From Anabaena sp. UHCC 0187 (GTDB lineage: Bacteria; Cyanobacteriota; Cyanobacteriia; Cyanobacteriales; Nostocaceae), in the NCBI RefSeq assembly GCF_009712035.1, contig NZ_VILB01000001.1, positions 62,001 through 126,000 of the forward strand: a stretch of DNA of 64,000 bases, read 5' to 3'. Each line of letters opens with the position of its first letter. The stretch's first letter is position 1. A program made the position numbers and the translations under genes. The notes under the pieces were generated by a model. The model was given only the letters and a program-made list of their open reading frames with translations, did not search any database and was not told where the DNA came from. Below, one piece after another: positions 1-64,000 of the stretch.

Positions 1-215
1 CCTTTAAAATCGCAACAAATTACCCGAAAATGTTGAGATAATGGTTCAATACTATGCCGCCAATTATAACTCCAACTACCTAAACCATGTAATAAAATTA
101 GCGGTTTACCTTGACCTTTTTCCCCATAGGCTATGTGAATTGGATAACCTTGAGAATCATGAATAACTAGATTTTGCCGCCCTTGAGGAAAATTATCTTG
201 CCACCAATCTTTCAT
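1..215 (-). CDS. Alpha/beta hydrolase, N-terminal part (runs off the left edge)
   Basis: Reading leftwards from the ATG at 215, 71 codons are open to the window edge. The product begins MKDWWQDNFPQGRQ and has LLHGLGSWSYNW with HGLG at residues 43-46, the oxyanion-hole signature of alpha/beta-hydrolase-fold enzymes. It is followed by the strand RVICCDFKG. The nucleophile elbow and catalytic His lie outside the window, so substrate cannot be assigned. The start lies 19 bases behind the stop of the upstream DUF4112 gene on the same strand, so the two are probably co-transcribed. The fold call is fairly secure; the enzymatic role is unknown. Confidence 0.75.
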   Translation of the reverse strand, partial: MKDWWQDNFPQGRQNLVIHDSQGYPIHIAYGEKGQGKPLILLHGLGSWSYNWRHSIEPLSQHFRVICCDFK

Positions 216-234
216 AATTTTATAGATAAATAAT

Positions 235-738
235 TTAACTGCCAGTGAAAACTTGCCATAAGATTCTGAGTAATATCACAGGAATGGATATTAGGACAAT
301 AGCTAGGAGAAATAAGCCCACACCAAAAATAAAGATAAATGATTGATCTGCTTTTTTATTGTGGTGCGGAGATTTTAAAGATTCTTCCAATAAAATGATA
401 TTGTAATTATTGGCTTTCCAAGCAAAATCAAACAAGTCTCCTAGCATGGGAATAGCCCCAACTAAGCAATCTACAATCACATTCATCACCATGCGTCCTA
501 ATGTGGCTCTAGATACGCCAATTTGTGCGGCTTCCATGATAATATAAAATGAAAATATTAGTCCTAAAGCATCACCACCTATGGGTAATAATCCCATAAT
601 TGGATCTAAACCAATTCCCACTTGTGTTCCAGGAATAGTAACTATATTATCTAATAGTCCACTAAGTTGACGTAAACGCTTTAATCTAGGTGCATAACCA
701 TCAGGTGTAATTGCAAACTGTTCAGAAGAATTAGGCAT
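235..738 (-). CDS. DUF4112 domain membrane protein
   Basis: A 167-residue protein matching the DUF4112 family pattern: a basic stretch (RLKRLRQLSGLLD), then PGTQVGIGLDPIMGLLPIGGD, a hydrophobic segment around residues 60-78, and AIPMLGDLFDFAWKAN. A second hydrophobic segment (about 138-162) near the C terminus looks like a transmembrane helix. No catalytic motif is apparent and the family has no established function. It precedes the hydrolase gene by 19 bases and probably forms a two-gene unit with it. Confidence 0.8.
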   Translation of the reverse strand: MPNSSEQFAITPDGYAPRLKRLRQLSGLLDNIVTIPGTQVGIGLDPIMGLLPIGGDALGLIFSFYIIMEAAQIGVSRATLGRMVMNVIVDCLVGAIPMLGDLFDFAWKANNYNIILLEESLKSPHHNKKADQSFIFIFGVGLFLLAIVLISIPVILLRILWQVFTGS

Positions 739-892
739 TATTAACGATTTCCAATTGCTTGATGATCAACTTTCTTATTATCTCATTTCTCTAACTCAAA
801 TTTTTTCATATTTATCTGGTAAATTTGTAGCTAGATTAACCGTTGCTTAACTACAGTCAAAAATCCGATTTTTAATTCTTAATTTTGAATTT

Positions 893-1762
893 TTAATTGT
901 TTATGTCTTCACCGACAGTTACATTTAATTGGTGTCCAACTAGCAGAACAAAAGCACTCATCCATAACCATAACATTAAAACAATCACAGCCCCCACTGC
1001 ACCATATACTTTATTATAATTGCCGAAATTGCTCACGTAAAGCCGAAATAATGCCGAAACAATTGCCCAAAAAATGGCTGCTAAAATTGCCCCTGGGATA
1101 AGTGGTGTATTCGCTTTCCATTTGCTTGGTCCATAGCGATAGACAAAAGCAAAAGCGGTGGCAACTGTACATAATGCTAAAGGCCAACGTAAAAATTGCC
1201 AAATATGCAATAGAAAGACTAAATAAGAATTACTGCCGACGACAATTCCCAAGAGTAAATCACTGATAAATACCAAAAAAGAAGCAACTACTAATAATAA
1301 TATAGTGCCGATAGTTAAGCCCAGAGATATCAATTTTGAGTGCCAAAAAGGGCGCATTTTTTTGGGGTGAATTTTCTCAATTCTATCTAAGGCTGTCATA
1401 GCTGTATTAATCGCCCCGGAAGCAGTCCAAAGGGCAAGGACAAAACTCAAAGAGAATAAACTACTATTTTTAGAGTTGGCAATTTCATCAGTAGCAAAAT
1501 CACGGATTAATATCCAAGCATCTTGGGGGACAATTTTACTCAGTTCTGTTACTAGTTGAATAAATGTATTTCGTAAAGATGCTGCAAATAAGCCAATTGC
1601 TGTTAGCAAAGCCAGAATTGCCGGAAATAATGATAACATGGCATTAAAGGCTATTTCAGCAGCTAATCCTAACAGTCTTGTCTCAATTGTCTTCGCAAAA
1701 GTTTTTTTCAATATGCGCCATGTCAGGTGACGAAAAAAGCGAAAAAAACGAGGCTGAAGCAT
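893..1762 (-). CDS. YihY/virulence factor BrkB family inner-membrane protein
   Basis: A 289-residue polytopic protein with about six hydrophobic segments. The N-terminal region has AAEIAFNAMLSLFPAILALLTAIG, the typical YihY/BrkB (formerly mis-called RNase BN) signature, and the C-terminal part has YGAVGAVIVLMLWLWMSAFVLLVG followed by a short polar tail. Length is normal for the family. The family is thought to include transporters or membrane-integrity factors, but no substrate is established. It starts at ATG 1762. The 130 bases beyond its stop contain only AT-rich sequence. Confidence 0.88.
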   Translation of the reverse strand: MLQPRFFRFFRHLTWRILKKTFAKTIETRLLGLAAEIAFNAMLSLFPAILALLTAIGLFAASLRNTFIQLVTELSKIVPQDAWILIRDFATDEIANSKNSSLFSLSFVLALWTASGAINTAMTALDRIEKIHPKKMRPFWHSKLISLGLTIGTILLLVVASFLVFISDLLLGIVVGSNSYLVFLLHIWQFLRWPLALCTVATAFAFVYRYGPSKWKANTPLIPGAILAAIFWAIVSALFRLYVSNFGNYNKVYGAVGAVIVLMLWLWMSAFVLLVGHQLNVTVGEDINN

Positions 1763-1834
1763 GATTTTCAGTACCCCAATTTTAATAAAAGAACCTGATA
1801 AAATTAATTGAAATTCAATATATCTTGAAAATAC

Positions 1835-3595
1835 TTAGGGTGACTCTGGCAGGGTTTCTAGAGGTGACTTTTTCACTGATTTTAATGTGAGTTTAAGTTT
1901 TGCATTTGCTTTAGTTTCTGTTCCTATTTGGGTGTTTATTCTATCTTCACCAATTTGCCATTTTAATTGTAAGTATTTTGTCATGGCTTGAAATCGCTGC
2001 TGAATAATCACTGCTGGTTCGGTTGCTTCTTTGTTAACTATCACTTCCAGATTTAAATTAGGATATTCCTGTAAAATTTGTCCAGCCTGGTCTAAAATCT
2101 TAGTATTAATTGGCGTTACTAATGATTTATTTCTTTCAAAAGAGATAATTCCTAAATCAGTGCTTATTCTTTGCATAGAAACTTTAGCAGACTGATAATC
2201 AAGCTTACTTCTAATATTGTCTGCCACAAGAATTTGAGCATCTCTATCAATATTTCTTGGACTCAGATAAATTAACCGAATTCTTAATGGTTGGAGGGGA
2301 CTGGTAATTAACTCATAATCAATTAATTTCGCTGGCTGGGGCAGTTGGATATTACCCAAAGAAGATTCAACTTCTTGAGAAAAATTTGCTTGGGACTGAG
2401 CAATATTAATCACAGGTTCAACGGGCTTTTTCTCGGCTAATTTCCGTAAAAGTTCGTTTGATGCCGTGGGAATTTCAACTAACTTAAAACCTAATAATTC
2501 TGGTGATTTATGCAAACGTTCTGCTAACATTTGAATATAACTTTTTTGTTCTTCTTGTGTATATTCTTTACTACTAAATATCTGAAGTTGAACTGTCAAT
2601 TTATTCTTTTGCTGTAAAGTAGAAATATTACTGATATAAGAACGTTGTTCACCATTGGGAAAAGTTGCAAAGTTTTTCTGCCATATTTCTGTTGCTGCTC
2701 CCCGAATTGTATTTTCCTGTTGTTGTAAAGCAATTTCTCGCCTGAGTTGGTTGAGAGATTGATTGAGAGGAAAACTAATGATGCCAATGGTAGTAAAAAT
2801 TAATAAAAATCTGCCTGGTAAACTGCCAATCTTTTTGATCTTATTGTATGCAGGTAATTTCTCTAAAATATTCTGCATCCACAAACTTTCTTTATCTGTT
2901 GCCCGCCATTCCTTAACTTTTGCTTTGACATAATTATTATCAATATCTAAACTCAAAAATACCAGCATAGAGGTAAAAGTAATTGCTACTAAGTTGGTAA
3001 AGAATAGTAATCCCCCACCACTAGCTACCTGTAGCCCTTTCACGGAATCTAGGCTAATTGCTATACCAATACCATAACCAACTACACATAAGGGTGGCAT
3101 TAAAGCTACGGCAATAGCTACACCAGGAATTGAAGTTGCTACCCCTCTTGGTTCTTTACAAATTGCCACTGAACCCACAGCACCGGAAAATAAAGCAACT
3201 ACCAAATCTAAAATATTGGGACGAATTCTAGCGGCAATTTCGCTAGTCATTTCTTTAAATGGTAATAAGGAGACAAGTAATACAGCAAAGGAAATAGCTA
3301 CAATACAACTCAAAACCAGATTGACAAGCGCCCGCATAGCTAAGATCACATCACCGGTAGCTAATGCTAGTCCATTGGCCAGAATACCTCCCATTAATGG
3401 AGAAATTAACATTGCCCCAATAATTACCGCTGGACTGTTTAACACCAATCCCAGGGTAGCAATACCGGCTGCAAACAAAACCTGAATCCAATAACTGACA
3501 TCTTCCAGGGTTACGGATCTACATATATCCAGGTATACTTGTTCTTTACGAGCTTGACTAATCCCCAAGTTGTTTGCAAACTTATCTCGAAACAT
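1835..3595 (-). CDS. DUF389 domain membrane protein with long C-terminal extension
   Basis: The first ~275 residues carry the DUF389 (TIGR00341-type) membrane domain. It includes PAVIIGAMLISPLMGGILANGLALATGD, several transmembrane segments, and the motif PGVAIAVALMPPLCVVGYG. After a last hydrophobic segment near residues 263-280 comes a soluble region of ~300 residues, probably extracytoplasmic. Near its end, ILDQAGQILQEYPNLNLEVI and the following ~40 residues resemble an OmpA-type peptidoglycan-associated fold (inference from pattern only). The total of 586 residues is long compared with minimal DUF389 proteins. The start ATG at 3595 is 122 bases from the divergent gene at 3718. Confidence 0.85.
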   Translation of the reverse strand: MFRDKFANNLGISQARKEQVYLDICRSVTLEDVSYWIQVLFAAGIATLGLVLNSPAVIIGAMLISPLMGGILANGLALATGDVILAMRALVNLVLSCIVAISFAVLLVSLLPFKEMTSEIAARIRPNILDLVVALFSGAVGSVAICKEPRGVATSIPGVAIAVALMPPLCVVGYGIGIAISLDSVKGLQVASGGGLLFFTNLVAITFTSMLVFLSLDIDNNYVKAKVKEWRATDKESLWMQNILEKLPAYNKIKKIGSLPGRFLLIFTTIGIISFPLNQSLNQLRREIALQQQENTIRGAATEIWQKNFATFPNGEQRSYISNISTLQQKNKLTVQLQIFSSKEYTQEEQKSYIQMLAERLHKSPELLGFKLVEIPTASNELLRKLAEKKPVEPVINIAQSQANFSQEVESSLGNIQLPQPAKLIDYELITSPLQPLRIRLIYLSPRNIDRDAQILVADNIRSKLDYQSAKVSMQRISTDLGIISFERNKSLVTPINTKILDQAGQILQEYPNLNLEVIVNKEATEPAVIIQQRFQAMTKYLQLKWQIGEDRINTQIGTETKANAKLKLTLKSVKKSPLETLPESP

Positions 3596-3717
3596 ATTTA
3601 TTTAAGTGCTGACTAGATTCAGTTATCAGTGAAAATGAAAATTGATAATTTTTTCTCTAGTTTACTACCTTATTCGTTTTACCAAAAAGGTTAACCTAGC
3701 TACTACAAAAACCTTCT

Positions 3718-4179
3718 ATGACTCAAGACCTAACACAAAAATGGTTAACTGAAATTCAGTCTCTGACGCAACAGATGACGCAATTTCAGCGGGAACGAGA
3801 TGAAGCTTGGGAAAGTTCACAAAAATGGCGACAACTTTATAACACCGAAGCAGAACAACGGCGTGCAGATGCAAAAATGCACCAAGAAGCCATAGTATCT
3901 GTCAAAGCTGAAGTAAAAAAGTTTTCAGGTATCAATTCTGAAGCAGGTGCTGACAACACTATAGCTATTCAGCAACAAATTGCCCAATTTAATTCTATAG
4001 AAGAGCTACAAACCCAATTATTAGAGGTTATTCAAGAACGTGATTGTCTATTACAAGCTTTGAAACTTGAACAAGAAAACCACGCTCAAACTCGGAAAAG
4101 TCTAACTACGGCTTTAGGTGATGCCATTGATAGTTTAGCTAAAGCCCGTTCTGAAGGAGAGGGAACAGGTAACAGGTAA
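3718..4179 (+). CDS. Conserved hypothetical coiled-coil protein
   Basis: A 153-residue, Gln/Glu/Lys-rich soluble protein (WLTEIQSLTQQMTQFQRERDEAWES, then a QQQIAQFNSIEELQTQLLEV block) predicted to be almost entirely helical with coiled-coil heptads. No signal peptide, membrane segment or catalytic motif is visible. It resembles short coiled-coil proteins common in filamentous cyanobacteria, but I do not recognise a named family. The stop codon lies inside the start of a G-rich tandem repeat, so the last few residues (EGEGTGNR) may be repeat-derived. Confidence 0.7.
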   Translation: MTQDLTQKWLTEIQSLTQQMTQFQRERDEAWESSQKWRQLYNTEAEQRRADAKMHQEAIVSVKAEVKKFSGINSEAGADNTIAIQQQIAQFNSIEELQTQLLEVIQERDCLLQALKLEQENHAQTRKSLTTALGDAIDSLAKARSEGEGTGNR

Positions 4180-4235
4180 GAGGCAGGGGGCAGGGAATAG
4201 GTAAGAGGCAGGGGGCAGGGGGCAGGGGGCAGGGA
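4171..4235. repeat. G-rich short tandem repeat (GGGGGCA units)
   Basis: About eight imperfect copies of a GGCAGGG/GGGGGCA heptad, broken by AATAGGTAAGA spacers. It starts inside the 3' end of the preceding coding sequence. This is a typical Nostocales short tandemly repeated sequence. Consecutive G5 runs could form G-quadruplex structure in single-stranded DNA or RNA. Confidence 0.85.
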
Positions 4236-4248
4236 GAAGATGTTTCTC

Positions 4249-4290
4249 AATTACCAATTACCAATTACCAATTACCAATTACCCATTACC
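4249..4290. repeat. ATTACCA heptanucleotide tandem repeat
   Basis: Six successive 7-base units (ATTACCA with one ATTACCC variant) immediately before the threonine synthase stop. The same unit recurs at 8948-8966, inside menD at 14031-14066, and before queA near 49040-49052. Confidence 0.9.
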
Positions 4291-4293
4291 TAT

Positions 4294-5385
4294 TTAAAAT
4301 CCCATTGCTTCAGCTACAGCTTTAATATCTGCGGGAATGCCCTGTTTAAATTGGGCATGACTGTGTTTAATGGCTGTATCTGGGTCTTTTAAACCATTAC
4401 CAGTGAGAACACAGACTACCGTTGCCCCAGTGGGAACTTCGTCTTTTACCTGTAACAATCCTGCCACAGAAGCCGCACTAGCAGGTTCACAGAAAATCCC
4501 TTCCGATGATGCTAATAGACGGTAAGCGTCGAGAATTTCCTCGTCAGTGACAGCCCGGAAACTGCCTTGGCTGGCTGTTTGGGCTGCTATAGCTTTATCC
4601 CAACTGGCTGGATTACCAATTCTAATGGCTGTGGCTAGGGTTTCAGGATGTGCCACTGGTTGACCATTTACTAAAGGTGCAGCGCCAGCGGCTTGAAAAC
4701 CCATCATTTTCGGTAGGCGATCGCATTTACCATCTTGATGATATTGACAAAAACCCATCCAATATGCTGTGATATTGCCCGCATTTCCCACGGGAATACA
4801 CAACCAATCGGGAGCATCACCTAAAGCATCAACAACTTCAAAAGCGCCAGTTTTTTGCCCTTCTAAACGGTAGGGATTGACAGAATTCACCAAAGTGATG
4901 GGATATTGATCTGCCATTTCCCGGACAATTTCCAGGGCGCGGTCAAAATTGCCTTTAATTGCCAAGACTTCAGCCCCATAAAGTAACGCTTGGGCTAACT
5001 TACCCAAAGCCACATAGCCATCAGGAATCAGCACAAAGGGTTTCATTCCCCCACGTCTAGCATAGGCAGCAGCGGCGGCGGAAGTGTTCCCAGTGCTGGC
5101 ACAAATCACAGCCTTAGCACCTGCTTCTGCTGCTTTAGAAATTGCCATGGTCATCCCCCGGTCTTTGAAGCTACCAGTGGGGTTCAGACCATCATATTTG
5201 ACATACACCTTGACCTGTCTGCCAATACGCTCGGCGATCGCTGGCACGGGAATCAAAGGTGTGTTACCTTCCAACAGTGTCACCACGGGGGTTTTGGCGC
5301 TGACAGGCAAGTATTGACGATAGGCTTCTATCAGCCCTGGCCAGGGTTGGCAATGAGATTTAGCAGCAGACAGGCTCAAAGTCAC
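4294..5385 (-). CDS. thrC: Threonine synthase
   Basis: Converts O-phosphohomoserine to threonine with pyridoxal phosphate (fold type II). The PLP-lysine motif [15 protein letters not shown] is present, followed by the phosphate-binding [14 protein letters not shown] and the C-terminal [13 protein letters not shown]. The reading frame is open to a GTG at 5508, but homologues as I know them begin MTLS...[15 protein letters not shown] at 5385 gives exactly that start ([17 protein letters not shown]) and 363 residues, so I place the start there; the extra 41 residues upstream remain possible. It is a single gene, divergent from the small gene at 5617. Confidence 0.9.
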
Positions 5386-5584
5386 GGGATTTTTAAATTT
5401 CTTAATTAAGGATTTGGAATTGGGAATGCTTTCGGTATAAGTATCCCACTTTTCAAGTCTATATGTTAGTTGTGGAACAGCGTCATAATGATCGGAGTCC
5501 CTTATCACTACATTTGTAACCTATTAGAGTATATGATGAAAACTATACAATATTTTAACAAAGCTTAAGATTAGTATATTATAG

Positions 5585-5590
5585 TATAAT
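5585..5590 (+). promoter_or_regulatory. Probable -10 box for the small gene at 5617
   Basis: A perfect TATAAT sits 26 bases before the ATG at 5617 in an AT-rich divergent intergenic region. No convincing -35 hexamer lies 16-18 bases upstream, so it may need an activator. It is a consensus match only. Confidence 0.4.
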
Positions 5591-5616
5591 CTCTAATGGT
5601 GTGAGCTAAGTTTGTA

Positions 5617-5820
5617 ATGCCAACAACTATGTCTACTATGTCATCCAGTGTTTCCGAATGCGAATCCCACGCTAACTTAGTCAAGAAGTTAACAAGGGCC
5701 TACTATCGAGACGATCAGCAAGCGAAGTTCATAGACTTGCAAGCAGAGGTAGATTCCCTTTTAGAGCAATTGCAAAATCTCAAAAGCGAACGAGTGGAAG
5801 CTCCTAGCGACGAAGAATAA
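5617..5820 (+). CDS. Small conserved cyanobacterial protein, unknown function
   Basis: A 67-residue acidic protein (SECESHANLVKKLTRAYYRDDQQ, then a leucine-rich heptad QAEVDSLLEQLQNLKSE) predicted to be helical with a short coiled coil at residues ~37-57. There is no membrane segment. The second ATG (5629, MSTMSSS) is an alternative start. It is transcribed divergently from thrC and ends 16 bases from the convergent gene at 5837. I recognise the pattern as conserved in filamentous cyanobacteria but know no function. Confidence 0.7.
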   Translation: MPTTMSTMSSSVSECESHANLVKKLTRAYYRDDQQAKFIDLQAEVDSLLEQLQNLKSERVEAPSDEE

Positions 5821-5836
5821 ATTACCTATCGGGTAA

Positions 5837-8251
5837 CTATTCAAATCCCTGATTAGTTTGTGACCAACGTTGCAGACTATAGCCCTGTTTCTTTTCTACC
5901 AGTAACGCTAGAGATTGGTCATCAGTAAGTTGAGCGATCGCTATTAGCGTTTGCTGGTTTGCACGGGCAAAATCACTATAAATTACTTTGCTATCCGCCG
6001 ACAAAATCACAGTCCGGGGACGTTTTTCCTGTTCTCCTGGCTTGGAGTTATTACCATCGGACTGATTTAAAGATGCTATAGCTGTAGCAGAAATGGTCAG
6101 GACAATCTCCTGCTGTTGATCATTAGTTAAATCAGCCAACTGAACTGGCCAATCAGCCATTTTTGCTCGCATTTCCTGTAAATCAGGAATAGTATTAGCA
6201 GTAATATCACCTGATTGTTGTAAAGTTCGCCAGATGGTTGGTAGCATTGACTCTACTAATTGGGGTTGTTGTTGATATAAATCTTTGACAGATATCGGTG
6301 AAGGTTCTACCCATTTTAAAGCATCCACAGTTAGGGCTAAAGGTTGAGGTTGGAGAGACTTAACCTGACTTTCAGGAAGACTAGAACCAGCAACTAACAG
6401 GCTTAAACCTTGATCATGAACTTGTACAGCTTTAATAGTAACAGTAGTAACTTCTTGTTCTCCATTAGGTTTCCAGACAATAATTTGCATACTTGGGTCA
6501 GACCTAATACCCAGAATTTTTCGCCAAAATTTTCGAGGTTGATTCTTGAGTTGGTCAAAATTAGTAAATGGATAACGTAACCAACTTGTACCATCTTGAA
6601 ATGCACTAACTTCCACCTGATACCACACTTGATTATTAGTAATTTTCAAATCAGTTTGCAGAGATATTGGCAACCAATCCTGCTCATTAATCTGACTAAT
6701 TTGGTGTACAGTCCCAATAATGCGACTTTTATGATCATTAATTGTGTCATCATCAAGTTTAGTTAAAAGACCTTGAATATAGTTCAATGTTTCCGCGTCA
6801 ATATTTGGTTGTGCTTGCAACCAAGCATTAGTTCTTTCTTCCCCCCGTTGGACTTTAAAAATTAGTGCTACCCAAGCTAAAACCGCCCGACGATTGGGAT
6901 TGAGTCGCAAAGCTACAGCAGCCCGATTCCAAATTCTCCCTTTATCGGTTTGTAGTAAATTAGCAATTTCTTGAGCATAACCAGGTGAAGTTTCAAATAC
7001 CTGTAAAGCCTTTTCCCAACGACCATCAATAATATCTGCTGTCACTTGTTGATTAGGACTTGCCCAATTTTTATCAGCTTGACTTTTCGTTAATTCCGAA
7101 TGTAAACGAATTACATCTATTTGTGCCTGTGCTGCTGCTGAAAAAGGCTGTTTACGCTGTTTTTCCATAGATTTTAACCATGTAAAAGCAGGAGTCCAGA
7201 GTCCATTTCTAGCTAATAATAGAGATTGTTGAAAAGCAAATTCATTAACTGCGGGTTTCTGGAAGTTAATCGCTTCTAAATAAATAGAATTAGTAACTAA
7301 CTGACTAGGTTTGACTTGATAGACTTGCAAATTTGGTTCTATATCCACCGTTTGATCAATAATTAACTCTTTTGTATTATTACCCGTTATCTGTTGCCAT
7401 TTAGGTAATTGCCCGTTACGGGTTTTCCAAAGCAACATCTGTTGTAAACTTTTTAAAGTAGGATTATAATGGACAATTTGACCATAGATAATATTATCTT
7501 TCTCCTTTTTGTGTTCACCCCGCAAATAAAACCAAAATCCTGGGGACAGGTTAGCATCTACAAAAGCTTTCACCTTAGTTAAAGGTAAATATATCGGTGC
7601 TTCCTGATTATCAGATTCAGAAATGGCTGTAACTGAAGGGGACTCTATAAAAGTTTTTGATAGCCCAATAATAGGCAATTTGGTAATTAAATAGTAATAT
7701 TTTTCTGACTGAAATTTATATTCTAAATCTTGGGAAAGTTGATAAATCCTCAGTTCTACCAATTCTTGACAATTAGATTGGCAATTAGTCCGTTTTTGGA
7801 AAATTGGTAATAAAAAAGAATCTTCTGACTTACCATCTAAAGGCATAATTTCGCCAGCTAGGCGTTGTTTTTGCGTTAAACTGAGTTGAATAGCTGGGAA
7901 TGTTTGGGGTATTTCCCGCTTACCTGTAGATATTTTTGCCCATTTTGGTAAATATTCATTCACCCAGCTAATCTGTGCGGGGTTGAAGATAAATAAAACA
8001 CTAATCCAACCAAAACCAATAATTGCACCAGCAATGCTAAACAAGAGACTCAGCGCTAAAGTAGAGGACAACCAACTACGCCATTGAGAACGTTGTGACG
8101 TTTTTTTAACATTCTTCTTTGTGACACCTGGAGAAGCCTGATTCAGCTTAGTATCTTTTGGTCTGCGTTTGCGGGGTTTATTCGTCATCTGACTATCACT
8201 AGCACTGGTAATTTGAGGTTGTTCAAAATCATCAATGATAGATTTTGACAA
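5837..8251 (-). CDS. Large hypothetical protein with one N-terminal membrane anchor
   Basis: Up to 804 residues. The first ~60 residues are polar and strongly basic (KPRKRRPKDTK). A single hydrophobic helix follows around residues 64-88 (LALSLLFSIAGAIIGFGWIS), then ~700 residues of soluble sequence without recognised motifs. By the positive-inside rule the large domain is extracytoplasmic. A middle region rich in NRAAVALRLNPNRRAVLAW-type helices is weakly TPR-like. The longest frame begins at a TTG (8251); an ATG at 8188 (MTNKPRKRRPK) is an equally plausible start. Function unknown. Confidence 0.7.
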   Translation of the reverse strand: MSKSIIDDFEQPQITSASDSQMTNKPRKRRPKDTKLNQASPGVTKKNVKKTSQRSQWRSWLSSTLALSLLFSIAGAIIGFGWISVLFIFNPAQISWVNEYLPKWAKISTGKREIPQTFPAIQLSLTQKQRLAGEIMPLDGKSEDSFLLPIFQKRTNCQSNCQELVELRIYQLSQDLEYKFQSEKYYYLITKLPIIGLSKTFIESPSVTAISESDNQEAPIYLPLTKVKAFVDANLSPGFWFYLRGEHKKEKDNIIYGQIVHYNPTLKSLQQMLLWKTRNGQLPKWQQITGNNTKELIIDQTVDIEPNLQVYQVKPSQLVTNSIYLEAINFQKPAVNEFAFQQSLLLARNGLWTPAFTWLKSMEKQRKQPFSAAAQAQIDVIRLHSELTKSQADKNWASPNQQVTADIIDGRWEKALQVFETSPGYAQEIANLLQTDKGRIWNRAAVALRLNPNRRAVLAWVALIFKVQRGEERTNAWLQAQPNIDAETLNYIQGLLTKLDDDTINDHKSRIIGTVHQISQINEQDWLPISLQTDLKITNNQVWYQVEVSAFQDGTSWLRYPFTNFDQLKNQPRKFWRKILGIRSDPSMQIIVWKPNGEQEVTTVTIKAVQVHDQGLSLLVAGSSLPESQVKSLQPQPLALTVDALKWVEPSPISVKDLYQQQPQLVESMLPTIWRTLQQSGDITANTIPDLQEMRAKMADWPVQLADLTNDQQQEIVLTISATAIASLNQSDGNNSKPGEQEKRPRTVILSADSKVIYSDFARANQQTLIAIAQLTDDQSLALLVEKKQGYSLQRWSQTNQGFE

Positions 8252-8301
8252 ACTTTGTGCAATTTTGCCAGTGTAATCGTGTAAAACTTAAAACTTCGTG
8301 G

Positions 8302-8333
8302 AGATCCCCGATTCTTGAAGAAGTCGGGGATCT
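8302..8333. repeat. Dispersed palindrome, AGATCCCCGA family
   Basis: AGATCCCCGA is paired with TCGGGGATCT around a 12-base centre. Related palindromes occur at 32453-32518 and 50609-50641, always in intergenic DNA, so this is a mobile or structural repeat family rather than a gene-specific site. Confidence 0.75.
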
Positions 8334-8388
8334 TATGATCTTATTGTTGATTAATAATATAGGAATCATAAGTGATATTTGATAGCTT

Positions 8389-8403
8389 GCGTGGCGTAGC
8401 CAT
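8389..8403. repeat. GCGTGGCGTAGCCAT dispersed repeat
   Basis: A 15-base element with an exact second copy at 41032-41046. Both copies are intergenic. Confidence 0.7.
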
Positions 8404-8418
8404 AAAATTTTAAGTATT

Positions 8419-8473
8419 GTAGGTTGGGCAATGCCCACCGTAGGGAGTTTTTGGTGGGCATTGCCCACCCTAC
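8419..8473. repeat. Long palindromic repeat (GGGCAATGCCCACC type)
   Basis: Two 21-base arms (8419-8439 and 8453-8473) are complementary with a single mismatch, and each arm contains its own small palindrome GGGCAATGCCC. A weaker relative lies at 20319-20345. It resembles the REP/MITE-like palindromes abundant between Nostocales genes. Confidence 0.8.
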
Positions 8474-8557
8474 GTATATTTCAAAAATAAAATATTAGTC
8501 CTAGAGAAAATGGGTATAGTTTTTTTTCCTAAATTATCAACAGGGGAAAAATAAGCA

Positions 8558-8588
8558 ATAAAAAAGGTTTGGTTGACAACCAAACCTT
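8558..8588 (-). terminator. Intrinsic terminator (minus strand), 12-bp stem
   Basis: AAGGTTTGGTTG pairs with its exact complement around one unpaired base, followed on the minus strand by TTTTTTATT. It lies ~380 bases beyond the speB stop. Confidence 0.6.
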
Positions 8589-8652
8589 GACTTAAATCCA
8601 GTGCATAACAACATCCCGAATTAATCTAACCTGTATGATCTATTCTTCGCAT
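8558..8652 (-). ncRNA. Candidate small RNA ending in a 12-bp hairpin
   Basis: On the minus strand a TACTAT box (8664-8659) is followed by about 65 bases with no open frame, a perfect 12-bp stem with a single-base loop (8588-8564) and a T-run. Promoter-like box, short body and intrinsic terminator are what a ~95-nt small RNA would look like. There is no good -35 box and I know no matching family, so this is an inference from structure. The alternative is extended 3' UTR of speB. Confidence 0.35.
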
Positions 8653-8709
8653 CTTCCTATAGTATGTATGCAAATTTCCTAAAATCTGATAAGAAATCAT
8701 AATTTATAG

Positions 8710-8740
8710 CCAAAAATAAAGGACGGGTTTGATCCCGTCC
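8710..8740 (-). terminator. Intrinsic terminator (minus strand), GGACGGG stem
   Basis: The GGACGGG / CCCGTCC stem with a six-base loop is followed on the minus strand by TTTATTTTTGG. The same T-rich tail, TTATTTTTGGCT, follows the hairpin at 8841-8862. Confidence 0.6.
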
Positions 8741-8830
8741 GCAATCATAGCTTGAAAGTAGTAGTACACCTTAAAATTTCCAAAAATATTATGAATAGAA
8801 TTCAATAGGTTGTGAGGAGAGGAAATGAAG

Positions 8831-8862
8831 CCAAAAATAACAAGAACGTGATTTAGTTCTTG
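8831..8862 (-). terminator. Probable speB terminator
   Basis: The CAAGAAC / GTTCTTG stem with an eight-base loop is followed on the minus strand by TTATTTTTGG. It is the first hairpin beyond the ureohydrolase stop at 8967. Confidence 0.6.
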
Positions 8863-8966
8863 CTCGTTTTGCCAGCATTATCTATCCATACAATTATTTA
8901 AACCTATCATAGATATATTTTTTCGTCTTGCCAAAATGGCAAATTGTAATGGGTAATTGGTAATTG

Positions 8967-10010
8967 TCAATTCTTTTTACGGGATAAATCCAGGAAATTC
9001 GCTAACTTGTAAACTATGCGCGCACCAACATTACCATCCCATTCAGCATCACCAACTTCACAAACATCAAAACCAATAATTTCTCTACCACTATTTGCTA
9101 CTTCCCGGAATAGACAATAAACTTGTTCTAATTCCAGTCCTCCAGGAACAGGAGTACCTGTATTCGGGCAAAGTTTAGGATCTAAACCATCAACATCGAA
9201 GCTAATATAAACTTTTTCTGGTAAATGACTGATGATTTCTTGACATAAATCTAGCCAAGTTTTACCAGAATATAGTTGTTGTTTAATGGCTGAATCATAA
9301 TAACCAATAATCCGATCATTTGATTGATTAATTATTTGCACTTCATCATGACAAATATCCCGCACACCTACCTGCACCAATTTAGAAATTTGCGGTATTT
9401 TCATGGCATTGAACATAATTGAAGCATGGGAAAATTCAAATTCCTCATAGGCATTACGTAAGTCTGCGTGGGCATCAATATGTAAAATTCCCCAATCATC
9501 ATATTGATTAGCTAAGGCTTGGAAGTAACCTAATGGTGAACTGTGATCACCACCAATGACAGCAACTCGTTTACCTTGATTCATTGCTGCTTGAGACTGA
9601 GTAAATAACCATTGATTTACCTGTTCTCCGGCTTGGTTAATGGCTGCAAGGATAGGAGTTAAATCTGGTGAATCCGTGAGGGATTTACCTTGGGCTTGAC
9701 GTTCAATAATTTTCGCTGCTTCCTGACGATAATAGTTATTTTTTTCAATCATTTCCTGGGGAATTTCTCCCATAAATATGCCCTGTTTCCAACCATCAGG
9801 ATGATCAAAATCAAATAAATCTATTTGCAAGGAAGCATCTAAAATCCGCTGTGGTCCGTTCGCAGTTCCTGCACCATAGGAAACGGTGACTTCCCAAGGG
9901 ATAGGGAAGATAATTAAATTAGCAGCATCATAATCATGAGGTAATCCGAGGAAGTTACCATTTATTTCGGCTACGCTATTGGGATTATATTCTTGTAGTT
10001 GGTTATTCAT
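8967..10010 (-). CDS. speB: Ureohydrolase, probable agmatinase
   Basis: A 347-residue arginase/agmatinase-family hydrolase. Metal-ligand motifs are all present: GGDHSSPLGY, HIDAHADLR, and SFDVDGLDPKLCPNTGTPVPGG. The length and N-terminal extension fit the Anabaena-type agmatinase that turns agmatine into putrescine and urea. A guanidine-hydrolysing paralogue of the same superfamily exists in cyanobacteria, so substrate should be held at family level. The AgrE gene (15850-17961) provides the other arginine-catabolic route in this window. The start ATG at 10010 is unambiguous. Confidence 0.85.
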   Translation of the reverse strand: MNNQLQEYNPNSVAEINGNFLGLPHDYDAANLIIFPIPWEVTVSYGAGTANGPQRILDASLQIDLFDFDHPDGWKQGIFMGEIPQEMIEKNNYYRQEAAKIIERQAQGKSLTDSPDLTPILAAINQAGEQVNQWLFTQSQAAMNQGKRVAVIGGDHSSPLGYFQALANQYDDWGILHIDAHADLRNAYEEFEFSHASIMFNAMKIPQISKLVQVGVRDICHDEVQIINQSNDRIIGYYDSAIKQQLYSGKTWLDLCQEIISHLPEKVYISFDVDGLDPKLCPNTGTPVPGGLELEQVYCLFREVANSGREIIGFDVCEVGDAEWDGNVGARIVYKLANFLDLSRKKN

Positions 10011-10117
10011 TGCTGAGAGGATTTGATAAATTTAAATTACAAAGATGCAAAATTACAATTATAGAGTTTTTAGTGATAATCCTGTTCCCTGCTATATAAT
10101 ATTTCTTTGCATTTAGA

Positions 10118-11038
10118 TTAAGAACGACGGGCATTTAAACAACACCATTCTTTTCTTTTCCAGAGAGTAGCCACAATCCAACCATTCTGTTCTAAAGCAT
10201 CAGCAACAGCTTTGGATTGTTCAAGTAAAATACCACTGAATATACCCCAAGTTGTAGATTTGGTAATTGCGGTCATTTCTGGGAGTAATTCAATAATTAC
10301 ATCAGCTAAAATATTACAAACAATACCATCTACTGGCCGATCAATTATTTTCCTGACCATGTCTACACTCCCTTCAATGGGGATTAAACAATCAGGACGG
10401 ATATCATTAAGAGCGCGATTACTAAAAGTGGATCTTACCGCTAAAGGATCGTTATCAACAGCATAGACTTTACCAGCACCTAATAATATTGCTCCAACCC
10501 CTAGAATACCTGAACCACAACCAATATCGGCAATAACTAAAGGTTCTCGTTTTTCTTCCGTACCTACAAAGGATTGGGGAACTTCACTGAAGCGCATTTC
10601 TAGGGATTCCAAACATAATTGAGTGGTAGCGTGATTACCCGTACCAAATGCTACACCCGGATCTAAACGAATTACCAACCGATCTAAGGATTCCGGTAAA
10701 GGTAGCCAAGCGGGGTTAATGAGGATGCGATCGCCAATTTCTTCGGGTTGCCAATGTTGTTTCCAGCTACTAGACCAGTCTTCCTCGTCAATTAAACCCC
10801 AATGGAGCATGGGTGAAGGGAGTCCTACACATATTGCATCTTGACGCAGCCATAGTGATAAGGCAGCTAAATCTAATAATTGTGCTTTAAAACTAGGCAA
10901 ATAAGCCTTGACTAATGAGACATTGCCTTTAATTTCCACTGCTGTACCACGACAGCCAAAGTTTTCTAACCGCCAAAATATAGTATCTTCTAAATCTGGT
11001 TCAGATAAAATATTCAGTTCCCACCAAGTGTTTGCCAT
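10118..11038 (-). CDS. prmA: Ribosomal protein L11 methyltransferase
   Basis: A 306-residue SAM-dependent methyltransferase. The N-terminal substrate-recognition domain starts [24 protein letters not shown]. It is followed by the PrmA signature [21 protein letters not shown] and SAM motif [21 protein letters not shown], with the acidic ribose-binding segment [11 protein letters not shown]. The NxxF-like motif region reads [16 protein letters not shown]. It methylates ribosomal protein L11 in the cytoplasm. It lies 173 bases downstream of serA on the same strand, but the repeat-containing gap argues against tight coupling. Confidence 0.93.
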
Positions 11039-11040
11039 AG

Positions 11041-11064
11041 AATTTTAGATTTTAGATTTTAGAT
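11041..11064. repeat. ATTTTAG tandem repeat
   Basis: About three and a half 7-base ATTTTAG units lie directly upstream of the prmA start codon, another Nostocales short tandem repeat. Confidence 0.7.
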
Positions 11065-11120
11065 TGGTAAAAACAAACTATGATTTTTATGACTAGGATA
11101 ATTAAGATAATCATCCTAAT

Positions 11121-11217
11121 CAAATAAATCACAAAAATCATAGTTAAAGATGATTTTTATAATTCTCAAATTATTTAATCATCTTCATCAAATAAATCCC
11201 AAAAATCACAGTTAAAG
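11121..11217. repeat. Pair of ~29-base direct repeats behind serA
   Basis: Two copies (11121-11149 and 11189-11217) of a CAAATAAATC(A/C)CAAAAATCA(T/C)AGTTAAAG element. The second copy overlaps the serA stop. A related AAATCCCAAAAATCACAGTT lies across the stop of the TPR gene at 41940, so the element seems to target or persist at gene ends. Confidence 0.7.
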
Positions 11218-12792
11218 TGCGACTGTATAAGCGTCCCGAATGCCGTCTACTTTTTTAATTTCTGTTAAAATGCCATCGGGTAAGGGATCATCAATGCTCA
11301 GAGCCATCACAGCATCACCACGCACGATCTTCCGACCTACCTGCATACTGGCAATATTGACATTGAAACTGCCGAGTAGAGAACCAAGTTTACCAATAAT
11401 ACCTGGCATATCCCGGTGTAGGGTAAACAGCATATATTTGCTAGGAGGGACATTAATGGGGAAACCATCAACGTCTGTTAAGTGAATTTCCTTGTCACCC
11501 AACAAAGCACCAGTAACAGAATGTTTACCTAAAGTCCCCGTGGCTTCTAGATGCAATGAACCAGCATAATCTCTTGCTGAAGCGTCCCTTGTTTCAATGA
11601 CTCGAATTCCCCGTTCTTTGGCTTCTATGGTAGCGTTGACATAATTTACCCGTTCCCGCAGGGCTTGGTAAAGTAGTCCTTTCAGGGCGGCGATAACTAA
11701 GGGTTGACTTTTATTAGTTGCCAGTTCTCCTTGTAGTGTAACATTAAGTGTTTCCACTCTGCCACCTGTGAGTTGACCAACTAAGTTCCCCAAGGTTTCC
11801 GCTAATTCCATGTAAGGCTTGAGTTCTTCTAGGATATCGGGACCAAGTCCAGGAATATTCACAGCGGAACGGGCAGGTAATCCTAATAACACATCCCGAA
11901 TTTGTTCAGCCACATCTATGGCTACATTCACTTGGGCTTCGGCAGTGGAAGCACCGAGGTGAGGAGTAAGAATAACATTTTTACCGAGCGATCGCAATTC
12001 AGAATCACCTAAGGGTTCAGAATCGAACACATCCAAAGCAGCACCAGCAATTACACCATTTTTAATTGCCACTGCTAAAGCCGCTTCATCTATAATGCCA
12101 CCACGGGCGCAGTTAATAATTCTGGTGGTGGGTTTCATTAACGCCAAAGTTTTAGCATTGATGATGTTGGCAGTTTCCTTAGTTTTGGGAATGTGCAAGG
12201 TGATATAGTCGGCTTGCTGGAATAGCAAATCTAACTCTACCAATTGACAACCTAGTTGTTCGGCTCTTTCGCTGGAGATAAATGGATCGTAAGCTAGGAG
12301 TTTCATACCCATTGCTCTAGCTACACTGGCAACATGAGAACCAATTTTCCCTAACCCGACAACGCCGAGGGTTTTTTTGTATACTTCCGAACCAACAAAT
12401 GATTTGCGATCCCATTCACCACGTTTTACTGAAGCGTTAGCATCAGGAATGTGACGAGATAGGGATAACATCATGGCTAAAGCGTGTTCTGCGGCAGCAA
12501 TGGTATTACCTTCGGGAGAATTGACGACGACAATCCCTTTGCGAGTAGCTGCGGGAACATCAACGTTATCCACACCCACACCGGCACGGCCAATAATTTT
12601 TAATTTGGTGCCAGCTTCTATAATTTCTTGAGTAACGCGAGTTCCTGAACGGATCATCAGCGCGTCATACTCACCAATGATGGCTTTGAGTTCATCTGGC
12701 TTGAGGCTGGTTTTGACATCAACGGTGGCAACTTGGGAAAGAATATCAATACCAACTTGATCAATTGGATCTGAGACAAGAACCTTAGACAT
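11212..12792 (-). CDS. serA: D-3-phosphoglycerate dehydrogenase
   Basis: First enzyme of the phosphorylated serine pathway, oxidising 3-phosphoglycerate with NAD. The catalytic and nucleotide domains show the glycine motif VVGLGKIGSHVASVARAMGM (about 145-165), the Arg-containing RIINCARGGIIDE, the Glu-containing LDVFDSEPL, and LTPHLGASTAEAQ with the catalytic His. An intervening ASB domain and a C-terminal ACT domain (from about 455, FTLHRDMPGIIGKLGSLLG) make this the long 526-residue form, in which ACT domains usually bind serine as feedback effector. Confidence 0.95.
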   Translation of the reverse strand: MSKVLVSDPIDQVGIDILSQVATVDVKTSLKPDELKAIIGEYDALMIRSGTRVTQEIIEAGTKLKIIGRAGVGVDNVDVPAATRKGIVVVNSPEGNTIAAAEHALAMMLSLSRHIPDANASVKRGEWDRKSFVGSEVYKKTLGVVGLGKIGSHVASVARAMGMKLLAYDPFISSERAEQLGCQLVELDLLFQQADYITLHIPKTKETANIINAKTLALMKPTTRIINCARGGIIDEAALAVAIKNGVIAGAALDVFDSEPLGDSELRSLGKNVILTPHLGASTAEAQVNVAIDVAEQIRDVLLGLPARSAVNIPGLGPDILEELKPYMELAETLGNLVGQLTGGRVETLNVTLQGELATNKSQPLVIAALKGLLYQALRERVNYVNATIEAKERGIRVIETRDASARDYAGSLHLEATGTLGKHSVTGALLGDKEIHLTDVDGFPINVPPSKYMLFTLHRDMPGIIGKLGSLLGSFNVNIASMQVGRKIVRGDAVMALSIDDPLPDGILTEIKKVDGIRDAYTVAL

Positions 12793-12885
12793 AATAACTT
12801 GATTTTGGTTGACAGGGTTTGCTGTACAAGACTTTTTAGTTTAGTGCTTATCTGTGGCACTTGTGCAAAAATTATCTATTTTTTG

Positions 12886-12917
<32 letters not shown>

Positions 12918-12967
12918 AGAATAAAGAAGAAAGAAGAAGTTGGAAAAAATACAAATATTCTCCTTAT

Positions 12968-14677
12968 TTACCAATTAGCAAACTTTGGTAAATTCTCCTT
13001 TCTCCAGATAACATCTCTTTTTCTATTTGTCTTTACCTCTAAAACCCTAATTCCCGTTTTTGGTAATTGCTTTAACCTATTTTTCAATTCCTCCCAAGAA
13101 TTAACTAATTCATGTTGCACATTATAAGTAGCGCATAATTGAGCAAAATCAATATTTTGAGGAGTGGCAAAAAACTCTTCAAAGGGAGGATTGAATTGAG
13201 CAATGGGTAACATTTCAAAAATACCTCCTCCATTGTTATTAATTAAGACAATCGTTAAATGTCCAATAAATTTATTTTTAATTAAAAAACCATTGGTATC
13301 ATGTAATAAGGATAAATCTCCTGTTAACATTACACTACTTTGCTGATGATGTGCAATTCCTAAAGCTGTGGAAAGTGTCCCATCAATGCCATTTGCACCC
13401 CGGTTAAAATAAGGGTTAATTTTTAAATTATTGGGTTTCCAGAAAAATTCTATATCTCGCACTGGCATACTATTAGCAATAAATAGGGGTGTTTCTGGTG
13501 GCAGGATTTGGGAAATTAACCAAGCGGTTTTACTTTCAATTAATTCATCTAGATTTTCAAAATAATCATCAATATTTTTTCTGACTTGCTTTTCTGCTTT
13601 ACACCATTTTTGTAAATATTCACTTTCTGTTAACTTCCCAATTTCCAATTTCCCAATTTCTGTGACTGACATTCTTAAATGTCTAGTTTTTCCATGTAAA
13701 GGATCTAAATTTTGATCACAATTATCAATTATCAAACGTTGCGGTTTAGTCGTATTTAACCAATTGCGTAATTCTTTACTTGTGGGCATTTCTCCAATTT
13801 GAATTACCATTTCTGGGGTTAATTCTTTCTTCAGTTGCTGATTTCTGAGAATAATATCATAGGTAGAAATTAAGTAGGGATTTAAGTCTGCGTAATTTCT
13901 CACAGGGGAAAGTCCTTCAGCTAAAACAGGCCATTGGAGAGATTGACTTAAATGTGCGATCGCTTTACAATACTCTTCCGGGTCTTGTGGTTGAGCTACA
14001 CCAGCAATAATAATCCCTTTTTGCTGATATGTAATGGGTAATTGGTAATGGGTAATTGGTAATGGGGTGGAAATTATTCCCGCAAAGAAATCTTCCACAT
14101 CTAAAGTAAAATCCGTACCATCGGGAATGGGCGCGAGGGGATCACGAAAGGGTATATTTAAATGTACTGCGCCGGAATTAGGAAATTGACAACGTTCCCA
14201 AGCGTGAATTACCGTTTGTCTGAGATAACCTAACATTCCTATATCTACGGAAGGTGTAGCTAATTCCCCTTGCCAATTGGGATAATTACCGTATAATTTT
14301 ACTTGGTCAATAGTTTGGCCAGAATGACAATCGCGTAATTCTGCTGGTCTATCGGTGGTTAATATTAATAAAGGTACGCGACTTTCCCTAGCTTCAATTA
14401 CCGCTGGATAAAAATTTGCTCCCGCAGTTCCCGAAGTACAAACTAATACTACAGGTTTTCCCGTTGCTTTAGCTCGTCCCAACGCAAAAAAAGCCGCTGA
14501 ACGTTCATCTAAAATCGGAATAGCTTCAATATGCGGTATTTGTTGGACAAAAGCCACAGTTAACGGTGTAGAACGAGAACCAGGACAGATTACAGCACAA
14601 TTTAAACCCAAACGTTTCAGGGTTTCAGTTAATACATAAGACCAAAGTTGATTAAGATTATTAAAAGTAAGCTGCAT
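12968..14677 (-). CDS. menD: SEPHCHC synthase (menaquinone/phylloquinone biosynthesis)
   Basis: A thiamine-diphosphate enzyme that joins 2-oxoglutarate and isochorismate, an early step towards phylloquinone, the photosystem I quinone. N-terminal VICPGSRSTPLTVAF, the catalytic-type VLVCTSGTAGANFYPAVIEA, and C-terminal FNRGANGIDGTLSTALG and VMLTGDLSLLHDTNG mark the MenD domains. Two low-complexity insertions are encoded by DNA repeats: LPITHYQLPIT (residues ~204-215) from ATTACCA heptads and TEIGKLEIGKL (~338-350). Both keep the frame open. The start lies 12 bases from the divergent folB ATG. Confidence 0.93.
   Translation of the reverse strand: MQLTFNNLNQLWSYVLTETLKRLGLNCAVICPGSRSTPLTVAFVQQIPHIEAIPILDERSAAFFALGRAKATGKPVVLVCTSGTAGANFYPAVIEARESRVPLLILTTDRPAELRDCHSGQTIDQVKLYGNYPNWQGELATPSVDIGMLGYLRQTVIHAWERCQFPNSGAVHLNIPFRDPLAPIPDGTDFTLDVEDFFAGIISTPLPITHYQLPITYQQKGIIIAGVAQPQDPEEYCKAIAHLSQSLQWPVLAEGLSPVRNYADLNPYLISTYDIILRNQQLKKELTPEMVIQIGEMPTSKELRNWLNTTKPQRLIIDNCDQNLDPLHGKTRHLRMSVTEIGKLEIGKLTESEYLQKWCKAEKQVRKNIDDYFENLDELIESKTAWLISQILPPETPLFIANSMPVRDIEFFWKPNNLKINPYFNRGANGIDGTLSTALGIAHHQQSSVMLTGDLSLLHDTNGFLIKNKFIGHLTIVLINNNGGGIFEMLPIAQFNPPFEEFFATPQNIDFAQLCATYNVQHELVNSWEELKNRLKQLPKTGIRVLEVKTNRKRDVIWRKENLPKFANW
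13632..13661. repeat. menD: TTCCCAATTTCC repeat inside menD
   Basis: Three imperfect CCCAATTT units lie within the coding sequence and encode the internally repeated EIGKLEIGKL. Confidence 0.7.
14031..14066. repeat. menD: ATTACCA-family heptad array inside menD
   Basis: Five alternating 7-base units (GGTAATG / GGTAATT on the plus strand) lie in the coding sequence. Because 7 is not a multiple of 3, the encoded peptide LPITHYQLPIT reads the unit in successive frames, and the frame stays open. Confidence 0.85.
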
Positions 14678-14689
14678 TGATTAGAGATT

Positions 14690-15052
14690 ATGGACTGTAT
14701 TCATTTAACAGGAATTCGTTGCTACGGCTATACTGGGTTTTTACCAGAAGAACAGGTATTAGGACAATGGTTTGAGGTAGATGTTAAATTATGGTTGGAT
14801 CTTTCTCAACCTGCTAAAACAGATAATATTGAACATACTATAGATTATCGCCGCACCATTGGCTTAATTCAAAATTTGGTGAAAACCTCAAAGTTTGCAT
14901 TGGTGGAAAGACTCGCTGGGGCTATAGCTGATGGTATTTTAGAGGATAGCGACGATATTAATCAAGTTCAGGTGATTCTTAGTAAACCCGCTGCACCTAT
15001 TCCTGATTTTACTGGCAAAATTAGTATTGAATTGACTAGAAGTAAAGTCTAG
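14690..15052 (+). CDS. folB: Dihydroneopterin aldolase
   Basis: A 120-residue single-domain enzyme of folate biosynthesis (7,8-dihydroneopterin to 6-hydroxymethyl-dihydropterin and glycolaldehyde). GIRCYGYTGFLPEEQVLGQWFEVD gives the family N terminus with the conserved Tyr. ALVERLAGAIADGIL carries the conserved substrate-binding Glu, and VQVILSKPAAP carries the catalytic-type Lys. Size is typical. Its ATG is 12 bases from the menD start on the other strand, so each promoter must lie inside the other gene or the messages are leaderless. Confidence 0.93.
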   Translation: MDCIHLTGIRCYGYTGFLPEEQVLGQWFEVDVKLWLDLSQPAKTDNIEHTIDYRRTIGLIQNLVKTSKFALVERLAGAIADGILEDSDDINQVQVILSKPAAPIPDFTGKISIELTRSKV

Positions 15053-15070
15053 TATGTGAAAAACTTTTCT

Positions 15071-15115
15071 GTCAGAATCAGGATGTCCAGGATTTAAGGA
15101 TTTACAGGATTTTTG
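15071..15115. repeat. Dispersed repeat GTCAGAATCAGGAT.. / ..GGATTTACAGGAT
   Basis: Shared with 40881-40922, 41046-41083 and, inverted, 41170-41215. The core is CAGGATTTAAGGATTTACAGG with small variations. Intergenic. Confidence 0.75.
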
Positions 15116-15163
15116 GAATACACATATTCCAACTTCTTCGATAAATTCGGGATTTATTGCTAA

Positions 15164-15268
15164 AATTGCGGTTTACCTGTAGAACAGTTAGAAAATTTAG
15201 GTGCTGCGTTGTTTAATATTTCCGAAGTTGCTGATTTAGTAACTTGGTTAAATCAACAAAATCATTAG
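15164..15268 (+). pseudogene. Remnant of a DUF4351-type C terminus
   Basis: A frame with no start codon encodes CGLPVEQLENLGAALFNISE then VADLVTWLNQQNH and a stop. This matches the C-terminal DUF4351 pattern (LExLGEALLDF...DLxxWL) found at the end of Rpn/PD-(D/E)XK transposase-like proteins in cyanobacteria. A stop codon (TAA at 15161) precedes it and the nuclease part is absent. Probably a decay product. Confidence 0.5.
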
Positions 15269-15285
15269 AACTAATAATTTGTGGT

Positions 15286-15305
15286 GTTGGGTTAAGAAAC
15301 CCAAC
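15286..15305. terminator. Hairpin between convergent folB side and DUF2085 gene
   Basis: GTTGGGTT and AACCCAAC form an 8-bp stem with a 4-base loop, placed just beyond the DUF2085 stop (minus strand). The T-run is weak, so it may instead be a small dispersed palindrome. Confidence 0.4.
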
Positions 15306-15310
15306 CTACT

Positions 15311-15811
15311 TTATAACCTACGAAAATGCAAAATTGGCATAGCAAATAAACCCCAAGCCAAACCAGTAATCAAACCAAAAGGAGTAACAATATAATTATT
15401 AAAATCCCATAAACCGAAAATCTGCGCTGCTAATTCCAACGGATAAGCCATCATCAACACACTAGCAAAAGCCGCACCAGTCCAACCATATTGACTTAAC
15501 CAAAAAACACCTTTTCCATTAGTTAAACCATACAAAATTCGAGTTATCAATAAACCTGATACCGTTCCATAACAGCGCATACAAACCGCCATAATAAAAG
15601 GTGGAGATAACTCCAAACCCATAGTAGGCTGCGGACACACATGATTACCCATAAAGTAAATAATGTCCGCAATCCCCGGAAGCAAAAACACACCGGACGC
15701 AGCCAAAAAAGGAGCAAGAGGGGGACCAAAAACCATACCAGCTAACAGGAAATCAGCAAAAAAACTCACCCAATTAACCCGTAACCCTCTTAACAAAACT
15801 ACACTTTCCAT
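15311..15811 (-). CDS. DUF2085 domain membrane protein
   Basis: A 166-residue integral membrane protein with four to five hydrophobic segments. GNHVCPQPTMGLELSPPFIMAVCMRCYG carries the DUF2085 signature with conserved His and Cys residues (HxCPQ...CMRCYG), which suggests metal or redox function. No role is established. It lies 38 bases downstream of agrE on the same strand, with a CTCTGCG repeat between them. Confidence 0.82.
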   Translation of the reverse strand: MESVVLLRGLRVNWVSFFADFLLAGMVFGPPLAPFLAASGVFLLPGIADIIYFMGNHVCPQPTMGLELSPPFIMAVCMRCYGTVSGLLITRILYGLTNGKGVFWLSQYGWTGAAFASVLMMAYPLELAAQIFGLWDFNNYIVTPFGLITGLAWGLFAMPILHFRRL

Positions 15812-15848
15812 ATTCTCTCTGCGTCCTCTGCGCCTCTGCGGTTCGTTC
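15812..15848. repeat. CTCTGCG-type dispersed repeat
   Basis: TCTGCGTCCTCTGCGCCTCTGCGGTTCGTT block, between agrE and the DUF2085 gene. One of about a dozen relatives in the window (see findings). Confidence 0.8.
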
Positions 15849-15849
15849 C

Positions 15850-17961
15850 CTAACTTATATTAGCAACATAAGGACTCGTTAACTTATCCAACTGCTGAGT
15901 TAACAAACTGAGGAATAAACCCACATCTGTAACCACACCTACAGACTCTATTGAACCGCGATCGCTCAACTTTGTCACCACAGCCGGGTTAATATCCACA
16001 CAAACCATCTTCACACCTGCGGGAGTCATATTCCCCACACCGATAGAATGCAGCATAGAAGACAGCATCAAAATCATATCCGCACCTTCAATGATTTTAG
16101 AATATTCCTGTTGTGCTAAAATCAAGTTCATTTGGGTATCGGGTAAAGGACCATCATCCCGAATTGAACCAGCGAGAGAAAATGGAATGTTATTTTTCAC
16201 ACATTCATACATCACCCCACTTTTCACTACTCCCGCTTCTACAGCTTTAGCAATGCTACCAAAACGGCGAATAGTATTAATAACCTTCAAATGATGTCGG
16301 TGTCCACCACGTACAGCCACACCCCTCTTCATATCCACACCCAGGGATGTTCCTAGCAGGTTTTGTTCCATGTCATGAACAGCGATCGCATTTCCGCCCA
16401 AAAGACCTTGAACATAGCCTTCTCGCACCAAGCGACAGAGATGTTCACCACCACCTGTATGAATTACCACGGGTCCAGCAGTGACAACTACTTTACCGCC
16501 ACTATCCTTAATTTTACGTAATTCCCAAGCCACTTGTTCGACGACTAATTCCACCCGTCTTTCGCTGGAAACACCGGAAGACATAAAGCTGAATTCTTGG
16601 GAGTTGCGTTGTTCTCGTGATTCGGCTTTGCGGACGGTGCGGATACCAAAGACATCAACAACTACTTTGTCGCCGATTTCTAAATCACGGAGGAGTTTAC
16701 ATTTTGCTACTATACCATTGGCAGTTTGAGAAATAGCGATCGCCCCATCCATGCGTTGATTTTGGACTTTCAGCCATTCCCCATTTACCCGAATTTCAGT
16801 CGGATAAATCGTGCTTACATAGAAATCATCAGGAGCTACACCCGCTTGAATGACAGGTTCTAACTTAGTATCGCGCTCATCTTGGGGTAAATCCACCGCA
16901 CCCAAATCAATCAATTGGGAGATGATTTCTTCCATCACTTCGTGAGATGGTGCAGATACCCTCACCTCAGCCGCAGATGTACTTTGACGTTGTTCTCCCA
17001 AATTGAATTTGAGAACTTGGAAACTTCCCCCCATTTCCACAATCAAATCTAAAGCGCGGTTAATCAAACCTGCATCTAGCAAGTGTCCTTCCATGCGAAT
17101 GACACGGCTTTCTACAGATACATTAGCGTGAATTTCCTCACCAATAGGTTCTGTTACCCGCAAAGTCAAGCATTTAGCCGCACCACCAGCTTTGAGAAAT
17201 TCTGTTAATGGTGTTTCAATGACTTGGAAACCAACTTCCGCTAACCGTGATTTTAAACTCTCACTGGCTTTGTTCATAATCACGATGCTATCAACATTCA
17301 CCGCATTACAAGCGAAGTTAACAGCATCAGCTTCTTCAATAGCAATTCGCTTTTCTGGTGCGACGCGCATTTCAATCACGCGGTTAGAGTAGGAATCAAA
17401 TGCACCGGGATAATACAGCAAATAACCATTTGCCAAAGGACAGAAGCAGGTATCAAGATGATAAAAACGCTCATCCATTAAGCGCAGAGAAATCACCTCA
17501 ATGTCCAGCCATTTAGCCAAGTAGGGGTGAGAATCTAATTCTGACCGAAAACCATATCCAGCCCATAACCAGCGCCCTTCTCGGTCTAGGAGTGCGTCAC
17601 CAGCACCTTCAAAGGGAAGGTCTTTGGGAAGTGTGTAAACATTATAACCATTTTGTTCAAACCACTGTTGAAAATACGGTTCTTCACCCTGACGTTCTTT
17701 ATGTAAGAAGCGGCTGAGAACGACGTTTTCACCAAGGACTAAACCCGCATTGGCACTGAATACCATATCAGGCCAGCCTTTTTCCGGGGCAACTAAATCA
17801 ACAATGGCGTGATTTTTGATAACATTGTATAATTTATTCCATTGCTCTACGGCGCGATCGCGTGAGGACTTATGAATATTCCCTTCCATCCAAGGATTAA
17901 TCACATAATCCACATCATAATGGTCAGGAGCGCACATCAAAAAACGAATTTGGGAAACCAT
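15850..17961 (-). CDS. agrE: Bifunctional arginine dihydrolase / ornithine cyclodeaminase
   Basis: 703 residues, the length and architecture of Anabaena AgrE, which converts arginine to ornithine plus ammonia and then to proline. The N-terminal guanidine-removing domain (1-~280) begins IRFLMCAPDHYDVDYVINPWM and has Asn22, Asn71 (MVFSANAGLV), His168 and Cys264 (GGAAKCLTLRV), matching the catalytic residues known for this family. Residues ~285-400 form the LOR/SDH middle domain. The C-terminal part has the NAD-linked ornithine cyclodeaminase-like region (VVVTAGPVVIHTGGG, LLGGNAIAVHDME). It probably recovers nitrogen from cyanophycin-derived arginine. Confidence 0.93.
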   Translation of the reverse strand: MVSQIRFLMCAPDHYDVDYVINPWMEGNIHKSSRDRAVEQWNKLYNVIKNHAIVDLVAPEKGWPDMVFSANAGLVLGENVVLSRFLHKERQGEEPYFQQWFEQNGYNVYTLPKDLPFEGAGDALLDREGRWLWAGYGFRSELDSHPYLAKWLDIEVISLRLMDERFYHLDTCFCPLANGYLLYYPGAFDSYSNRVIEMRVAPEKRIAIEEADAVNFACNAVNVDSIVIMNKASESLKSRLAEVGFQVIETPLTEFLKAGGAAKCLTLRVTEPIGEEIHANVSVESRVIRMEGHLLDAGLINRALDLIVEMGGSFQVLKFNLGEQRQSTSAAEVRVSAPSHEVMEEIISQLIDLGAVDLPQDERDTKLEPVIQAGVAPDDFYVSTIYPTEIRVNGEWLKVQNQRMDGAIAISQTANGIVAKCKLLRDLEIGDKVVVDVFGIRTVRKAESREQRNSQEFSFMSSGVSSERRVELVVEQVAWELRKIKDSGGKVVVTAGPVVIHTGGGEHLCRLVREGYVQGLLGGNAIAVHDMEQNLLGTSLGVDMKRGVAVRGGHRHHLKVINTIRRFGSIAKAVEAGVVKSGVMYECVKNNIPFSLAGSIRDDGPLPDTQMNLILAQQEYSKIIEGADMILMLSSMLHSIGVGNMTPAGVKMVCVDINPAVVTKLSDRGSIESVGVVTDVGLFLSLLTQQLDKLTSPYVANIS

Positions 17962-18218
17962 AAAAATCTTACTAACTTCTAAAATGCTACTAATGTCTTC
18001 TGGATACAGAGTTTTGGTGATCCAATTCTGTCAAATCTGCTACTTAACCTCTACCTTTTGCTCTTGGTAGGCTTTACAAGGATATCGTTATTATTCTATT
18101 ACTACTAGGGACAATGTGAGCGGTAGGAGGGAAATGGTTGTGTTTGAATGCAATATTAACTTGTTAATTGATGGGTGACTCTGATTGTTGGCTGGACTTG
18201 CTCTACAATAATTAAATT

Positions 18219-18229
18219 ATGGAGTTTTT
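18219..18229 (+). promoter_or_regulatory. Ribosome binding site deciding the start at 18234
   Basis: ATGGAGTTTTT: the GGAG lies 9 bases before ATG 18234. An ATG at 18219 overlaps the GGAG itself, so 18234 is the better start. Confidence 0.5.
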
Positions 18230-18233
18230 TATT

Positions 18234-18476
18234 ATGCCCCCTACCCTAAAAGCAGTCTATCGTAACGGCACATTCATTTTGGAAACAGCCTGTAATTTAC
18301 CTGAAGGTTCTGAGGTGGAATTACTCATTCAATCAAGTTCTATTGTTTCACCTCCCATTTCCGATGTAGAAAGCAAACAACGTTTTCTCAATCTTCTAAT
18401 TTCACGAATGCAGCAAAATCCAATTCCATTAAATGCACCTTGTTTCACACGGGAGATGCTGCATGAACGCCGTTGA
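18234..18476 (+). CDS. AF2212-like (DUF104) antitoxin
   Basis: An 80-residue protein beginning MPPTLKAVYRNGTFILETACNLPEGSEVELLI, the characteristic DUF104/AF2212 beta-barrel antitoxin N terminus, with a helical C-terminal toxin-binding tail. These proteins normally precede a PIN-domain VapC-type RNase with overlapping start and stop codons. Here an overlapping frame begins at 18463 but stops after 27 codons, so the antitoxin seems orphaned. Confidence 0.8.
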   Translation: MPPTLKAVYRNGTFILETACNLPEGSEVELLIQSSSIVSPPISDVESKQRFLNLLISRMQQNPIPLNAPCFTREMLHERR

Positions 18477-18546
18477 TACTAATATTTGGATTAATGAAAC
18501 ATACAATATCAGCAATCAAACTCTTACTGAAGCCATTTTGGATTAG
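18463..18546 (+). pseudogene. Truncated PIN-domain (VapC-type) toxin
   Basis: The ATG at 18463 overlaps the antitoxin stop in the usual toxin position. It encodes MNAVDTNIWI, the classic PIN N terminus with the first catalytic Asp, but diverges into NETYNISNQTLTEAILD and stops. The remaining ~110 residues with the other acidic ligands are missing. The convergent HEPN-like gene ends inside this frame, which suggests its insertion replaced the toxin body. Confidence 0.7.
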
Positions 18547-19384
18547 TTGAATCAACTTTAAAAAAATCTATAATCTTTTCTTTTTCAGAATCACTAATAT
18601 CATCTTTAATGTTTTGTATAAATTTTTCTTCAAGTCTATTATTAGCACTTTTTACAAGCCTATGCATTCGTTTCGATAGTTCATATATAAATTTATTAGT
18701 TAAAACGATATTTTTTCCAGAAAACTTACTTAACTGATTCTTCTTAACTTTTAGTGCATCTGGTCTTGTGATAGTTCCGGCTGTATGAACTATAGAGTGG
18801 CGTAATTGCCAAAGACATTCCAAATCTTCTATATCTTCAGAACTATAAAAATTAAGATTATCAAACCCAAAAGCTTTTATATATTTATTTACCTGATCTG
18901 GAGTGTGCCATCCTTTCAAAGTATCAGCTAGTATAACTCCTGTAGATGCACTATCTTCTCCTCTATATGCCAGCAGATGATTTGAGCCTATTTGTACAAC
19001 TCCCTCATTATCTTTGTACCGACTATCCACATTTCTAAAAAATTTATCTCCGTTGAAATCTTTTAAATATACACTTCTCTCAAAAACTCCTGCGAAAAGA
19101 TATTTTTGGTATGTTTCAAAATGCCCCATCAGAGACGCTAAAATTGAATTTAAGAAAATCTGAATCATTACATGACTTTCTTTAGTTAGTTTATTATATG
19201 CTTCAGGAGATTCCGGGTCAGGATACCTGGGAAAATTGCTTTTACAATGCTCAATAGAGTCTTTAGCATTCATACAAAATTTTAGAAAAGCAGTAGCAGG
19301 ACAATTAATATAATCTTCGTGTTTTAAATGTCCTTCTGCTTCGTTAAGAAACAGATATTCTTTTATGGGCTTTTCTCCGATCAT
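18524..19384 (-). CDS. Hypothetical protein with HEPN-type RX4H motif
   Basis: A 286-residue helical protein. LWQLRHSIVHTAG places Arg195 and His200 in an RX4H arrangement, preceded by an acidic helix (SSEDIEDLECL) and followed by a polar residue. This is the active-site pattern of HEPN ribonucleases, as in MAE_28990/RiboL-PSP-type families. Codon use is AT-rich (many AAA, ATA, TTT), unlike neighbouring housekeeping genes. It sits on a broken VapBC locus and next to a PIN/RHH pair, so a toxin or defence role is plausible but unproven. No partner antitoxin is evident. Confidence 0.6.
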   Translation of the reverse strand: MIGEKPIKEYLFLNEAEGHLKHEDYINCPATAFLKFCMNAKDSIEHCKSNFPRYPDPESPEAYNKLTKESHVMIQIFLNSILASLMGHFETYQKYLFAGVFERSVYLKDFNGDKFFRNVDSRYKDNEGVVQIGSNHLLAYRGEDSASTGVILADTLKGWHTPDQVNKYIKAFGFDNLNFYSSEDIEDLECLWQLRHSIVHTAGTITRPDALKVKKNQLSKFSGKNIVLTNKFIYELSKRMHRLVKSANNRLEEKFIQNIKDDISDSEKEKIIDFFKVDSTNPKWLQ

Positions 19385-19499
19385 AATTTAAGTGCTTTGA
19401 TACTAAACAGTATTATTTTTATCATTATATTCTAAGGTTAAATTTTAGTCAATTTCAATGAAAAACCTCTCGTAATTCAAAATAATAGCTGAGTGGTGT

Positions 19500-19528
19500 T
19501 TGTGTGACACCGTAAATGGTGCTATAGT
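19500..19528 (+). promoter_or_regulatory. Promoter of the PIN/RHH toxin-antitoxin operon
   Basis: TTGTGT (19500-19505) is separated by 17 bases from TATAGT (19523-19528). A start about 7 bases further on coincides with the ATG at 19535, implying a leaderless message. Confidence 0.45.
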
Positions 19529-19535
19529 AGTGTCA
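19505..19535. promoter_or_regulatory. Palindromic operator candidate
   Basis: Outer arms TGACAC / GTGTCA enclose inner arms CACC / GGTG and the -10 box. An autorepressing RHH protein is encoded two genes down, so this is a natural operator for it (inference). Confidence 0.4.
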
Positions 19536-19969
19536 TGTCTACCGCACCACTACTTCATGTTGTTATAGATACTAACGTTGTATTCGAGGGCTTAACAAAA
19601 CAGGGATGCGCTGCTGGTTTGGTCGTTGATACATGGTTAGCTGGTTTACTTGTAGTTCATGTTTCTAATGCCTTAGCTTATGAATATGAAGATGTTTTGT
19701 CTCGTAAACTCTCAGAATCTCGTTGGTACAAACTGCAACCCGTTTTAGGGACATTGCTCAGTTATGCTCATTTCACAACAATTTACTACACATGGCGACC
19801 AAGTTCACCAGATGCAGGAGATGATCTTGTAATTGACTGTGCTATGAATGCAGGTGCAACAGTTATTACATCTAACATTCGTGACTTTCAAAATGCAAAA
19901 CAATCTTTAGGTTTACCAGTTATGACACCCACACAGCTAGTAATTAAATTAGCCTCTGGAGAAATTTAG
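19535..19969 (+). CDS. PIN-domain toxin (COG1569 type)
   Basis: A 144-residue PIN-domain protein. LHVVIDTNVVFEGL has the first catalytic Asp. A mid-protein Glu lies in SNALAYEYEDVL. The distal acids lie in PDAGDDLVIDCAMNAGATVITSNIRDF. These are the ligands expected for a Mg-dependent RNase toxin, and length is normal. It is followed two bases later by an RHH-type antitoxin gene, the toxin-first order found in this subgroup. No upstream ribosome-binding site fits, in line with a leaderless start. Confidence 0.85.
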   Translation: MSTAPLLHVVIDTNVVFEGLTKQGCAAGLVVDTWLAGLLVVHVSNALAYEYEDVLSRKLSESRWYKLQPVLGTLLSYAHFTTIYYTWRPSSPDAGDDLVIDCAMNAGATVITSNIRDFQNAKQSLGLPVMTPTQLVIKLASGEI

Positions 19970-19971
19970 CA

Positions 19972-20301
19972 ATGAGTAGATTAACACTGAGATTACCAGA
20001 AACACTACACCAACAGTTAATCCAGTTAGCTGAAACTGAAGGTGTTTCTTTGAATCAATATATAGTTTATGCTTTAACTCGTCAAGCCGTATCCACAGAG
20101 TTTATTCAAGCAACACCAGAAAAAGAAATAATTGAGCAAGAACAGAGTTTTAAAACACTGTTACAAGGTTTAGGAACAGCTTCCAAAAATCAAATTAAAT
20201 CAGTTTTAGCTGAACGTGAAGTAGTACAACCAGAAGCAGAATTAACTCCTGAAATTATTACTTCTCTTCAACAAAAAATAAGTAATGCAACAAGAGTTTA
20301 A
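19972..20301 (+). CDS. Ribbon-helix-helix (HicB-like/CopG) antitoxin
   Basis: A 109-residue protein whose first 45 residues, MSRLTLRLPETLHQQLIQLA then ETEGVSLNQYIVYALTRQA, form a canonical RHH DNA-binding domain of the HicB-like antitoxin group. The C-terminal half is charged and helical and would wrap the toxin. It lies two bases downstream of the PIN toxin, almost certainly in one operon, and is likely to repress it through the palindrome at 19505-19535. Confidence 0.83.
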   Translation: MSRLTLRLPETLHQQLIQLAETEGVSLNQYIVYALTRQAVSTEFIQATPEKEIIEQEQSFKTLLQGLGTASKNQIKSVLAEREVVQPEAELTPEIITSLQQKISNATRV

Positions 20302-20318
20302 AACAAAAAACAAGTAAT

Positions 20319-20345
20319 GGTGGGTTACACCGTTGCTAACCCACC
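20319..20345. terminator. Hairpin between convergent genes
   Basis: GGTGGGTTA / TAACCCACC forms a 9-bp stem and 9-base loop between the stops of the RHH gene (+) and the peroxiredoxin (-). It could act as a bidirectional terminator or be a relic of the GGTGGGCATTGCCC palindrome family. Confidence 0.45.
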
Positions 20346-20379
20346 CTACCAAGATTGAAATATTTGCTGTTATGAAAAC

Positions 20380-21018
20380 TTACTTGTTAGGTTGAGGAGT
20401 CATCCGCAAATAAGGTTTAATTTCTTCATAACCTTTAGGAAACTTAGCCTTGAGGACTTCAGGATCTTTCAAAGAAGGTACAATCACCACATCTCCACCA
20501 TCTTTCCAGTCTGCGGGAGTAGCAACGCTGTAATTATCAGTTAATTGCAGAGAATCAATGACGCGCAAGATTTCATCAAAGTTGCGTCCAGTGCTGGGAG
20601 GATAGGTAAAAGAAAGACGGAGTTTTTTATTGTTGTCAATAATGAAAACTGAACGCACGGTGACAGTAGCCGCTGCGTTGGGGTGAATCATATCATAAAG
20701 TTCAGAAACCTTACGATCTGGATCTGCTAGAATTGGGTAATTAAGAGTGGTGCTTTGGGTTTCTTCAATATCCCCCACCCAGCCATTGTGAGATTCTACA
20801 TCATCAACGCTGAGAGCGATCGCTTTCACATTGCGTTTGTCAAATTCTGGTTTTAGTTTGGCAACAGTTCCTAGTTCGGTGGTGCAAACTGGTGTAAAGT
20901 CAGCGGGGTGGGAGAATAGCACTACCCAGCTATCACCAGCCCAGGAGTAAAAGTCAATTTCCCCATGGGTAGAGGCTTGAGTAAAGTTAGGTACTGTATC
21001 ACCAAGACGAAGAGTCAT
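20380..21018 (-). CDS. 1-Cys peroxiredoxin (Prx6 type)
   Basis: A 212-residue peroxiredoxin reducing hydroperoxides. The active site VVLFSHPADFTPVCTTELG holds the single peroxidatic Cys in the PxxxTxxC motif. No conserved resolving Cys is seen in the C-terminal third, which has the Prx6-type arm (PADWKDGGDVVIVPSL). It is monocistronic, with its start at 21018. Confidence 0.92.
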   Translation of the reverse strand: MTLRLGDTVPNFTQASTHGEIDFYSWAGDSWVVLFSHPADFTPVCTTELGTVAKLKPEFDKRNVKAIALSVDDVESHNGWVGDIEETQSTTLNYPILADPDRKVSELYDMIHPNAAATVTVRSVFIIDNNKKLRLSFTYPPSTGRNFDEILRVIDSLQLTDNYSVATPADWKDGGDVVIVPSLKDPEVLKAKFPKGYEEIKPYLRMTPQPNK

Positions 21019-21129
21019 GCAAGATTCCCTGTATTTTAAAAAGACATTTATATTCTACTGTGACATGATCACATAGAAAGCCAATTATTCCATTGGGCTG
21101 TCGCGGTTTGCAACAAAATTTTAAGTTTA

Positions 21130-22296
21130 TTAAGAAATAACCTCTTGATATGCTTGAATCATTTGCAGGGCGATCGCATCCCAGCTAAAATTTTGTAAAG
21201 CGTATTTTTGGGCATTTAATCCCCGGCGTTGAAGTTCTTCGGGATTTGCCAAAGCAGTTTTTAATAAATCCACAATTGAGTTCACATCTGTAGTTCCCAC
21301 CCAACCAGACTCACTATCTATCACTTGCTGATATATATGCACTTGGTCAGAAATAACCACAGGTGTTCCTGCTACCATGGCTTCAGCGACAGCAATGCCA
21401 AAATTTTCGTAATAAGAAGGTAATACAAATAAATCCGCAGCTTTCAACAAACTTCTTTTCGCTTCTCCCGTGACAAACCCTGTAATTGTCGTCTGAGAAT
21501 TTAAAGGTGAATTGGCAATTTGTGATTTAATTTTATCTTCATAAATTGGATCTTGAGGATTTGTCCCTGCTAAAACAAAATGAAAATCAAAACCTGCTAT
21601 TAATAATTTCTCTAATGCTGGAATTAATAATTCTAAACCTTTTTTAGGATCAATACGAGACATAAATAAAATCACAGGTTTATGACTAGGAATATGCCAT
21701 TGATTAACTAAATCACTGCTATTTTCTAGGGGAGGAATCACACCCAAAGGAATAACTAAATCTTTTGTAGTTACTCCAAATCTGTTGGAGATTTTAGACT
21801 CTTGGGCGCTAGTAAAATGAATTGCTGCTGCATTTGCTAAATTATCATGTTCTATCAATTGCACATAAAGCCGTTTTAATTGTTTTTTCTTTTGTAAATC
21901 AGCAGGATCTAGAGTTCCTAAAGGACGTAAAATATAAGGTAACTTTTGTTGACGACATACTATAGCTGCGGCACTACTTATAGGAGAAAACAAGGCATGA
22001 ATATGGGCAATATCAAACTCATTAGCGTGTTTTTTTAACCATTTTAATAAATCCAGTGAAAACTTATATCTGCGAAATGGTGAACAACGAAAATAAATTA
22101 TTTCATAACCATCTTGTTTGATTGGCTGATTTAAAGGGACATTCAGGGGTTTTTGTCCAGAATCACCATTACTATCGGTGGTGAGAATGGTAACTTCTAC
22201 ACCTGCTTTTACCAATGCTGGGGCTAATCCTAATACCATTTGACTAGGACCACCATAAATCAGAGAAATTGAGGGGAGAATTTGGAGAATTTTCAT
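21130..22296 (-). CDS. Glycosyltransferase family 4, Hps-like
   Basis: 388 residues with the GT4/GT-B layout. The N-terminal acceptor domain has PSISLIYGGPSQMVLGLAPALVKAG. The C-terminal donor domain has VILFMSRIDPKKGLELLIPAL and the EX7E motif in LFVLPSYYENFGIAVAEAMVAGTPVV. It is the last gene of a four-gene minus-strand run (glmM, ligase-like, GT2, GT4), starting 3 bases after the GT2 stop, so translation is probably coupled. By order and partners it resembles the hormogonium polysaccharide glycosyltransferases HpsO/HpsP, but that name is inference. Confidence 0.85.
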   Translation of the reverse strand: MKILQILPSISLIYGGPSQMVLGLAPALVKAGVEVTILTTDSNGDSGQKPLNVPLNQPIKQDGYEIIYFRCSPFRRYKFSLDLLKWLKKHANEFDIAHIHALFSPISSAAAIVCRQQKLPYILRPLGTLDPADLQKKKQLKRLYVQLIEHDNLANAAAIHFTSAQESKISNRFGVTTKDLVIPLGVIPPLENSSDLVNQWHIPSHKPVILFMSRIDPKKGLELLIPALEKLLIAGFDFHFVLAGTNPQDPIYEDKIKSQIANSPLNSQTTITGFVTGEAKRSLLKAADLFVLPSYYENFGIAVAEAMVAGTPVVISDQVHIYQQVIDSESGWVGTTDVNSIVDLLKTALANPEELQRRGLNAQKYALQNFSWDAIALQMIQAYQEVIS

Positions 22297-22299
22297 GAT

Positions 22300-23274
22300 C
22301 TATTGATCTAACTTGCTGTAAATTTGTCCATTATTCCAGATTGATTGGATAATAGTCCCTAAAGTTTTGAAAAACCCTAAAATATAGAAAAGACTGCGAG
22401 ATAAAATTTTAATAGGAGAACCACTTTTATTACAAGGTGGATTTCCCAGAACATGACAATCAAATATCCGAGAACCAAAACGTAAACCTTGGGTAAAAGT
22501 GAGGTTTTTCAGACACAATAAAAAATGGTTATGGTAAAAATTTAGTTGATACTCAAGGGATTGGGTACTAATATTATGACAACCGCCACTTTCTTCTCCT
22601 AAATGTACTAAATAAGCCTCTGGATCATACCAAATTTTATATCCTGTCTTTCTTACTTGCAAACAAAAATCTGATTCTTCCCGAATGGCATTACCGCGAA
22701 ATCTCTCATCAAACCTTAAATTGTATTTAGTAAATATTTCCCGTCGAAAAGACATATTACATCCTCTAGCAGTCAAAACTTGCTGAGGTTTAGTAGTATG
22801 GACTAAATCAAGATGATATAAAAAAAGTGCAGGATCAATTGCTGCTGGTGGTAAATATTCAATTTCTAATTTTCCCCCAGATGTAGCCAATTTTTCTCTA
22901 TCTAAAACCCGTCCGGCTACAGCACCTATTTCTGGATTTTCTAGATAATTCTTGACATGGGTAGTTAAAAATTCTGGACGTAACTGCACATCATCATCAA
23001 TAAATAAGATAATATCACCGACTGATCTTTTGATGGCATAATTTCGCGCCCCTGGTAAACTTGCCCAATCTAAGTTAAATAACTTAATTTTGCCAGCGGT
23101 GGCCATTTCCTCTAGAAAAACTTGAGTTTCAGGTTCATGGATTTTGGTTTGATCTACCACCAAAACTTCAAAGTTGGGATAGTCTTGTTTTAAGATATCT
23201 ATAATGCTATCACAAAGGAGTTTTTCTCTTTTGTATGTGGGTATAATGACTGAAATCAAAGGATGATTATTCAT
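22300..23274 (-). CDS. Glycosyltransferase family 2, Hps-like
   Basis: 324 residues of GT-A fold. PLISVIIPTYKREKLLCDSI is the nucleotide-binding strand, and IILFIDDDVQLRPEF is the DxD-containing metal site. Further down are RGCNMSFRREIF and EESDFCLQVRKTGYKIWYDP with the catalytic-base region ED/EES. It lies 26 bases behind the O-antigen-ligase-like gene and 3 bases before the GT4. Likely a cytoplasmic enzyme building exopolysaccharide repeat units, similar to HpsN of filamentous cyanobacteria (inference). Confidence 0.85.
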   Translation of the reverse strand: MNNHPLISVIIPTYKREKLLCDSIIDILKQDYPNFEVLVVDQTKIHEPETQVFLEEMATAGKIKLFNLDWASLPGARNYAIKRSVGDIILFIDDDVQLRPEFLTTHVKNYLENPEIGAVAGRVLDREKLATSGGKLEIEYLPPAAIDPALFLYHLDLVHTTKPQQVLTARGCNMSFRREIFTKYNLRFDERFRGNAIREESDFCLQVRKTGYKIWYDPEAYLVHLGEESGGCHNISTQSLEYQLNFYHNHFLLCLKNLTFTQGLRFGSRIFDCHVLGNPPCNKSGSPIKILSRSLFYILGFFKTLGTIIQSIWNNGQIYSKLDQ

Positions 23275-23300
23275 ATTTTTTTTATTTCAGTAAAACTCAA

Positions 23301-24926
23301 CTACTTTTTTATTTTTAGGCGCTTTTTCTCAACAGGTGCTTCAGAAATAATATCTTCTGTTTCCTGTCGATCAAGTAATGGTAATTTAAAGAGAACTCCG
23401 GCAAAAAACCAATAATAAACAGCGACGGGATCGACATCTAGAGGATAATAGTAAGTATTATAACTGATAAATAGAATAAAAGTTGCCATAGAAGCCCCAT
23501 AAATGCGGAATACACGGTTTTTAAGCCCTCTATATGTCTTAAAGGCACTGACTGTTAAAGTAGTAACTAAACCTAGAAATACGAGTACACCAACAATGCC
23601 TACTTCATACAAGACTTTGGGGTAATAAGTTTCTACAAGTTTAGTATCACCTAAGACACGAGCGGAATTAGTAGCTCTTCCTAAACCAGAACCGATAAGG
23701 GTATCGACATTTTTCCAATTCTCATGAAATTGATCAACAATAAATGCTTGAGGTGGTGAGGCTTCCCAGCGCGTGGTAAAACTATCTAACCTTTCTTGGA
23801 CAACAACGGGGTTAGTGGCTATTGCTATTCCTAAAATCAATGCCAGTCCACCACCTAGGGGAATAAACCGCTTGAGATTGCCAATTTGACCAGTTAACAA
23901 TAGTAGTAGTATGAAGCAAACTGGTACTAAAGCTAAAGCAATTCTCTGTCCCGAAATAACGGCATTGACAAAAACTAATGCTAAAGAACCTAAACTAATC
24001 AGTCTCCAGAGAATGGAAGGATCACTAAAACCGGTGGCAAAGGTGAAAAAAGTGCTAGAAATTAAAAACCATGCCCACTGCCAAGGGGCGACAAAAGTAC
24101 CTGGAAGGCGAATTACCCCTTGTTGGGGACTATAGACAAGCGCACCGCCAAAATAACACCGGGCATCTAGGGTAGCTTTAAATAAGGCTGCTCCCTCCAA
24201 ATCAGTTGTGCCTTTACATACGCCAGTTATTAATAATGTGTATTGAATAAATCCCAGCACACAACAAACGAGAATCAGAACTACTTGCAGCCGAGTTAAT
24301 AATAGAAAATCCCGTTTATTGCGAATAAGATGATAAGCACAAGTAATTAGGGGTATGTAACCCATAAATACTTTTAACCCTAGAATTCCCACTCCTATAG
24401 GTACTTCCCCTGGTGGGTGTTTTGCTAATTGCTGGCCACCATTAATAAATACTAGTGTCAATAAACAACAAATCCAGAGAATTAGTAGGGGGGTTTTAAT
24501 GGCTTTAGGAATTACAAAGGGTTGATTCTGTTTTTTATAAGTTTGCCAGATAGAAATTAGAGCGGGAACGTAAAAAGCATCTTTAGCCAATTGCATGATG
24601 GGACTATTGCCCAAGGCGTAGATTATTGTGCCACCAAAGGGTACGTAAATAATGAAGGCATATAGAGCAGGACGAGGGTATTTGTAGGAGAGGGTGATGA
24701 TAATGATGCCTAAAGCGGCAGGAATGGCTAATTTAACTCCCGCTGTGAAAAAAATCATCATTCCTAAGAATAAAGCACATCCTGTGGTACTACTGACGAT
24801 GCTGGTGAATTCTTTGCGGGCTTTGGTAGCTTGGCGTTTTTGGGCTAATTGTTCTTTGAGACTAAGGGTAGGAGCCTCTACTTTGGACTGTTTTTTTGAT
24901 TTAGGGGATTTTTTAACTTTTGCCAT
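23301..24926 (-). CDS. hpsL: O-antigen ligase/Wzy-like polysaccharide protein, HpsL-like
   Basis: 541 residues. The basic cytoplasmic N terminus (KKSPKSKKQSKVEAP) precedes ten or more membrane segments. A large central loop contains LPGTFVAPWQWAWF and VISGQRIALALVPV (the Wzy_C/ligase region), and QFHENWKNVDTLIGSGLG lies near the C-terminal loop. The pattern and length agree with HpsL, the Wzy-like protein of hormogonium polysaccharide synthesis in filamentous cyanobacteria. I assign the symbol from family resemblance and two downstream glycosyltransferases. It follows glmM by 34 bases. Confidence 0.7.
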   Translation of the reverse strand: MAKVKKSPKSKKQSKVEAPTLSLKEQLAQKRQATKARKEFTSIVSSTTGCALFLGMMIFFTAGVKLAIPAALGIIIITLSYKYPRPALYAFIIYVPFGGTIIYALGNSPIMQLAKDAFYVPALISIWQTYKKQNQPFVIPKAIKTPLLILWICCLLTLVFINGGQQLAKHPPGEVPIGVGILGLKVFMGYIPLITCAYHLIRNKRDFLLLTRLQVVLILVCCVLGFIQYTLLITGVCKGTTDLEGAALFKATLDARCYFGGALVYSPQQGVIRLPGTFVAPWQWAWFLISSTFFTFATGFSDPSILWRLISLGSLALVFVNAVISGQRIALALVPVCFILLLLLTGQIGNLKRFIPLGGGLALILGIAIATNPVVVQERLDSFTTRWEASPPQAFIVDQFHENWKNVDTLIGSGLGRATNSARVLGDTKLVETYYPKVLYEVGIVGVLVFLGLVTTLTVSAFKTYRGLKNRVFRIYGASMATFILFISYNTYYYPLDVDPVAVYYWFFAGVLFKLPLLDRQETEDIISEAPVEKKRLKIKK

Positions 24927-24960
24927 ATTTACAGTCTCCTGACTCCTACCTCCTGGGTTT

Positions 24961-26409
24961 TTAAGCTAGGTGTTCCTGAACTTGTGAGACTAATTCATTT
25001 GTCCAATGGTTGACAAGTTCGGCATTTGCAGCTTCTACCATGACTCTAATCACAGGTTCTGTCCCAGAGGCACGGACAAGGATTCTGCCATGATCACCCA
25101 TTGCTACTTCGGCTTTAGCGATCGCTTGTTGCACGGGTTGACAACTTTCCCATCCTAGTCGTCGCTCACGATCTAATACTCGCACATTCCGTAATATTTG
25201 GGGGTAGGTTTGGAAACTTTGATCTACCATTTCTCCCAGGGAAAGATTAGCCTCTTTGACGACGGCAGCAATATGCAAAGCTGTTAATAACCCATCCCCA
25301 GTCATGGCATAATGACTGCAAAGGATATGTCCTGATTGTTCTCCCCCCAACATTCCCCCAGTTTTCCGCATTTCGGCATGGACATATTGATCACCGACAG
25401 CGGTACGAATTAATTTACCACCTATTTGTTGCCAAGCCCGTTCAAATCCTAGGTTAGCCATGACGGTGGAAACTATCAGGTTATCTGGGAGTTGTTGCTT
25501 TTGTTGTAAATGGCGACCCCACAGGTAAAGAATGTAATCACCATTAACTGATCTGCCCGTATTATCCACAGCTAAAACTCGATCTGCATCACCATCAAAG
25601 GCAAAACCCATGTCGGCGTGATGGGCTTTAACAGCGGCTTGGAGAATATCTAAATGTGTAGAACCGCAATTAACGTTAATGCGATCGCCATCTGCCTCAT
25701 TATGTAAGCAAATAACTTCCGCACCCATTTCTGTAAATACCGCTGGTGCTAAACCTACCGCTGCACCCCAAGCTAAATCTAAAACAATCTTCATCCCCTG
25801 GAGAGTGAGTCCAGATTCTAAAGGTGTTTGGATGGCTTGGCTATATGTTTTAATTAACTCTGGGCGGGAATAATGTCTACCGCAATTATTTATACTAAAA
25901 CTTGGGGATAATTTACCTCGTAATCCCGCTTCAATTTCGCCTTGCAGGGCTTTGGATAGCTTACCACCATCTGCATCAAAGATTTTAATTCCGTTGTCTT
26001 CTGGGGGATTGTGGCTGGCGGAAATCATGATTCCCCCAATGGCATTAGTAATGCTGGCCAGATAGGCTACGCAAGGTGTGGGACATAATCCCAAATACCA
26101 CACTTCTAAACCGGCAGCGGTTAACCCAGCACTCAAGGCCATGGCTAACATATCACTGGAGTTTCGGGAATCTTGTCCGAGGATAATCGGACCCGAATGG
26201 GTTGCATGACTACGAAGGACAATCCCTGCCCAAAAACCCACTTGTAAGGCTAAAGGGGCATTTAGCAAGTCTCCCACTTTCCCCCGAATTCCATCTGTAC
26301 CGAATAAAGCGTTGGTTGGTAGCGGTATGGAATTTAACATCCAACTATTTTCCACATTTGTCACCAATTCTGAAATACAGCCTTGAGTCCGAGCCATTGA
26401 TGAAACCAT
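24961..26409 (-). CDS. glmM: Phosphoglucosamine mutase
   Basis: Interconverts glucosamine-6-phosphate and glucosamine-1-phosphate for UDP-GlcNAc synthesis. The phosphoserine loop [20 protein letters not shown], metal loop [15 protein letters not shown], sugar-binding GGEQSGHIL and phosphate-binding [18 protein letters not shown] are all intact. The open frame extends to 26448, but ATG 26409 ([10 protein letters not shown]) gives the family-like N terminus and is preferred. It leads a run with the exopolysaccharide genes, to which it could supply aminosugar precursor. Confidence 0.93.
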
Positions 26410-26618
26410 AAATTTAATACTCCACACAATCACACAGGAGAATAGCACTTTCTTCTATCATTCTCGACGTTGGTGAAACGCCAGCGCAACTTATTGCTTA
26501 ATGATTTTTAATATAAATTCTCATCAAATAGTTTTAATGTAACGTTTTAATGGGGTTTTTTAATCATTGTGTACAGAAAACTCCAACAGTTAATTTTTTT
26601 ACAGTTGAGAAATTTATT

Positions 26619-27335
26619 ATGAGCAGCAATTTAGCAAGCAAATTACGTGTGGGAACTAAGAAAGCACACACTATGGCAGAAAACGTGGGTTTTGTCAAGT
26701 GTTTTTTAAAAGGAGTTGTGGAAAAAAACTCCTACCGCAAGTTGGTTGCTAACTTTTACTTCATTTACTCGGCTATGGAAGAGGAAATGGAAAAACACAA
26801 GCATCACCCAATTCTGAGTAAAATTTATTTTCCTGAACTTAACCGCAAGCATACCTTAGAGCAAGACCTTCATTACTACTATGGTTATAATTGGCGAGAG
26901 CAAGTTAAATTATCTCCTGCGGGTGCGGCTTATGTAAACCGGATTCGGGAAATTTCCGCTACTGAACCAGAATTATTAATTGCTCATTCTTATACCCGTT
27001 ATCTAGGTGATTTATCGGGGGGGCAAATCCTCAAAAACATTGCCCAAACCGCGATGAAACTGGGTGAAGGTGAAGGAACTGCTTTCTATGAGTTTGCAGA
27101 TATTACCGATGAAAAGGCGTTTAAGGCTAAGTATCGAGCCAATTTAGATGCTATGCCTATTGATGATTCTACAGGCGATCGCATTACAGAAGAAGCAAAT
27201 GCCGCTTTTGGTGTGAACATGAAGATGTTCCAAGAGTTGGAAGGTAATTTGATTAAAGCTATCGGGATTATGGTTTATAACGCCATGACACGGAAGCGGA
27301 CAAAGGGTAGCACTGAATTGGTAACTGCTGAGTAA
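26619..27335 (+). CDS. ho1: Heme oxygenase (biliverdin-producing)
   Basis: 238 residues using ATG 26619 (MSSNLASKLRVGTKKAHTMA); the frame is open upstream to 26550 but homologues start at this Met. The proximal haem-ligand His lies in KKAHTMAENVGF. The distal helix motif SYTRYLGDLSGGQILKNIA is intact. It opens heme to biliverdin IX-alpha with ferredoxin as reductant, feeding phycocyanobilin and phytochrome chromophores. It stands alone, divergent from glmM, and is followed by convergent toxin genes. cobA-hemD, the uroporphyrinogen branch genes, lie 10 kb away. Confidence 0.95.
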   Translation: MSSNLASKLRVGTKKAHTMAENVGFVKCFLKGVVEKNSYRKLVANFYFIYSAMEEEMEKHKHHPILSKIYFPELNRKHTLEQDLHYYYGYNWREQVKLSPAGAAYVNRIREISATEPELLIAHSYTRYLGDLSGGQILKNIAQTAMKLGEGEGTAFYEFADITDEKAFKAKYRANLDAMPIDDSTGDRITEEANAAFGVNMKMFQELEGNLIKAIGIMVYNAMTRKRTKGSTELVTAE

Positions 27336-27427
27336 TGAGTTGAGAAATATTAATTTTTCTCAATTTAAAATATATGGGGTAACAGCCTTGTGATTGTTTT
27401 CTATGAGTGAAAGCAACCGGAGGGATG

Positions 27428-27886
27428 TCACCCCAATTTAGAATCATCTAAATCACATTCAGCCATAAATTGCTCAATACTTTCAGGAAAATCACCATTT
27501 TCAACTTTTTTCGTAAATACTTGATAACAATCTTTTTTATCACCTTCCTTGCGGGGAAAACCTAACCAGAGAATAATAATTATTTTTTGTTCTTTAAATG
27601 CTCTAAAAAACAATCTATATCTTTCTGGAAGTCCCATTTTCTTGAGACGACCATATTTTTGTAAAGGTTTCTGTAAAATAAAGTGAGATGCAAAAGGATC
27701 TTGGGTAATTTTTTCTTTAATACCTATATTCAACGCTTTTAATAATTTTGCATCTTGATGTTGGATAAATTCTTCTTTGGGTAATTCATCTTTTAATTTC
27801 TTGATCTTTTCGCGCAAGTCTACCCATTGAGTGTTAAACAACGGGTAGAAAAATATTTGCCAATCATTACAAGTAAATACAGCCAT
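27428..27886 (-). CDS. YhaV family toxin
   Basis: A 152-residue RelE-superfamily mRNA endonuclease. It contains the YhaV signature: WQIFFYPLFNTQWVDLREKI at the start, LPERYRLFFRAF, IIIILWLGFPRKEG, and DCYQVFTKKVENGDFP near the end, with conserved Arg and Lys residues. It overlaps the upstream PrlF-like antitoxin by one base (TAATG), the usual operon arrangement. It should inactivate translation when freed from the antitoxin. Confidence 0.9.
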   Translation of the reverse strand: MAVFTCNDWQIFFYPLFNTQWVDLREKIKKLKDELPKEEFIQHQDAKLLKALNIGIKEKITQDPFASHFILQKPLQKYGRLKKMGLPERYRLFFRAFKEQKIIIILWLGFPRKEGDKKDCYQVFTKKVENGDFPESIEQFMAECDLDDSKLG

Positions 27887-28206
27887 TAATCTAAAACTAC
27901 ATCAGCTAATAAATCATCTATTTCTGCACTCATTTCTTGAGTGTATGCAACTAATTGGGAAGGATTTTGGATAGCATCCTTCATGAGAAAATCTAAAAAG
28001 AGGCTTAACATTACGCTTTCATCCTCGTTATTTTCTGCAACATCTTTCGTGTCTAATCTCACTAAAAATGTGTTATCCGATAACACTTCTATATAGCCTG
28101 AAGTATTAGCTAAATGGGGATAGTCTTTAAAAAAAGAACGAGGGAGACGAAAACCATCTTGATTACCGATTTTCGCAGGGTTGATGGCATAAATTTTATC
28201 AGCCAT
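27886..28206 (-). CDS. PrlF-type antitoxin (AbrB/SpoVT fold)
   Basis: A 106-residue antitoxin. The N-terminal swapped-hairpin AbrB-like domain has IYAINPAKIGNQDGFRLPRSFFKDYP. An acidic C-terminal tail (EMSAEIDDLLADVVLD) would bind the toxin. Overlap with yhaV by one base indicates translational coupling. A 7-bp inverted repeat at 28226-28245, 20 bases before the start, is the likely binding site for autorepression. Confidence 0.85.
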   Translation of the reverse strand: MADKIYAINPAKIGNQDGFRLPRSFFKDYPHLANTSGYIEVLSDNTFLVRLDTKDVAENNEDESVMLSLFLDFLMKDAIQNPSQLVAYTQEMSAEIDDLLADVVLD

Positions 28207-28225
28207 AAGATAATTCTTGAGCTAA

Positions 28226-28245
28226 GTTATAATTTATGTTATAAC
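28226..28245. promoter_or_regulatory. Inverted repeat operator candidate for prlF-yhaV
   Basis: GTTATAA-N6-TTATAAC is centred ~30 bases upstream of the antitoxin start and could overlap the -10 region on the minus strand. AbrB-fold antitoxins bind such symmetric AT-rich sites. Confidence 0.45.
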
Positions 28246-28366
28246 ATATATTTGATGAACTCTTGTTGTAAATCATCAAAATCTACAAAAAACACATCTA
28301 TTTCTTGACGGGAAAGGGCTAAAATAAAATCACGGCGGTTTAAGATGGCTATTTGTGCGGCTTTTG
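28239..28366 (-). pseudogene. Remnant of a UPF0175-family antitoxin
   Basis: A start-less minus-strand frame encodes KAAQIAILNRRDFILALSRQ then EIDVFFVDFDDLQQEFIKYML and a stop. This is the C-terminal half of a UPF0175 protein. An intact but divergent UPF0175 gene lies directly adjacent on the other strand (28421). The stop overlaps the operator palindrome of prlF-yhaV. Confidence 0.55.
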
Positions 28367-28420
28367 AAAAATGATATTATATATAGTATCAAGTTTTTTG
28401 AGAATGAGAACTACTTACAA

Positions 28421-28717
28421 ATGGAAAATTGTGATCTTATGACTAAAGTAGAATTTACTCTTCCCATTGATAGCATCACAGATACTATCAGACAAGAAGC
28501 AGAAAATAAAGCCAAACAAGCTTATATTATGACACTTCTTCAATATGGAGAAATTAGCAGTGGTAAAGCTAGTCAATTATTAGGAATATCTCGATTAGAT
28601 GTTATAGATTTAATGTCTAAATATGAAATATCTCTGTTTGATGATAGTATGAGTTTAGAGGAATTTCAAGCAGAAGTAAATCAGGCAAAAATGAAGTTAC
28701 AAGCCAATAATTTATGA
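28421..28717 (+). CDS. UPF0175 family antitoxin
   Basis: 98 residues from ATG 28421 (ATG 28439 also possible; an upstream extension to 28355 uses no good start). The family helix-turn-helix-like core AYIMTLLQYGEISSGKASQL then LGISRLDVIDLMSKYEISLF is clear. It overlaps the DUF3368 toxin gene by 4 bases (ATGA), the classic UPF0175/DUF3368 pairing. Confidence 0.85.
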   Translation: MENCDLMTKVEFTLPIDSITDTIRQEAENKAKQAYIMTLLQYGEISSGKASQLLGISRLDVIDLMSKYEISLFDDSMSLEEFQAEVNQAKMKLQANNL

Positions 28718-29199
28718 TTATTGTTTCCGATACAACCCCATTAAGTGAACTTTCTAAAGTTGGTAAATTAGATTTACTTCATGCTGTATTTGGAAAAGTA
28801 ATAATTCCTCAACAAGTATATGAAGAATTGACTACAGGTAATCATCCCGCCGTTTTAGCTGTAAAATCAACTTCATGGCTAGAAGTTCGTTTTATAAGTA
28901 ATATCCAACTGATTGAACAATTGCAATTAGAAACAGATTTAGATTTAGGAGAATGTTCTGCAATTATTTTGGCAGAAGAATTAAAAGCAGGTCAACTTTT
29001 AATTGATGAAAAAGCTGGTAGAAAAGTTGCTATTAGTAGAGGTTTGCCAATTATTGGTTTAGTTGGAGTAATTATTTTAGCAAAAGACCAAGGATTGATT
29101 GATAATGTCAAAGATATTTTAGATGATTTAATCAGTAAAGGAACAAGAATCAGCCCCAAAATTTATAATTATGCTCTAATTACAGCGAGAGAAATTTAA
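28714..29199 (+). CDS. DUF3368 family PIN-like toxin
   Basis: 161 residues starting MIIVSDTTPLSELSKVGKLDLL, where the Asp of SDTTPL is the first PIN-fold acid. DLDLGECSAIILAEEL supplies the mid acids and LLIDEKAGRKVA the distal Asp, as in DUF3368 proteins. It is coupled to the UPF0175 antitoxin by a 4-base overlap. Predicted RNase toxin. Confidence 0.87.
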   Translation: MIIVSDTTPLSELSKVGKLDLLHAVFGKVIIPQQVYEELTTGNHPAVLAVKSTSWLEVRFISNIQLIEQLQLETDLDLGECSAIILAEELKAGQLLIDEKAGRKVAISRGLPIIGLVGVIILAKDQGLIDNVKDILDDLISKGTRISPKIYNYALITAREI

Positions 29200-29308
29200 A
29201 ATACACTAAATTGATTTTTTTGGGGTAAGTTTTAACGAGCTTAGTTTTATCTTAATGAAATTAGGTTAAAATCCGAATATTAGCTATTTTAGGTATAAAA
29301 ACTAGATT

Positions 29309-30454
29309 ATGGCAAATCCAGAGCATTTAGCAATATTGAATCAAGGGAAAGAGTTTTGGGACGAGTGGAGATATGAAAATGAGCAAAATCCAGATATAAG
29401 ACCTGATCTTAGTTCTGCTGACCTGAAAGGGGCTGACCTGAGTGGTCTTAGACTGAGTGAGACTAACCTGATAGATGCTAACCTATGTGATGCTGACCTG
29501 TGTGGGGCTAACCTGTGTGGGACTAACCTGAGTTATGCTAACCTGAGTGGGGCTGACCTGAGTGATACTCTCCTGTGTGGGGCTAACTTGTGTAGGGCTA
29601 ACTTGAGTGGGGCTAACCTGTATATAGCTGATCTGAGTGATGCTAACCTGAGTAAGGCTAACCTGACTGAGGCTAACTTGCGTGATGCTAACCTGTATGG
29701 TGCTAACCTGAGAGAGGCTAACCTGAGTAAAGTTGACCTGAGTGGGGCTAATTTAGCCATGTCCCAAGTAATTGGTACAAACTTTCACAATGCAAATTTG
29801 ACAGGTACTTCTATAAAACATTGGCAAATTGACAGTGAAACCAACCTGGATGGAGTAATTTGTGAATATGTTTATTATAATTATGAGTATCTGTCAGTAA
29901 AGACAGAAAGACGACCCATAAATGGTAACTTTGCACCTGGAGAATTTGCCAGTTTATATAAAAAAATCATAGAAAATACAGATTTAATTTTACGCAAAAC
30001 TCTTGAAAATGATAATACTTTTAATAAGCTAGAAAAAAATATTGATGTAGATAATACTTTTAATAACCAAGGAGTTCAATTTTTTTCAACGCAAAAACTT
30101 CAAACTTGGAAAAGGCTAAGATTTAGATCAAAACACGAAATCAAAATTGCTGAAGCATTAGACAGAACTGGAGTTTTATTTTTACCCAACTCATTAGCAC
30201 GACTTACCACGGCTAAAGGTAGAGAAAATAAAGAAGCTGATTTTCTCATTTGTTATAACGGTAAATGGGGAGTTTTAGAAGTTGATGGACCATTTCACAC
30301 CCCAGAACGCAGAGTTGAAGAACAAGAAAGAGAACGCATTTTTAAAAAAAACGGTATCAAAGTTGTAGAAAGATTTGATTTTGAAAGATGTTATAACAAT
30401 CCTGATGAAGTAGTGCAGGAATTTTTCAAAATGATAGAAATTGGATATTCTTAA
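29309..30454 (+). CDS. Pentapeptide-repeat protein with C-terminal restriction-endonuclease-like domain
   Basis: 381 residues. Residues ~34-175 are about 28 tandem A(D/N)LxG pentapeptides, a right-handed quadrilateral beta-helix, with an unusual number of Cys at the x positions (LCGANLCGTNL). A linker leads to a domain from ~270: RSKHEIKIAEALDRTGVLFL, then NKEADFLICYNGKWGVLEVD (Asp ~311, Glu ~325) and VVERFDFERCYNNPDEVV, resembling DUF559/Vsr-like PD-(D/E)XK folds. The canonical catalytic Lys is not obvious (EVD instead of ExK). It sits between toxin-antitoxin modules and CobW. Confidence 0.8.
   Translation: MANPEHLAILNQGKEFWDEWRYENEQNPDIRPDLSSADLKGADLSGLRLSETNLIDANLCDADLCGANLCGTNLSYANLSGADLSDTLLCGANLCRANLSGANLYIADLSDANLSKANLTEANLRDANLYGANLREANLSKVDLSGANLAMSQVIGTNFHNANLTGTSIKHWQIDSETNLDGVICEYVYYNYEYLSVKTERRPINGNFAPGEFASLYKKIIENTDLILRKTLENDNTFNKLEKNIDVDNTFNNQGVQFFSTQKLQTWKRLRFRSKHEIKIAEALDRTGVLFLPNSLARLTTAKGRENKEADFLICYNGKWGVLEVDGPFHTPERRVEEQERERIFKKNGIKVVERFDFERCYNNPDEVVQEFFKMIEIGYS
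29411..29757 (+). repeat. 15-base coding tandem array (pentapeptide repeats)
   Basis: About 23 near-identical 15-base units of the form GCTAACCTGAGTGGG at DNA level. Similarity is higher than protein constraint needs, pointing to recent expansion by slippage or recombination. Confidence 0.8.
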
Positions 30455-30457
30455 AAC

Positions 30458-30517
30458 TTCCTTCCTTCTTCCTTCTTCCTTCTTCCTTCTTCCTTCTTCC
30501 TTCTTCCTTTCTTCCTT
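30458..30517. repeat. CTTCCTT tandem repeat
   Basis: Eight to nine CTTCCTT/TTCCTTC units immediately after the pentapeptide gene stop. Confidence 0.85.
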
Positions 30518-30609
30518 CGTGTACTTCGTCCCTTCGTGGTTCATTTACTCCATATTCTTCCATCACAACGGAAATAGTGTAAAATTGAATTCAAAACCAT
30601 ACACAAAAC

Positions 30610-31659
30610 ATGGCTACAAAAATCCCCGTTACCGTCATCACAGGCTTCTTAGGAAGCGGTAAAACCAGCATTATCCGTCATCTCCTCCAAAACAACCAAG
30701 GACGACGCATAGCAGTATTAGTCAACGAATTTGGCGAACTGGGGATAGATGGTGAATTATTGAAATCTTGTCAAATTTGCCCCGAAGATGAAACAGCAGA
30801 AAATCAAGAAACTAATATATTTGAACTGACAAACGGCTGTTTATGCTGCACCGTTCAAGAAGAATTTTACCCGACAATGCGGGAATTAATTAAACGCCGC
30901 GATAGTATAGATTATATTATCATTGAAACCTCTGGTTTAGCTTTACCAAAACCCTTAATTAAAGCCTTTCGTTGGCAAGAAATTCGCAATGCTGCTACAG
31001 TAGATGCAGTAATTACAGTAGTAGATTGTGCTGCTGTTGCTGCGGGAACATTTGCTAGTGATTTAGATGCGATCGCTGCCCAACGCCAAGAAGATGATAG
31101 TCTAGAACATGAAACACCATTACAAGAATTGTTTGAAGATCAACTTGCTTGCGCTGATTTAGTAATTTTGAATAAAACTGATTTAGTTGACGCAGAAACC
31201 CAAGCACAAGTTTTAGAATTAGTTAAAAAAGAATTACCTAGAGAAGTGAAAATTGTCTCTAGTGATTATGGTAAATTAGACCCATCTATCTTATTAGGAT
31301 TTGCAGCCGCAGTTGAAGATAATTTAGATTCTCGTCCTAGTCACCACGACACAGAAGAAGACCATGATCATGATGATGAAATTAACTCAACTCACGTCAT
31401 TTTAGACCGGACATTTGACCCAGAAAAGCTACAAGCAACCTTAGAAAAACTGGCACAAGAACAAGAAATTTACCGCATTAAAGGATTTGTGGCTGTTGAG
31501 AATAAACTCATGCGGTTAGTTATGCAAGGTGTAGGAAATAGATTTGATAAATTTTATGATCGTCCTTGGAAACTAGAAGAAGCAAAACAAACCAGTTTAG
31601 TTTTTATCGGTCGTAATTTACAATCTTCAGAAATAGAATCTCAATTAGTAGCTTTGTAA
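30610..31659 (+). CDS. CobW/COG0523-family metal-chaperone GTPase
   Basis: 349 residues. The P-loop is GFLGSGKTSII, and the metal-binding motif ELTNGCLCCTVQEE contains the CxCC triad. The switch/Walker B region reads IIIETSGLALP, and the guanine-specificity motif is LNKTDL. A His/Asp-rich loop (SHHDTEEDHDHDDE, near residues 243-256) fits divalent metal storage. The short CobW C-terminal domain ends the protein. Members deliver Zn, Co or other metals; which one cannot be told here. It is followed one base later by the ABA4-like gene, so they are probably co-transcribed. Confidence 0.9.
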   Translation: MATKIPVTVITGFLGSGKTSIIRHLLQNNQGRRIAVLVNEFGELGIDGELLKSCQICPEDETAENQETNIFELTNGCLCCTVQEEFYPTMRELIKRRDSIDYIIIETSGLALPKPLIKAFRWQEIRNAATVDAVITVVDCAAVAAGTFASDLDAIAAQRQEDDSLEHETPLQELFEDQLACADLVILNKTDLVDAETQAQVLELVKKELPREVKIVSSDYGKLDPSILLGFAAAVEDNLDSRPSHHDTEEDHDHDDEINSTHVILDRTFDPEKLQATLEKLAQEQEIYRIKGFVAVENKLMRLVMQGVGNRFDKFYDRPWKLEEAKQTSLVFIGRNLQSSEIESQLVAL

Positions 31660-31660
31660 T

Positions 31661-32119
31661 ATGAATATCACAGATTTATTTAACGTTGCCAATGTTTTTG
31701 TTTTGCCTTTTTGGGCTTTGATGATTCTTTTACCTAACTGGAAAGTAACTCGCAAGGTAATGGAATCTTATCTGCCTTTTGTGGTTTTAGCTGCTGCTTA
31801 CTTGTATTTATTCGTCACCAGCATTACTCCAGAAAACGCCGCTGCTTTATCAAATCCTCAATTAGCAGATATAGCCAAGTTTTTTAGTAGTGAAACGGCT
31901 GCTGCTACAGGTTGGATTCATTTTCTGGTAATGGATTTATTTGTCGGTAGATGGATTTATTGGGAAGGACAAAAAACCGGAATTTGGACAATTCACTCGA
32001 TAGCTTTGTGTTTGTTTGCAGGTCCTTTAGGTGTGCTTTCTCATATTTTTACCTATTGGATTTCTAAAGCTTTTTCTAAAGGTTCTGAAGGGGTGACAGA
32101 AAAAGCTGCTGTTAATTAA
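31661..32119 (+). CDS. ABA4-like (DUF4281) membrane protein
   Basis: 152 residues with four hydrophobic helices. LFNVANVFVLPFWALMILLP, the SPEN/ITPEN-type loop and FVMDLFVGRWIYWEG match the ABA4 family, which in plants is needed for neoxanthin formation. Cyanobacteria generally lack neoxanthin, so the role here is open. It starts one base after the cobW-like stop and ends before a palindromic hairpin at 32126-32154. Confidence 0.88.
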   Translation: MNITDLFNVANVFVLPFWALMILLPNWKVTRKVMESYLPFVVLAAAYLYLFVTSITPENAAALSNPQLADIAKFFSSETAAATGWIHFLVMDLFVGRWIYWEGQKTGIWTIHSIALCLFAGPLGVLSHIFTYWISKAFSKGSEGVTEKAAVN

Positions 32120-32125
32120 ATTAAT

Positions 32126-32154
32126 GTAGGGGTTTAGCAATGCTAAACCCCTAC
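32126..32154. terminator. Perfect 13-bp palindrome between convergent genes
   Basis: GTAGGGGTTTAGC and GCTAAACCCCTAC are separated by 3 bases, between the ABA4-like stop and the convergent small gene. It would terminate in both directions, though flanking T-runs are poor. Related palindromes are widespread in Nostocales. Confidence 0.6.
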
Positions 32155-32172
32155 GAAATACTGTAATTAAAA

Positions 32173-32397
32173 TTAAGCTGCTACAGCTTCTCTTTCTCTA
32201 AATTTGGCATCTAACCAACAGCGCGGTAGTTTTTCCCCAGAAGGAAATACTAGTTCTTCCTTTTTATAAATGTCTGTTTCCTGTTCTTCTTGTCCTTCTT
32301 GGTCTTGGGCGTGGACAGTTTCACTGGTGGGGTCTAATAGTTCTTGAACATCAACTATTTTCACCAAATCACGGCTATCTTTGATTTGTAAAAACAT
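32173..32397 (-). CDS. Small hypothetical protein, conserved in cyanobacteria
   Basis: 74 residues from ATG 32397, chosen because GGAGG lies 9 bases upstream; the longer TTG-initiated frame (32406) would overlap that site. It begins MFLQIKDSRDLVKIVDVQEL, with an acidic Gln/Glu-rich centre (DQEGQEEQETD) and PSGEKLPRCWLDAKFRE at the end. It is soluble, with no catalytic motif. Function unknown. Confidence 0.75.
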   Translation of the reverse strand: MFLQIKDSRDLVKIVDVQELLDPTSETVHAQDQEGQEEQETDIYKKEELVFPSGEKLPRCWLDAKFREREAVAA

Positions 32398-32406
32398 CTT
32401 GATCAA

Positions 32407-32411
32407 CCTCC
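32407..32411 (-). promoter_or_regulatory. Ribosome binding site GGAGG
   Basis: A consensus GGAGG on the minus strand, 9 bases before ATG 32397; it decides that start over the TTG at 32406. Confidence 0.6.
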
Positions 32412-32452
32412 ATTATTGAAATATGTAAATTTGCACAATGGGAATAGAAACC

Positions 32453-32518
32453 AGATCCCCGACTTCTGAATATTGGTTCATAATTTATTGACATTATCGA
32501 AAAAGAAGTCGGGGATCT
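32453..32518. repeat. Palindromic element, AGATCCCCGACTTCT arms
   Basis: Perfect 15-base inverted arms (32453-32467 and 32504-32518) enclose 36 bases. Same family as 8302-8333 and 50609-50641. Confidence 0.8.
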
Positions 32519-32522
32519 TAAA

Positions 32523-32831
32523 TTAGATTTCCCGTTGATATTTTTCGACAATATCTACTAAGGTAACTTGACATTGCAAAGGCAATAAATTAATTAAAGA
32601 TAGTTCATTTCTGCCACCACCAACTTTGACAGTGATAGATTCTAAAGCGGCAATTACCTTATCTTCATTAACGCTTTTAGAAGTAATTAAAGGATACAAT
32701 TTTTCAGCCACAACATTATGCAATTTGGCATCTGATAGATAAAGATGCCATTTGGCAATATCTATATAAACACTTTCACCAATTTCTGCGGCTAGGGTTT
32801 CTAGTAATTCTGTGGTATTAGTTTTAGCCAT
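32523..32831 (-). CDS. DUF3181 family protein
   Basis: A 102-residue soluble protein with the DUF3181 pattern: LLETLAAEIGESVYIDIAKWHLYLSDAKLH at the start and LPLQCQVTLVDIVEKYQRE at the end. The family is cyanobacterial, with no known function. A GAGG site lies 8-9 bases before ATG 32831. Confidence 0.85.
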   Translation of the reverse strand: MAKTNTTELLETLAAEIGESVYIDIAKWHLYLSDAKLHNVVAEKLYPLITSKSVNEDKVIAALESITVKVGGGRNELSLINLLPLQCQVTLVDIVEKYQREI

Positions 32832-32949
32832 AAATATAACCTCATTGTTAGTAACATCGGGATATCTTAGCTTATTTCATATTATTACTCAATTAGCTAG
32901 ACTTGATCTACTACCACAGGTGAGAATTCCCTAGCTTGTTTTTCTTTCT

Positions 32950-33207
32950 TTAGGTAGATTTCGGTGGTGTCGGGTCGTAATTAGCGATCGCACCAATGTA
33001 AATTAGATGCAGCAGCAATACTCCTACCCAACCAATTGTTAACCCAGGTAGCCATTCCCAGGAAGTAGTTTTCAAAATGTGGAAAAACCACAACCCAGAA
33101 TTGACAGTTGCACAAATACCGACATGAACAGCGAAATTCATGCGATCATCTAGTTTACGGAAATCTGGATCTTTGCGATCTGGTTTGCGAGGCCAACGAG
33201 GAGGCAT
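32950..33207 (-). CDS. 2TM domain small membrane protein
   Basis: 85 residues. The basic, Pro-rich N terminus MPPRWPRKPDRKDPDFRKLD is followed by two hydrophobic helices (FAVHVGICATVNSGLWFFHI and LPGLTIGWVGVLLLHLIYIG), the layout of the bacterial 2TM domain. No function is known. It starts at ATG 33207; the gap upstream holds a CGCAGAGGCGCAGAG repeat. Confidence 0.78.
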   Translation of the reverse strand: MPPRWPRKPDRKDPDFRKLDDRMNFAVHVGICATVNSGLWFFHILKTTSWEWLPGLTIGWVGVLLLHLIYIGAIANYDPTPPKST

Positions 33208-33361
33208 AAATATAAATGTTTGTAACAGCAGTTAACGCACCTTATTCATTGTAAGGTGTTTGGGGTTGACTTGCTCAGGTACGCAAATAATTGTTAACTG
33301 ATGACTCTTATCACTAATCTGGGGATTACAGCAATTTTCGGATAAATAAATCCATTTTTTG

Positions 33362-33396
33362 GCTCACGCAGAGGCGCAGAGACTCAGAGAGGAATT
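33362..33396. repeat. CGCAGAGGCGCAGAG dispersed repeat
   Basis: CTCACGCAGAGGCGCAGAGAC block, same family as 15812-15848 in inverted orientation. Confidence 0.75.
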
Positions 33397-33463
33397 AAGA
33401 GTTTGGTCTATTTGAAAATTGCTGTAAAGGATGTTGATGGTGTTCCCCAGATGGTAATATAGG

Positions 33464-33727
33464 CTATGAACTCTGCACAGTTGACTCTGCATAGCAACTA
33501 TCACCAAATTCGCTACCTCTGGCGCTAGGTACTAAAGTCCAACCTGCTTTAAAGAGTTTTTGATAGGTTGCCCAACCCTTAGAACCACGAGGAACGCGAT
33601 AATCTGGAACTGAAAATTGCGGAAAAGCTGTGTAAGGCCGCCAAGGTTGTCCAGGTGCAGTTTGCAAGTACAAAATCTTTTCATCATCGCCGCTAGACTT
33701 AGATAACCAGCACATTTGTCGAAGCAT
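33464..33727 (-). CDS. Small hypothetical protein
   Basis: 87 residues, aromatic- and Pro-rich (TAPGQPWRPYTAFPQFSVPD, then RGSKGWATYQKLFKAGWTLV), ending in a polar tail. AAGGAG lies about 6 bases before ATG 33727, supporting the start. No membrane segment or known motif. I do not recognise the family beyond resemblance to other short cyanobacterial proteins. Confidence 0.68.
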   Translation of the reverse strand: MLRQMCWLSKSSGDDEKILYLQTAPGQPWRPYTAFPQFSVPDYRVPRGSKGWATYQKLFKAGWTLVPSARGSEFGDSCYAESTVQSS

Positions 33728-33874
33728 AATAAACTCCTTGATTGTTTAGCTGAAATATCACAAGGACGCTAACTGCGGATATTTAGTGGTGTGGGAAGTT
33801 GCTGTAAAAATGTTTTTCATTCCCAATCTAAAATCCCGAATGGGTATGACAGGTTTTTGTGATGTCATACTGGA

Positions 33875-33903
33875 TTGTGATAAAGTTGTTTTGTCCTTAT
33901 ATT
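33875..33903 (+). promoter_or_regulatory. Promoter-like TTGTGA-N17-TATATT
   Basis: -35 TTGTGA at 33875-33880 and -10 TATATT at 33898-33903 with ideal 17-base spacing. No gene start follows within 350 bases. Confidence 0.45.
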
Positions 33904-33909
33904 TAAGGC

Positions 33910-34026
33910 AGTAAAGATTATTTTTGTCGGGTGAATTATTTAGGAAGGCAAACTCCTGTAGGTTGCTGTTTATGAAGATGGAAAGATGAACAAGAACAAT
34001 GGTTTTTTGGGTTCTTGGTGTTTTTT
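33910..34026 (+). ncRNA. Candidate small RNA
   Basis: A transcript from the promoter at 33875-33903 would run ~115 nt and end at a CAAGAAC / GTTCTTG hairpin followed by GGTGTTTTTT. There is no open frame of more than about 20 codons. I do not recognise a known family, so this is a structural inference. Confidence 0.35.
33991..34026 (+). terminator. Intrinsic terminator (plus strand)
   Basis: A 7-bp stem (33991-33997 with 34011-34017), then TTTTTT at 34021-34026. It lies far from any annotated plus-strand gene end. Confidence 0.5.
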
Positions 34027-34269
34027 ACTATGTGAATATTTTTATCATGTTATCCACGGTTGCCAGAATTGGATGTATCCATAGTTACGATTTTACAAAA
34101 ATTATTAAAAATTTATGGGCAAGGGAATTTATCAGTTAGGAGTTAAGAGTCAGAATGCTTGTCAAATCAGGATTTAAAAGATTTGAGCTTTTTTGAATAT
34201 CAACCATCGCCGTTATGATTTAAGATAGCTATATATTTGTTTTTCTATTGATATAGATAAGCGCAGATA

Positions 34270-34686
34270 ATGAATAAACCAGTTATTTGGATCAATGGAG
34301 ACTGTCTGAGTCCCCAAAACCCTGCACTCCAAGCATATCCCCAAGCCCCAGCCCTTTGGGTTTGGGATGATGCTTTAATAGGAGAATGGCAAATTGGGCT
34401 AAAACGCCTGACTTTCATTTATGAATGTTTGCTAGAATTACCTGTAGAAATTCGCCGGGGAAATGTGGCAGCAGAAGTTTTAGCTTTTGCAAAAGAACAT
34501 AATACTAATCTAGTTGTAACTACAGATAGCCCCAGTCCCAGATTTGATGATATTTGTCATCAAATAGAAAAGTCTGTAAAATTAGAAGTTTTGGCTAGAG
34601 AACCGTTTTTTGAATATGATGAATATATTGATTTAAAGCGGTTTTCCCGGTATTGGAAAGTAGCCCAAAAATATGTTTTTCAATAA
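34270..34686 (+). CDS. Hypothetical protein resembling a lone photolyase N-terminal domain
   Basis: A 138-residue soluble protein: VIWINGDCLSPQNPALQAYP, ALWVWDDALIGEW, RLTFIYECLLELPVEIRRGN, then AAEVLAFAKEHNTNLVVTTD. The order (strand, NPAL, WxxD strand, R-x-x-F helix, RGN/AEVL, strand ending in D) parallels the alpha/beta Rossmann domain of cryptochrome/photolyases (LRxxDNPAL, VFxxD, RxxFLxxSL, GDPxEVL). The FAD-binding half is missing. It ends at a normal stop and is not obviously truncated. The functional role is unknown and the homology is an inference. Confidence 0.65.
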   Translation: MNKPVIWINGDCLSPQNPALQAYPQAPALWVWDDALIGEWQIGLKRLTFIYECLLELPVEIRRGNVAAEVLAFAKEHNTNLVVTTDSPSPRFDDICHQIEKSVKLEVLAREPFFEYDEYIDLKRFSRYWKVAQKYVFQ

Positions 34687-34829
34687 GAAAATAAATCTAG
34701 TTTATCGTCAATTCAAGTTTCTCAATCTGTTTAGAATTTTAAATTGTTTATAGTTGTATCAGTTGAATGACATACAAAATTTATCACAAAAATCATGTAG
34801 CACCTTTACTGTTTCTTTCTTCTTCTTTT

Positions 34830-34857
34830 CTCCTGACTCCTGACTCCTGACTCCTGC
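34830..34857. repeat. CCTGACT tandem repeat
   Basis: Three to four CCTGACT units before tldD, the complement of the GAGTCAG array at 12888-12917. Confidence 0.8.
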
Positions 34858-34878
34858 TATATTATAGCGATTTATAAA

Positions 34879-36273
34879 ATGACAACTAAACTTACTGACG
34901 TTCAAAATCTCCTCTCAGATTTAATTTCCCGTTACTCTTCTCGTGTGGATTATTTGATGATTCGTTTGGAAGAAGCCGAGGGAACAGATATTGTTTTGCG
35001 TGGTGATAAAGTGGAAACTCTCAGCGAAGGGATTTCCATTGGTGGCCATGTTCGCACTTGTTATAAAGGTGGCTGGGGTTTAAGTAGTTTTAATAAATTA
35101 GCAACCATTGAAGAACGTATAGAAGAAGCCATTGCCGCAGCCCGGATAGTGGGTGATGAAGAGACTATACTTGCAGCGATTGATCCCGTGCAAGCCGTAT
35201 GTAAATTACCTCTATTGGGTACTGATCCCCGTCAGGTTTCGCTAAAGCAGAAAAAGCAATTATGCGATCGCTATACTGACCTTTTGAAAACAGTTGATCA
35301 CCGCATTACTACTACCTCCGTTCATTATAGTGACAGTACCCAAAGAGTAATTATTGTCACTTCTGAAGGAACTTTCATTGACCAATCTTGGGTAGATATG
35401 GAAATGCGCTTTGCTGCTACAGCCAGGAATGGAGACACTGTTCAAACTGGCAGAGAAACCACAGGTTCTCGCAAAGCCTACGAAGACTTAACTAATTTAG
35501 ACAAGCAAGTTAAAGGTGCAGCAGAAAGAGCAGTTACGTCTTTATCTTTACCGCCTGTCAAAGGTAATACTTACACCGTAGTTATTGATCCCATTCTCAG
35601 CGGTTTATTTGTTCATGAAGCTTTCGGACATCTTTCGGAAGCAGATATGGCCTATGAAAACCCCGATATTCTCGAAGTTATGACTTTAGGAAGACGTTTT
35701 GGACCCCAAGAACTGCAAATATTTGATGGTGCTGCACCCCAAGGACATCGCGGCAGTTATTTTTACGATGATGAAGGTACACCGGCGACGACTACCCAAT
35801 TAATTGAAGATGGTGTATTAGTTGGTAGACTCCATTCCCGTGAAACTGCTGGTAAATTAGCAGAAAAACCCACAGGAAATGCCCGTTGTCTCAATTATCA
35901 CTATTCCCCCATTGTGAGAATGACAAATACCTGGATTGAACGGGGTAAAACTCCCGTCGCGGATTTATTTACGGGGATTAAAGAAGGTGTTTTTGCCCAA
36001 AATTGGTTAGGGGGAATGACGAACGGGGAAATGTTCACTTTCAGTGCTGGGGAAGCTTGGATGATTAGAAATGGCAAAATTGCTGAACCTGTGAAAGATG
36101 TCACCCTTTCCGGTAACGTATTCCAAACCCTCGCAGATATAGAAGCCATTGGTGATGATTTTTACTGGGATGAATCGGGGGGTTGTGGTAAAGGTGGACA
36201 AAATGGTTTACCTGTTGGTTGCGGTGGTCCCAGTTTGCGAATTCGGGATGTTGTGGTGGGGGGGGAAAGTTAA
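34879..36273 (+). CDS. tldD: TldD/PmbA family metalloprotease
   Basis: 464 residues of the TldD subunit type. The Zn motif GLFVHEAFGHLSEADM (HExxxH) is complete. Supporting motifs are GSYFYDDEGTPATTTQLIEDG and the C-terminal NGLPVGCGGPSLRIRDVVVGG. In E. coli, TldD with TldE degrades unfolded peptides and trims modified peptides; a partner TldE gene is not in this window. Frame and length are normal. CGCAAAGGCG repeats follow the stop. Confidence 0.9.
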   Translation: MTTKLTDVQNLLSDLISRYSSRVDYLMIRLEEAEGTDIVLRGDKVETLSEGISIGGHVRTCYKGGWGLSSFNKLATIEERIEEAIAAARIVGDEETILAAIDPVQAVCKLPLLGTDPRQVSLKQKKQLCDRYTDLLKTVDHRITTTSVHYSDSTQRVIIVTSEGTFIDQSWVDMEMRFAATARNGDTVQTGRETTGSRKAYEDLTNLDKQVKGAAERAVTSLSLPPVKGNTYTVVIDPILSGLFVHEAFGHLSEADMAYENPDILEVMTLGRRFGPQELQIFDGAAPQGHRGSYFYDDEGTPATTTQLIEDGVLVGRLHSRETAGKLAEKPTGNARCLNYHYSPIVRMTNTWIERGKTPVADLFTGIKEGVFAQNWLGGMTNGEMFTFSAGEAWMIRNGKIAEPVKDVTLSGNVFQTLADIEAIGDDFYWDESGGCGKGGQNGLPVGCGGPSLRIRDVVVGGES

Positions 36274-36282
36274 ATTTTAGTC

Positions 36283-36311
36283 TCACGCAAAGGCGCAAAG
36301 GCGCAAAGGAA
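36283..36311. repeat. CGCAAAGGCGCAAAGG dispersed repeat
   Basis: Three CGCAAAGG units between the convergent tldD and coaE genes. Confidence 0.7.
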
Positions 36312-36323
36312 GAAAGAGGGTAT

Positions 36324-36914
36324 TTAAATACCCTTTTTTATGACTACATCTATTTGTTTTAATAGTGATTCTAGGGTTGAGGAATTATCTAGATTTATGT
36401 TAGCACGAGCGATTTTTTCAGCAATGGGTAATTGACTGTTAATTCTCGCTGTTGCTTGTGCTGGGGTTAAATTATTTCGTTCTATTAATCGCTGTTGTTG
36501 CTGTTGTGCTGAACAAGATACAACCCAAATTTCATTAACTAGATTTTCTAACTTGGCTTCAAATAATAGGGGAATGACCAAAATTAAAGTATTTGCAGAG
36601 GATTCGTTAATAGCTTTATCAAAACAATTTCTTACATAAGGATGAATTATACCTTCTACCCAATGACGTTCTTCTGGATGATTAAAGATAATTTCTCCTA
36701 ATTTTGCTCTATTTAAATTACCATCATTTAATATAATATCCTTACCATATTTTTCAGCAATTTGTGACAAAATAGGAGAACCTACAGATACAGCATCTCT
36801 CGCATAAATATCTGCATCTAAAATCGGTACATTGTAAGCCGTAGCTAAATAATTAGCAACCGTACTTTTACCCGTCGCAATACCACCAGTTAAACCAATT
36901 AAATTTCTACTCAT
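36324..36914 (-). CDS. coaE: Dephospho-CoA kinase
   Basis: A 196-residue P-loop kinase performing the last step of coenzyme A synthesis. N-terminal LIGLTGGIATGKSTVANYLA is the Walker A. VPILDADIYARDAV carries the conserved Asp of the DAD motif. LVIPLLFEAKLE and ARINSQLPIAEKIARA with the lid Arg residues follow. It lies 81 bases behind hemD on the same strand, separated by a CTCTGCG repeat. Confidence 0.94.
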   Translation of the reverse strand: MSRNLIGLTGGIATGKSTVANYLATAYNVPILDADIYARDAVSVGSPILSQIAEKYGKDIILNDGNLNRAKLGEIIFNHPEERHWVEGIIHPYVRNCFDKAINESSANTLILVIPLLFEAKLENLVNEIWVVSCSAQQQQQRLIERNNLTPAQATARINSQLPIAEKIARANINLDNSSTLESLLKQIDVVIKKGI

Positions 36915-36957
36915 TAGTCAGTTATCAGTTGTTAAATAAAGATATTTAAACCTCTTC

Positions 36958-36996
36958 CTTTTCCGTCTCTGCGACCTCTGCGTCTCTGCGGTTCGT
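36958..36996. repeat. CTCTGCG-type dispersed repeat
   Basis: GTCTCTGCGACCTCTGCG plus TCTCTGCGGTTCGTT between hemD and coaE. Confidence 0.8.
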
Positions 36997-37793
36997 TACT
37001 CTTTTATTACATATTTAATTATAGCATTAGTTAACCCTTCTAAAGTATATTCTTCCGCTTCAATATCTACCCTTCCAAAGACAGAATGACAAGTTTTTGA
37101 AGTTTGAGGACCAATGGAAGCTATACAAACTCTGGCTAAATTTTCCGGGTTGTAGGTAAAAATATGTGCTGTTAATTGAGAGAAAAATAAGACAGTTTTA
37201 GAACTAGCAAAAGTAATGACATCTATGGTATTATTAACCAAGGCATATTCAGCCGCAGCCGGGATACCTTGAGGACAGCAAGATTCATAAGCAGGAACTT
37301 CAATTACTTCTGCACCTTTCGCGGTTAATTCTTTAACTAATACTTCCCTTCCACCACTTTCAACCCTGGGAAATAATATCTTTTTATCTGTTAGTGATTC
37401 GGGAAAGTTTTCCACTAAGGAATCAGCAACAAAGTTAGGAGGAATAAAATCAGCTTGAATATTTTGCTTTTGCAAACTTTGGGCGGTTTTTTCACCGACA
37501 ACGGCAATTTTTACCCCAGCTAAAGCAGTTTTATCTTGACCAGATGTTTCTAATCTACTAAAAAAGTATTCTACACCATTACTAGAAGTGAGAATTAGCC
37601 AATTGAACGTTGATAAATTTAAAATTGCCTGATCTAAAGCTTCCCAACTGCTAGGGGGGCCAATTTCCAAAGTTGGCATTTCTATGACTTTAGCACCTGC
37701 GGAGGTTAAGCGATCGCTAAATTGATTTGATTGTCCCACGGAACGGGTAACTAAGATGGTTCTACCAGCGAGGGGGAAAAGATTTTGATTCAC
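36996..37793 (-). CDS. hemD: Uroporphyrinogen-III synthase
   Basis: 265 residues from the GTG at 37793 (MNQNLFPLAGRTILVTRSVG). A longer frame reaches 37904, but its extra residues (LLSVFAPLRLCAKSKI) are just a translated CGCAAAG repeat and overlap cobA. The HemD fold is marked by ILVTRSVGQSNQFSDRL, WLILTSSNGVEYFF, VVGEKTAQSL, and IDVITFASSKTVLFF. It closes hydroxymethylbilane to uroporphyrinogen III, substrate of the CobA encoded just upstream. Confidence 0.9.
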   Translation of the reverse strand: MNQNLFPLAGRTILVTRSVGQSNQFSDRLTSAGAKVIEMPTLEIGPPSSWEALDQAILNLSTFNWLILTSSNGVEYFFSRLETSGQDKTALAGVKIAVVGEKTAQSLQKQNIQADFIPPNFVADSLVENFPESLTDKKILFPRVESGGREVLVKELTAKGAEVIEVPAYESCCPQGIPAAAEYALVNNTIDVITFASSKTVLFFSQLTAHIFTYNPENLARVCIASIGPQTSKTCHSVFGRVDIEAEEYTLEGLTNAIIKYVIKE

Positions 37794-37814
37794 GGTTGTT
37801 GCATTAATAATTTT

Positions 37815-37852
37815 TGATTTCGCGCAAAGACGCAAAGGGGCAAAGACGCTAA
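37815..37852. repeat. CGCAAAGACGCAAAGG repeat between cobA and hemD
   Basis: Four degenerate CGCAAAG units. The element overlaps the N-terminal extension of the longest hemD frame, which is why a downstream GTG start is preferred. Confidence 0.75.
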
Positions 37853-37869
37853 GAAGAGATTTTTTTATA

Positions 37870-38589
37870 TTACAGGTAGTCACGTAATCGGACAACTTCA
37901 CCAATGACTATAACTGCGGGAGAGAGAGATAAACCAGCAGTTTGTTGGAGGATATTTCCCAGTTCTCCTGTCCAGATTTGTTGGTTTGGTGTTCCAGCCC
38001 AACGGATTATAGCAATGGGTGTAGAATAGGATTTTCTATATTTTATCAGTTGATGGATTATTTCTGATAAATTTTTTCCTCCCATCAAAATTACTAAGGT
38101 TTCTAGGCTTGCTAATGCTTCCCAGTTTAAGGTTTCTGGTTCATGGGCTGTACAGACGGCAAAACAACGACTAAGAACGTTATCTGTGAGGGGAATTCCG
38201 GCTAATAGCGGTGCGGCTAATGCAGAAGAAATTCCGGGAATTATTTCAAATTCACAACCTGCTTTTTTTAATGCTTCAATTTCTAAAAGACAGCGACCAA
38301 ATATAAAAGGATCTCCTGATTTTAGTCTAATAACTTGTTGTCCTTCTAAGCAATATTTTACCAGTAAATGATTAATTTCAGTTTGGGAAGTGCTGGGTTT
38401 ACCACCCCGTTTACCAACATCTATTTTTAGACAATCAGCGGGGACACAATCTAATAATTGACTATCAACTAAAGCATCATAAACTAATACTTGAGCAGTT
38501 CCCAAAAGCCGATAGGCTTTAACTGTTAAATATTCCACATCTCCAGGGCCAGCACCAACAAGATAAACTTTACCCATTTCTGTAATCAT
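37870..38589 (-). CDS. cobA: Uroporphyrinogen-III C-methyltransferase
   Basis: 239 residues (235 if ATG 38577, MGKVYLVGAGPGD, is used). SAM-binding VYLVGAGPGDVEYLTVKAYR, the VYDALV and DVGKRGGKPSTSQ segments, VIRLKSGDPFIFGR, and IIPGISSALAAPLLAGIPLT are all diagnostic of SUMT. It methylates uroporphyrinogen III to precorrin-2, the first step to siroheme and corrinoids. Unlike CysG it has no dehydrogenase/chelatase domain. It lies directly upstream of hemD. Confidence 0.94.
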   Translation of the reverse strand: MITEMGKVYLVGAGPGDVEYLTVKAYRLLGTAQVLVYDALVDSQLLDCVPADCLKIDVGKRGGKPSTSQTEINHLLVKYCLEGQQVIRLKSGDPFIFGRCLLEIEALKKAGCEFEIIPGISSALAAPLLAGIPLTDNVLSRCFAVCTAHEPETLNWEALASLETLVILMGGKNLSEIIHQLIKYRKSYSTPIAIIRWAGTPNQQIWTGELGNILQQTAGLSLSPAVIVIGEVVRLRDYL

Positions 38590-38648
38590 GTTTAGTAGTT
38601 ACTCCTAAATAAAGGTTGTTATATTATAATAAAGTTACTCAAACATGA

Positions 38649-38654
38649 TATAAT
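38649..38654 (+). promoter_or_regulatory. -10 box of the hicBA operon
   Basis: TATAAT lies only 4 bases before ATG 38659; a second TATAAT lies at 38625-38630. If the proximal box is used the message is leaderless. Confidence 0.4.
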
Positions 38655-38658
38655 CCTT

Positions 38659-38880
38659 ATGAAGTCTTTACAAGACTACACCACAGTTATTCGTCCTGAT
38701 GACAATGGTACTTATGTTGCTTATATCCCAGCAATTTCTGGTTGTCACGCTTGGGGAAAAACACCAGATGAAGCACGTCTTGAACTGAATTATGTATTTG
38801 AAATGATTCAAGAAGAATACACAGAAAAAGGTTTAGTTATGCCAGATGATATTGAATTAGTAATAGCAAATGCCAGCTAA
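38659..38880 (+). CDS. hicB: HicB family antitoxin
   Basis: 73 residues. YTTVIRPDDNGTYVAYIPAISGCHAWGKTPDEA is the partial RNase-H-like HicB domain. The short C terminus lacks a long DNA-binding extension. It overlaps the hicA toxin frame by 11 bases, so translation is coupled. In this antitoxin-first order HicB would neutralise HicA. Confidence 0.9.
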   Translation: MKSLQDYTTVIRPDDNGTYVAYIPAISGCHAWGKTPDEARLELNYVFEMIQEEYTEKGLVMPDDIELVIANAS

Positions 38881-39082
38881 AGCAAGTGAATTAGAAAGAG
38901 TTGCCAGAAAACTCGGTTTTAAAAAAGTCCGTCAAAAGGGTAGTCATGCACGTTGGCAACATTTAGACGGACGTGCAACCACTATTCCTATTCATCGAAA
39001 TTCAGAAATTGGTGGTTGGTTATTTCATGAAATTCTCAACCAGTTGAATATTACAGAGGAAGAATTTAATCAACTCAGATAA
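38870..39082 (+). CDS. hicA: HicA family mRNA interferase toxin
   Basis: A 70-residue dsRBD-like toxin. LERVARKLGFKKVRQKGSHARWQHLDGR carries the catalytic His of the GSHxxW/Y motif, followed by TTIPIHRNSEIGGWLFHEIL. The catalytic site is intact, so the module looks active. Confidence 0.92.
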   Translation: MPAKASELERVARKLGFKKVRQKGSHARWQHLDGRATTIPIHRNSEIGGWLFHEILNQLNITEEEFNQLR

Positions 39083-39140
39083 TTTTCACCTACACCTTAC
39101 CGTATAATTATACTGAAATGATTAGCCCCAACGAGTATCT

Positions 39141-40847
39141 ATGAGTCAGTGTCTTAACCCCGACTGTTTACAGCAAAATCCACCAGCGACGATATTTTGT
39201 CAACGTTGTGGGAGTAAACTAGTATTACAAGAACGGTATCGTGGTGTGCGGGTTATTGGAGAAGGTGGATTTGGGAGAACGTTTTTAGCAGTAGACGAAC
39301 AAAGATTAGATACTCCCTGTGTGATTAAGCAATTTTTACCCCAACAGTCGGGAAGTGCGGCTTTAGAAAAAGCGACGGAGTTATTTAAACAAGAAGCTTT
39401 TCGACTGCGAGATTTAGGGAAACATTCACATATTCCTGATTTACTAGCATTCTTTCCTCAAGAAGGAAGATTATATTTAATTCAGGAATTTATCGAAGGT
39501 AAAAATCTGTTAGATGAATTACAACAAAAAGGAAAATTCAGCGAGTCGGAAGTTAAACAGATATTAATTGAATTATTACCTATTTTACAATTTGTCCATG
39601 ATAACAAAGTCATTCACAGAGATATTAAACCAGAAAATATTATTAGAAGTTCTCAAACTGGTGCTTTATTCCTAATTGATTTTGGAGTTTCTAAGGAAGT
39701 TGGTGGCAGTGTTCTGACTAGAGTGGGGACGATTACGGGAACGCCGGGATATGCACCACCAGAACAATTTCGCGGGATGGTTTTTCCTAATAGTGATCTT
39801 TATAGTTTAGCTGTTACTTGTATTCGTTTATTAACGGGATGTTTCCAAAAAGCTGATGATTCTGATGCACTTTTTGATTCTATGAGAATGCAGTGGATAT
39901 GGAAACAATATGTTTCTGTGAGTCAGGAGTTAGAAATAGTTTTAGATAAGATGTTGCAAGATTTACCGATTAATAGGTTTCAGTCAGCAAATGAGGCTTT
40001 AGCAGAATTACAAACTCAGAAATTTCCAACACTATCAAAATTATCAGTTTCTTCTAAACCTGTACAAACAGTTTTACCAAAAATTAATTCCCCAAAAATA
40101 CCCTCATCCTTTATAGAAAATTTAGGTAATTATGTATTTTTAGAAATGGTAAAAATACCAGGGGGAAAATTTATTATGGGTTCACCACATGGGGAAGGAG
40201 ATGATTCTGAAAAACCTCAACATCAAGTTATAGTTCCACCTTTTTTTATGGGGAAATATCCTGTTACTCAAGCACAATGGGAAAGAATAGCAGCTTTACC
40301 GAAAGTGAAGATTGATTTACACCCTCAACCCTCCCACTTCAAAGCTAAAGGTGTAAATCTTCCAGTTGAAAGAGTATCATGGCATGACGCGCAGGAATTT
40401 TGCGCCAGAATAAGTAAACATACAGGTAAAATATATCGCTTACCTAGTGAAGCAGAATGGGAGTATGCTTGTCGTGCTGAAACCACAACTCCTTACTATT
40501 TTGGTGACAGTATTACCTTAGATTTAGCAAATTATAGTAAATTTATATTCGGAAAAACCACAGATTTAGGAAAGTTTCCTCCCAATAATTTTGGCTTGTA
40601 TGATATGCACGGTAATGTATGGGAGTGGTGTGAAGATGGCTGGCATGAAAATTATATAAATGCGCCTATTTGGCCTAATAACAGTATTCCTTGGATTAGT
40701 AGCAATGATGTCCATGTAATGCGCGGTGGTTCATGGGGTAGTGATGCTGAGACTTGCCGTTCCGCATATCGTCACTACAGCAACCCATACGACAGGTGTT
40801 ATGACTACGGTTTTCGGTTGGTAGTTTCGGGTGGAGGGACTCTTTAA
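39141..40847 (+). CDS. Ser/Thr protein kinase fused to FGE-sulfatase (C-type-lectin-like) domain; probable DGR target
   Basis: 568 residues. An N-terminal zinc ribbon (CLNPDCL...FCQRCGS) precedes a Hanks kinase (~30-290) with GEGGFGRTFLAVD, VIKQF, VIHRDIKPENII and LIDFGVSK, then APPEQ. A linker leads to a formylglycine-generating-enzyme/SUMF1-like domain (~330-568): MVKIPGGKFIMGSPHGEGDD, PVTQAQWERI, RLPSEAEWEYACRA, DMHGNVWEWCEDGW, VMRGGSWGSD, GFRLV. The enzyme's copper-binding Cys pair is not evident, so this is a binding rather than an oxidase domain. Residues 533-556 show the codon pattern of a diversity-generating retroelement variable region. Likely a cytoplasmic sensor kinase. Confidence 0.9.
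   Translation: MSQCLNPDCLQQNPPATIFCQRCGSKLVLQERYRGVRVIGEGGFGRTFLAVDEQRLDTPCVIKQFLPQQSGSAALEKATELFKQEAFRLRDLGKHSHIPDLLAFFPQEGRLYLIQEFIEGKNLLDELQQKGKFSESEVKQILIELLPILQFVHDNKVIHRDIKPENIIRSSQTGALFLIDFGVSKEVGGSVLTRVGTITGTPGYAPPEQFRGMVFPNSDLYSLAVTCIRLLTGCFQKADDSDALFDSMRMQWIWKQYVSVSQELEIVLDKMLQDLPINRFQSANEALAELQTQKFPTLSKLSVSSKPVQTVLPKINSPKIPSSFIENLGNYVFLEMVKIPGGKFIMGSPHGEGDDSEKPQHQVIVPPFFMGKYPVTQAQWERIAALPKVKIDLHPQPSHFKAKGVNLPVERVSWHDAQEFCARISKHTGKIYRLPSEAEWEYACRAETTTPYYFGDSITLDLANYSKFIFGKTTDLGKFPPNNFGLYDMHGNVWEWCEDGWHENYINAPIWPNNSIPWISSNDVHVMRGGSWGSDAETCRSAYRHYSNPYDRCYDYGFRLVVSGGGTL
40737..40808 (+). other. Putative DGR variable region (VR) at the 3' end of the kinase-FGE gene
   Basis: Codons 533-538, 543, 545-548, 550-551 and 553-556 are GGT AGT GAT GCT GAG ACT; TAT; CAC TAC AGC AAC; TAC GAC; TGT TAT GAC TAC. 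All but one end in C or T and nearly all are one or two substitutions from AAC/AAT. They alternate with invariant CRSA, R, P, R and GFR. This is what adenine mutagenesis of an Asn-rich template yields. The preference for C-ending codons is unlike the rest of this AT-rich gene. Confidence 0.6.
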
Positions 40848-40880
40848 TTCTTTACCCTTTCAAATACTTTTAATCGAAAA

Positions 40881-40922
40881 TGTCAGAATCAGGATATCCA
40901 GGATTTTAGGATTTACAGGATT
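40881..40922. repeat. TCAGGATATCCAGGATT dispersed repeat
   Basis: Close copy of 15071-15115 and inverted relative to 41170-41215. Confidence 0.75.
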
Positions 40923-41169
40923 TGATTTTCAGCTAAATCCCTACACTGGTTTAAAAAGAAAATCTCTTCCTTTTCTTCTTTGCGTCTTTTCTTCTTTGCG
41001 ACTTTGCGCGAAATAATTGTCTGATAGCGAAGCGTGGCGTAGCCATATCAGGATATCCACCGATTAAAGGATTAGCAGGATTTTGTGTGAAGTTTGATTT
41101 TTGGGGATGTGAGAATTTTTGGATGTTACCTGAATTATGATGTAGGAAAGATATGATAGTTCATCAAAT

Positions 41170-41215
41170 AAAAATCCTGTAAATCCTCAAATCCTGAGTA
41201 TCCTGATTCTGACAA
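41170..41215. repeat. Inverted copy of the TCAGGAT dispersed repeat
   Basis: AATCCTGTAAATCCTCAAATCC then TGAGTATCCTGATTCTGAC is the reverse complement of 40881-40922 with few differences. The pair could form a large cruciform. Confidence 0.75.
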
Positions 41216-41299
41216 TTAAAAGTTATAGACTTCAAGAATGTATTTATTATATTTTGAGGTTATGTTATTTTAAATTTGTACCCATAATTGGAAAAACAA

Positions 41300-41530
41300 A
41301 TGCGTAAACAAACCATTCAATATACATCACCATTAGATGCTTTAGTTGCGGTTACAAAACGGTTAAGTATCTATGAAAACCAACAAAAAATGGATTCTGA
41401 AGAATTTTTTTACCAATATAATCAAGGTATATTATCAGATGATGCCCTATTTATAGAATGGGCAAATGATTACCGTCACTACCTTGCTTTACGTCAGGAA
41501 ATAGAGCAAAGATTTAACTATGCTGCCTAA
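41300..41530 (+). CDS. Small hypothetical protein, putative antitoxin of a DUF6516 pair
   Basis: 76 residues from ATG 41300; the longer frame at 41288 uses TTG. Sequence: KQTIQYTSPLDALVAVTKRL, then a helical acidic segment (DDALFIEWANDYRHYLALRQ). No known domain is recognised. The downstream frame starts inside its stop region (ATG 41520), the coupled arrangement of toxin-antitoxin pairs, and DUF6516 toxins are usually preceded by such a short helical gene. Antitoxin role is inference. Confidence 0.6.
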   Translation: MRKQTIQYTSPLDALVAVTKRLSIYENQQKMDSEEFFYQYNQGILSDDALFIEWANDYRHYLALRQEIEQRFNYAA

Positions 41531-41903
41531 TATTCTATCTGATTACCTCAATCAAGTTGAGCAGGCAGTTCTTATGTACAGTAATGTTTATGTCGAACGT
41601 TACGAAGAGGAAATTTTGACTCCCAACCGAGCTAATATCAGAATTTGATTGCGTTTCAATCAGACACATTTACTGGAAATAAATGAAGCTATCGTAGTCG
41701 CAGACAATCAATTACAATTTCTCGATTACCGTTACCATTTTAAAAACGAACATAATCACCTGATTTTTCGTTATGATAGCACCCCTCACTTTCCTAATCT
41801 GCCGAACTTTCCCTATCATAAACACTTACCAGATGATGTAATTGCTTCTGATAAACCTGAAATCTCTCAAGTTCTAAAAGAAGCAAATGGACTATTAATT
41901 TAA
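41520..41903 (+). pseudogene. DUF6516-type toxin broken by an in-frame TGA
   Basis: From ATG 41520 the frame reads MLPNILSDYLNQVEQAVLMY...LTPNRANIRI, then TGA at 41646-41648, then continues in the same frame as LRFNQTHLLEINEAIVVADN...LDYRYHFKNEHNHLIFRYDS and ends KEANGLLI. The joined ~126 residues have the layout of DUF6516 proteins (RANIRxRLRF, LLEIxEA, YRYHFxN, FRYDxxPH). One CGA-to-TGA change explains the break. Confidence 0.75.
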
Positions 41904-41939
41904 CATCAATAATCCCAAAAATCATCAAAATCCCAAAAA

Positions 41940-42401
41940 TCACAGTTTAGACATTTTATCCAACAAAGCACTAACCTTTTTAGCCCTTTCTGGTTGACGC
42001 TGTTTTTGCAATAACTCCTTTGCTTGAACTAAATTACTTTTCGCTTCTACTTCCTGTTGTTCCTGCATGAGAATATTTGCTAAACGTAAATAAGCATCAG
42101 GATTTTTAGGACTGCTATCAATTACTTCACAAAATAACGCTTTTGCTTCGGCAATTTGTCCCTTCTGATTTAAAATATCTCCTAACAGCAAACGTACCAT
42201 ATCATTGGTAGAGTTGATAGCAATAACTTTTCTTAAAGCTATTTCGGCATTTTCAAAATCTTTGGCTTGATAAAAGTTGATGCCTTTCTGAAATAAATTC
42301 GAGGTAATCAATGTTTTGATACTCAAATAACCAAGAATAGCAAGACCAAAAATGACTACAGAAATAGCGATAATATTGGAAGTGGGAAATGTTTCTAACA
42401 T
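41940..42401 (-). CDS. TPR protein with N-terminal membrane anchor
   Basis: 153 residues. A transmembrane helix at ~9-30 (IIAISVVIFGLAILGYLSI) is followed by two to three tetratricopeptide repeats (GINFYQAKDFENAEIALRKV, VRLLLGDILNQKGQIAEAKA, PDAYLRLANILMQEQQEVEA). Probably a protein-protein interaction factor. It starts 4 bases behind the stop side of the hpt gene and shares its strand, so they may be co-transcribed. The stop lies in an AATCCCAAAAATCACAG repeat. Confidence 0.8.
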   Translation of the reverse strand: MLETFPTSNIIAISVVIFGLAILGYLSIKTLITSNLFQKGINFYQAKDFENAEIALRKVIAINSTNDMVRLLLGDILNQKGQIAEAKALFCEVIDSSPKNPDAYLRLANILMQEQQEVEAKSNLVQAKELLQKQRQPERAKKVSALLDKMSKL

Positions 42402-42405
42402 GAAT

Positions 42406-43347
42406 TTAAGCTAATAAACAGGAGACGGGAAAAATGAGATATTCAATGAAAAACAATTTCCAGATAAATTGATAGAAATTAGTAATGGCTTGTTTGTCTT
42501 GTAAATCAACCCCATTACCTTGCCACCACATCACAATTAAAGCTACTGTATGGGTAATTAAGATGAAGATAGTGTTAACTTCCGCAAGATGGAATAACGC
42601 TACTAAAATCATGCCTACATAACAGATTGTTAATACCCAAAGTGCGAGACTAAATACTTTTTGTTGTCCGAGTTGGAGAGTGAAAGTTGTGATATTATAA
42701 ACTCTATCTCCTTCCATATCAGGAATATCTTTGAAAATAGCGATCGCAAATGTAAATATCAAGATAAACACAGTTAAAGCCCAAACTGCACCCGGAATAC
42801 CTTGGCTTCTTTGCAATACCCAGCTAAAATGCAAAAACAAACCTAAATTAACAATTGTTCCCCGTACCGAAAAAATACATAAAGCAGCCCAAAAAGGAAA
42901 CTGTTTTAACCGAATTGGTGGTAAAGAATAAGCCGTACCAATTGCTAAACTTATCCCTACCATTCCCAATAAAAATGGTCCCGTTAGCCATGCTAAAGCT
43001 AAAGCGATAATACCAGTAATAATAACAATTAATTGTCCTTGTCCTCTGGTAAATTCTCCCGAAGCTAAAGGTAAATCAGGTTTATTGATTTTATCAATAT
43101 CAATATCTTCCAATTGATTCAAACCAACAATATAAATATTGCCACAGATACAAGCAATCCATGTTGCTAAAATTTGACTAATATGCAAACCAGAAAACTT
43201 TGTCGAAGTGACACCCAGGGTAATTAAATATAAACCCAAAACACTCAAAGTTGTTCCCATAATTGTATGGGGACGGGAAAACTTCCAAAAAGCAGAAAAC
43301 CAACTTCCTGGAAAAATAGCAGAACTTTGTTTATAAAATTGATTCAT
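42406..43347 (-). CDS. hpt: Homogentisate phytyltransferase (tocopherol biosynthesis)
   Basis: 313 residues from ATG 43347 (MNQFYKQ); the 9-codon GTG extension to 43374 is less likely. A UbiA-type prenyltransferase with eight or nine membrane helices and two Asp-rich motifs, NQLEDIDIDKINKPDLPLASG and FKDIPDMEGDRVYNITTFTL. These match slr1736/VTE2-type enzymes that condense homogentisate with phytyl diphosphate at the thylakoid or plasma membrane. Next upstream on the strand is the tocopherol methyltransferase, so this is a small tocopherol cluster. Confidence 0.9.
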   Translation of the reverse strand: MNQFYKQSSAIFPGSWFSAFWKFSRPHTIMGTTLSVLGLYLITLGVTSTKFSGLHISQILATWIACICGNIYIVGLNQLEDIDIDKINKPDLPLASGEFTRGQGQLIVIITGIIALALAWLTGPFLLGMVGISLAIGTAYSLPPIRLKQFPFWAALCIFSVRGTIVNLGLFLHFSWVLQRSQGIPGAVWALTVFILIFTFAIAIFKDIPDMEGDRVYNITTFTLQLGQQKVFSLALWVLTICYVGMILVALFHLAEVNTIFILITHTVALIVMWWQGNGVDLQDKQAITNFYQFIWKLFFIEYLIFPVSCLLA

Positions 43348-43435
43348 CTTTTGCTCTTTTTTATTCTTAAGCACCTAAAGGAATAGAACTGATACCATTT
43401 CCTTAAGAAACTGCACCAAATTTCCTAACCTTGTC

Positions 43436-43476
43436 TTTTTCTTCTCTGTGTCCTCTGCGTCTCTGCGGTTCGTTCA
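43436..43476. repeat. CTCTGCG-type dispersed repeat
   Basis: TCTCTGTGTCCTCTGCG plus TCTCTGCGGTTCGTTC between hpt and the methyltransferase gene. Confidence 0.8.
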
Positions 43477-43492
43477 TCTTACATAATTAGAC

Positions 43493-44335
43493 TTACTTTG
43501 TCCCGCGTAATAATCCAAATCTAACTAGTCCAGTTTCATAACCTCGACGCATTAAACCTAAAGATAATGCCCCCTGAATTGTAGTCCAACCAGCCATTAA
43601 TAAACCGATAAATGCTTGGGGTGTAAAAGCCGAATCAATGACCACATTCCAAAAAGGTGCAACAGCGGTTGACCAATCAGCCGTGCGAATATTATTTAAT
43701 GGTAATTGCCAAGTGATCGCTTCATACTCCGCTAAAGAGATAACATAGGGTAAACAATAGACTCGATAAATATCTTCTAAGTGCTTTTGCTCATCCGTTG
43801 TGAGTGGTGACTTATCCGTATTCCGATGACACCATGTCACCATAATCAAAGTCCCACCCGGCTTTAACACGCGATAGCACTCTTGTAAAAACTTAGTTTT
43901 ATCTGGCATATGCTCACCACTTTCCAGTGACCATACCAAATCAAAAGAATTATCTTCAAAAGGCATTTCCTGGGCATTGGCAACCATGAATCTAGTCTTC
44001 TGACTCAAATTCATTGCCAAAGACCTTTCAGTGGCTCTAGCCGCTTGTACAGGACTCAATGTAATTCCCGTGGCATTTGCCCCAAACTTCTCAGCTAAGT
44101 ATAAAGAACTACCACCGATGCCACAACCGACATCAAGAATATTTTCCGCATTTTTCACATCTGCCCATTTTAGCAACTCTTCAATTAAATCAATTTGTGC
44201 CTGACGGCGTTCTTTTATCTGTTTTCCATCTACACCATAATAACCGTGGTGCATATGTTCCCCCCAAATCTGTTCCCACAAACTGGAAGAAGCATCGTAA
44301 AATTCCTGAATTTGCTTGTAAAGTATTTGACTCAT
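43493..44335 (-). CDS. Gamma-tocopherol methyltransferase-like SAM enzyme
   Basis: 280 residues from ATG 44335 (MSQILYKQIQEFYDASSSLW); an open extension to 44443 reads as non-conserved hydrophobic sequence. WGEHMHHGYYG is the sterol/tocopherol methyltransferase signature. SAM motif I is ILDVGCGIGGSSLYLAEKFG, with MPFEDNSFDLVWSLESGEHM as motif II and VLKPGGTLIMVTWCHR as motif III. It fits the VTE4/slr0089 family that methylates gamma- to alpha-tocopherol; MPBQ methyltransferase is the alternative. Location next to hpt supports the tocopherol role. Confidence 0.85.
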   Translation of the reverse strand: MSQILYKQIQEFYDASSSLWEQIWGEHMHHGYYGVDGKQIKERRQAQIDLIEELLKWADVKNAENILDVGCGIGGSSLYLAEKFGANATGITLSPVQAARATERSLAMNLSQKTRFMVANAQEMPFEDNSFDLVWSLESGEHMPDKTKFLQECYRVLKPGGTLIMVTWCHRNTDKSPLTTDEQKHLEDIYRVYCLPYVISLAEYEAITWQLPLNNIRTADWSTAVAPFWNVVIDSAFTPQAFIGLLMAGWTTIQGALSLGLMRRGYETGLVRFGLLRGTK

Positions 44336-44516
44336 TGATTTAATAATAAAAAGATGACAAGAAATTGAAAAAAAACTTATTCTTAGGCTACCATCTATGT
44401 TTCTAATTAGATAGGGATATTTTTCTGCCTGGGAATAACTCATTAATTCTACCTTGGTAAGATGTCAAAATAGCCTAATTGCACAAAGTTTATTCATTGT
44501 TCATTTTTAATTACTT

Positions 44517-45872
44517 ATGACTGTTGCTCGGACAATTTGTTTGGGATTTATCGCTGTCATTCTCTTGGGGGCAATTCTCTTGACAATGCCTTTTTCTACT
44601 GGTAGTGGTAATTGGAATGACCCCATTGTTGCATTATTTACTTCAACTTCCGCGGTTTGCGTCACAGGTTTAGCAGTGGTGGATACTGGTACTGATTTCT
44701 CCTTTTTAGGTCAGTTGTTTATTGCCCTATTAGCGCAAATTGGGGGTTTAGGTTATATGACAACTACCACATTTTTAATATTGTTAATTGGCAGAAAATT
44801 TGACCTGCGACAAAAAGTAGCAATTCAACAGGCTTTAGATCGTCCGGGGATGAGTGGTAGCACGCAAATTATCCGCTCTATTATTGCGACTACCTTATTA
44901 TTTGAACTCACGGGAGTGTTTTTATTAATGATAGCCTTTGTTCCCGAAAAAGGTTGGCAAGAAGGAACTTGGTTGGCTATTTTTCATAGTGTAAGTGCTT
45001 GGAATAATGCTGGTTTTAGTCTATTCAAAGACAATTTAATGAGTTATCAATCTTCTCCTTTAGTTATTGTCACAATTGGCTGTTTAATTATCTTTGGAGG
45101 TATTGGTTATCAAGTAATTTTAGATATGTATTTGTGGTTACGCGATAGCTTTACTTATCAAGGTAATCGCATCATCAGAAAAACAAGTTGTTTAATATTT
45201 TCTCTAGATTTTAAAGTTGCAACTAGCACAACTTTAATATTATTAGTAGTTGGCACAATTGCACTTTTCTGTATAGAAGTTAGGAATGGTAGCACCTTTA
45301 GGCAATTAAGTTTATCTGACAAAATATTAGCCGCTTGGTTTCAGTCAGTCAGTACCAGAACCGCTGGTTTTAATAGTATTGACATTGGCAAAATGACTAA
45401 TGCCGGATTATTCATTATGATTGCGCTCATGTTCATTGGTGCAAGTCCTGGAGGTACAGGAGGAGGAATAAAAACCACTACTTTACGAGTTATTACCAGT
45501 TGTACAAATGCAATTCTCCAAGGCAAAGAAGAGGTATTATTGTATGAACGCAAAATTGCCATTTCCTTAATTTTAAAAGCCGTTGGTGTGGTCTTTGGCT
45601 CACTGGCAACAGTAATTATTGCTACGGTTATAATTAGTATTACTGACCCCAAATTGGCTTTTATTCAAATCCTTTTTGAAGTAGTATCAGCTTTTGGTAC
45701 AGTCGGACTTTCCACAGGGATTACAGCTACTGTTTCTACCGCAGCAAAATTAATTTTAATTCTCATGATGTATATTGGTCGAGTTGGTGTTTTATTATTA
45801 ATGTCATCTATATTAGGTGATCCTCGTCCTACCAGAATTCACTACCCCGAAGAAAATCTCCTTGTTGGATAA
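44517..45872 (+). CDS. ktrB: Potassium transporter KtrB/TrkH family
   Basis: 451 residues, polytopic. It has the four pore-loop selectivity sites of Trk/Ktr proteins: FTSTSAVCVTGLAVVDTG, FHSVSAWNNAGFSLF, FQSVSTRTAGFNSIDIG and VSAFGTVGLSTGIT. The third membrane repeat has the Gly/Ala-rich flexible loop region FIGASPGGTGGGIKTTT. It conducts K+ (with Na+) under control of the cytoplasmic RCK ring encoded by the next gene. The Ala/Ser at the last filter position reflects normal family variation. Confidence 0.92.
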   Translation: MTVARTICLGFIAVILLGAILLTMPFSTGSGNWNDPIVALFTSTSAVCVTGLAVVDTGTDFSFLGQLFIALLAQIGGLGYMTTTTFLILLIGRKFDLRQKVAIQQALDRPGMSGSTQIIRSIIATTLLFELTGVFLLMIAFVPEKGWQEGTWLAIFHSVSAWNNAGFSLFKDNLMSYQSSPLVIVTIGCLIIFGGIGYQVILDMYLWLRDSFTYQGNRIIRKTSCLIFSLDFKVATSTTLILLVVGTIALFCIEVRNGSTFRQLSLSDKILAAWFQSVSTRTAGFNSIDIGKMTNAGLFIMIALMFIGASPGGTGGGIKTTTLRVITSCTNAILQGKEEVLLYERKIAISLILKAVGVVFGSLATVIIATVIISITDPKLAFIQILFEVVSAFGTVGLSTGITATVSTAAKLILILMMYIGRVGVLLLMSSILGDPRPTRIHYPEENLLVG

Positions 45873-45888
45873 AAGGATTTAGTCATTA

Positions 45889-45949
45889 ACAACTGACAAC
45901 TGACAACGAACAACTAACAACTGACAACTAACAACTGACAACTGACAAA
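45889..45949. repeat. TGACAAC/CTAACAA tandem repeat between ktrB and ktrA
   Basis: About eight 7-base units of ACAACTG/ACAACTA in the 79-base spacer, ending 2 bases before the ktrA ATG, so the ktrA ribosome-binding region is itself repeat DNA. Confidence 0.85.
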
Positions 45950-45951
45950 TT

Positions 45952-46647
45952 ATGAATCTTTCATCCTTAAAATTTCTTCGCAGTTTACGTAAAGATAACC
46001 AGCAATTTGCTGTAATTGGGCTAGGTCGTTTTGGTCGTTCTGTTTGTTCAACATTGCATAATTTAGGTTATCAAGTGTTAGCTACAGATATTGACGAAAA
46101 ACGGGTTTCCGAAGCCTTAAATGAAGAAATAGTTGGTCATGCTTTACAACTCGATTCAACCGAACCAGCAGCCCTTAAAGAAGCCGGAATTTTTGAATTT
46201 GATACCGTAATTATAGCCATTGGTAACTACGTTCAGGAAAGTATTATTACTACCTTAAATGTCAAAGAAGGTGGTGTACCTCACGTAGTTGCAAAAGCCT
46301 CTAGTGAAGTTCACCGTAAACTATTAAACCGAGTAGGAGCAGATCATGTAGTTTTTCCTGAATATGAAGCTGGTTGTGCTTTAGCACGAACACTTACTAA
46401 ACCGGGAATTTTAGAAAGATTTGATCTTGACCCAGATAATAGCATTGTAGAGTTGATTGTCCCTGATGAATTTAATGGAAAAACCATTGCTGAACTTCAA
46501 CTTCGTAACCGCTATGGTTTAAATATGTTGGCCGTGAGTCATGATAGTAAATTTATCATTAATCCCGAACCAAGTAAACGGTTAGAAAAAGGTTCTGCAA
46601 TGGTAGTAATTGGTTGCAATAAAGATATAAATCGTTTACCAATTTGA
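45952..46647 (+). CDS. ktrA: Potassium uptake regulatory subunit KtrA/TrkA
   Basis: 231 residues: RCK_N Rossmann domain FAVIGLGRFGRSVCSTLHNL with acidic ribose-binding VLATDIDEKRV, and RCK_C domain (~150-231, IVELIVPDEFNGKTIAELQL). It forms the nucleotide-gated octameric ring on KtrB. It follows ktrB by 79 bases of tandem repeat. KtrE, the third cyanobacterial subunit, is not in the window. Confidence 0.92.
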   Translation: MNLSSLKFLRSLRKDNQQFAVIGLGRFGRSVCSTLHNLGYQVLATDIDEKRVSEALNEEIVGHALQLDSTEPAALKEAGIFEFDTVIIAIGNYVQESIITTLNVKEGGVPHVVAKASSEVHRKLLNRVGADHVVFPEYEAGCALARTLTKPGILERFDLDPDNSIVELIVPDEFNGKTIAELQLRNRYGLNMLAVSHDSKFIINPEPSKRLEKGSAMVVIGCNKDINRLPI

Positions 46648-46705
46648 GGGAATAGAGAACAGGGAATAAGAATTTCTCAATCACCAATTTTTAGAGATTT
46701 GTCAT

Positions 46706-47827
46706 CTATTTTTTTGGTGTTAAATCAGGTAAAGTGGTTTCTCCAAATGTCGAAGTAGTCGCAGGTGCTTGTTCTACAGGGGGAAGATTTGCGGGTGCTT
46801 GTTCCACTGGTGGAGTAGTAATAGCTGTTTCACTACCTGGTGGATTTACTGGAGATTTCTTGGGTGCTAAAGACTGGGCAATTTGTTGCATTATTTGTTC
46901 AGTTTTAGCAATTTGCTCAGTATTTCCCTCAGTTCCATACTGTTGACGAGCGCGTCTAAATGCTTGAGCAGATTCCTTTAAAGCCCCCTGATTATATAAA
47001 GTTACTCCTAGGTTATAGTAAGCTAAGGCATTTTTAGGATTTTGACGAACTGCTTGTTGATAAATACTAATTGCTTCGGAAATTTTGCCTTGAATTACTA
47101 AAAGACTCCCTAAATTATTGTAAGCTACAGCATTTTCAGGATCTATTTTTAAGACTTCCCGATAGGCAGAAATTGCTGGTTCTATTTGCCCTTCTTGTTG
47201 TTGAACAATGGCTAAATTAAAGTAAGCATTTTCATGATTTCTATCTAGATTAATTGCTTGTTCATAAGCAGCAATTGCATCTTGACGCTGTTCTTGTTCA
47301 TAAAACAAAACTCCCAAATTATAATGGGCATTAGCCAATGTGGGAGTGACTACCAAGGCTTGACGGTAAGCAGTAATAGCGGCTTCTTTTTGTCCTTGTT
47401 TTTGTAAAGCCACCCCCAAATTATAATAAGCTTCTCCCAAATTGGGATTTAATCTAATTGCTTCTCCATATTCTTGAATAGCTAAATCTAGACGATTTTG
47501 CTGTAAAAGAATATTACCTAAATAATTTCGGGCTGTACCAATATTAGGATCTCGCTGTAAGGCTTTCCGAAAAGCCATTTCCGAACCCTGTAAATCTTGA
47601 CGATTATAAAATGTTACTCCCTGTTGAAAAGACATAGCTGCATCTAAATCTTGAGAAACAACTTCTGCTGCTAACAGCTTGCTACTTGGAGAATTAATAA
47701 TTGCAGGTAAAGTCAAAATTAAAAATGCTGAAGAAGCAGAGATAATTCCCCTTAATACCTGTTTATGTGCGGCCTTGGTTACGGTTATCCACTCATGTCT
47801 GTGATATTTTTGATACATAACTTGCAA
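46706..47827 (-). CDS. Secreted or membrane-bound TPR protein
   Basis: 373 residues. A basic N terminus and hydrophobic segment (GIISASSAFLILTLPAIINS, ~31-50) act as signal peptide or anchor. About seven tandem TPRs follow (for example GEAYYNLGVALQKQGQKEAA, ENAYFNLAIVQQQEGQIEPA, NALAYYNLGVTLYNQGALKE). The C-terminal tail is Pro/Thr-rich with PPVEQAPANLPPVEQAPATT repeats. Probably a periplasmic scaffold; no partner can be named. It lies upstream of no obvious operon partner. Confidence 0.83.
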   Translation of the reverse strand: MQVMYQKYHRHEWITVTKAAHKQVLRGIISASSAFLILTLPAIINSPSSKLLAAEVVSQDLDAAMSFQQGVTFYNRQDLQGSEMAFRKALQRDPNIGTARNYLGNILLQQNRLDLAIQEYGEAIRLNPNLGEAYYNLGVALQKQGQKEAAITAYRQALVVTPTLANAHYNLGVLFYEQEQRQDAIAAYEQAINLDRNHENAYFNLAIVQQQEGQIEPAISAYREVLKIDPENAVAYNNLGSLLVIQGKISEAISIYQQAVRQNPKNALAYYNLGVTLYNQGALKESAQAFRRARQQYGTEGNTEQIAKTEQIMQQIAQSLAPKKSPVNPPGSETAITTPPVEQAPANLPPVEQAPATTSTFGETTLPDLTPKK

Positions 47828-47904
47828 CCCTTTAGTTATATTGATCTAATCCAAATTAGATTATCTATCACTACATCAAAAATTCACAATTGCCAATTGA
47901 AAAT

Positions 47905-49041
47905 TCATAATTTAATGCTTTTGCCTTCTGGTAGAATCACCATGGCATCACCGAAAGAATAAAAGCGATATTCAGAAGCAATTGCTTCTTGATAAAGATC
48001 CAATAATCTTTGTCTACCAATCAAAGCACTAACCAGCATCAATAAACTAGAACGGGGTAAATGAAAATTGGTGATTAAACCCTCTACAACTCGCCATTCA
48101 TACCCAGGATAAATAAACAAGTTAGTTTTACCCACAAATGGCTGTAAATCGCCAAATTGCGCCGCACCTTCCAAAGCTCTTACCGCTGTTGTTCCCACCG
48201 CAATAATTCGCCCACCAGCAGCCTGAGTAGCCCGAATTTGCTTAACGGTATCAGCGGGAACTTCTATCCATTCTTCGTGCATGGCGTGAGTAGTGACATC
48301 TTCTACCTCCACTGGGCGGAAAGTACCAACACCGACATGAAGGGTAATGAAGGCTTGGTTAATGCCACAGTTACGCAATTTTTCCAATAATTCTGGTGTG
48401 AAATGTAACCCTGCTGTTGGTGCAGCGATCGCACCTTCTTCTTGAGCATACACCGTCTGATACTGTTCATCAGCAGCCGTAGAAGCCGTGATATAAGGAG
48501 GTAGGGGAATCTGTCCAAATTTTCCTAACACCTGCACTAAAGGAACTTCTGCGGGCAAATCAAACTGCAATAATCGTCCTCCAGTTTCCGGATCTGATTC
48601 TACAACTACCGCCCTCAATTCCTGTTTTTTCCCGTCTTCCCCATCTGTAAAAATAATCTCATTGCCCACCTTAAACCGCTTTCCTGGCTTCACCAAAGCC
48701 AACCAGCAATTATGTCGCCGTTCTTCTAACAGCAACACCTCCACGCTCCCACCGGTAGACTTATAGCCATACAAGCGAGCGGGAATAACTTTGGTATTAT
48801 TCATGACTAGCAAATCCCCCGGTTTTAGCAGTTCCGGTAAATCACGGAAAATGTGATTTAGAGGTGGTATCGTTTTAGCGGTTTCGGGAGAATTTACCAC
48901 CAATAACTTAGAACTATCTCTAGGAACAGCAGGGTTTTGGGCAATTCGTCCTGGTGGAAGTTCGTAATTATAACCAGACAAAGAACAATCTAAATTCACA
49001 TCTTGCGCGTTAGGTTGTAGTATTTGTTGCTCCATATTCAT
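47905..49041 (-). CDS. queA: S-adenosylmethionine:tRNA ribosyltransferase-isomerase
   Basis: 378 residues (376 from ATG 49035). It transfers and isomerises the ribose of SAM onto preQ1-tRNA, forming epoxyqueuosine. Diagnostic blocks are [76 protein letters not shown] and [20 protein letters not shown]. There is no operon partner. Upstream is an ATTACCA-type repeat. Confidence 0.95.
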
Positions 49042-49179
49042 TGGGTAATTGGTAAGAGTTTGCTTGAATTTTGAATTTATGGGTAAATCTCCCCATAGAA
49101 AGACGGGTGCTTTTACCCTACCGGGAACGCCACTCCATTAGTGAAGATAGAGAGGTAGAACTAAATTTAATCCCATAAC

Positions 49180-49575
49180 ATGATGATGGAATACTTATAC
49201 TACTTAGGAAATGCCAGTCTCACTTTGAGAATTGTTCAATACTTACACGGTAGACCTCAACTCCCCGTTTCTTTTGTTACAGTCATTCATCAAATTGATG
49301 GTTGGATAGTGAGAATTAAATTCAGAGAACCATTATCAGAGCAACAAGGTGGCGATTTTCGGGCTTTTCTGAATGAATTAGGAATCAGCTATCAGCCACC
49401 AATGAGAGTCCAAATGGCGTTTTGGAGTTTAGAAGCCGGACAAACTCCGGTAGATGTAATGCGTCGTTATCAAGTAGCAATTGTTTCTCACGGTAGCCCA
49501 GAAAGAGAAGAAATTGAAGCATTTAGACAACAGTTTGTGCGCGGTTTAGGCTACTGTCCCGAAACCCTCGCTTAA
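49180..49575 (+). CDS. Conserved cyanobacterial hypothetical protein
   Basis: A 131-residue soluble alpha/beta protein: YYLGNASLTLRIVQYLHGRP, QIDGWIVRIKFREPLSEQQG, then VQMAFWSLEAGQTPVDVMRR and HGSPEREEIEAFRQQFVRGL. Three ATGs in a row (49180, 49183, 49186) leave the exact start open. No known motif is evident. It resembles a family conserved across cyanobacteria without assigned function. Confidence 0.75.
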   Translation: MMMEYLYYLGNASLTLRIVQYLHGRPQLPVSFVTVIHQIDGWIVRIKFREPLSEQQGGDFRAFLNELGISYQPPMRVQMAFWSLEAGQTPVDVMRRYQVAIVSHGSPEREEIEAFRQQFVRGLGYCPETLA

Positions 49576-49635
49576 ACAATTCAAAATTTAAAATTAAGTG
49601 TCGCAAAGTGAAAAATAATTTTGCAATCATGGTTA

Positions 49636-50076
49636 TTATTTGTCAAAAGCTGCCTCAATATATTGTAGCAGCTTAAATTCGTATCCAGATATAGATAAAC
49701 GCTCTAAAAATTCTGCCCCAATGACTTTTTTAGTTTCTAGTTGATAGTGAACAAGCGCCACATCAAAGCGACAAGAATAATCAGCTTTTTGTGGATATTC
49801 AGCTAAAAATATTTCCGCTGTTCGCCAGATTTTTGCTTGTTTTTGCAGAGTAATGGCATTTTTTCCCCCTTCATCCCAATTACCAGAACTGCGGGTTTTC
49901 ACTTCGATAAATGCCACTGTTGTCCCTTGATATTCGGCAATAATATCAATTTCTCCCCAACGACACCAAAAGCGACGGTGCAAAATTTTCCAACCTGTAG
50001 ATTGTAACCAGTTGGCTACCAGGTCTTCACCTATGTTACCAATATCTGCATAATTAAATGGAGAAGGATTAGCCAT
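49636..50076 (-). CDS. YraN family (UPF0102) nuclease-like protein
   Basis: 146 residues. GNIGEDLVANWLQSTGWKIL, RRFWCRWGEIDIIAEYQGTT and VAFIEVKTRSSGNW give the PD-(D/E)XK core (Glu, Asp, ExK) typical of YraN, related to Holliday-junction resolvases. The catalytic residues are all present. Function in vivo is unresolved. It is divergent from the pentapeptide gene, with 14 bases between the starts. Confidence 0.92.
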   Translation of the reverse strand: MANPSPFNYADIGNIGEDLVANWLQSTGWKILHRRFWCRWGEIDIIAEYQGTTVAFIEVKTRSSGNWDEGGKNAITLQKQAKIWRTAEIFLAEYPQKADYSCRFDVALVHYQLETKKVIGAEFLERLSISGYEFKLLQYIEAAFDK

Positions 50077-50090
50077 TCATTAACAATACC

Positions 50091-50594
50091 ATGAATACTA
50101 CGGATCGCAATTGGACAAGTATACTCAGTTTATTGCTTTGGGCAATCATTTCCACCACAGCCTTAGCAGGTTTTACCCCTCCGGCTTTTGCACTGGAATA
50201 TAACAAAGAAATTCTTGTCCAAGCTGATTTTTCTGGACGTGATTTATCAGACTCCAGTTTTACTAAAGCAAATCTTCGCTACAGTAATTTTAGTAACTCT
50301 AATTTAAGTGGTGTCAGCTTCTTTGCTGCTAACCTGGAATCAGCAAATTTGCGGGGAGCCAACCTAACTAATGCTACATTAGATTCAGCGCGTCTGATTA
50401 AAACCGATTTAACCAACGCCATTTTAGAAGGTGCATTTGCGGCCAACGCCAAATTTGATGGTGCTATAGTTGACGGAGCAGATTTTACCGATGTGCTACT
50501 ACGTTCAGATGAACAAAAGAAACTATGTAAGCTGGCAAAAGGCACTAATCCCGTGACAGGTAGACAGACAAGAGATACTTTATATTGTCCTTAG
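50091..50594 (+). CDS. Exported pentapeptide-repeat protein (probably lumenal)
   Basis: 167 residues. A signal peptide (TSILSLLLWAIISTTALAGF..PAFA, cleavage likely after residue ~34) precedes about 15 pentapeptides (DFSGRDLSDSSFTKANLRYS and onwards). A C-terminal cap has a Cys pair (KKLCKLAK ... TLYCP) likely to form a disulphide. The pattern resembles thylakoid-lumen pentapeptide proteins of plants and cyanobacteria. No enzymatic role. Confidence 0.85.
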   Translation: MNTTDRNWTSILSLLLWAIISTTALAGFTPPAFALEYNKEILVQADFSGRDLSDSSFTKANLRYSNFSNSNLSGVSFFAANLESANLRGANLTNATLDSARLIKTDLTNAILEGAFAANAKFDGAIVDGADFTDVLLRSDEQKKLCKLAKGTNPVTGRQTRDTLYCP

Positions 50595-50608
50595 AAGATG
50601 TCATATTT

Positions 50609-50641
50609 AGATCCCTGACTTCTTTGAGAAGTCGCGGATCT
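50609..50641. repeat. Palindrome AGATCCCTGACTTCT / AGAAGTCGCGGATCT
   Basis: 15-base arms with two mismatches and a 3-base loop, between the pentapeptide gene and the cyclase. Same family as 32453-32518. It could terminate the upstream message. Confidence 0.75.
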
Positions 50642-50667
50642 ATAAATCATACTGGAGAAAACAGTAA

Positions 50668-52068
50668 ATGCTAAAGCCGGTAAAAATTTGCCTAAAACTC
50701 TTTCAAGCAAAGCTGTCACGGTATATAGTTGCCTGGGTATTTACTAGCATTGTTGTCATTGAAATCGCAATTTTAATCCCGTCTTATTTTCGACGAGAAC
50801 ATGAGCTACTTTCTAATTTAGAAAATGTTTCTAATGAAGTTTTTTCTTCCCTGGTTTACCGCATTCAACAGGGAGCAAATTCTCAAGAAATTCTCTACAT
50901 GACAAGTCGAAAAATAAAACCTGGTTCTGTGATTTTAGGTGGAGCAATTTACCAAGCTAATGGCAAGTTAGTGGGAACATTTGGCGAAAAACCCACTATT
51001 TCTCACATTCAGTTAGGTAAAGCTAAAATGATTCGGGTACAAAGCCAAAATGGCACACGCTATGATGTAGCTTGGTCTTCTGTCATGTTGGAGGGAAAAT
51101 ATATATTAATTATTCGTCATAATTCTACTGCGGTCAAAGAGGAATTATTTGCTTTTTCTTTGAGGGTAGCAGGTTTAATATTTATTATTTCAGTTTTTGT
51201 AACTCTGACTACAATGTTAACTTTAGGAGTAACAGTAATCAGACCAATTTTACAATTAAGAGATGATTTGATAATTGCGGGAGAAGCTATTAGTAATAAT
51301 GGTGATGATCCGATTTTTTCTACCATGTCTAAGGAACGTCGGGATGAAATGGGTGAAGTGATATTAGCATTTTATCAAATGTTTGCTAGAGTCAGACAAG
51401 AAATCCGTGAGCGACAAGAAGTAGAAATTAGTTTACGCAATGAACAAGAAAAATCCGAACGCTTATTATTAAATATTCTGCCCGCAGAAATAGCTCAACA
51501 ATTAAAGCAGCAACAAAGTGCAATTGCTAATCGCTTTGATGAAGTGACAATTCTTTTTGCTGATCTTGTCAACTTTACAGAATTAGCTGCTCAAATTTCA
51601 CCCATAGAATTAGTTAATTCTTTAAATCAAATTTTTTCCAGTTTTGACTGTTTAGCAGAAGCCTACGGTTTAGAAAAAATTAAAACTATTGGTGATGCTT
51701 ATATGGTAGTTGGTGGTTTGCCAAATCCCCACCCAGATCATGCTGTAGCTGTCGCTAAAATGGCACTGGATATGCAGCAGGAAATTACAAAATTTAAACC
51801 CGCTATAGGTGAATCTTTTCAATTAAGAATTGGTATCAATACGGGTTCTGTGGTTGCTGGTGTTATTGGTTTGAAAAAATTCAGTTATGATCTATGGGGA
51901 GACGCAGTAAATCTAGCCAGTCGCATGGAATCTCATGGGATTCCGGGGAAAATTCAAGTTTCGGAAGCTACTTATTTATTAATTAAGGATGAGTTTAAAT
52001 TAGAAGAACGGGGGATAATTAAAGTTAAGGGTAGAGGAGAATTAATTACTTATTTTTTGATTTCTTGA
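50668..52068 (+). CDS. Adenylate cyclase (class III) with HAMP domain
   Basis: 466 residues: transmembrane helix ~16-37, extracytoplasmic sensor ~38-155, second helix ~163-190, HAMP (PILQLRDDLIIAGEAISNNG...), a coiled linker and a cyclase domain from ~285. The metal-binding Asp residues lie in ILFADLVNFTELA and IGDAYMVVGGLP. EKIKTIGD gives the adenine-specifying Lys, YDLWGDAVNLASRME gives the Asp/Asn-Arg pair. These predict cAMP rather than cGMP. The sensor domain has no recognised fold. Monocistronic. Confidence 0.92.
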   Translation: MLKPVKICLKLFQAKLSRYIVAWVFTSIVVIEIAILIPSYFRREHELLSNLENVSNEVFSSLVYRIQQGANSQEILYMTSRKIKPGSVILGGAIYQANGKLVGTFGEKPTISHIQLGKAKMIRVQSQNGTRYDVAWSSVMLEGKYILIIRHNSTAVKEELFAFSLRVAGLIFIISVFVTLTTMLTLGVTVIRPILQLRDDLIIAGEAISNNGDDPIFSTMSKERRDEMGEVILAFYQMFARVRQEIRERQEVEISLRNEQEKSERLLLNILPAEIAQQLKQQQSAIANRFDEVTILFADLVNFTELAAQISPIELVNSLNQIFSSFDCLAEAYGLEKIKTIGDAYMVVGGLPNPHPDHAVAVAKMALDMQQEITKFKPAIGESFQLRIGINTGSVVAGVIGLKKFSYDLWGDAVNLASRMESHGIPGKIQVSEATYLLIKDEFKLEERGIIKVKGRGELITYFLIS

Positions 52069-52096
52069 TTTCTTGGTTTTTTTATTATATTATTTT

Positions 52097-52132
52097 TAAC
52101 GAACCGCAGAGGCGCAGAGAACGCAGAGGTGG
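52097..52132. repeat. CGCAGAGGCGCAGAG dispersed repeat
   Basis: AACGAACCGCAGAGGCGCAG then AGAACGCAGAGG lies behind the cyclase gene. Confidence 0.8.
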
Positions 52133-52214
52133 AGACAGAAGAGATGTTTACATCTTATTTGGGATTGATATATAATAACAATTTGTATTAGTAATAAAGC
52201 GAATTTTAGAAAAT

Positions 52215-53105
52215 ATGAATCAGGGAAAAATCCTACTTGAACCAGGTACATTATGGACAAGTATCAAAAAAACAACGGAACTGGCTTTAAAATCTGGAGC
52301 TTTAAAATCTATCCCCACGGAGTTAGAAATTATTGAAGAAGCAGGAATAAAGTTTATTGTCAGAATTTTAGAAAATATCAACCGCAAAAACGCTGATAAA
52401 GCTAAAAAAGATCAAGAAGCTGCTAAAACTGGTAACGAGTTTAATCCTTTTTTACCTTATGAAGCAGATTTATTTGTCGCTGATATCTCTGATACTCATG
52501 TTTGTATTTTAAATAAGTTCAATGTTGTTGATTATCACTTATTAATTATTACTCGCGCTTTTGAATCACAGGAAAGCTTACTAACTTTACAAGATTTTAC
52601 AGCCATGTGGGCTTGTTTAGGAGAATTTGCAGGATTAGTATTTTATAATGGTGGTAAACTTGCCGGTGCGAGTCAACCACATAAACATTTACAAATTGTC
52701 CCTTTTTCAGAAACAGATATTCCTATTTCAGCACTTTTAACAGCAGCAAAATTAGAAAATGATATTGGGACTATTCCAGAATTTCCCTTTTTACACGCTT
52801 TCACTCCTCTTAATCTGGGAGAAAGTGCCGAAGTAACCTTAAAAAAATATCATACTTTATTGCAAAGTCTGGGAATTAAACCTCTCGAAAATAATATGCA
52901 ATCAGGAGCATATAATCTTTTAATTACGCGAAAATGGATGTTAATTATTCCTCGAAAACAAGAAGAATTTGCAACGATTTCTGTCAACTCATTAGGATTT
53001 GCAGGTGCATTATTAGTAAGAAATCAACAACAAATGCAATTACTCAAAGATATCACCCCAATTAACCTTTTAAGTAATGTTGCTTTTCCTATAGAACAAA
53101 ATTGA
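52215..53105 (+). CDS. ATP adenylyltransferase / Ap4A phosphorylase
   Basis: 296 residues. A HIT-superfamily enzyme with the motif GASQPHKHLQIVPF (HxHxQ catalytic). The N-terminal domain has NEFNPFLPYEADLFVADISD-like segments, and NVVDYHLLIITRAFESQESL follows. It cleaves diadenosine tetraphosphate with phosphate to ATP and ADP. Length is normal for the cyanobacterial/yeast APA type. It precedes the aminotransferase gene by 119 bases of repeat. Confidence 0.9.
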   Translation: MNQGKILLEPGTLWTSIKKTTELALKSGALKSIPTELEIIEEAGIKFIVRILENINRKNADKAKKDQEAAKTGNEFNPFLPYEADLFVADISDTHVCILNKFNVVDYHLLIITRAFESQESLLTLQDFTAMWACLGEFAGLVFYNGGKLAGASQPHKHLQIVPFSETDIPISALLTAAKLENDIGTIPEFPFLHAFTPLNLGESAEVTLKKYHTLLQSLGIKPLENNMQSGAYNLLITRKWMLIIPRKQEEFATISVNSLGFAGALLVRNQQQMQLLKDITPINLLSNVAFPIEQN

Positions 53106-53139
53106 ATCTTAGACTACAATGTGAGTTATTGTATTTACT

Positions 53140-53200
53140 TTGCGCCTTTGCTCCTCTGCGCCTACCCTGCGGGATCTCTAAGAGAGATTGCGCGAAACAA
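53140..53200. repeat. CTCTGCG/GGGATCTCTAAGAGAG repeat block
   Basis: TTTGCGCCTTTGCTCCTCTGCG followed by CCTGCGGGATCTCTAAGAGAGATTGCGCG, a composite of two dispersed repeat types. Confidence 0.65.
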
Positions 53201-53224
53201 AAATAAGAAAAAAGAGGAAAAATC

Positions 53225-54583
53225 ATGGAATCTCTAGATATAAAATGGATTCGTTCCCAGTTTCCCGCACTCACACAAACAATCAACGGAAAACCAGCAA
53301 TTTTCTTTGATGGACCAGGGGGAACACAAGTACCCGGTGGAGTATTAGACGCAATTAGTGATTATTTAGTCAGATCAAATGCTAATGCTCACGGTGCTTT
53401 TGCTACCAGTATGCGAACCGATGCCTTGATTATTTCTGCCAGGGCAGCGATCGCCGACTTCCTAGGATGCGATAATGATGAAGTAGTATTTGGCGCAAAT
53501 ATGACCACCCTCACCTTCTCCGTGAGTCGCGCTATTGGTAGAGAACTACAACCCGGTGATGAAATAATTGTTACAGACTTAGACCATGCTGCCAACATTT
53601 CTCCCTGGTATGCTTTAGAAGAAAAAGGTGTAATTATTCGGACTGTTGATATTAATATCACCGACTGTACACTAGATTTAAACGATTTAGAAAAAAAGAT
53701 AAATTCCCGCACTAAATTAGTAGCAGTTACCTACGCTTCCAACGCCGTTGGCACAATTAATGATATCGCTAAAATAGTCAAACTTGCCCACAATTTCGGG
53801 GCTTTAGTATATGTTGATGCTGTCCATTATGCTCCCCATGCACCAATAAATGTCCATCATTTAGACTGTGATTTTCTCGCCTGTTCCGCTTACAAATTTT
53901 TCGCACCTCATGTGGGAATTCTCTACGGAAAAAGAGAACATTTAACCAAATTTTCCCCCTATAAAGTCAAACCAGCATCAGAAGAAGTTCCTTCCAGATG
54001 GGAAACAGGAACATTAAATCATGAAGGTTTAGCCGGATTAGTAGCCGCAATTAATTATTTAACAAAATTAGGTTGTCATGTTTCCCCAACCTTAGATAAC
54101 GAACTACTTTCCTCCTTAATAGAAGCCGACAGAGAAGGCTTAACCACCTTCCATTGTCCTAGATTTTTGACCGAAATAGAACAACCAAATCATGAATTAG
54201 CATCAGCTTATCATAGCCGTCGAGCCGCATTATTATCAGCAATGTCAGCCATTCAACAATATGAAAGAGAATTAAGTAAAAAATTGATTTCAGGATTATT
54301 AAAAATCCCCGGTTTAACCCTCTATGGAATTACCGAACCCAGCGAATTTACATCGCGCACACCAACAGTATCCATTCGCATAGAAGGAAAAACACCCGCA
54401 ACCATCGCCAAAATATTAGGAGAACAAGGAATATTTGCTTGGTACGGCAACTTCTATGCAACTAACCTCACAGAAAAACTAGACGTAGAAACATCAGGCG
54501 GCCTATTACGAATCGGACTAGCCCATTACAACACAGCCGCAGAAATTGATCAACTTCTGCAAACCTTAAATGAAATCGTCTAA
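53225..54583 (+). CDS. Cysteine desulfurase-like class V aminotransferase
   Basis: 452 residues, PLP-dependent. FFDGPGGTQVPGGVLDAISD starts the fold. LVYVDAVHYAPHAPINVHHL carries the cofactor Asp and His. FLACSAYKFFAPHVGILYGK carries the Schiff-base Lys. SRWETGTLNHEGLAGLVAAI is also present. It falls in the TIGR01976-like SufS-related group, whose true substrate is uncertain. A Cys-containing active loop of canonical desulfurases is not evident. Confidence 0.87.
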   Translation: MESLDIKWIRSQFPALTQTINGKPAIFFDGPGGTQVPGGVLDAISDYLVRSNANAHGAFATSMRTDALIISARAAIADFLGCDNDEVVFGANMTTLTFSVSRAIGRELQPGDEIIVTDLDHAANISPWYALEEKGVIIRTVDINITDCTLDLNDLEKKINSRTKLVAVTYASNAVGTINDIAKIVKLAHNFGALVYVDAVHYAPHAPINVHHLDCDFLACSAYKFFAPHVGILYGKREHLTKFSPYKVKPASEEVPSRWETGTLNHEGLAGLVAAINYLTKLGCHVSPTLDNELLSSLIEADREGLTTFHCPRFLTEIEQPNHELASAYHSRRAALLSAMSAIQQYERELSKKLISGLLKIPGLTLYGITEPSEFTSRTPTVSIRIEGKTPATIAKILGEQGIFAWYGNFYATNLTEKLDVETSGGLLRIGLAHYNTAAEIDQLLQTLNEIV

Positions 54584-54611
54584 AACCTGCAAATTACAGC
54601 CATTCTCATGT

Positions 54612-54650
54612 ATCTCCTTCTCCGTGCCTCTGCGCCTCTGCGTGAGATAA
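54612..54650. repeat. CTCTGCG-type repeat
   Basis: CCGTGCCTCTGCGCCTCTGCGTGAG lies between the convergent aminotransferase and relA/spoT genes. Confidence 0.8.
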
Positions 54651-54678
54651 AAAATATGAAAATAGCTGTAACACCCAA

Positions 54679-56952
54679 CTAACCGCAGTCCTCAGCCTCA
54701 CAAACCCGACGAATATTGAGAATATCACTCATTTTCTTGAGTTGCACAAATAAATGTTCCAACTGAGAACAATCGCGGACATCAATACCCAAATCCATCA
54801 ATGCAGGTTGTCCCAGAGAAGTTTTTACTTGAGCATGACGGACATTAATACCCTGGTCGCTTAATCGTGACAATACATCTTTCAGTACCCCCACTCTATC
54901 TAATGCCTCAATTTGTAAATTAATAGGATAAGTATGAGGACGACCACGGTTTTCCATAGCTGAGTTCCAACGCACTGGGACTAAACGCTCATACTCAACA
55001 GGATCTACATTGTGACACCCTTGGCGATGGATAGATATTCCTCTTCCCCGTGTCACTACACCCACAATTGGTTCACCGGGAATGGGGGTACAACAGCCAG
55101 CGATATGATGCACTAAACCCTCCATACCAATAATTGGGGAATCACTAGCACGGGAACTTGTAGTTAACATATCCCGTGAAGTTTTGGGCGTTGGTTCTTT
55201 GGGGATAAATGGAACAACGTCACTAACGGGTTGTCTAGCTTTGACGACTTCCCGCCACCGGTTCAGTGCTAAGTTTGAGGTAATTTCCCCATAACCCAAA
55301 CCGGCGAGTAAATCTTCTACACTGTGATAATTACATTTTTCCGCCACAGTCTGCATAGCGTCTGATTTGAGCAAACTCTCAAAACCAGTTTTCCCCAATT
55401 CCTTTTCTAATAAATCCCGCCCTCTGGCGATATTCTCTTCTCGGCGCGATCGCTTGTACCACTGTTTAATTCTATACTTCGCAGCCGAAGTGCTAACAAA
55501 ATTTAACCAATCTAAACTAGGATGACAATTCTTTTGGGTAATAATATCCACAATATCGCCATTATGTAATCGCGTTGACAAAGGCACAATTCGCCCATTT
55601 ACCCGCGCCCCTGCACAGTGGTTTCCGACTTCTGTATGAATCCGATAGGCAAAATCTATACTTGTAGAACCAGGACTTAAAGGAACAACATCCCCCTTTG
55701 GGGTGAAGACATAAACATCATCTTCAAATAGATTATCCTTAACACTATCTAAGTATTCCTGAGCATCCTTTAAATCACTTTGCCAATCTAGCAACTGCCG
55801 TAACCAAGTAAACTTTTCATCAGTGCTGGTTACAGGAGTATTTTCAGAACCACCGGTTTCTTTATACTTCCAATGGGCAGCAATACCATATTCCGCGATA
55901 TGGTGCATTTCCAAAGTCCGAATTTGCACTTCCAACGGGCGGCCAGTCAAGCCAATTACTCCCGTATGCAAGGACTGATAATGGTTTGGTTTAGGCAAGC
56001 CAATGTAATCTTTAAATCTACCAGGGATGGGACGAAAAGAATCATGAACTACTGCTAAAGCTCGATAACATTCTTCATTGGTTTGCACAATAATTCTCAG
56101 CGCCGCCAAATCGTAAATTTCATGGAATTCCTTTTGCTGCCGCTGCATTTTTTGATAAATGCTATAAAGGTGTTTAGGACGACCGCTAATTTCTAAACAA
56201 TTAATCCCCGCTTTGAGTAACTGACGGCGCAAAGTATCCGTAGCCTTGAGTAATTTTTCTTGCCGTGCCGTGCGTTTTTCCGCGACACATTGCTGAGTTT
56301 CTCGATAGGCCTCTGGTTCTAAATACTTAAATGCTAAATCTTCTAATTCCCATTTAATCTGCCAAATCCCTAAGCGATTGGCTAAAGGTGCAAAAATATC
56401 TCGTGTTTCCTGGGCGCTGCGTTGACGACTAGCTTCTGACATATATTGGAGGGTTCGCATATTATGCAAACGGTCTGCCAGTTTCACCACAATTACTCGA
56501 ATATCCTGTGCCATGGCCAAAAACATTCGCCGGAAATTTTCCGCCTGACTTTCGGTTTTGCTAGTAAAATTAATTTTCGACAGCTTGGTAACACCTTCTA
56601 CCAGTAGCCGCACTTCTGGTCCAAACCGTGCCTCTATATCTTCACTTGTAACTTCTGTATCTTCCACTACATCATGAAGCAACCCGGCTGCTATCATAGC
56701 CGGACTACCACCTAATTCACGGAGTATTTCAGCTACAGCAACAGGATGGGCAATATACGGTTCTCCTGATTTCCGAATTTGACCCCCATGTAGTTCGTAT
56801 GCAAACTGAAAAGCCCGACAAATTAAGGCATTACCGTTATACGTTCGGTCTTCTTCCTCCGTAAGTATCGGTGCTGGTGGTGCAATTAAACATTTGTTAA
56901 GCCAGTCTGGGAGAACAACATCAGCAGGGGGTTTGACAGCTACACTACTCAT
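54679..56952 (-). CDS. relA: Bifunctional (p)ppGpp synthetase/hydrolase
   Basis: 757 residues. HD hydrolase (~50-200) with HGGQIRKSGEPYIAHPVAVA and LLHDVVEDTEV, then VVKLADRLHNMRTL. Synthetase domain has RFKDYIGLPKPNHYQSLHTG. TGS domain (~410-475) has VYVFTPKGDVVPLSPGSTSI. A zinc-finger domain has HIAGCCTPIPGEPIVGVVTRGRG. C-terminal ACT starts near 685 (INLQIEALDRVGVLKDVLSR). Both catalytic centres look intact, so this is a Rel-type enzyme controlling the stringent response. Convergent with the class V aminotransferase gene. Confidence 0.95.
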   Translation of the reverse strand: MSSVAVKPPADVVLPDWLNKCLIAPPAPILTEEEDRTYNGNALICRAFQFAYELHGGQIRKSGEPYIAHPVAVAEILRELGGSPAMIAAGLLHDVVEDTEVTSEDIEARFGPEVRLLVEGVTKLSKINFTSKTESQAENFRRMFLAMAQDIRVIVVKLADRLHNMRTLQYMSEASRQRSAQETRDIFAPLANRLGIWQIKWELEDLAFKYLEPEAYRETQQCVAEKRTARQEKLLKATDTLRRQLLKAGINCLEISGRPKHLYSIYQKMQRQQKEFHEIYDLAALRIIVQTNEECYRALAVVHDSFRPIPGRFKDYIGLPKPNHYQSLHTGVIGLTGRPLEVQIRTLEMHHIAEYGIAAHWKYKETGGSENTPVTSTDEKFTWLRQLLDWQSDLKDAQEYLDSVKDNLFEDDVYVFTPKGDVVPLSPGSTSIDFAYRIHTEVGNHCAGARVNGRIVPLSTRLHNGDIVDIITQKNCHPSLDWLNFVSTSAAKYRIKQWYKRSRREENIARGRDLLEKELGKTGFESLLKSDAMQTVAEKCNYHSVEDLLAGLGYGEITSNLALNRWREVVKARQPVSDVVPFIPKEPTPKTSRDMLTTSSRASDSPIIGMEGLVHHIAGCCTPIPGEPIVGVVTRGRGISIHRQGCHNVDPVEYERLVPVRWNSAMENRGRPHTYPINLQIEALDRVGVLKDVLSRLSDQGINVRHAQVKTSLGQPALMDLGIDVRDCSQLEHLFVQLKKMSDILNIRRVCEAEDCG

Positions 56953-57237
56953 AAAATAAAAAAGGTAACTTGTGGATAGGTTAAAAGAAAAGCAAAATTT
57001 ACAGCACGCCTATAAAATAGATGCTGTTGCTTAGAGACAAGGTTGGAGAGATGATGCCCTAATTGCTTGTAGTCATCATCCATTGCAGGTTTCGTTCAAA
57101 CATAATAAAAAACCTATTGACGGCAAATCAAGCCTCAAAGTAAGATTTTGAGACTTGTGATTTTGAACAGGAACAATGGAAAGTTTGGGGATATAAGAAA
57201 ATTTTCTTGACATTAATACTATCTTAACTAGCAACAG

Positions 57238-57585
57238 ATGTCTTTTAATTGTGATAAATATCAGGAATTGGCAACATTTCTAGATGAGTTTCGAGCTAAT
57301 GTAACGGCAGGTAAACTTAATTTACAGGAATTAAAGCAGAATTTAGCCCAGTTGCAGGAATTTTTTGTCCAGCAAATTGTCCCTTTGGTTGATGCTAATT
57401 CGCGGGAACAATCCTACAAAACCGAAATAAATAAGCAGTTGCGACTATTGGAAGTAGATATGATGTTTCTCCAAGGTGCAAAGCAATTAACAACATTACA
57501 AGCTAGGTTGAAAACTATTGAGGAGCGTATTGATACTTTAATTAGATATTGTCAAGCTATTATTCAGCCAGAAGAGAAGGAATAA
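57238..57585 (+). CDS. patD: PatD-like heterocyst frequency control protein
   Basis: A 115-residue, fully helical soluble protein: MSFNCDKYQELATFLDEFRANV, then QEFFVQQIVPL and QLRLLEVDMMFLQGAKQLTT. Size, start and the RLLEVDMMFLQGA block are what I associate with PatD, which in Anabaena affects heterocyst frequency and interacts with FtsZ. I cannot align it here, so the name is tentative. The alternative is a generic coiled-coil hypothetical. It is divergent from relA, with a 285-base gap that holds no gene. Confidence 0.5.
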   Translation: MSFNCDKYQELATFLDEFRANVTAGKLNLQELKQNLAQLQEFFVQQIVPLVDANSREQSYKTEINKQLRLLEVDMMFLQGAKQLTTLQARLKTIEERIDTLIRYCQAIIQPEEKE

Positions 57586-57597
57586 TAGATGATTTTT

Positions 57598-57626
57598 TTC
57601 ACGCAGAGACGCAGAGGCGCAAAGAA
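57598..57626. repeat. CGCAGAGACGCAGAGG repeat
   Basis: TCACGCAGAGACGCAGAGGCG directly behind the PatD-like gene. Confidence 0.75.
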
Positions 57627-57786
57627 GAGCGCGGAAGGTATTGTTTTTACAACATATTTATAAACCTCATTTATACGATTTGTCACAATTAAATTTACTT
57701 ATTTGATAAATTTACAGAGGTAGGTGGTAAAAAATATGTTATGTTAAACATTTAGAACAAATGTCTATTGATATTATTGGAATTTT

Positions 57787-58218
57787 ATGGACACCATATT
57801 TATCCTATTGAAGGAAGGAATATACTTATTTCAAGAAGCACATAAATCTAAATTGAATCCTACTGGTTTAGAAGGGAATATTTTACTATTTTTTAGAGAT
57901 TTAAAAAAATCAATAGATACAAAGAATTTAGATAGACTAAATGAATTAATATCTGATAGATATTATAGTGAATCTTACCCTCAAACTGATAAGAATCAAC
58001 TAATATTCTATTTTGAATCTGTTTTCAAATCTTTACTATTTTTGACTAGTCCTTCTTTAGAGGTAGAAATTTGTAAGATTCCAGAATTTAGGAGTCAAGA
58101 ACAAATCTTTTTAGTTATTAGACCTATTTTAAATGTTCATTTATTAGGAATAATAAATTTATCTTCCCAAGGTTTTGGGACAGAAAAAATGATGGGTGTA
58201 ATTTTTAGAGAAAAATAA
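57787..58218 (+). CDS. Hypothetical protein
   Basis: A 143-residue Asn/Lys/Ile-rich soluble protein: IFILLKEGIYLFQEAHKSKL, then FFRDLKKSIDTKNLDRLNEL and NVHLLGIINLSSQGFGTEKM. No recognised domain. Codon use is strongly AT-rich and the gene is isolated. The frame is long enough, and has enough ordered helix/strand alternation, to be real, but confidence is moderate. Confidence 0.6.
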   Translation: MDTIFILLKEGIYLFQEAHKSKLNPTGLEGNILLFFRDLKKSIDTKNLDRLNELISDRYYSESYPQTDKNQLIFYFESVFKSLLFLTSPSLEVEICKIPEFRSQEQIFLVIRPILNVHLLGIINLSSQGFGTEKMMGVIFREK

Positions 58219-58354
58219 AAATTCAGGATTATTTACTATTATCAATATGGAAGATATTGACTTTATTGAAGCTAAATAATATACTAACATATTAGCAATG
58301 CTAATTCATCAATATATTGGATTTTTGCACTATTTATACCACACTCTTGATTTC

Positions 58355-58385
58355 TCTCTGTGACTCTGCGCCTCTGCGTGAGATA
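58355..58385. repeat. CTCTGCG-type repeat
   Basis: CTGTGACTCTGCGCCTCTGCGTGAG in the 261-base gap before the next gene. Confidence 0.8.
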
Positions 58386-58479
58386 AAAAAGTGAAGTCAA
58401 CTAAAAATGCTCTAAAATAAACAAGTAACCAGAAAATGGTAAATTAATTTCAGTTGTAACTATTCTGAATCCTGTTTAT

Positions 58480-59727
58480 ATGTTTACTCGAATTCGTCGT
58501 CTTTTAAATCAGTTTTTTAATAACTCTCGGACAGTTAACAACGAACCACTCAACAAAGTGAGTTTAGTTGTCATTATTTTAGTTGATATTTTCATTTTAA
58601 TTAACGTTTTTACAGGTTTAAATAATATTAGTGAATGGCATCTTAGCCCAAATCAAGCTTATCCATGTTATTCAGAATGGAACAATTACAAAACACAAAC
58701 TACCAAAAATAAAGATTATGAATTTTTGAGAAGTTCATTACCTTATGGTAGCAATGAGCAAAGAATTCGGCAAAGATATCAAGATGCAGAAGTTGGACAT
58801 TTAGGTAAGGTTTCAGAAATATGTTTGAACTATGGTGAATCTAAAGATAAACTGAATAATCCTCAAAATCAGAATATTCTCACCACGATAAATCAGACTC
58901 AAGATAAAATTAGTCGTCTTGAACAAGCAAATGCTACCATTCGTCAACAATATGATTCCACACTATTAGAAAAAATTGCTGGCCAGTCTTCAGGTAATTC
59001 CATTAATCAAGTTCGCGCAGAAAAAGCTAAACAGGAATTAGCACAAAATAGCGAGAAGATTTCCACATTGAAACAGGAAATTACTAATCTGCAAAATCAA
59101 CTGCTGACAAAGCCTGAAAGTATTAATTTTCTGTCTTTTCTCAAAGATGAAACTAAATTTAATGAAGTTGAAAAAGGCTATAAAGACGCATCATTTTGGT
59201 ATCCTAGTATTCAATTAGTATTTCAGGCTATCTTTTTATTACCGCTCATTCTCATTGCCTTATTAGTGAATAACTTTAGCCAACGTAAAGGATATGGACT
59301 AATAGCATTAATTAGTTGGCATTTGCTAGTTATATTTTTAATTCCGTTAATTCTGAAAATATTTCAATTTCTGCAAATTGGTATCATATTTCAATTCTTC
59401 TTTAATATCATTAGTTCCCTGTTTGGTGGATTAATTTTCCTAATTAGTTACGCTTATATTTTGCTAATTCCTTTAGTGGGTTTTGGCATGATTAAATTCT
59501 TCCAAATCGTTGTATTTAATCCTAAAGTTCAAGCAGTTAGCAGAATCCAAAAATCACGCTGTATTCGGTGTGCCAAAAAAATTCGTCCTCAAGATAGCCA
59601 CTGTCCCCACTGCGGTTATTATCAATATGTTGAATGCCATAACTGTCATAATTTGACTTATAAAGAATTACCTTATTGTCATCATTGTGGTGCTGATCAA
59701 AATTCTGCTACCGCAGGGCAAAATTAA
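58480..59727 (+). CDS. Membrane protein with C-terminal double zinc ribbon
   Basis: 415 residues. One N-terminal helix (~28-46) precedes an extracytoplasmic domain with a long coiled coil ([18 protein letters not shown]..., ~135-205). Three membrane helices follow (~225-335). A cytoplasmic tail carries two zinc ribbons: [20 protein letters not shown] and [20 protein letters not shown]. This layout resembles hypothetical membrane proteins of Nostocales; no function is known. The zinc ribbons could bind RNA or partner proteins. Confidence 0.78.
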
Positions 59728-59875
59728 CAATTCAAGAAACTTAGAATATAGGGGTGCAAAGCCTGCACCCAGTCAGAATTATAAGAAACTTAGCAAAATT
59801 AAACTTATCAACATATTTTTACGCCTATTGATTAGATATCATTGGATTATTGATTTAAATCTAGGCAGACAATTT

Positions 59876-60205
59876 ATGTCATCAATTACCAATGTCACTG
59901 AAGCCACATTTAAGCAAGAAGTATTAGAAAGTCAAACTCCTGTTTTAGTTGATTTTTGGGCCCCTTGGTGTGGGCCTTGTAAAATGCTGACTCCTGTAGT
60001 TGAAGAAGTAGCCACCGAATACGAGGGAAAGGTAAAAGTGGTGAAACTGAATACTGATCAAAATCCTACCGTTGCTAGTCATTATGGGATTCGCAGCATT
60101 CCTACTTTGATGGTATTTAAAGGGGGACGACAAATCAAAACAGTTGTTGGTGCTGTTCCTAAAACTACATTATCTGCTACTTTAGATAAGTATGTTTCCC
60201 CATAG
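59876..60205 (+). CDS. trxA: Thioredoxin
   Basis: 109 residues from ATG 59876 ([14 protein letters not shown]). The upstream extension overlaps the preceding gene and is not conserved. The active site [20 protein letters not shown] (WCGPCK), cis-Pro loop [14 protein letters not shown] and C-terminal helix are intact. This is an m-type thioredoxin, cytoplasmic disulphide reductant for Calvin-cycle and other enzymes. Confidence 0.94.
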
Positions 60206-60353
60206 CCATAGTGAATAAAGATAGGGAATTTCTGTTATAAATGTCTCTATTAGAGATGGAAACACTGAATCCCACATTCAGCAGGTAAAACCAGAAAAAA
60301 GGTATTTTAGTCTAAATGGACTGAAGGTAGCTAAAGCGAAAACAGAACTACAA

Positions 60354-61047
60354 GTGGATGTTAAAGACATTGACCATTTAGGGATAATTGCGGGAATTAT
60401 AGATGAAATAGGGATTGTGAAGATAATAGATCAAGAAATAGGGACTCATGCACAAGAGAAAGTTAGCGCTGGACTTGTAGTTAAAGCGATGATAATCAAC
60501 TGTATGGGATTTGTAACCGCACCATTGTACTTATTTAGTCAATTTTTCGTAGGGAAAGCCACAGAACATCTAATAGGTGTGGGAGTAGAAGCTGAACATC
60601 TCAACGATAGTAGATTAGGACGAGTATTAGATCAATTATACGAATATGGTGTTAGCCTCTTATTCTTAAAAATAGCCTGTGTAATGGCAAAATGTTTTGG
60701 AATTAAAATATCAAATGCTCATATTGATGGTACGAGTTTATCAGTTCATGGAAAATATCTGAAGTCAGTTGAAGGAGAACAAAGTTCTGCGGAAGATGCG
60801 GAAGATATACTCTCATTGGAAGAAGAATTAGAACCAGTAGCAATAAACATAAATCATGGTTACTCCCGTGACCATAGGCCAGACCTGAAACAATTTACAT
60901 TAAGTTTATCAAAGCGAATTGAGCAGTCCTTAACATTAAAAATAAAAAAATCTAAAAAGCTTACATAATAAAGAGTTTGCTTGTGAAGTGGATGCTTTAA
61001 TTGCCGCAGAAGATTTTGAGAAAATCCTAACTTGTCACCGATATTAT
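60354..61047 (+). pseudogene. Decayed IS1634/DUF4277-type transposase
   Basis: A GTG-initiated frame encodes the DUF4277 N terminus DIDHLGIIAGIIDEIGIVKI, LNDSRLGRVLDQLYEYGVSL and the first catalytic Asp segment NAHIDGTSLSVHGKYL. At DHRPDLKQFTLSL it jumps to low-complexity basic sequence and stops (60968). A later frame continues with FACEVDALIAAEDFEKILTC, a C-terminal motif of the same family. The central DDE region is deleted, so the element is inactive. Terminal inverted repeats were not identified. Confidence 0.8.
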
Positions 61048-61122
61048 GAGGTACATGAACCCCACCTCCAACCCCCTCATCGCTTGCGGGGAGGGGGCTA
61101 TGATGCACCTCATATAATTGGA
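61034..61122. repeat. Palindromic interspersed element (CTTGCGGGGAGGGGG core)
   Basis: Outer arms ATTATGAGGT/ACCTCATATAAT and inner arms CCCCCTC/GAGGGGG surround ATCGCTTGCGGG. This is the common cyanobacterial palindromic repeat with the accompanying CCCACCTCCAACCCC block. It lies at the end of the decayed transposase. Confidence 0.75.
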
Positions 61123-61248
61123 AACCGCTGTATATCAAGAGTTTGAAGGTCAAAATAGTTTAGATTCGTTTCCCCTGTTTTGATCACCCCCATAATTTGC
61201 TAAACTCCAAATTTAGAAAAGCAAATAAAAATCTCAGCAGCAGGTATT

Positions 61249-61256
61249 GGGGGAGG
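61249..61256 (+). promoter_or_regulatory. Ribosome binding site GGGGGAGG
   Basis: The strong Shine-Dalgarno sits 8 bases before GTG 61265. It fixes that start rather than the TTG at 61247. Confidence 0.6.
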
Positions 61257-61264
61257 TTGGCAAA

Positions 61265-62482
61265 GTGGTGGAAAGTGAAGACATAGAACAAATTTATCCC
61301 CAGGATTTTTCATGGCGGTTTTGGCCTGTTGTGCCAATTTACCCTTACGGTCAACGTCGCACTATTCGCAAAGAAGTTGTCAAAGATACTATCTGGACTT
61401 TTGACCAATTACAGGGAATTTTCTATGTAGTTGTGCCAATTCGCATGACTGTAGTTAAGCTAGAAAAAGGCGGTTTGCTGGTTTATACACCTGTTGCACC
61501 AACTGGAGAATGTGTCCGTTTGTTAAATGAGTTGGTAGCAAAACACGGTGATGTAAAGTATATTATTTTGCCCACGATATCGGGAATAGAACATAAAGTA
61601 TTTGTTGGTCCCTTTGCGCGACGCTTTCCCTCTGCACAGGTATTTGTTGCTCCCGGACAATGGAGTTTTCCCGTAAATCTGCCTTTGAGTTGGTTGGGTT
61701 TACCCGGTAAACGGACTCACATACTGCCTGAAAATAGCCAAGAAGCCCCCTTCGCTGAGGATTTTGATTATGCCATCCTAGGACCGATTGATTTGGGTTT
61801 AGGTAAGTTTGCAGAGGTGGCTTTTTTCCACAAGCGATCGCACACTCTCTTAGTTACAGATACCATAGTTTCAGTACCAGCAGAACCACCAGCAATTGTT
61901 CAACTCGATGCCTATCCCTTACTGTACCACGCTAAGGATAAGGCCTTTGACATGGTTGCAGATACTGAAGCAAATCGCCGTAAAGGGTGGCAGCGAGTAA
62001 CATTATTTTCCTTATATTTTAGCCCCAGTGTGTTAGAAGTACCTACATGGAGTGAAGCATGGCGTGATGCTCAAAAAGCTCCAGAACGTTCGAGAAAAGC
62101 CTATTTCGGGTTTTTCCCTTTCCAATGGCAAGAAAATTGGCAAGATTCATTTAATATTTTGCGAGGAAATGGGCGGATATTTGTTGCCCCAATTTTACAA
62201 AGTTTGATTTTAAATCGCGCCCCACAGGAAACTATAAATTGGGCTGATAAAGTTGCAAGATGGGATTTTCAATGGATTATTCCCTGTCATTTTGATGCCC
62301 CAATCAAAGCCGAACCGCAACAATTCCGTCAAGCATTTGCGTTTTTAGAAAAACAGCCTGTTGGGGGTTTAGTTAGTAGTAATAGTTATCTTTTACCGGA
62401 GGATGATTTTAAGTTGTTGAGAAATATTGATGCAGGTTTGAATAAGCTTGGTATTGTGCCACCAGCAAGGGAAAGGGTGTAA
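61265..62482 (+). CDS. DUF4336 domain protein
   Basis: 405 residues from the GTG at 61265 (a GTG at 61268 is next), chosen because of GGGGGAGG 8 bases upstream. The N-terminal half is beta-rich (VVVPIRMTVVKLEKGGLLVY), with PTISGIEHKVFVGPFARRFP, AQVFVAPGQWSFPVNLPLSW and HKRSHTLLVTDTIVSVP. This resembles the metallo-beta-lactamase-like fold used by DUF4336 proteins, and FQWIIPCHFDAPIKA adds a late His. No enzyme activity is known. It is found mainly in cyanobacteria and plants. Confidence 0.85.
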   Translation: MVESEDIEQIYPQDFSWRFWPVVPIYPYGQRRTIRKEVVKDTIWTFDQLQGIFYVVVPIRMTVVKLEKGGLLVYTPVAPTGECVRLLNELVAKHGDVKYIILPTISGIEHKVFVGPFARRFPSAQVFVAPGQWSFPVNLPLSWLGLPGKRTHILPENSQEAPFAEDFDYAILGPIDLGLGKFAEVAFFHKRSHTLLVTDTIVSVPAEPPAIVQLDAYPLLYHAKDKAFDMVADTEANRRKGWQRVTLFSLYFSPSVLEVPTWSEAWRDAQKAPERSRKAYFGFFPFQWQENWQDSFNILRGNGRIFVAPILQSLILNRAPQETINWADKVARWDFQWIIPCHFDAPIKAEPQQFRQAFAFLEKQPVGGLVSSNSYLLPEDDFKLLRNIDAGLNKLGIVPPARERV

Positions 62483-62540
62483 GAATAAAATCTTGAAGTC
62501 TTGCAAATTTTTATTTTTTCTTATTTAGGTAGATAAAAAT

Positions 62541-63620
62541 ATGATTTTAGATATTCCATCTTCTGATGATTTCATTGAATCTGGTGTAGATTTTCTCAAT
62601 ATAGCTTGGGTTAAAATAATCAAATTATTACTTGATTTAGAAGAAAACAAACAATTATTAGAGCCAGAAAATTCTAATGAAGAAGATAAAAGTGAAGTGG
62701 AAATTAAGCTATTGGCATACTCAAGAATGGTAGCTGAATGCACGGATGAAGTAGTTGTTGATAAAATAGATACTGATCAATACTGGAAAAAAGCACAACG
62801 TATTCTTGCGACATCTCTTTCACTTATTCAACAAGGTACTGAGTTTATTCTCAAAGGATATATTGCTCAGGTTAGCCCTTTCTTGCTTCTTTCAAAAGAT
62901 TCAAGTAATTGGACAAGCGATTCACAGAATAAAGATATTAGTTTTAGTGAGTTTAAAACAATTGATGCACATGATTTAATCAAAGTCTACAACGCAGTCG
63001 CATTTCGTCGTTTACCAGAAAACAATACAATTATAAGTCATCGGTTGCCAAAGGAATTTCAGCAGCGATTTGAAGAAATTAGAAATCAACGGAATAAAAT
63101 TATGCACAGTGTAGATAAAAATTTACAACTAACTGGCAAAGATTTATTGATTCACATCTTAGAAATTAGTCATGATTTAATTAGTCCCCAATCATGGATT
63201 AAAACTCGGAACGAGTTAATTAGAAATGAACCTAACTCTGAATTCTTTAAACTGGCAGAGTGGGACATTGATTTCGACTACTATCTTCGTAGAATAGCTA
63301 TTGAAATAGATTTGGTAATAAAATTATTGCCACGTGCTAAGGCTCTTAAATATTTTGGATTTCACAAGAATCAAAGAAGCTATATTTGCCCAAATTGTTA
63401 CGATTTAGCATTTAGAGATTATTATCAAGACTATGGTGAAACACCAAAACTAGCTCAACTTAGACCAAATGAACCAACTAGCACTACTGTATACTGTCTA
63501 GTTTGTAATCAAATTAGTCAAGTTACTCGTGATGATTGTAATCATGAAGGATGTCCTGGTAATGTTATTAGTGATTTAGGAATTTGCCTTACTTGTGAAC
63601 ATGAATTTGATGAATCATAA
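62541..63620 (+). CDS. HEPN-motif protein with C-terminal zinc ribbons
   Basis: 359 residues. The helical N-terminal two-thirds include FEEIRNQRNKIMHSVDKNLQ with Arg184 and His189 in an RX4H arrangement, the HEPN ribonuclease signature. The C-terminal 80 residues carry Cys pairs in YICPNCYDLA, TVYCLVCNQI and GICLTCEHEF, so probably two zinc ribbons. Both features suggest RNA binding or cleavage. Codon use is AT-rich. Known relatives are unnamed hypothetical proteins, so a stress, toxin or defence role is inference. Confidence 0.65.
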   Translation: MILDIPSSDDFIESGVDFLNIAWVKIIKLLLDLEENKQLLEPENSNEEDKSEVEIKLLAYSRMVAECTDEVVVDKIDTDQYWKKAQRILATSLSLIQQGTEFILKGYIAQVSPFLLLSKDSSNWTSDSQNKDISFSEFKTIDAHDLIKVYNAVAFRRLPENNTIISHRLPKEFQQRFEEIRNQRNKIMHSVDKNLQLTGKDLLIHILEISHDLISPQSWIKTRNELIRNEPNSEFFKLAEWDIDFDYYLRRIAIEIDLVIKLLPRAKALKYFGFHKNQRSYICPNCYDLAFRDYYQDYGETPKLAQLRPNEPTSTTVYCLVCNQISQVTRDDCNHEGCPGNVISDLGICLTCEHEFDES

Positions 63621-63733
63621 TAGACCTCTTGCAAGAACTCTCTGAAACCCTCTTTCCTTCGTGGTTCATTTTCCCATTACTTGTACATAAGTCATAATAA
63701 TATCAATTAACCAAAGTAAAGAAAGATAATCTT

Positions 63734-64000
63734 ATGAAGATTGAAACATTAAAACAACGCTTAGACAAAAATCGCCCCATGATTACAGTTACTCTCAGAA
63801 TGCCAGAAGATGTAGTCGAAGAATTGAAACAACTTGCACCCATACTCGGTTTTTCTGGTTATCAACCCTTGATTCGTGCATACATTGGACAGGGAATGAG
63901 AGCAGATTTAGAAAAGTTAGAAAATAATACAGTTAATGCTTTAATTGCTAGTTTAAAACGACATGGTGTGAGTGATGATATTATCCATGAAGCATTAAAT
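63734..64000 (+). CDS. Ribbon-helix-helix (CopG-like) protein, 5' part
   Basis: 89 codons are open to the right edge. PMITVTLRMPEDVVEELKQL then APILGFSGYQPLIRAYIGQG is an RHH fold like BrnA/CopG antitoxins, followed by a helical tail. It starts 113 bases behind the HEPN/zinc-ribbon gene on the same strand. It could be the antitoxin of a toxin just outside the window. Confidence 0.7.
   Translation, partial: MKIETLKQRLDKNRPMITVTLRMPEDVVEELKQLAPILGFSGYQPLIRAYIGQGMRADLEKLENNTVNALIASLKRHGVSDDIIHEALN

Follow-up and report, generated by a model that had tools for sequence, protein, structure and literature searches.

Diversity-generating retroelements (DGRs) use a reverse transcriptase (RT) and the accessory protein Avd to copy a template repeat into adenine-randomised cDNA, which is then pasted over the target, a mechanism established for DGRs other than the one considered here. 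Variable protein 1 of Treponema denticola (PDB 2y3c), which we take to be DGR-linked, carries a domain of the FGE/C-type-lectin type and is presumably a cell-surface rather than a signalling protein, with no kinase domain. Members of the PvdO/FGE family are enzymes, and we know of none described as DGR targets. A general link between FGE/C-type-lectin (CLec) domains and DGRs is drawn by Vallota-Eastman et al. 2020 (PMC7517822), who also describe remote targets and cyanobacterial DGR variable proteins that combine kinase and CLec domains, just as the sequence-only reading of our locus had stated. As hypotheses, these authors suggest that binding of a ligand or partner by the CLec/FGE module would steer the kinase or release it, and it is further proposed there that the diversifying parts may be removed once a good variant has been selected. 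A gene that kept its variable region (VR) without an adjacent RT, and in this respect resembles ours, is all3226 of Nostoc sp. PCC 7120, which shows remnant homology between template and VR but has no proximal RT (PMC7517822). Our search of the open-access literature retrieved no DGR study in Aphanizomenon and none of DGR loss in Nostoc, which does not prove their absence from print.

The kinase gene described here adds another case to the kinase-lectin targets and the remnant VR described in PMC7517822, and we consider it likely that its tail is a former remote DGR VR that has since lost its machinery and is now locked. The source genome (G000) is a draft of 5.1 Mb in 57 contigs with a completeness of 99.99%, and positions refer to the 64-kb window that we analysed as a whole (G000:C11:62001-126000; G, C, and L numbers denote genomes, contigs, and loci). 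The features of the gene are as follows:

39141..40847, + strand: kinase-FGE gene, 568 aa, with a four-cysteine prefix, a Ser/Thr kinase, and a C-terminal FGE/C-type-lectin domain
39243..40001, + strand: protein kinase domain, residues 35-287 (PF00069, E=9.8e-39)
40143..40823, + strand: FGE-sulfatase (C-type-lectin-like) domain, residues 335-561 (PF03781, E=3.3e-54)
40722..40736, + strand: constant left frame RGGSW, its R, G, G, and W invariant in an alignment of 18 proteins (A2)
40737..40808, + strand: VR core of 24 codons, marked by an excess of third-position C, its codon table, orthologue differences, and a match to the template of G002
40755-40766, + strand: constant CRSA box inside the VR, part of the 24-codon core
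40837..40860, + strand: VR-type 3' end, GGACTC and the following bases, spanning the stop codon, with a putative IMH-like role

The two Pfam matches bear out the view of this gene as a Ser/Thr kinase with an FGE/C-type-lectin tail, and HRDIKPEN and DFG motifs can be seen by eye in the kinase domain. Its protein ends in RGGSW-GSDAET-CRSA-YRHYSNPYDRCYDY-GFRLVVSGGGTL, the last part opening with GFRLV, and thus has the proposed layout RGGSW-variable-CRSA-variable-GFRLV. However, the RGGSW-CRSA-GFR frame is common among FGE domains (A2) and is therefore no evidence of a DGR by itself; the S of RGGSW is replaced by Q in three orthologues (L023, L024, and L026). Like the kinase-CLec proteins of PMC7517822, the protein has an N-terminal Ser/Thr kinase and a C-terminal CLec/FGE module with the VR inside this module, near the 3' end of the gene. 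Sequence searches of the PDB matched its FGE domain to PvdO (5hha, E=2e-32) and to the T. denticola variable protein (2y3c, E=6e-25), the latter match spanning residues 108-239 of a 246-residue query and including the VR. The domain and a similar terminal frame are shared with the PvdO/FGE family (5hha, 2aft), though the focal domain probably binds rather than catalyses; by analogy, the module would probably sense a ligand or select partners of the kinase. A predicted structure of the domain (mean pLDDT 56, below 50 in the VR) was left unused.

Between our gene and its orthologue L020, the kinase region (alignment codons 0-200) shows 22 silent and three non-silent changes. Since the kinase gene is intact and these changes are mostly silent, the cell probably still uses the protein with the tail as it now stands.

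A HicB-like/HicA toxin-antitoxin pair (38659-39082; HicA E=2.7e-16, HicB-like under the Pfam cut-off) lies directly 5' of the gene, and a 46-nt inverted repeat of 91% complementarity (40878-40923 / 41172-41217) lies 3' of it; repeats of similar look also follow the second VR gene of L008.

Search for DGR machinery in the source genome and its relatives

The sequence-only reading had noted neither RT nor template repeat in the window, and both observations hold: none of the six RVT_1 matches of the genome falls within the 64 kb, and neither does any match to the template-RNA model described below. Its expectation that a DGR-type RT and a template differing at adenines would be found elsewhere in the genome was not borne out, as neither was found in the 57-contig assembly, nor was Avd. 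Five of the six RTs have the motif QGGVVSP and are assigned to the group II type from this motif and their length, whereas the sixth is a UG19; what we take to be the motif of DGR-type RTs is [IVL]GxxxSQ. A query with a cyanobacterial DGR RT matched only the same six proteins in G000, and the RVT_1 search was able to see a DGR RT, since a true one scores E=3.4e-25 with the same Pfam model (PF00078). No template repeat was found in G000 by blastn with the VR and two same-genus templates or by the template-RNA model (E≤0.01, window included), and Avd (PF22296) gave 0 matches at E≤0.01. Ongoing hypermutation by a resident DGR is thus rejected for this assembly. In this the locus differs from the proteins counted as diversified in PMC7517822, which come from genomes with RT and template, and from PCC 7120, which keeps two DGRs elsewhere in its genome, with the RTs all3497 and all5014.

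Several RTs were dismissed as DGR RTs on inspection. L006 (G000:C5:437703-438371) best matches UG19; it is a 700-aa UG19-type RT (PADLOC E=3.6e-173) filed there under DRT defence. Short RTs of ca. 330 aa in the relatives carry QGAVISP (six candidates at L051-L053 and L054-L057, seven loci), and two others were set aside likewise, L058 with QGGVISP and L059, in which the pattern found no such motif. L001-L005, the five that we assign to group II from their motif, are closely similar to each other and sit on five G000 contigs.

Judged by matching contigs, the relatives in the genus correspond to strains named Aphanizomenon, Dolichospermum, and Anabaena, including A. flos-aquae FACHB-1287, with which G006 agrees in match position and tail. 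With the RT of BPP-1 as query, 27 of 60 genomes matched at E≤1e-8 (our own is counted among the 60 and gave no match), many weaker matches being other RTs. Within the genus, a DGR RT with IGNLTSQ is present in 5 of 16 genomes (G002, G004, G005, G011, and G013), while G014 has a weak match to the BPP-1 RT only, in a 552-aa frame. The accessory protein at the DGR loci matches bAvd (PF22296), and among the 15 other genomes Avd matches are strong in five, reduced to a 27-residue stub in a sixth (G010), and present as weaker short stubs in three more. An Avd remnant of 20-25 residues with an internal stop (L228-L232) occurs in G002, G005, G006, G012, and G015, and sits behind an FGE tail in four of these five genomes, the tail of G005 being unseen by the pattern. 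The VR upstream of this decayed stub differs among the four species in which the tail is seen.

From the relatives we took 14 DGR loci, and where a VR-template pair was seen, its differences cluster at template adenines. They affect 13 of 33 adenines but 0 of 86 other bases at L083, 13 of 25 but 0 of 91 at L085, and 17 of 28 but 2 of 89 at L081, where a DGR RT lies near a kinase-FGE paralogue 65% identical to the focal protein; the finder of VR-template pairs is lenient to adenine mismatches, and these counts lean towards the DGR reading. At L084 (G011), where the contig stops within Avd, neither template nor VR was found, and no adenine-type pair was listed for L086 and L091.

In Anabaena sp. 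90, a plasmid of 56 kb (pANA02) carries Avd, a template, and a DGR RT 95.7% identical to that of G002, which makes both loss of a DGR and a missed replicon in our draft plausible. The focal VR might then still be rewritten in trans by a DGR that is plasmid-borne or lies in sequence missing from the assembly, and with a draft assembly the absence of a plasmid-borne DGR is unproven. A sister VR at C11:44k, near-perfect outside adenines (see below), likewise argues for recent templating in the lineage. However, we consider such an active remote target unlikely, given that 57 contigs at 99.99% completeness contain no DGR RT, Avd, or template and that the VR is unchanged between G011, which has a DGR RT, and G015, which gave no match to the DGR RT query.

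Codons, templates, and the 3' end of the tail

The initial suspicion of a DGR target had come from variable codons that end in C or T and could derive from asparagine codons. Such endings are indeed enriched in the VR (20 of 24 codons vs. 257 of 544 elsewhere in the gene, p=4e-4), but the choice of residues confounds this excess, since Y, H, N, D, and C are encoded by pyrimidine-ending codons only, which weakens it as proof of a DGR. The choice between C and T among these codons is free of the confound, and here C is taken in 10 of 20 cases in the VR compared to 44 of 257 elsewhere (p=0.0014). Altogether, the share of third-position C rises from 8% in the rest of the gene (44/544) to 42% in the VR (10/24; p=1.9e-5), and any 24-codon window ending before codon 530 reaches at most six. 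It is this C that sets the VR apart, while the stated preference for T-ending codons elsewhere in the gene needs correction, T and A both being preferred there (39% and 38%). Nevertheless, C-rich third positions are neither specific to VRs nor a mark of DGRs alone, since in a control from G000, the FGE gene L226, 12 of 24 tail codons end in C without an adenine signature. Opposite the asparagine columns of two equal-length templates from relatives, the VR codons end in C or T in 12 of 12 (L072) or 12 of 13 cases (L074), but the template's own third base is retained in only 7 of these 12-13 codons.

A PF03781 search of G000 returned six FGE genes, and tails were tested against 19 templates from relatives in protein-guided alignments, which do not share the leniency of the pair finder, with L223 left out as its tail was unrecognised by the pattern. 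Compared with its best-fitting template (L066), the focal VR has mismatches at 16 of 31 adenines and 14 of 65 other bases (p=0.0034); four of the 19 templates give p<0.01, which is marginal after 19 tests, and as judged from these alignments the adenine signature of the focal VR itself is weak. The sister VR at C11:44k (L221) mismatches the G002 template at 19 of 30 adenines and a single one of 63 other bases (18 of 29 and 1 of 64 with a plain nucleotide aligner), and 18 of the 19 templates give p<0.01. For the second sister VR (C1:43k, L222), the best-fitting template leaves mismatches at 14 of 29 adenines and 7 of 67 other bases, with 10/19 templates at p<0.01, compared to 0/19 for each of the FGE genes L225 and L226.

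When G000 was searched by BLAST with the G002 template plus the RNA that follows it, 25 matches were obtained, three of them convincing. All three are VR tails, i.e., C11:44690 (E=3.7e-29), C1:43627 (8.3e-13), and the focal gene (4.9e-6; 40720-40785, 76%), followed by a next best match at 0.2; they stop by query base 133 of 311 and hence leave the RNA scaffold uncovered. The G013 template has a single match in G000 (C1:43627, E=5.1e-24; next 0.7) and does not match the focal gene.

Beyond the codons, the 24 bases at 40837-40860 are identical (24/24) to the 3' end of an RT-linked VR from another family (L092, G037). Among 240 loci, they recur exactly only in copies of the focal locus, in orthologue L025, and in L092/L068, which are one place in G037. 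Counted by eye, 11 of 14 RT-linked VRs but 0 of 11 templates have GGACT close to their 3' end, and it is present at 40837, so that the focal VR differs from template 3' ends in an IMH-like manner. Of the sister VRs, L221 has GGACT and L222 has GTACT, while the FGE genes L225 and L226 have no such end. At the focal gene, the VR-type 3' end is found in our genome, G006, and G002, with the exact 24 bases also in G012 (L025) and one altered base (GGATT) in G003 and G007; it is absent from orthologues L021, L022, and L027 (G011, G015, and G004).

An ordinary FGE tail, i.e., C-type-lectin loops that diverged under selection with no DGR ever involved at this gene, would agree with the frame common in the family, with the marginal adenine test, and with L225 and L226, neither of which has an adenine signature even though L226 is C-rich. 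We regard it as very unlikely, because it leaves unaccounted for the 24-base 3' end that runs over the stop codon and is common with L092, the preference for C among synonymous C/T choices, the missing GGACT end of L225 and L226, and the uneven codon differences between close orthologues reported in the following section.

Versions of the tail among related species

Orthologues were compared between species, with one genome per species, in a codon alignment of eight of the nine genomes with an orthologue at least 81% identical; L025 (G012) was omitted as no suitable frame was found. The VR exists in four versions among these eight orthologues. The first is shared by L021 and L022 (G011 and G015), which are identical in the VR (0 of 72 bases and 0 of 24 codons differ) compared to 21 of 600 differing bases in the remainder of the FGE domain. 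L023, L024, and L026 form the second version (at most 2 of 24 codons different), L027 alone is the third, and our own gene with L020 makes up the fourth, in which 8 of 24 VR codons differ, with four non-silent changes among the first six codons and four silent ones among the last 18. Between versions the VR can differ wholesale even where backbones are close, as in L021 and L026, which differ at 20 of 24 VR codons but, in the stretch immediately before the VR (alignment codons 400-535), at only 16 of 131. Differences within one version are few and none is of the asparagine-codon type, unlike the adenine-specific variation that had been foreseen among relatives. Infrequent replacement of the whole VR with conservation afterwards is consistent with a tail for which rewriting or swapping lies far back and which has been retained since.

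The VR versions form a mosaic. L023 resembles L020 in its kinase and downstream DNA but L024 and L026 in its VR, and differs from L026 at 24 of 63 codons at alignment codons 470-535 but at only 1 of 24 in the VR; this near-identity despite divergent neighbouring codons is a sign of tail exchange between species or of strong selection. Our VR has its last codons (CYDY) in common with L021 and differs further left, and from sequence alone this pattern and that between our gene and L020 look more like recombination or point change than like retrohoming from the 3' end. These mosaics, including the likeness of our VR and L021 in the right part only, favour gene conversion, by which the tail would have come from another VR gene without ever being a retrohoming target itself. 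We hold this to be rather unlikely, as the VR-type 3' end at the focal gene and at its counterparts in G006, G002, and G012 (and as GGATT in G003 and G007) is what one would expect if the gene had itself been a target, a point limited by the missing end in G011, G015, and G004. A tail gained by conversion would still be DGR-derived.

The focal tail as a former remote DGR target, now locked, is thus the reading that we favour. A DGR origin is indicated by the third-position C excess, the shared 24-base 3' end, and the wholesale VR differences of L021 and L026, together with the G002-template BLAST that finds VR tails, the adenine signature of the sister VR, and the DGR cassettes of the genus. 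That the tail is a frozen leftover follows from machinery not found in G000 and from near-unchanged VR versions common to related species, as in the identical VRs of L021 and L022 and the solely silent changes against L020 in the last 18 VR codons. Against it speak the weak adenine signature, the G013 template that misses the focal gene, the template third bases kept in only 7 of 12-13 codons, the C-rich L226, the 3' end absent in three orthologues, VR mosaics unlike retrohoming, and the draft assembly. The proposed DGR target is supported as to its origin but not as to present hypermutability. As a sequence of events, an ancestral DGR RT with Avd would have written adenine-randomised template cDNA over the 3' end of the kinase-FGE gene; the lineage would then have lost RT, Avd, and template, or the plasmid carrying them; one version of the tail would have become fixed; and the present tail would be an ordinary selected part of the FGE/C-type-lectin module.

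More broadly, and only as a tentative and somewhat doubtful picture, the DGRs of bloom-forming Nostocales could be visiting mutators, at times plasmid-borne, that diversify several chromosomal kinase-lectin tails in trans and are lost again, leaving locked tails to be inherited and traded between species, the focal VR being one of them. Once the machinery has been lost, a DGR target may persist as a selected, fixed, putative binding tail on an apparently intact kinase, and species pairs with and without RT in one genus make possible a direct test of the rate of tail rewriting and of the time to freezing.

A conserved RNA downstream of DGR templates

Downstream of cyanobacterial DGR templates we found a conserved RNA of ca. 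150 nt at the 17 loci of alignment A1 (e.g., L082:4607-4758 and L083:4664-4817), which comprises 17 of 19 templates and leaves out L065 (end-cut pattern unmatched) and L090 (insert of ca. 60 nt). Across these 17 sequences, compensatory changes occur at 22 of the 31 predicted pairs. Paired cells amount to 96.2%, compared to 81.2% after shuffling and 33-51% when partners are slid, the latter comparison favouring the predicted structure because this structure derives from the same alignment. Four loci scanned against Rfam 15 gave no match at gathering thresholds, and we found no report of a structured cyanobacterial template RNA in the open-access literature, which is not proof of its absence from print.

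Of the 16 genomes in the genus, five (G002, G004, G005, G010, and G013) were matched at E≤1e-20 by a model of the template-linked RNA, with weak matches in G001, G007, and G011; stricter filters applied in searches above 40 genomes. The model offers a way to locate DGR templates even after the RT has been lost. Strong matches at G010:C1:1876494, G024:C1:2671640, and G036:C155:14739 are apparently solo templates, since these genomes gave no DGR RT match at E≤1e-8.
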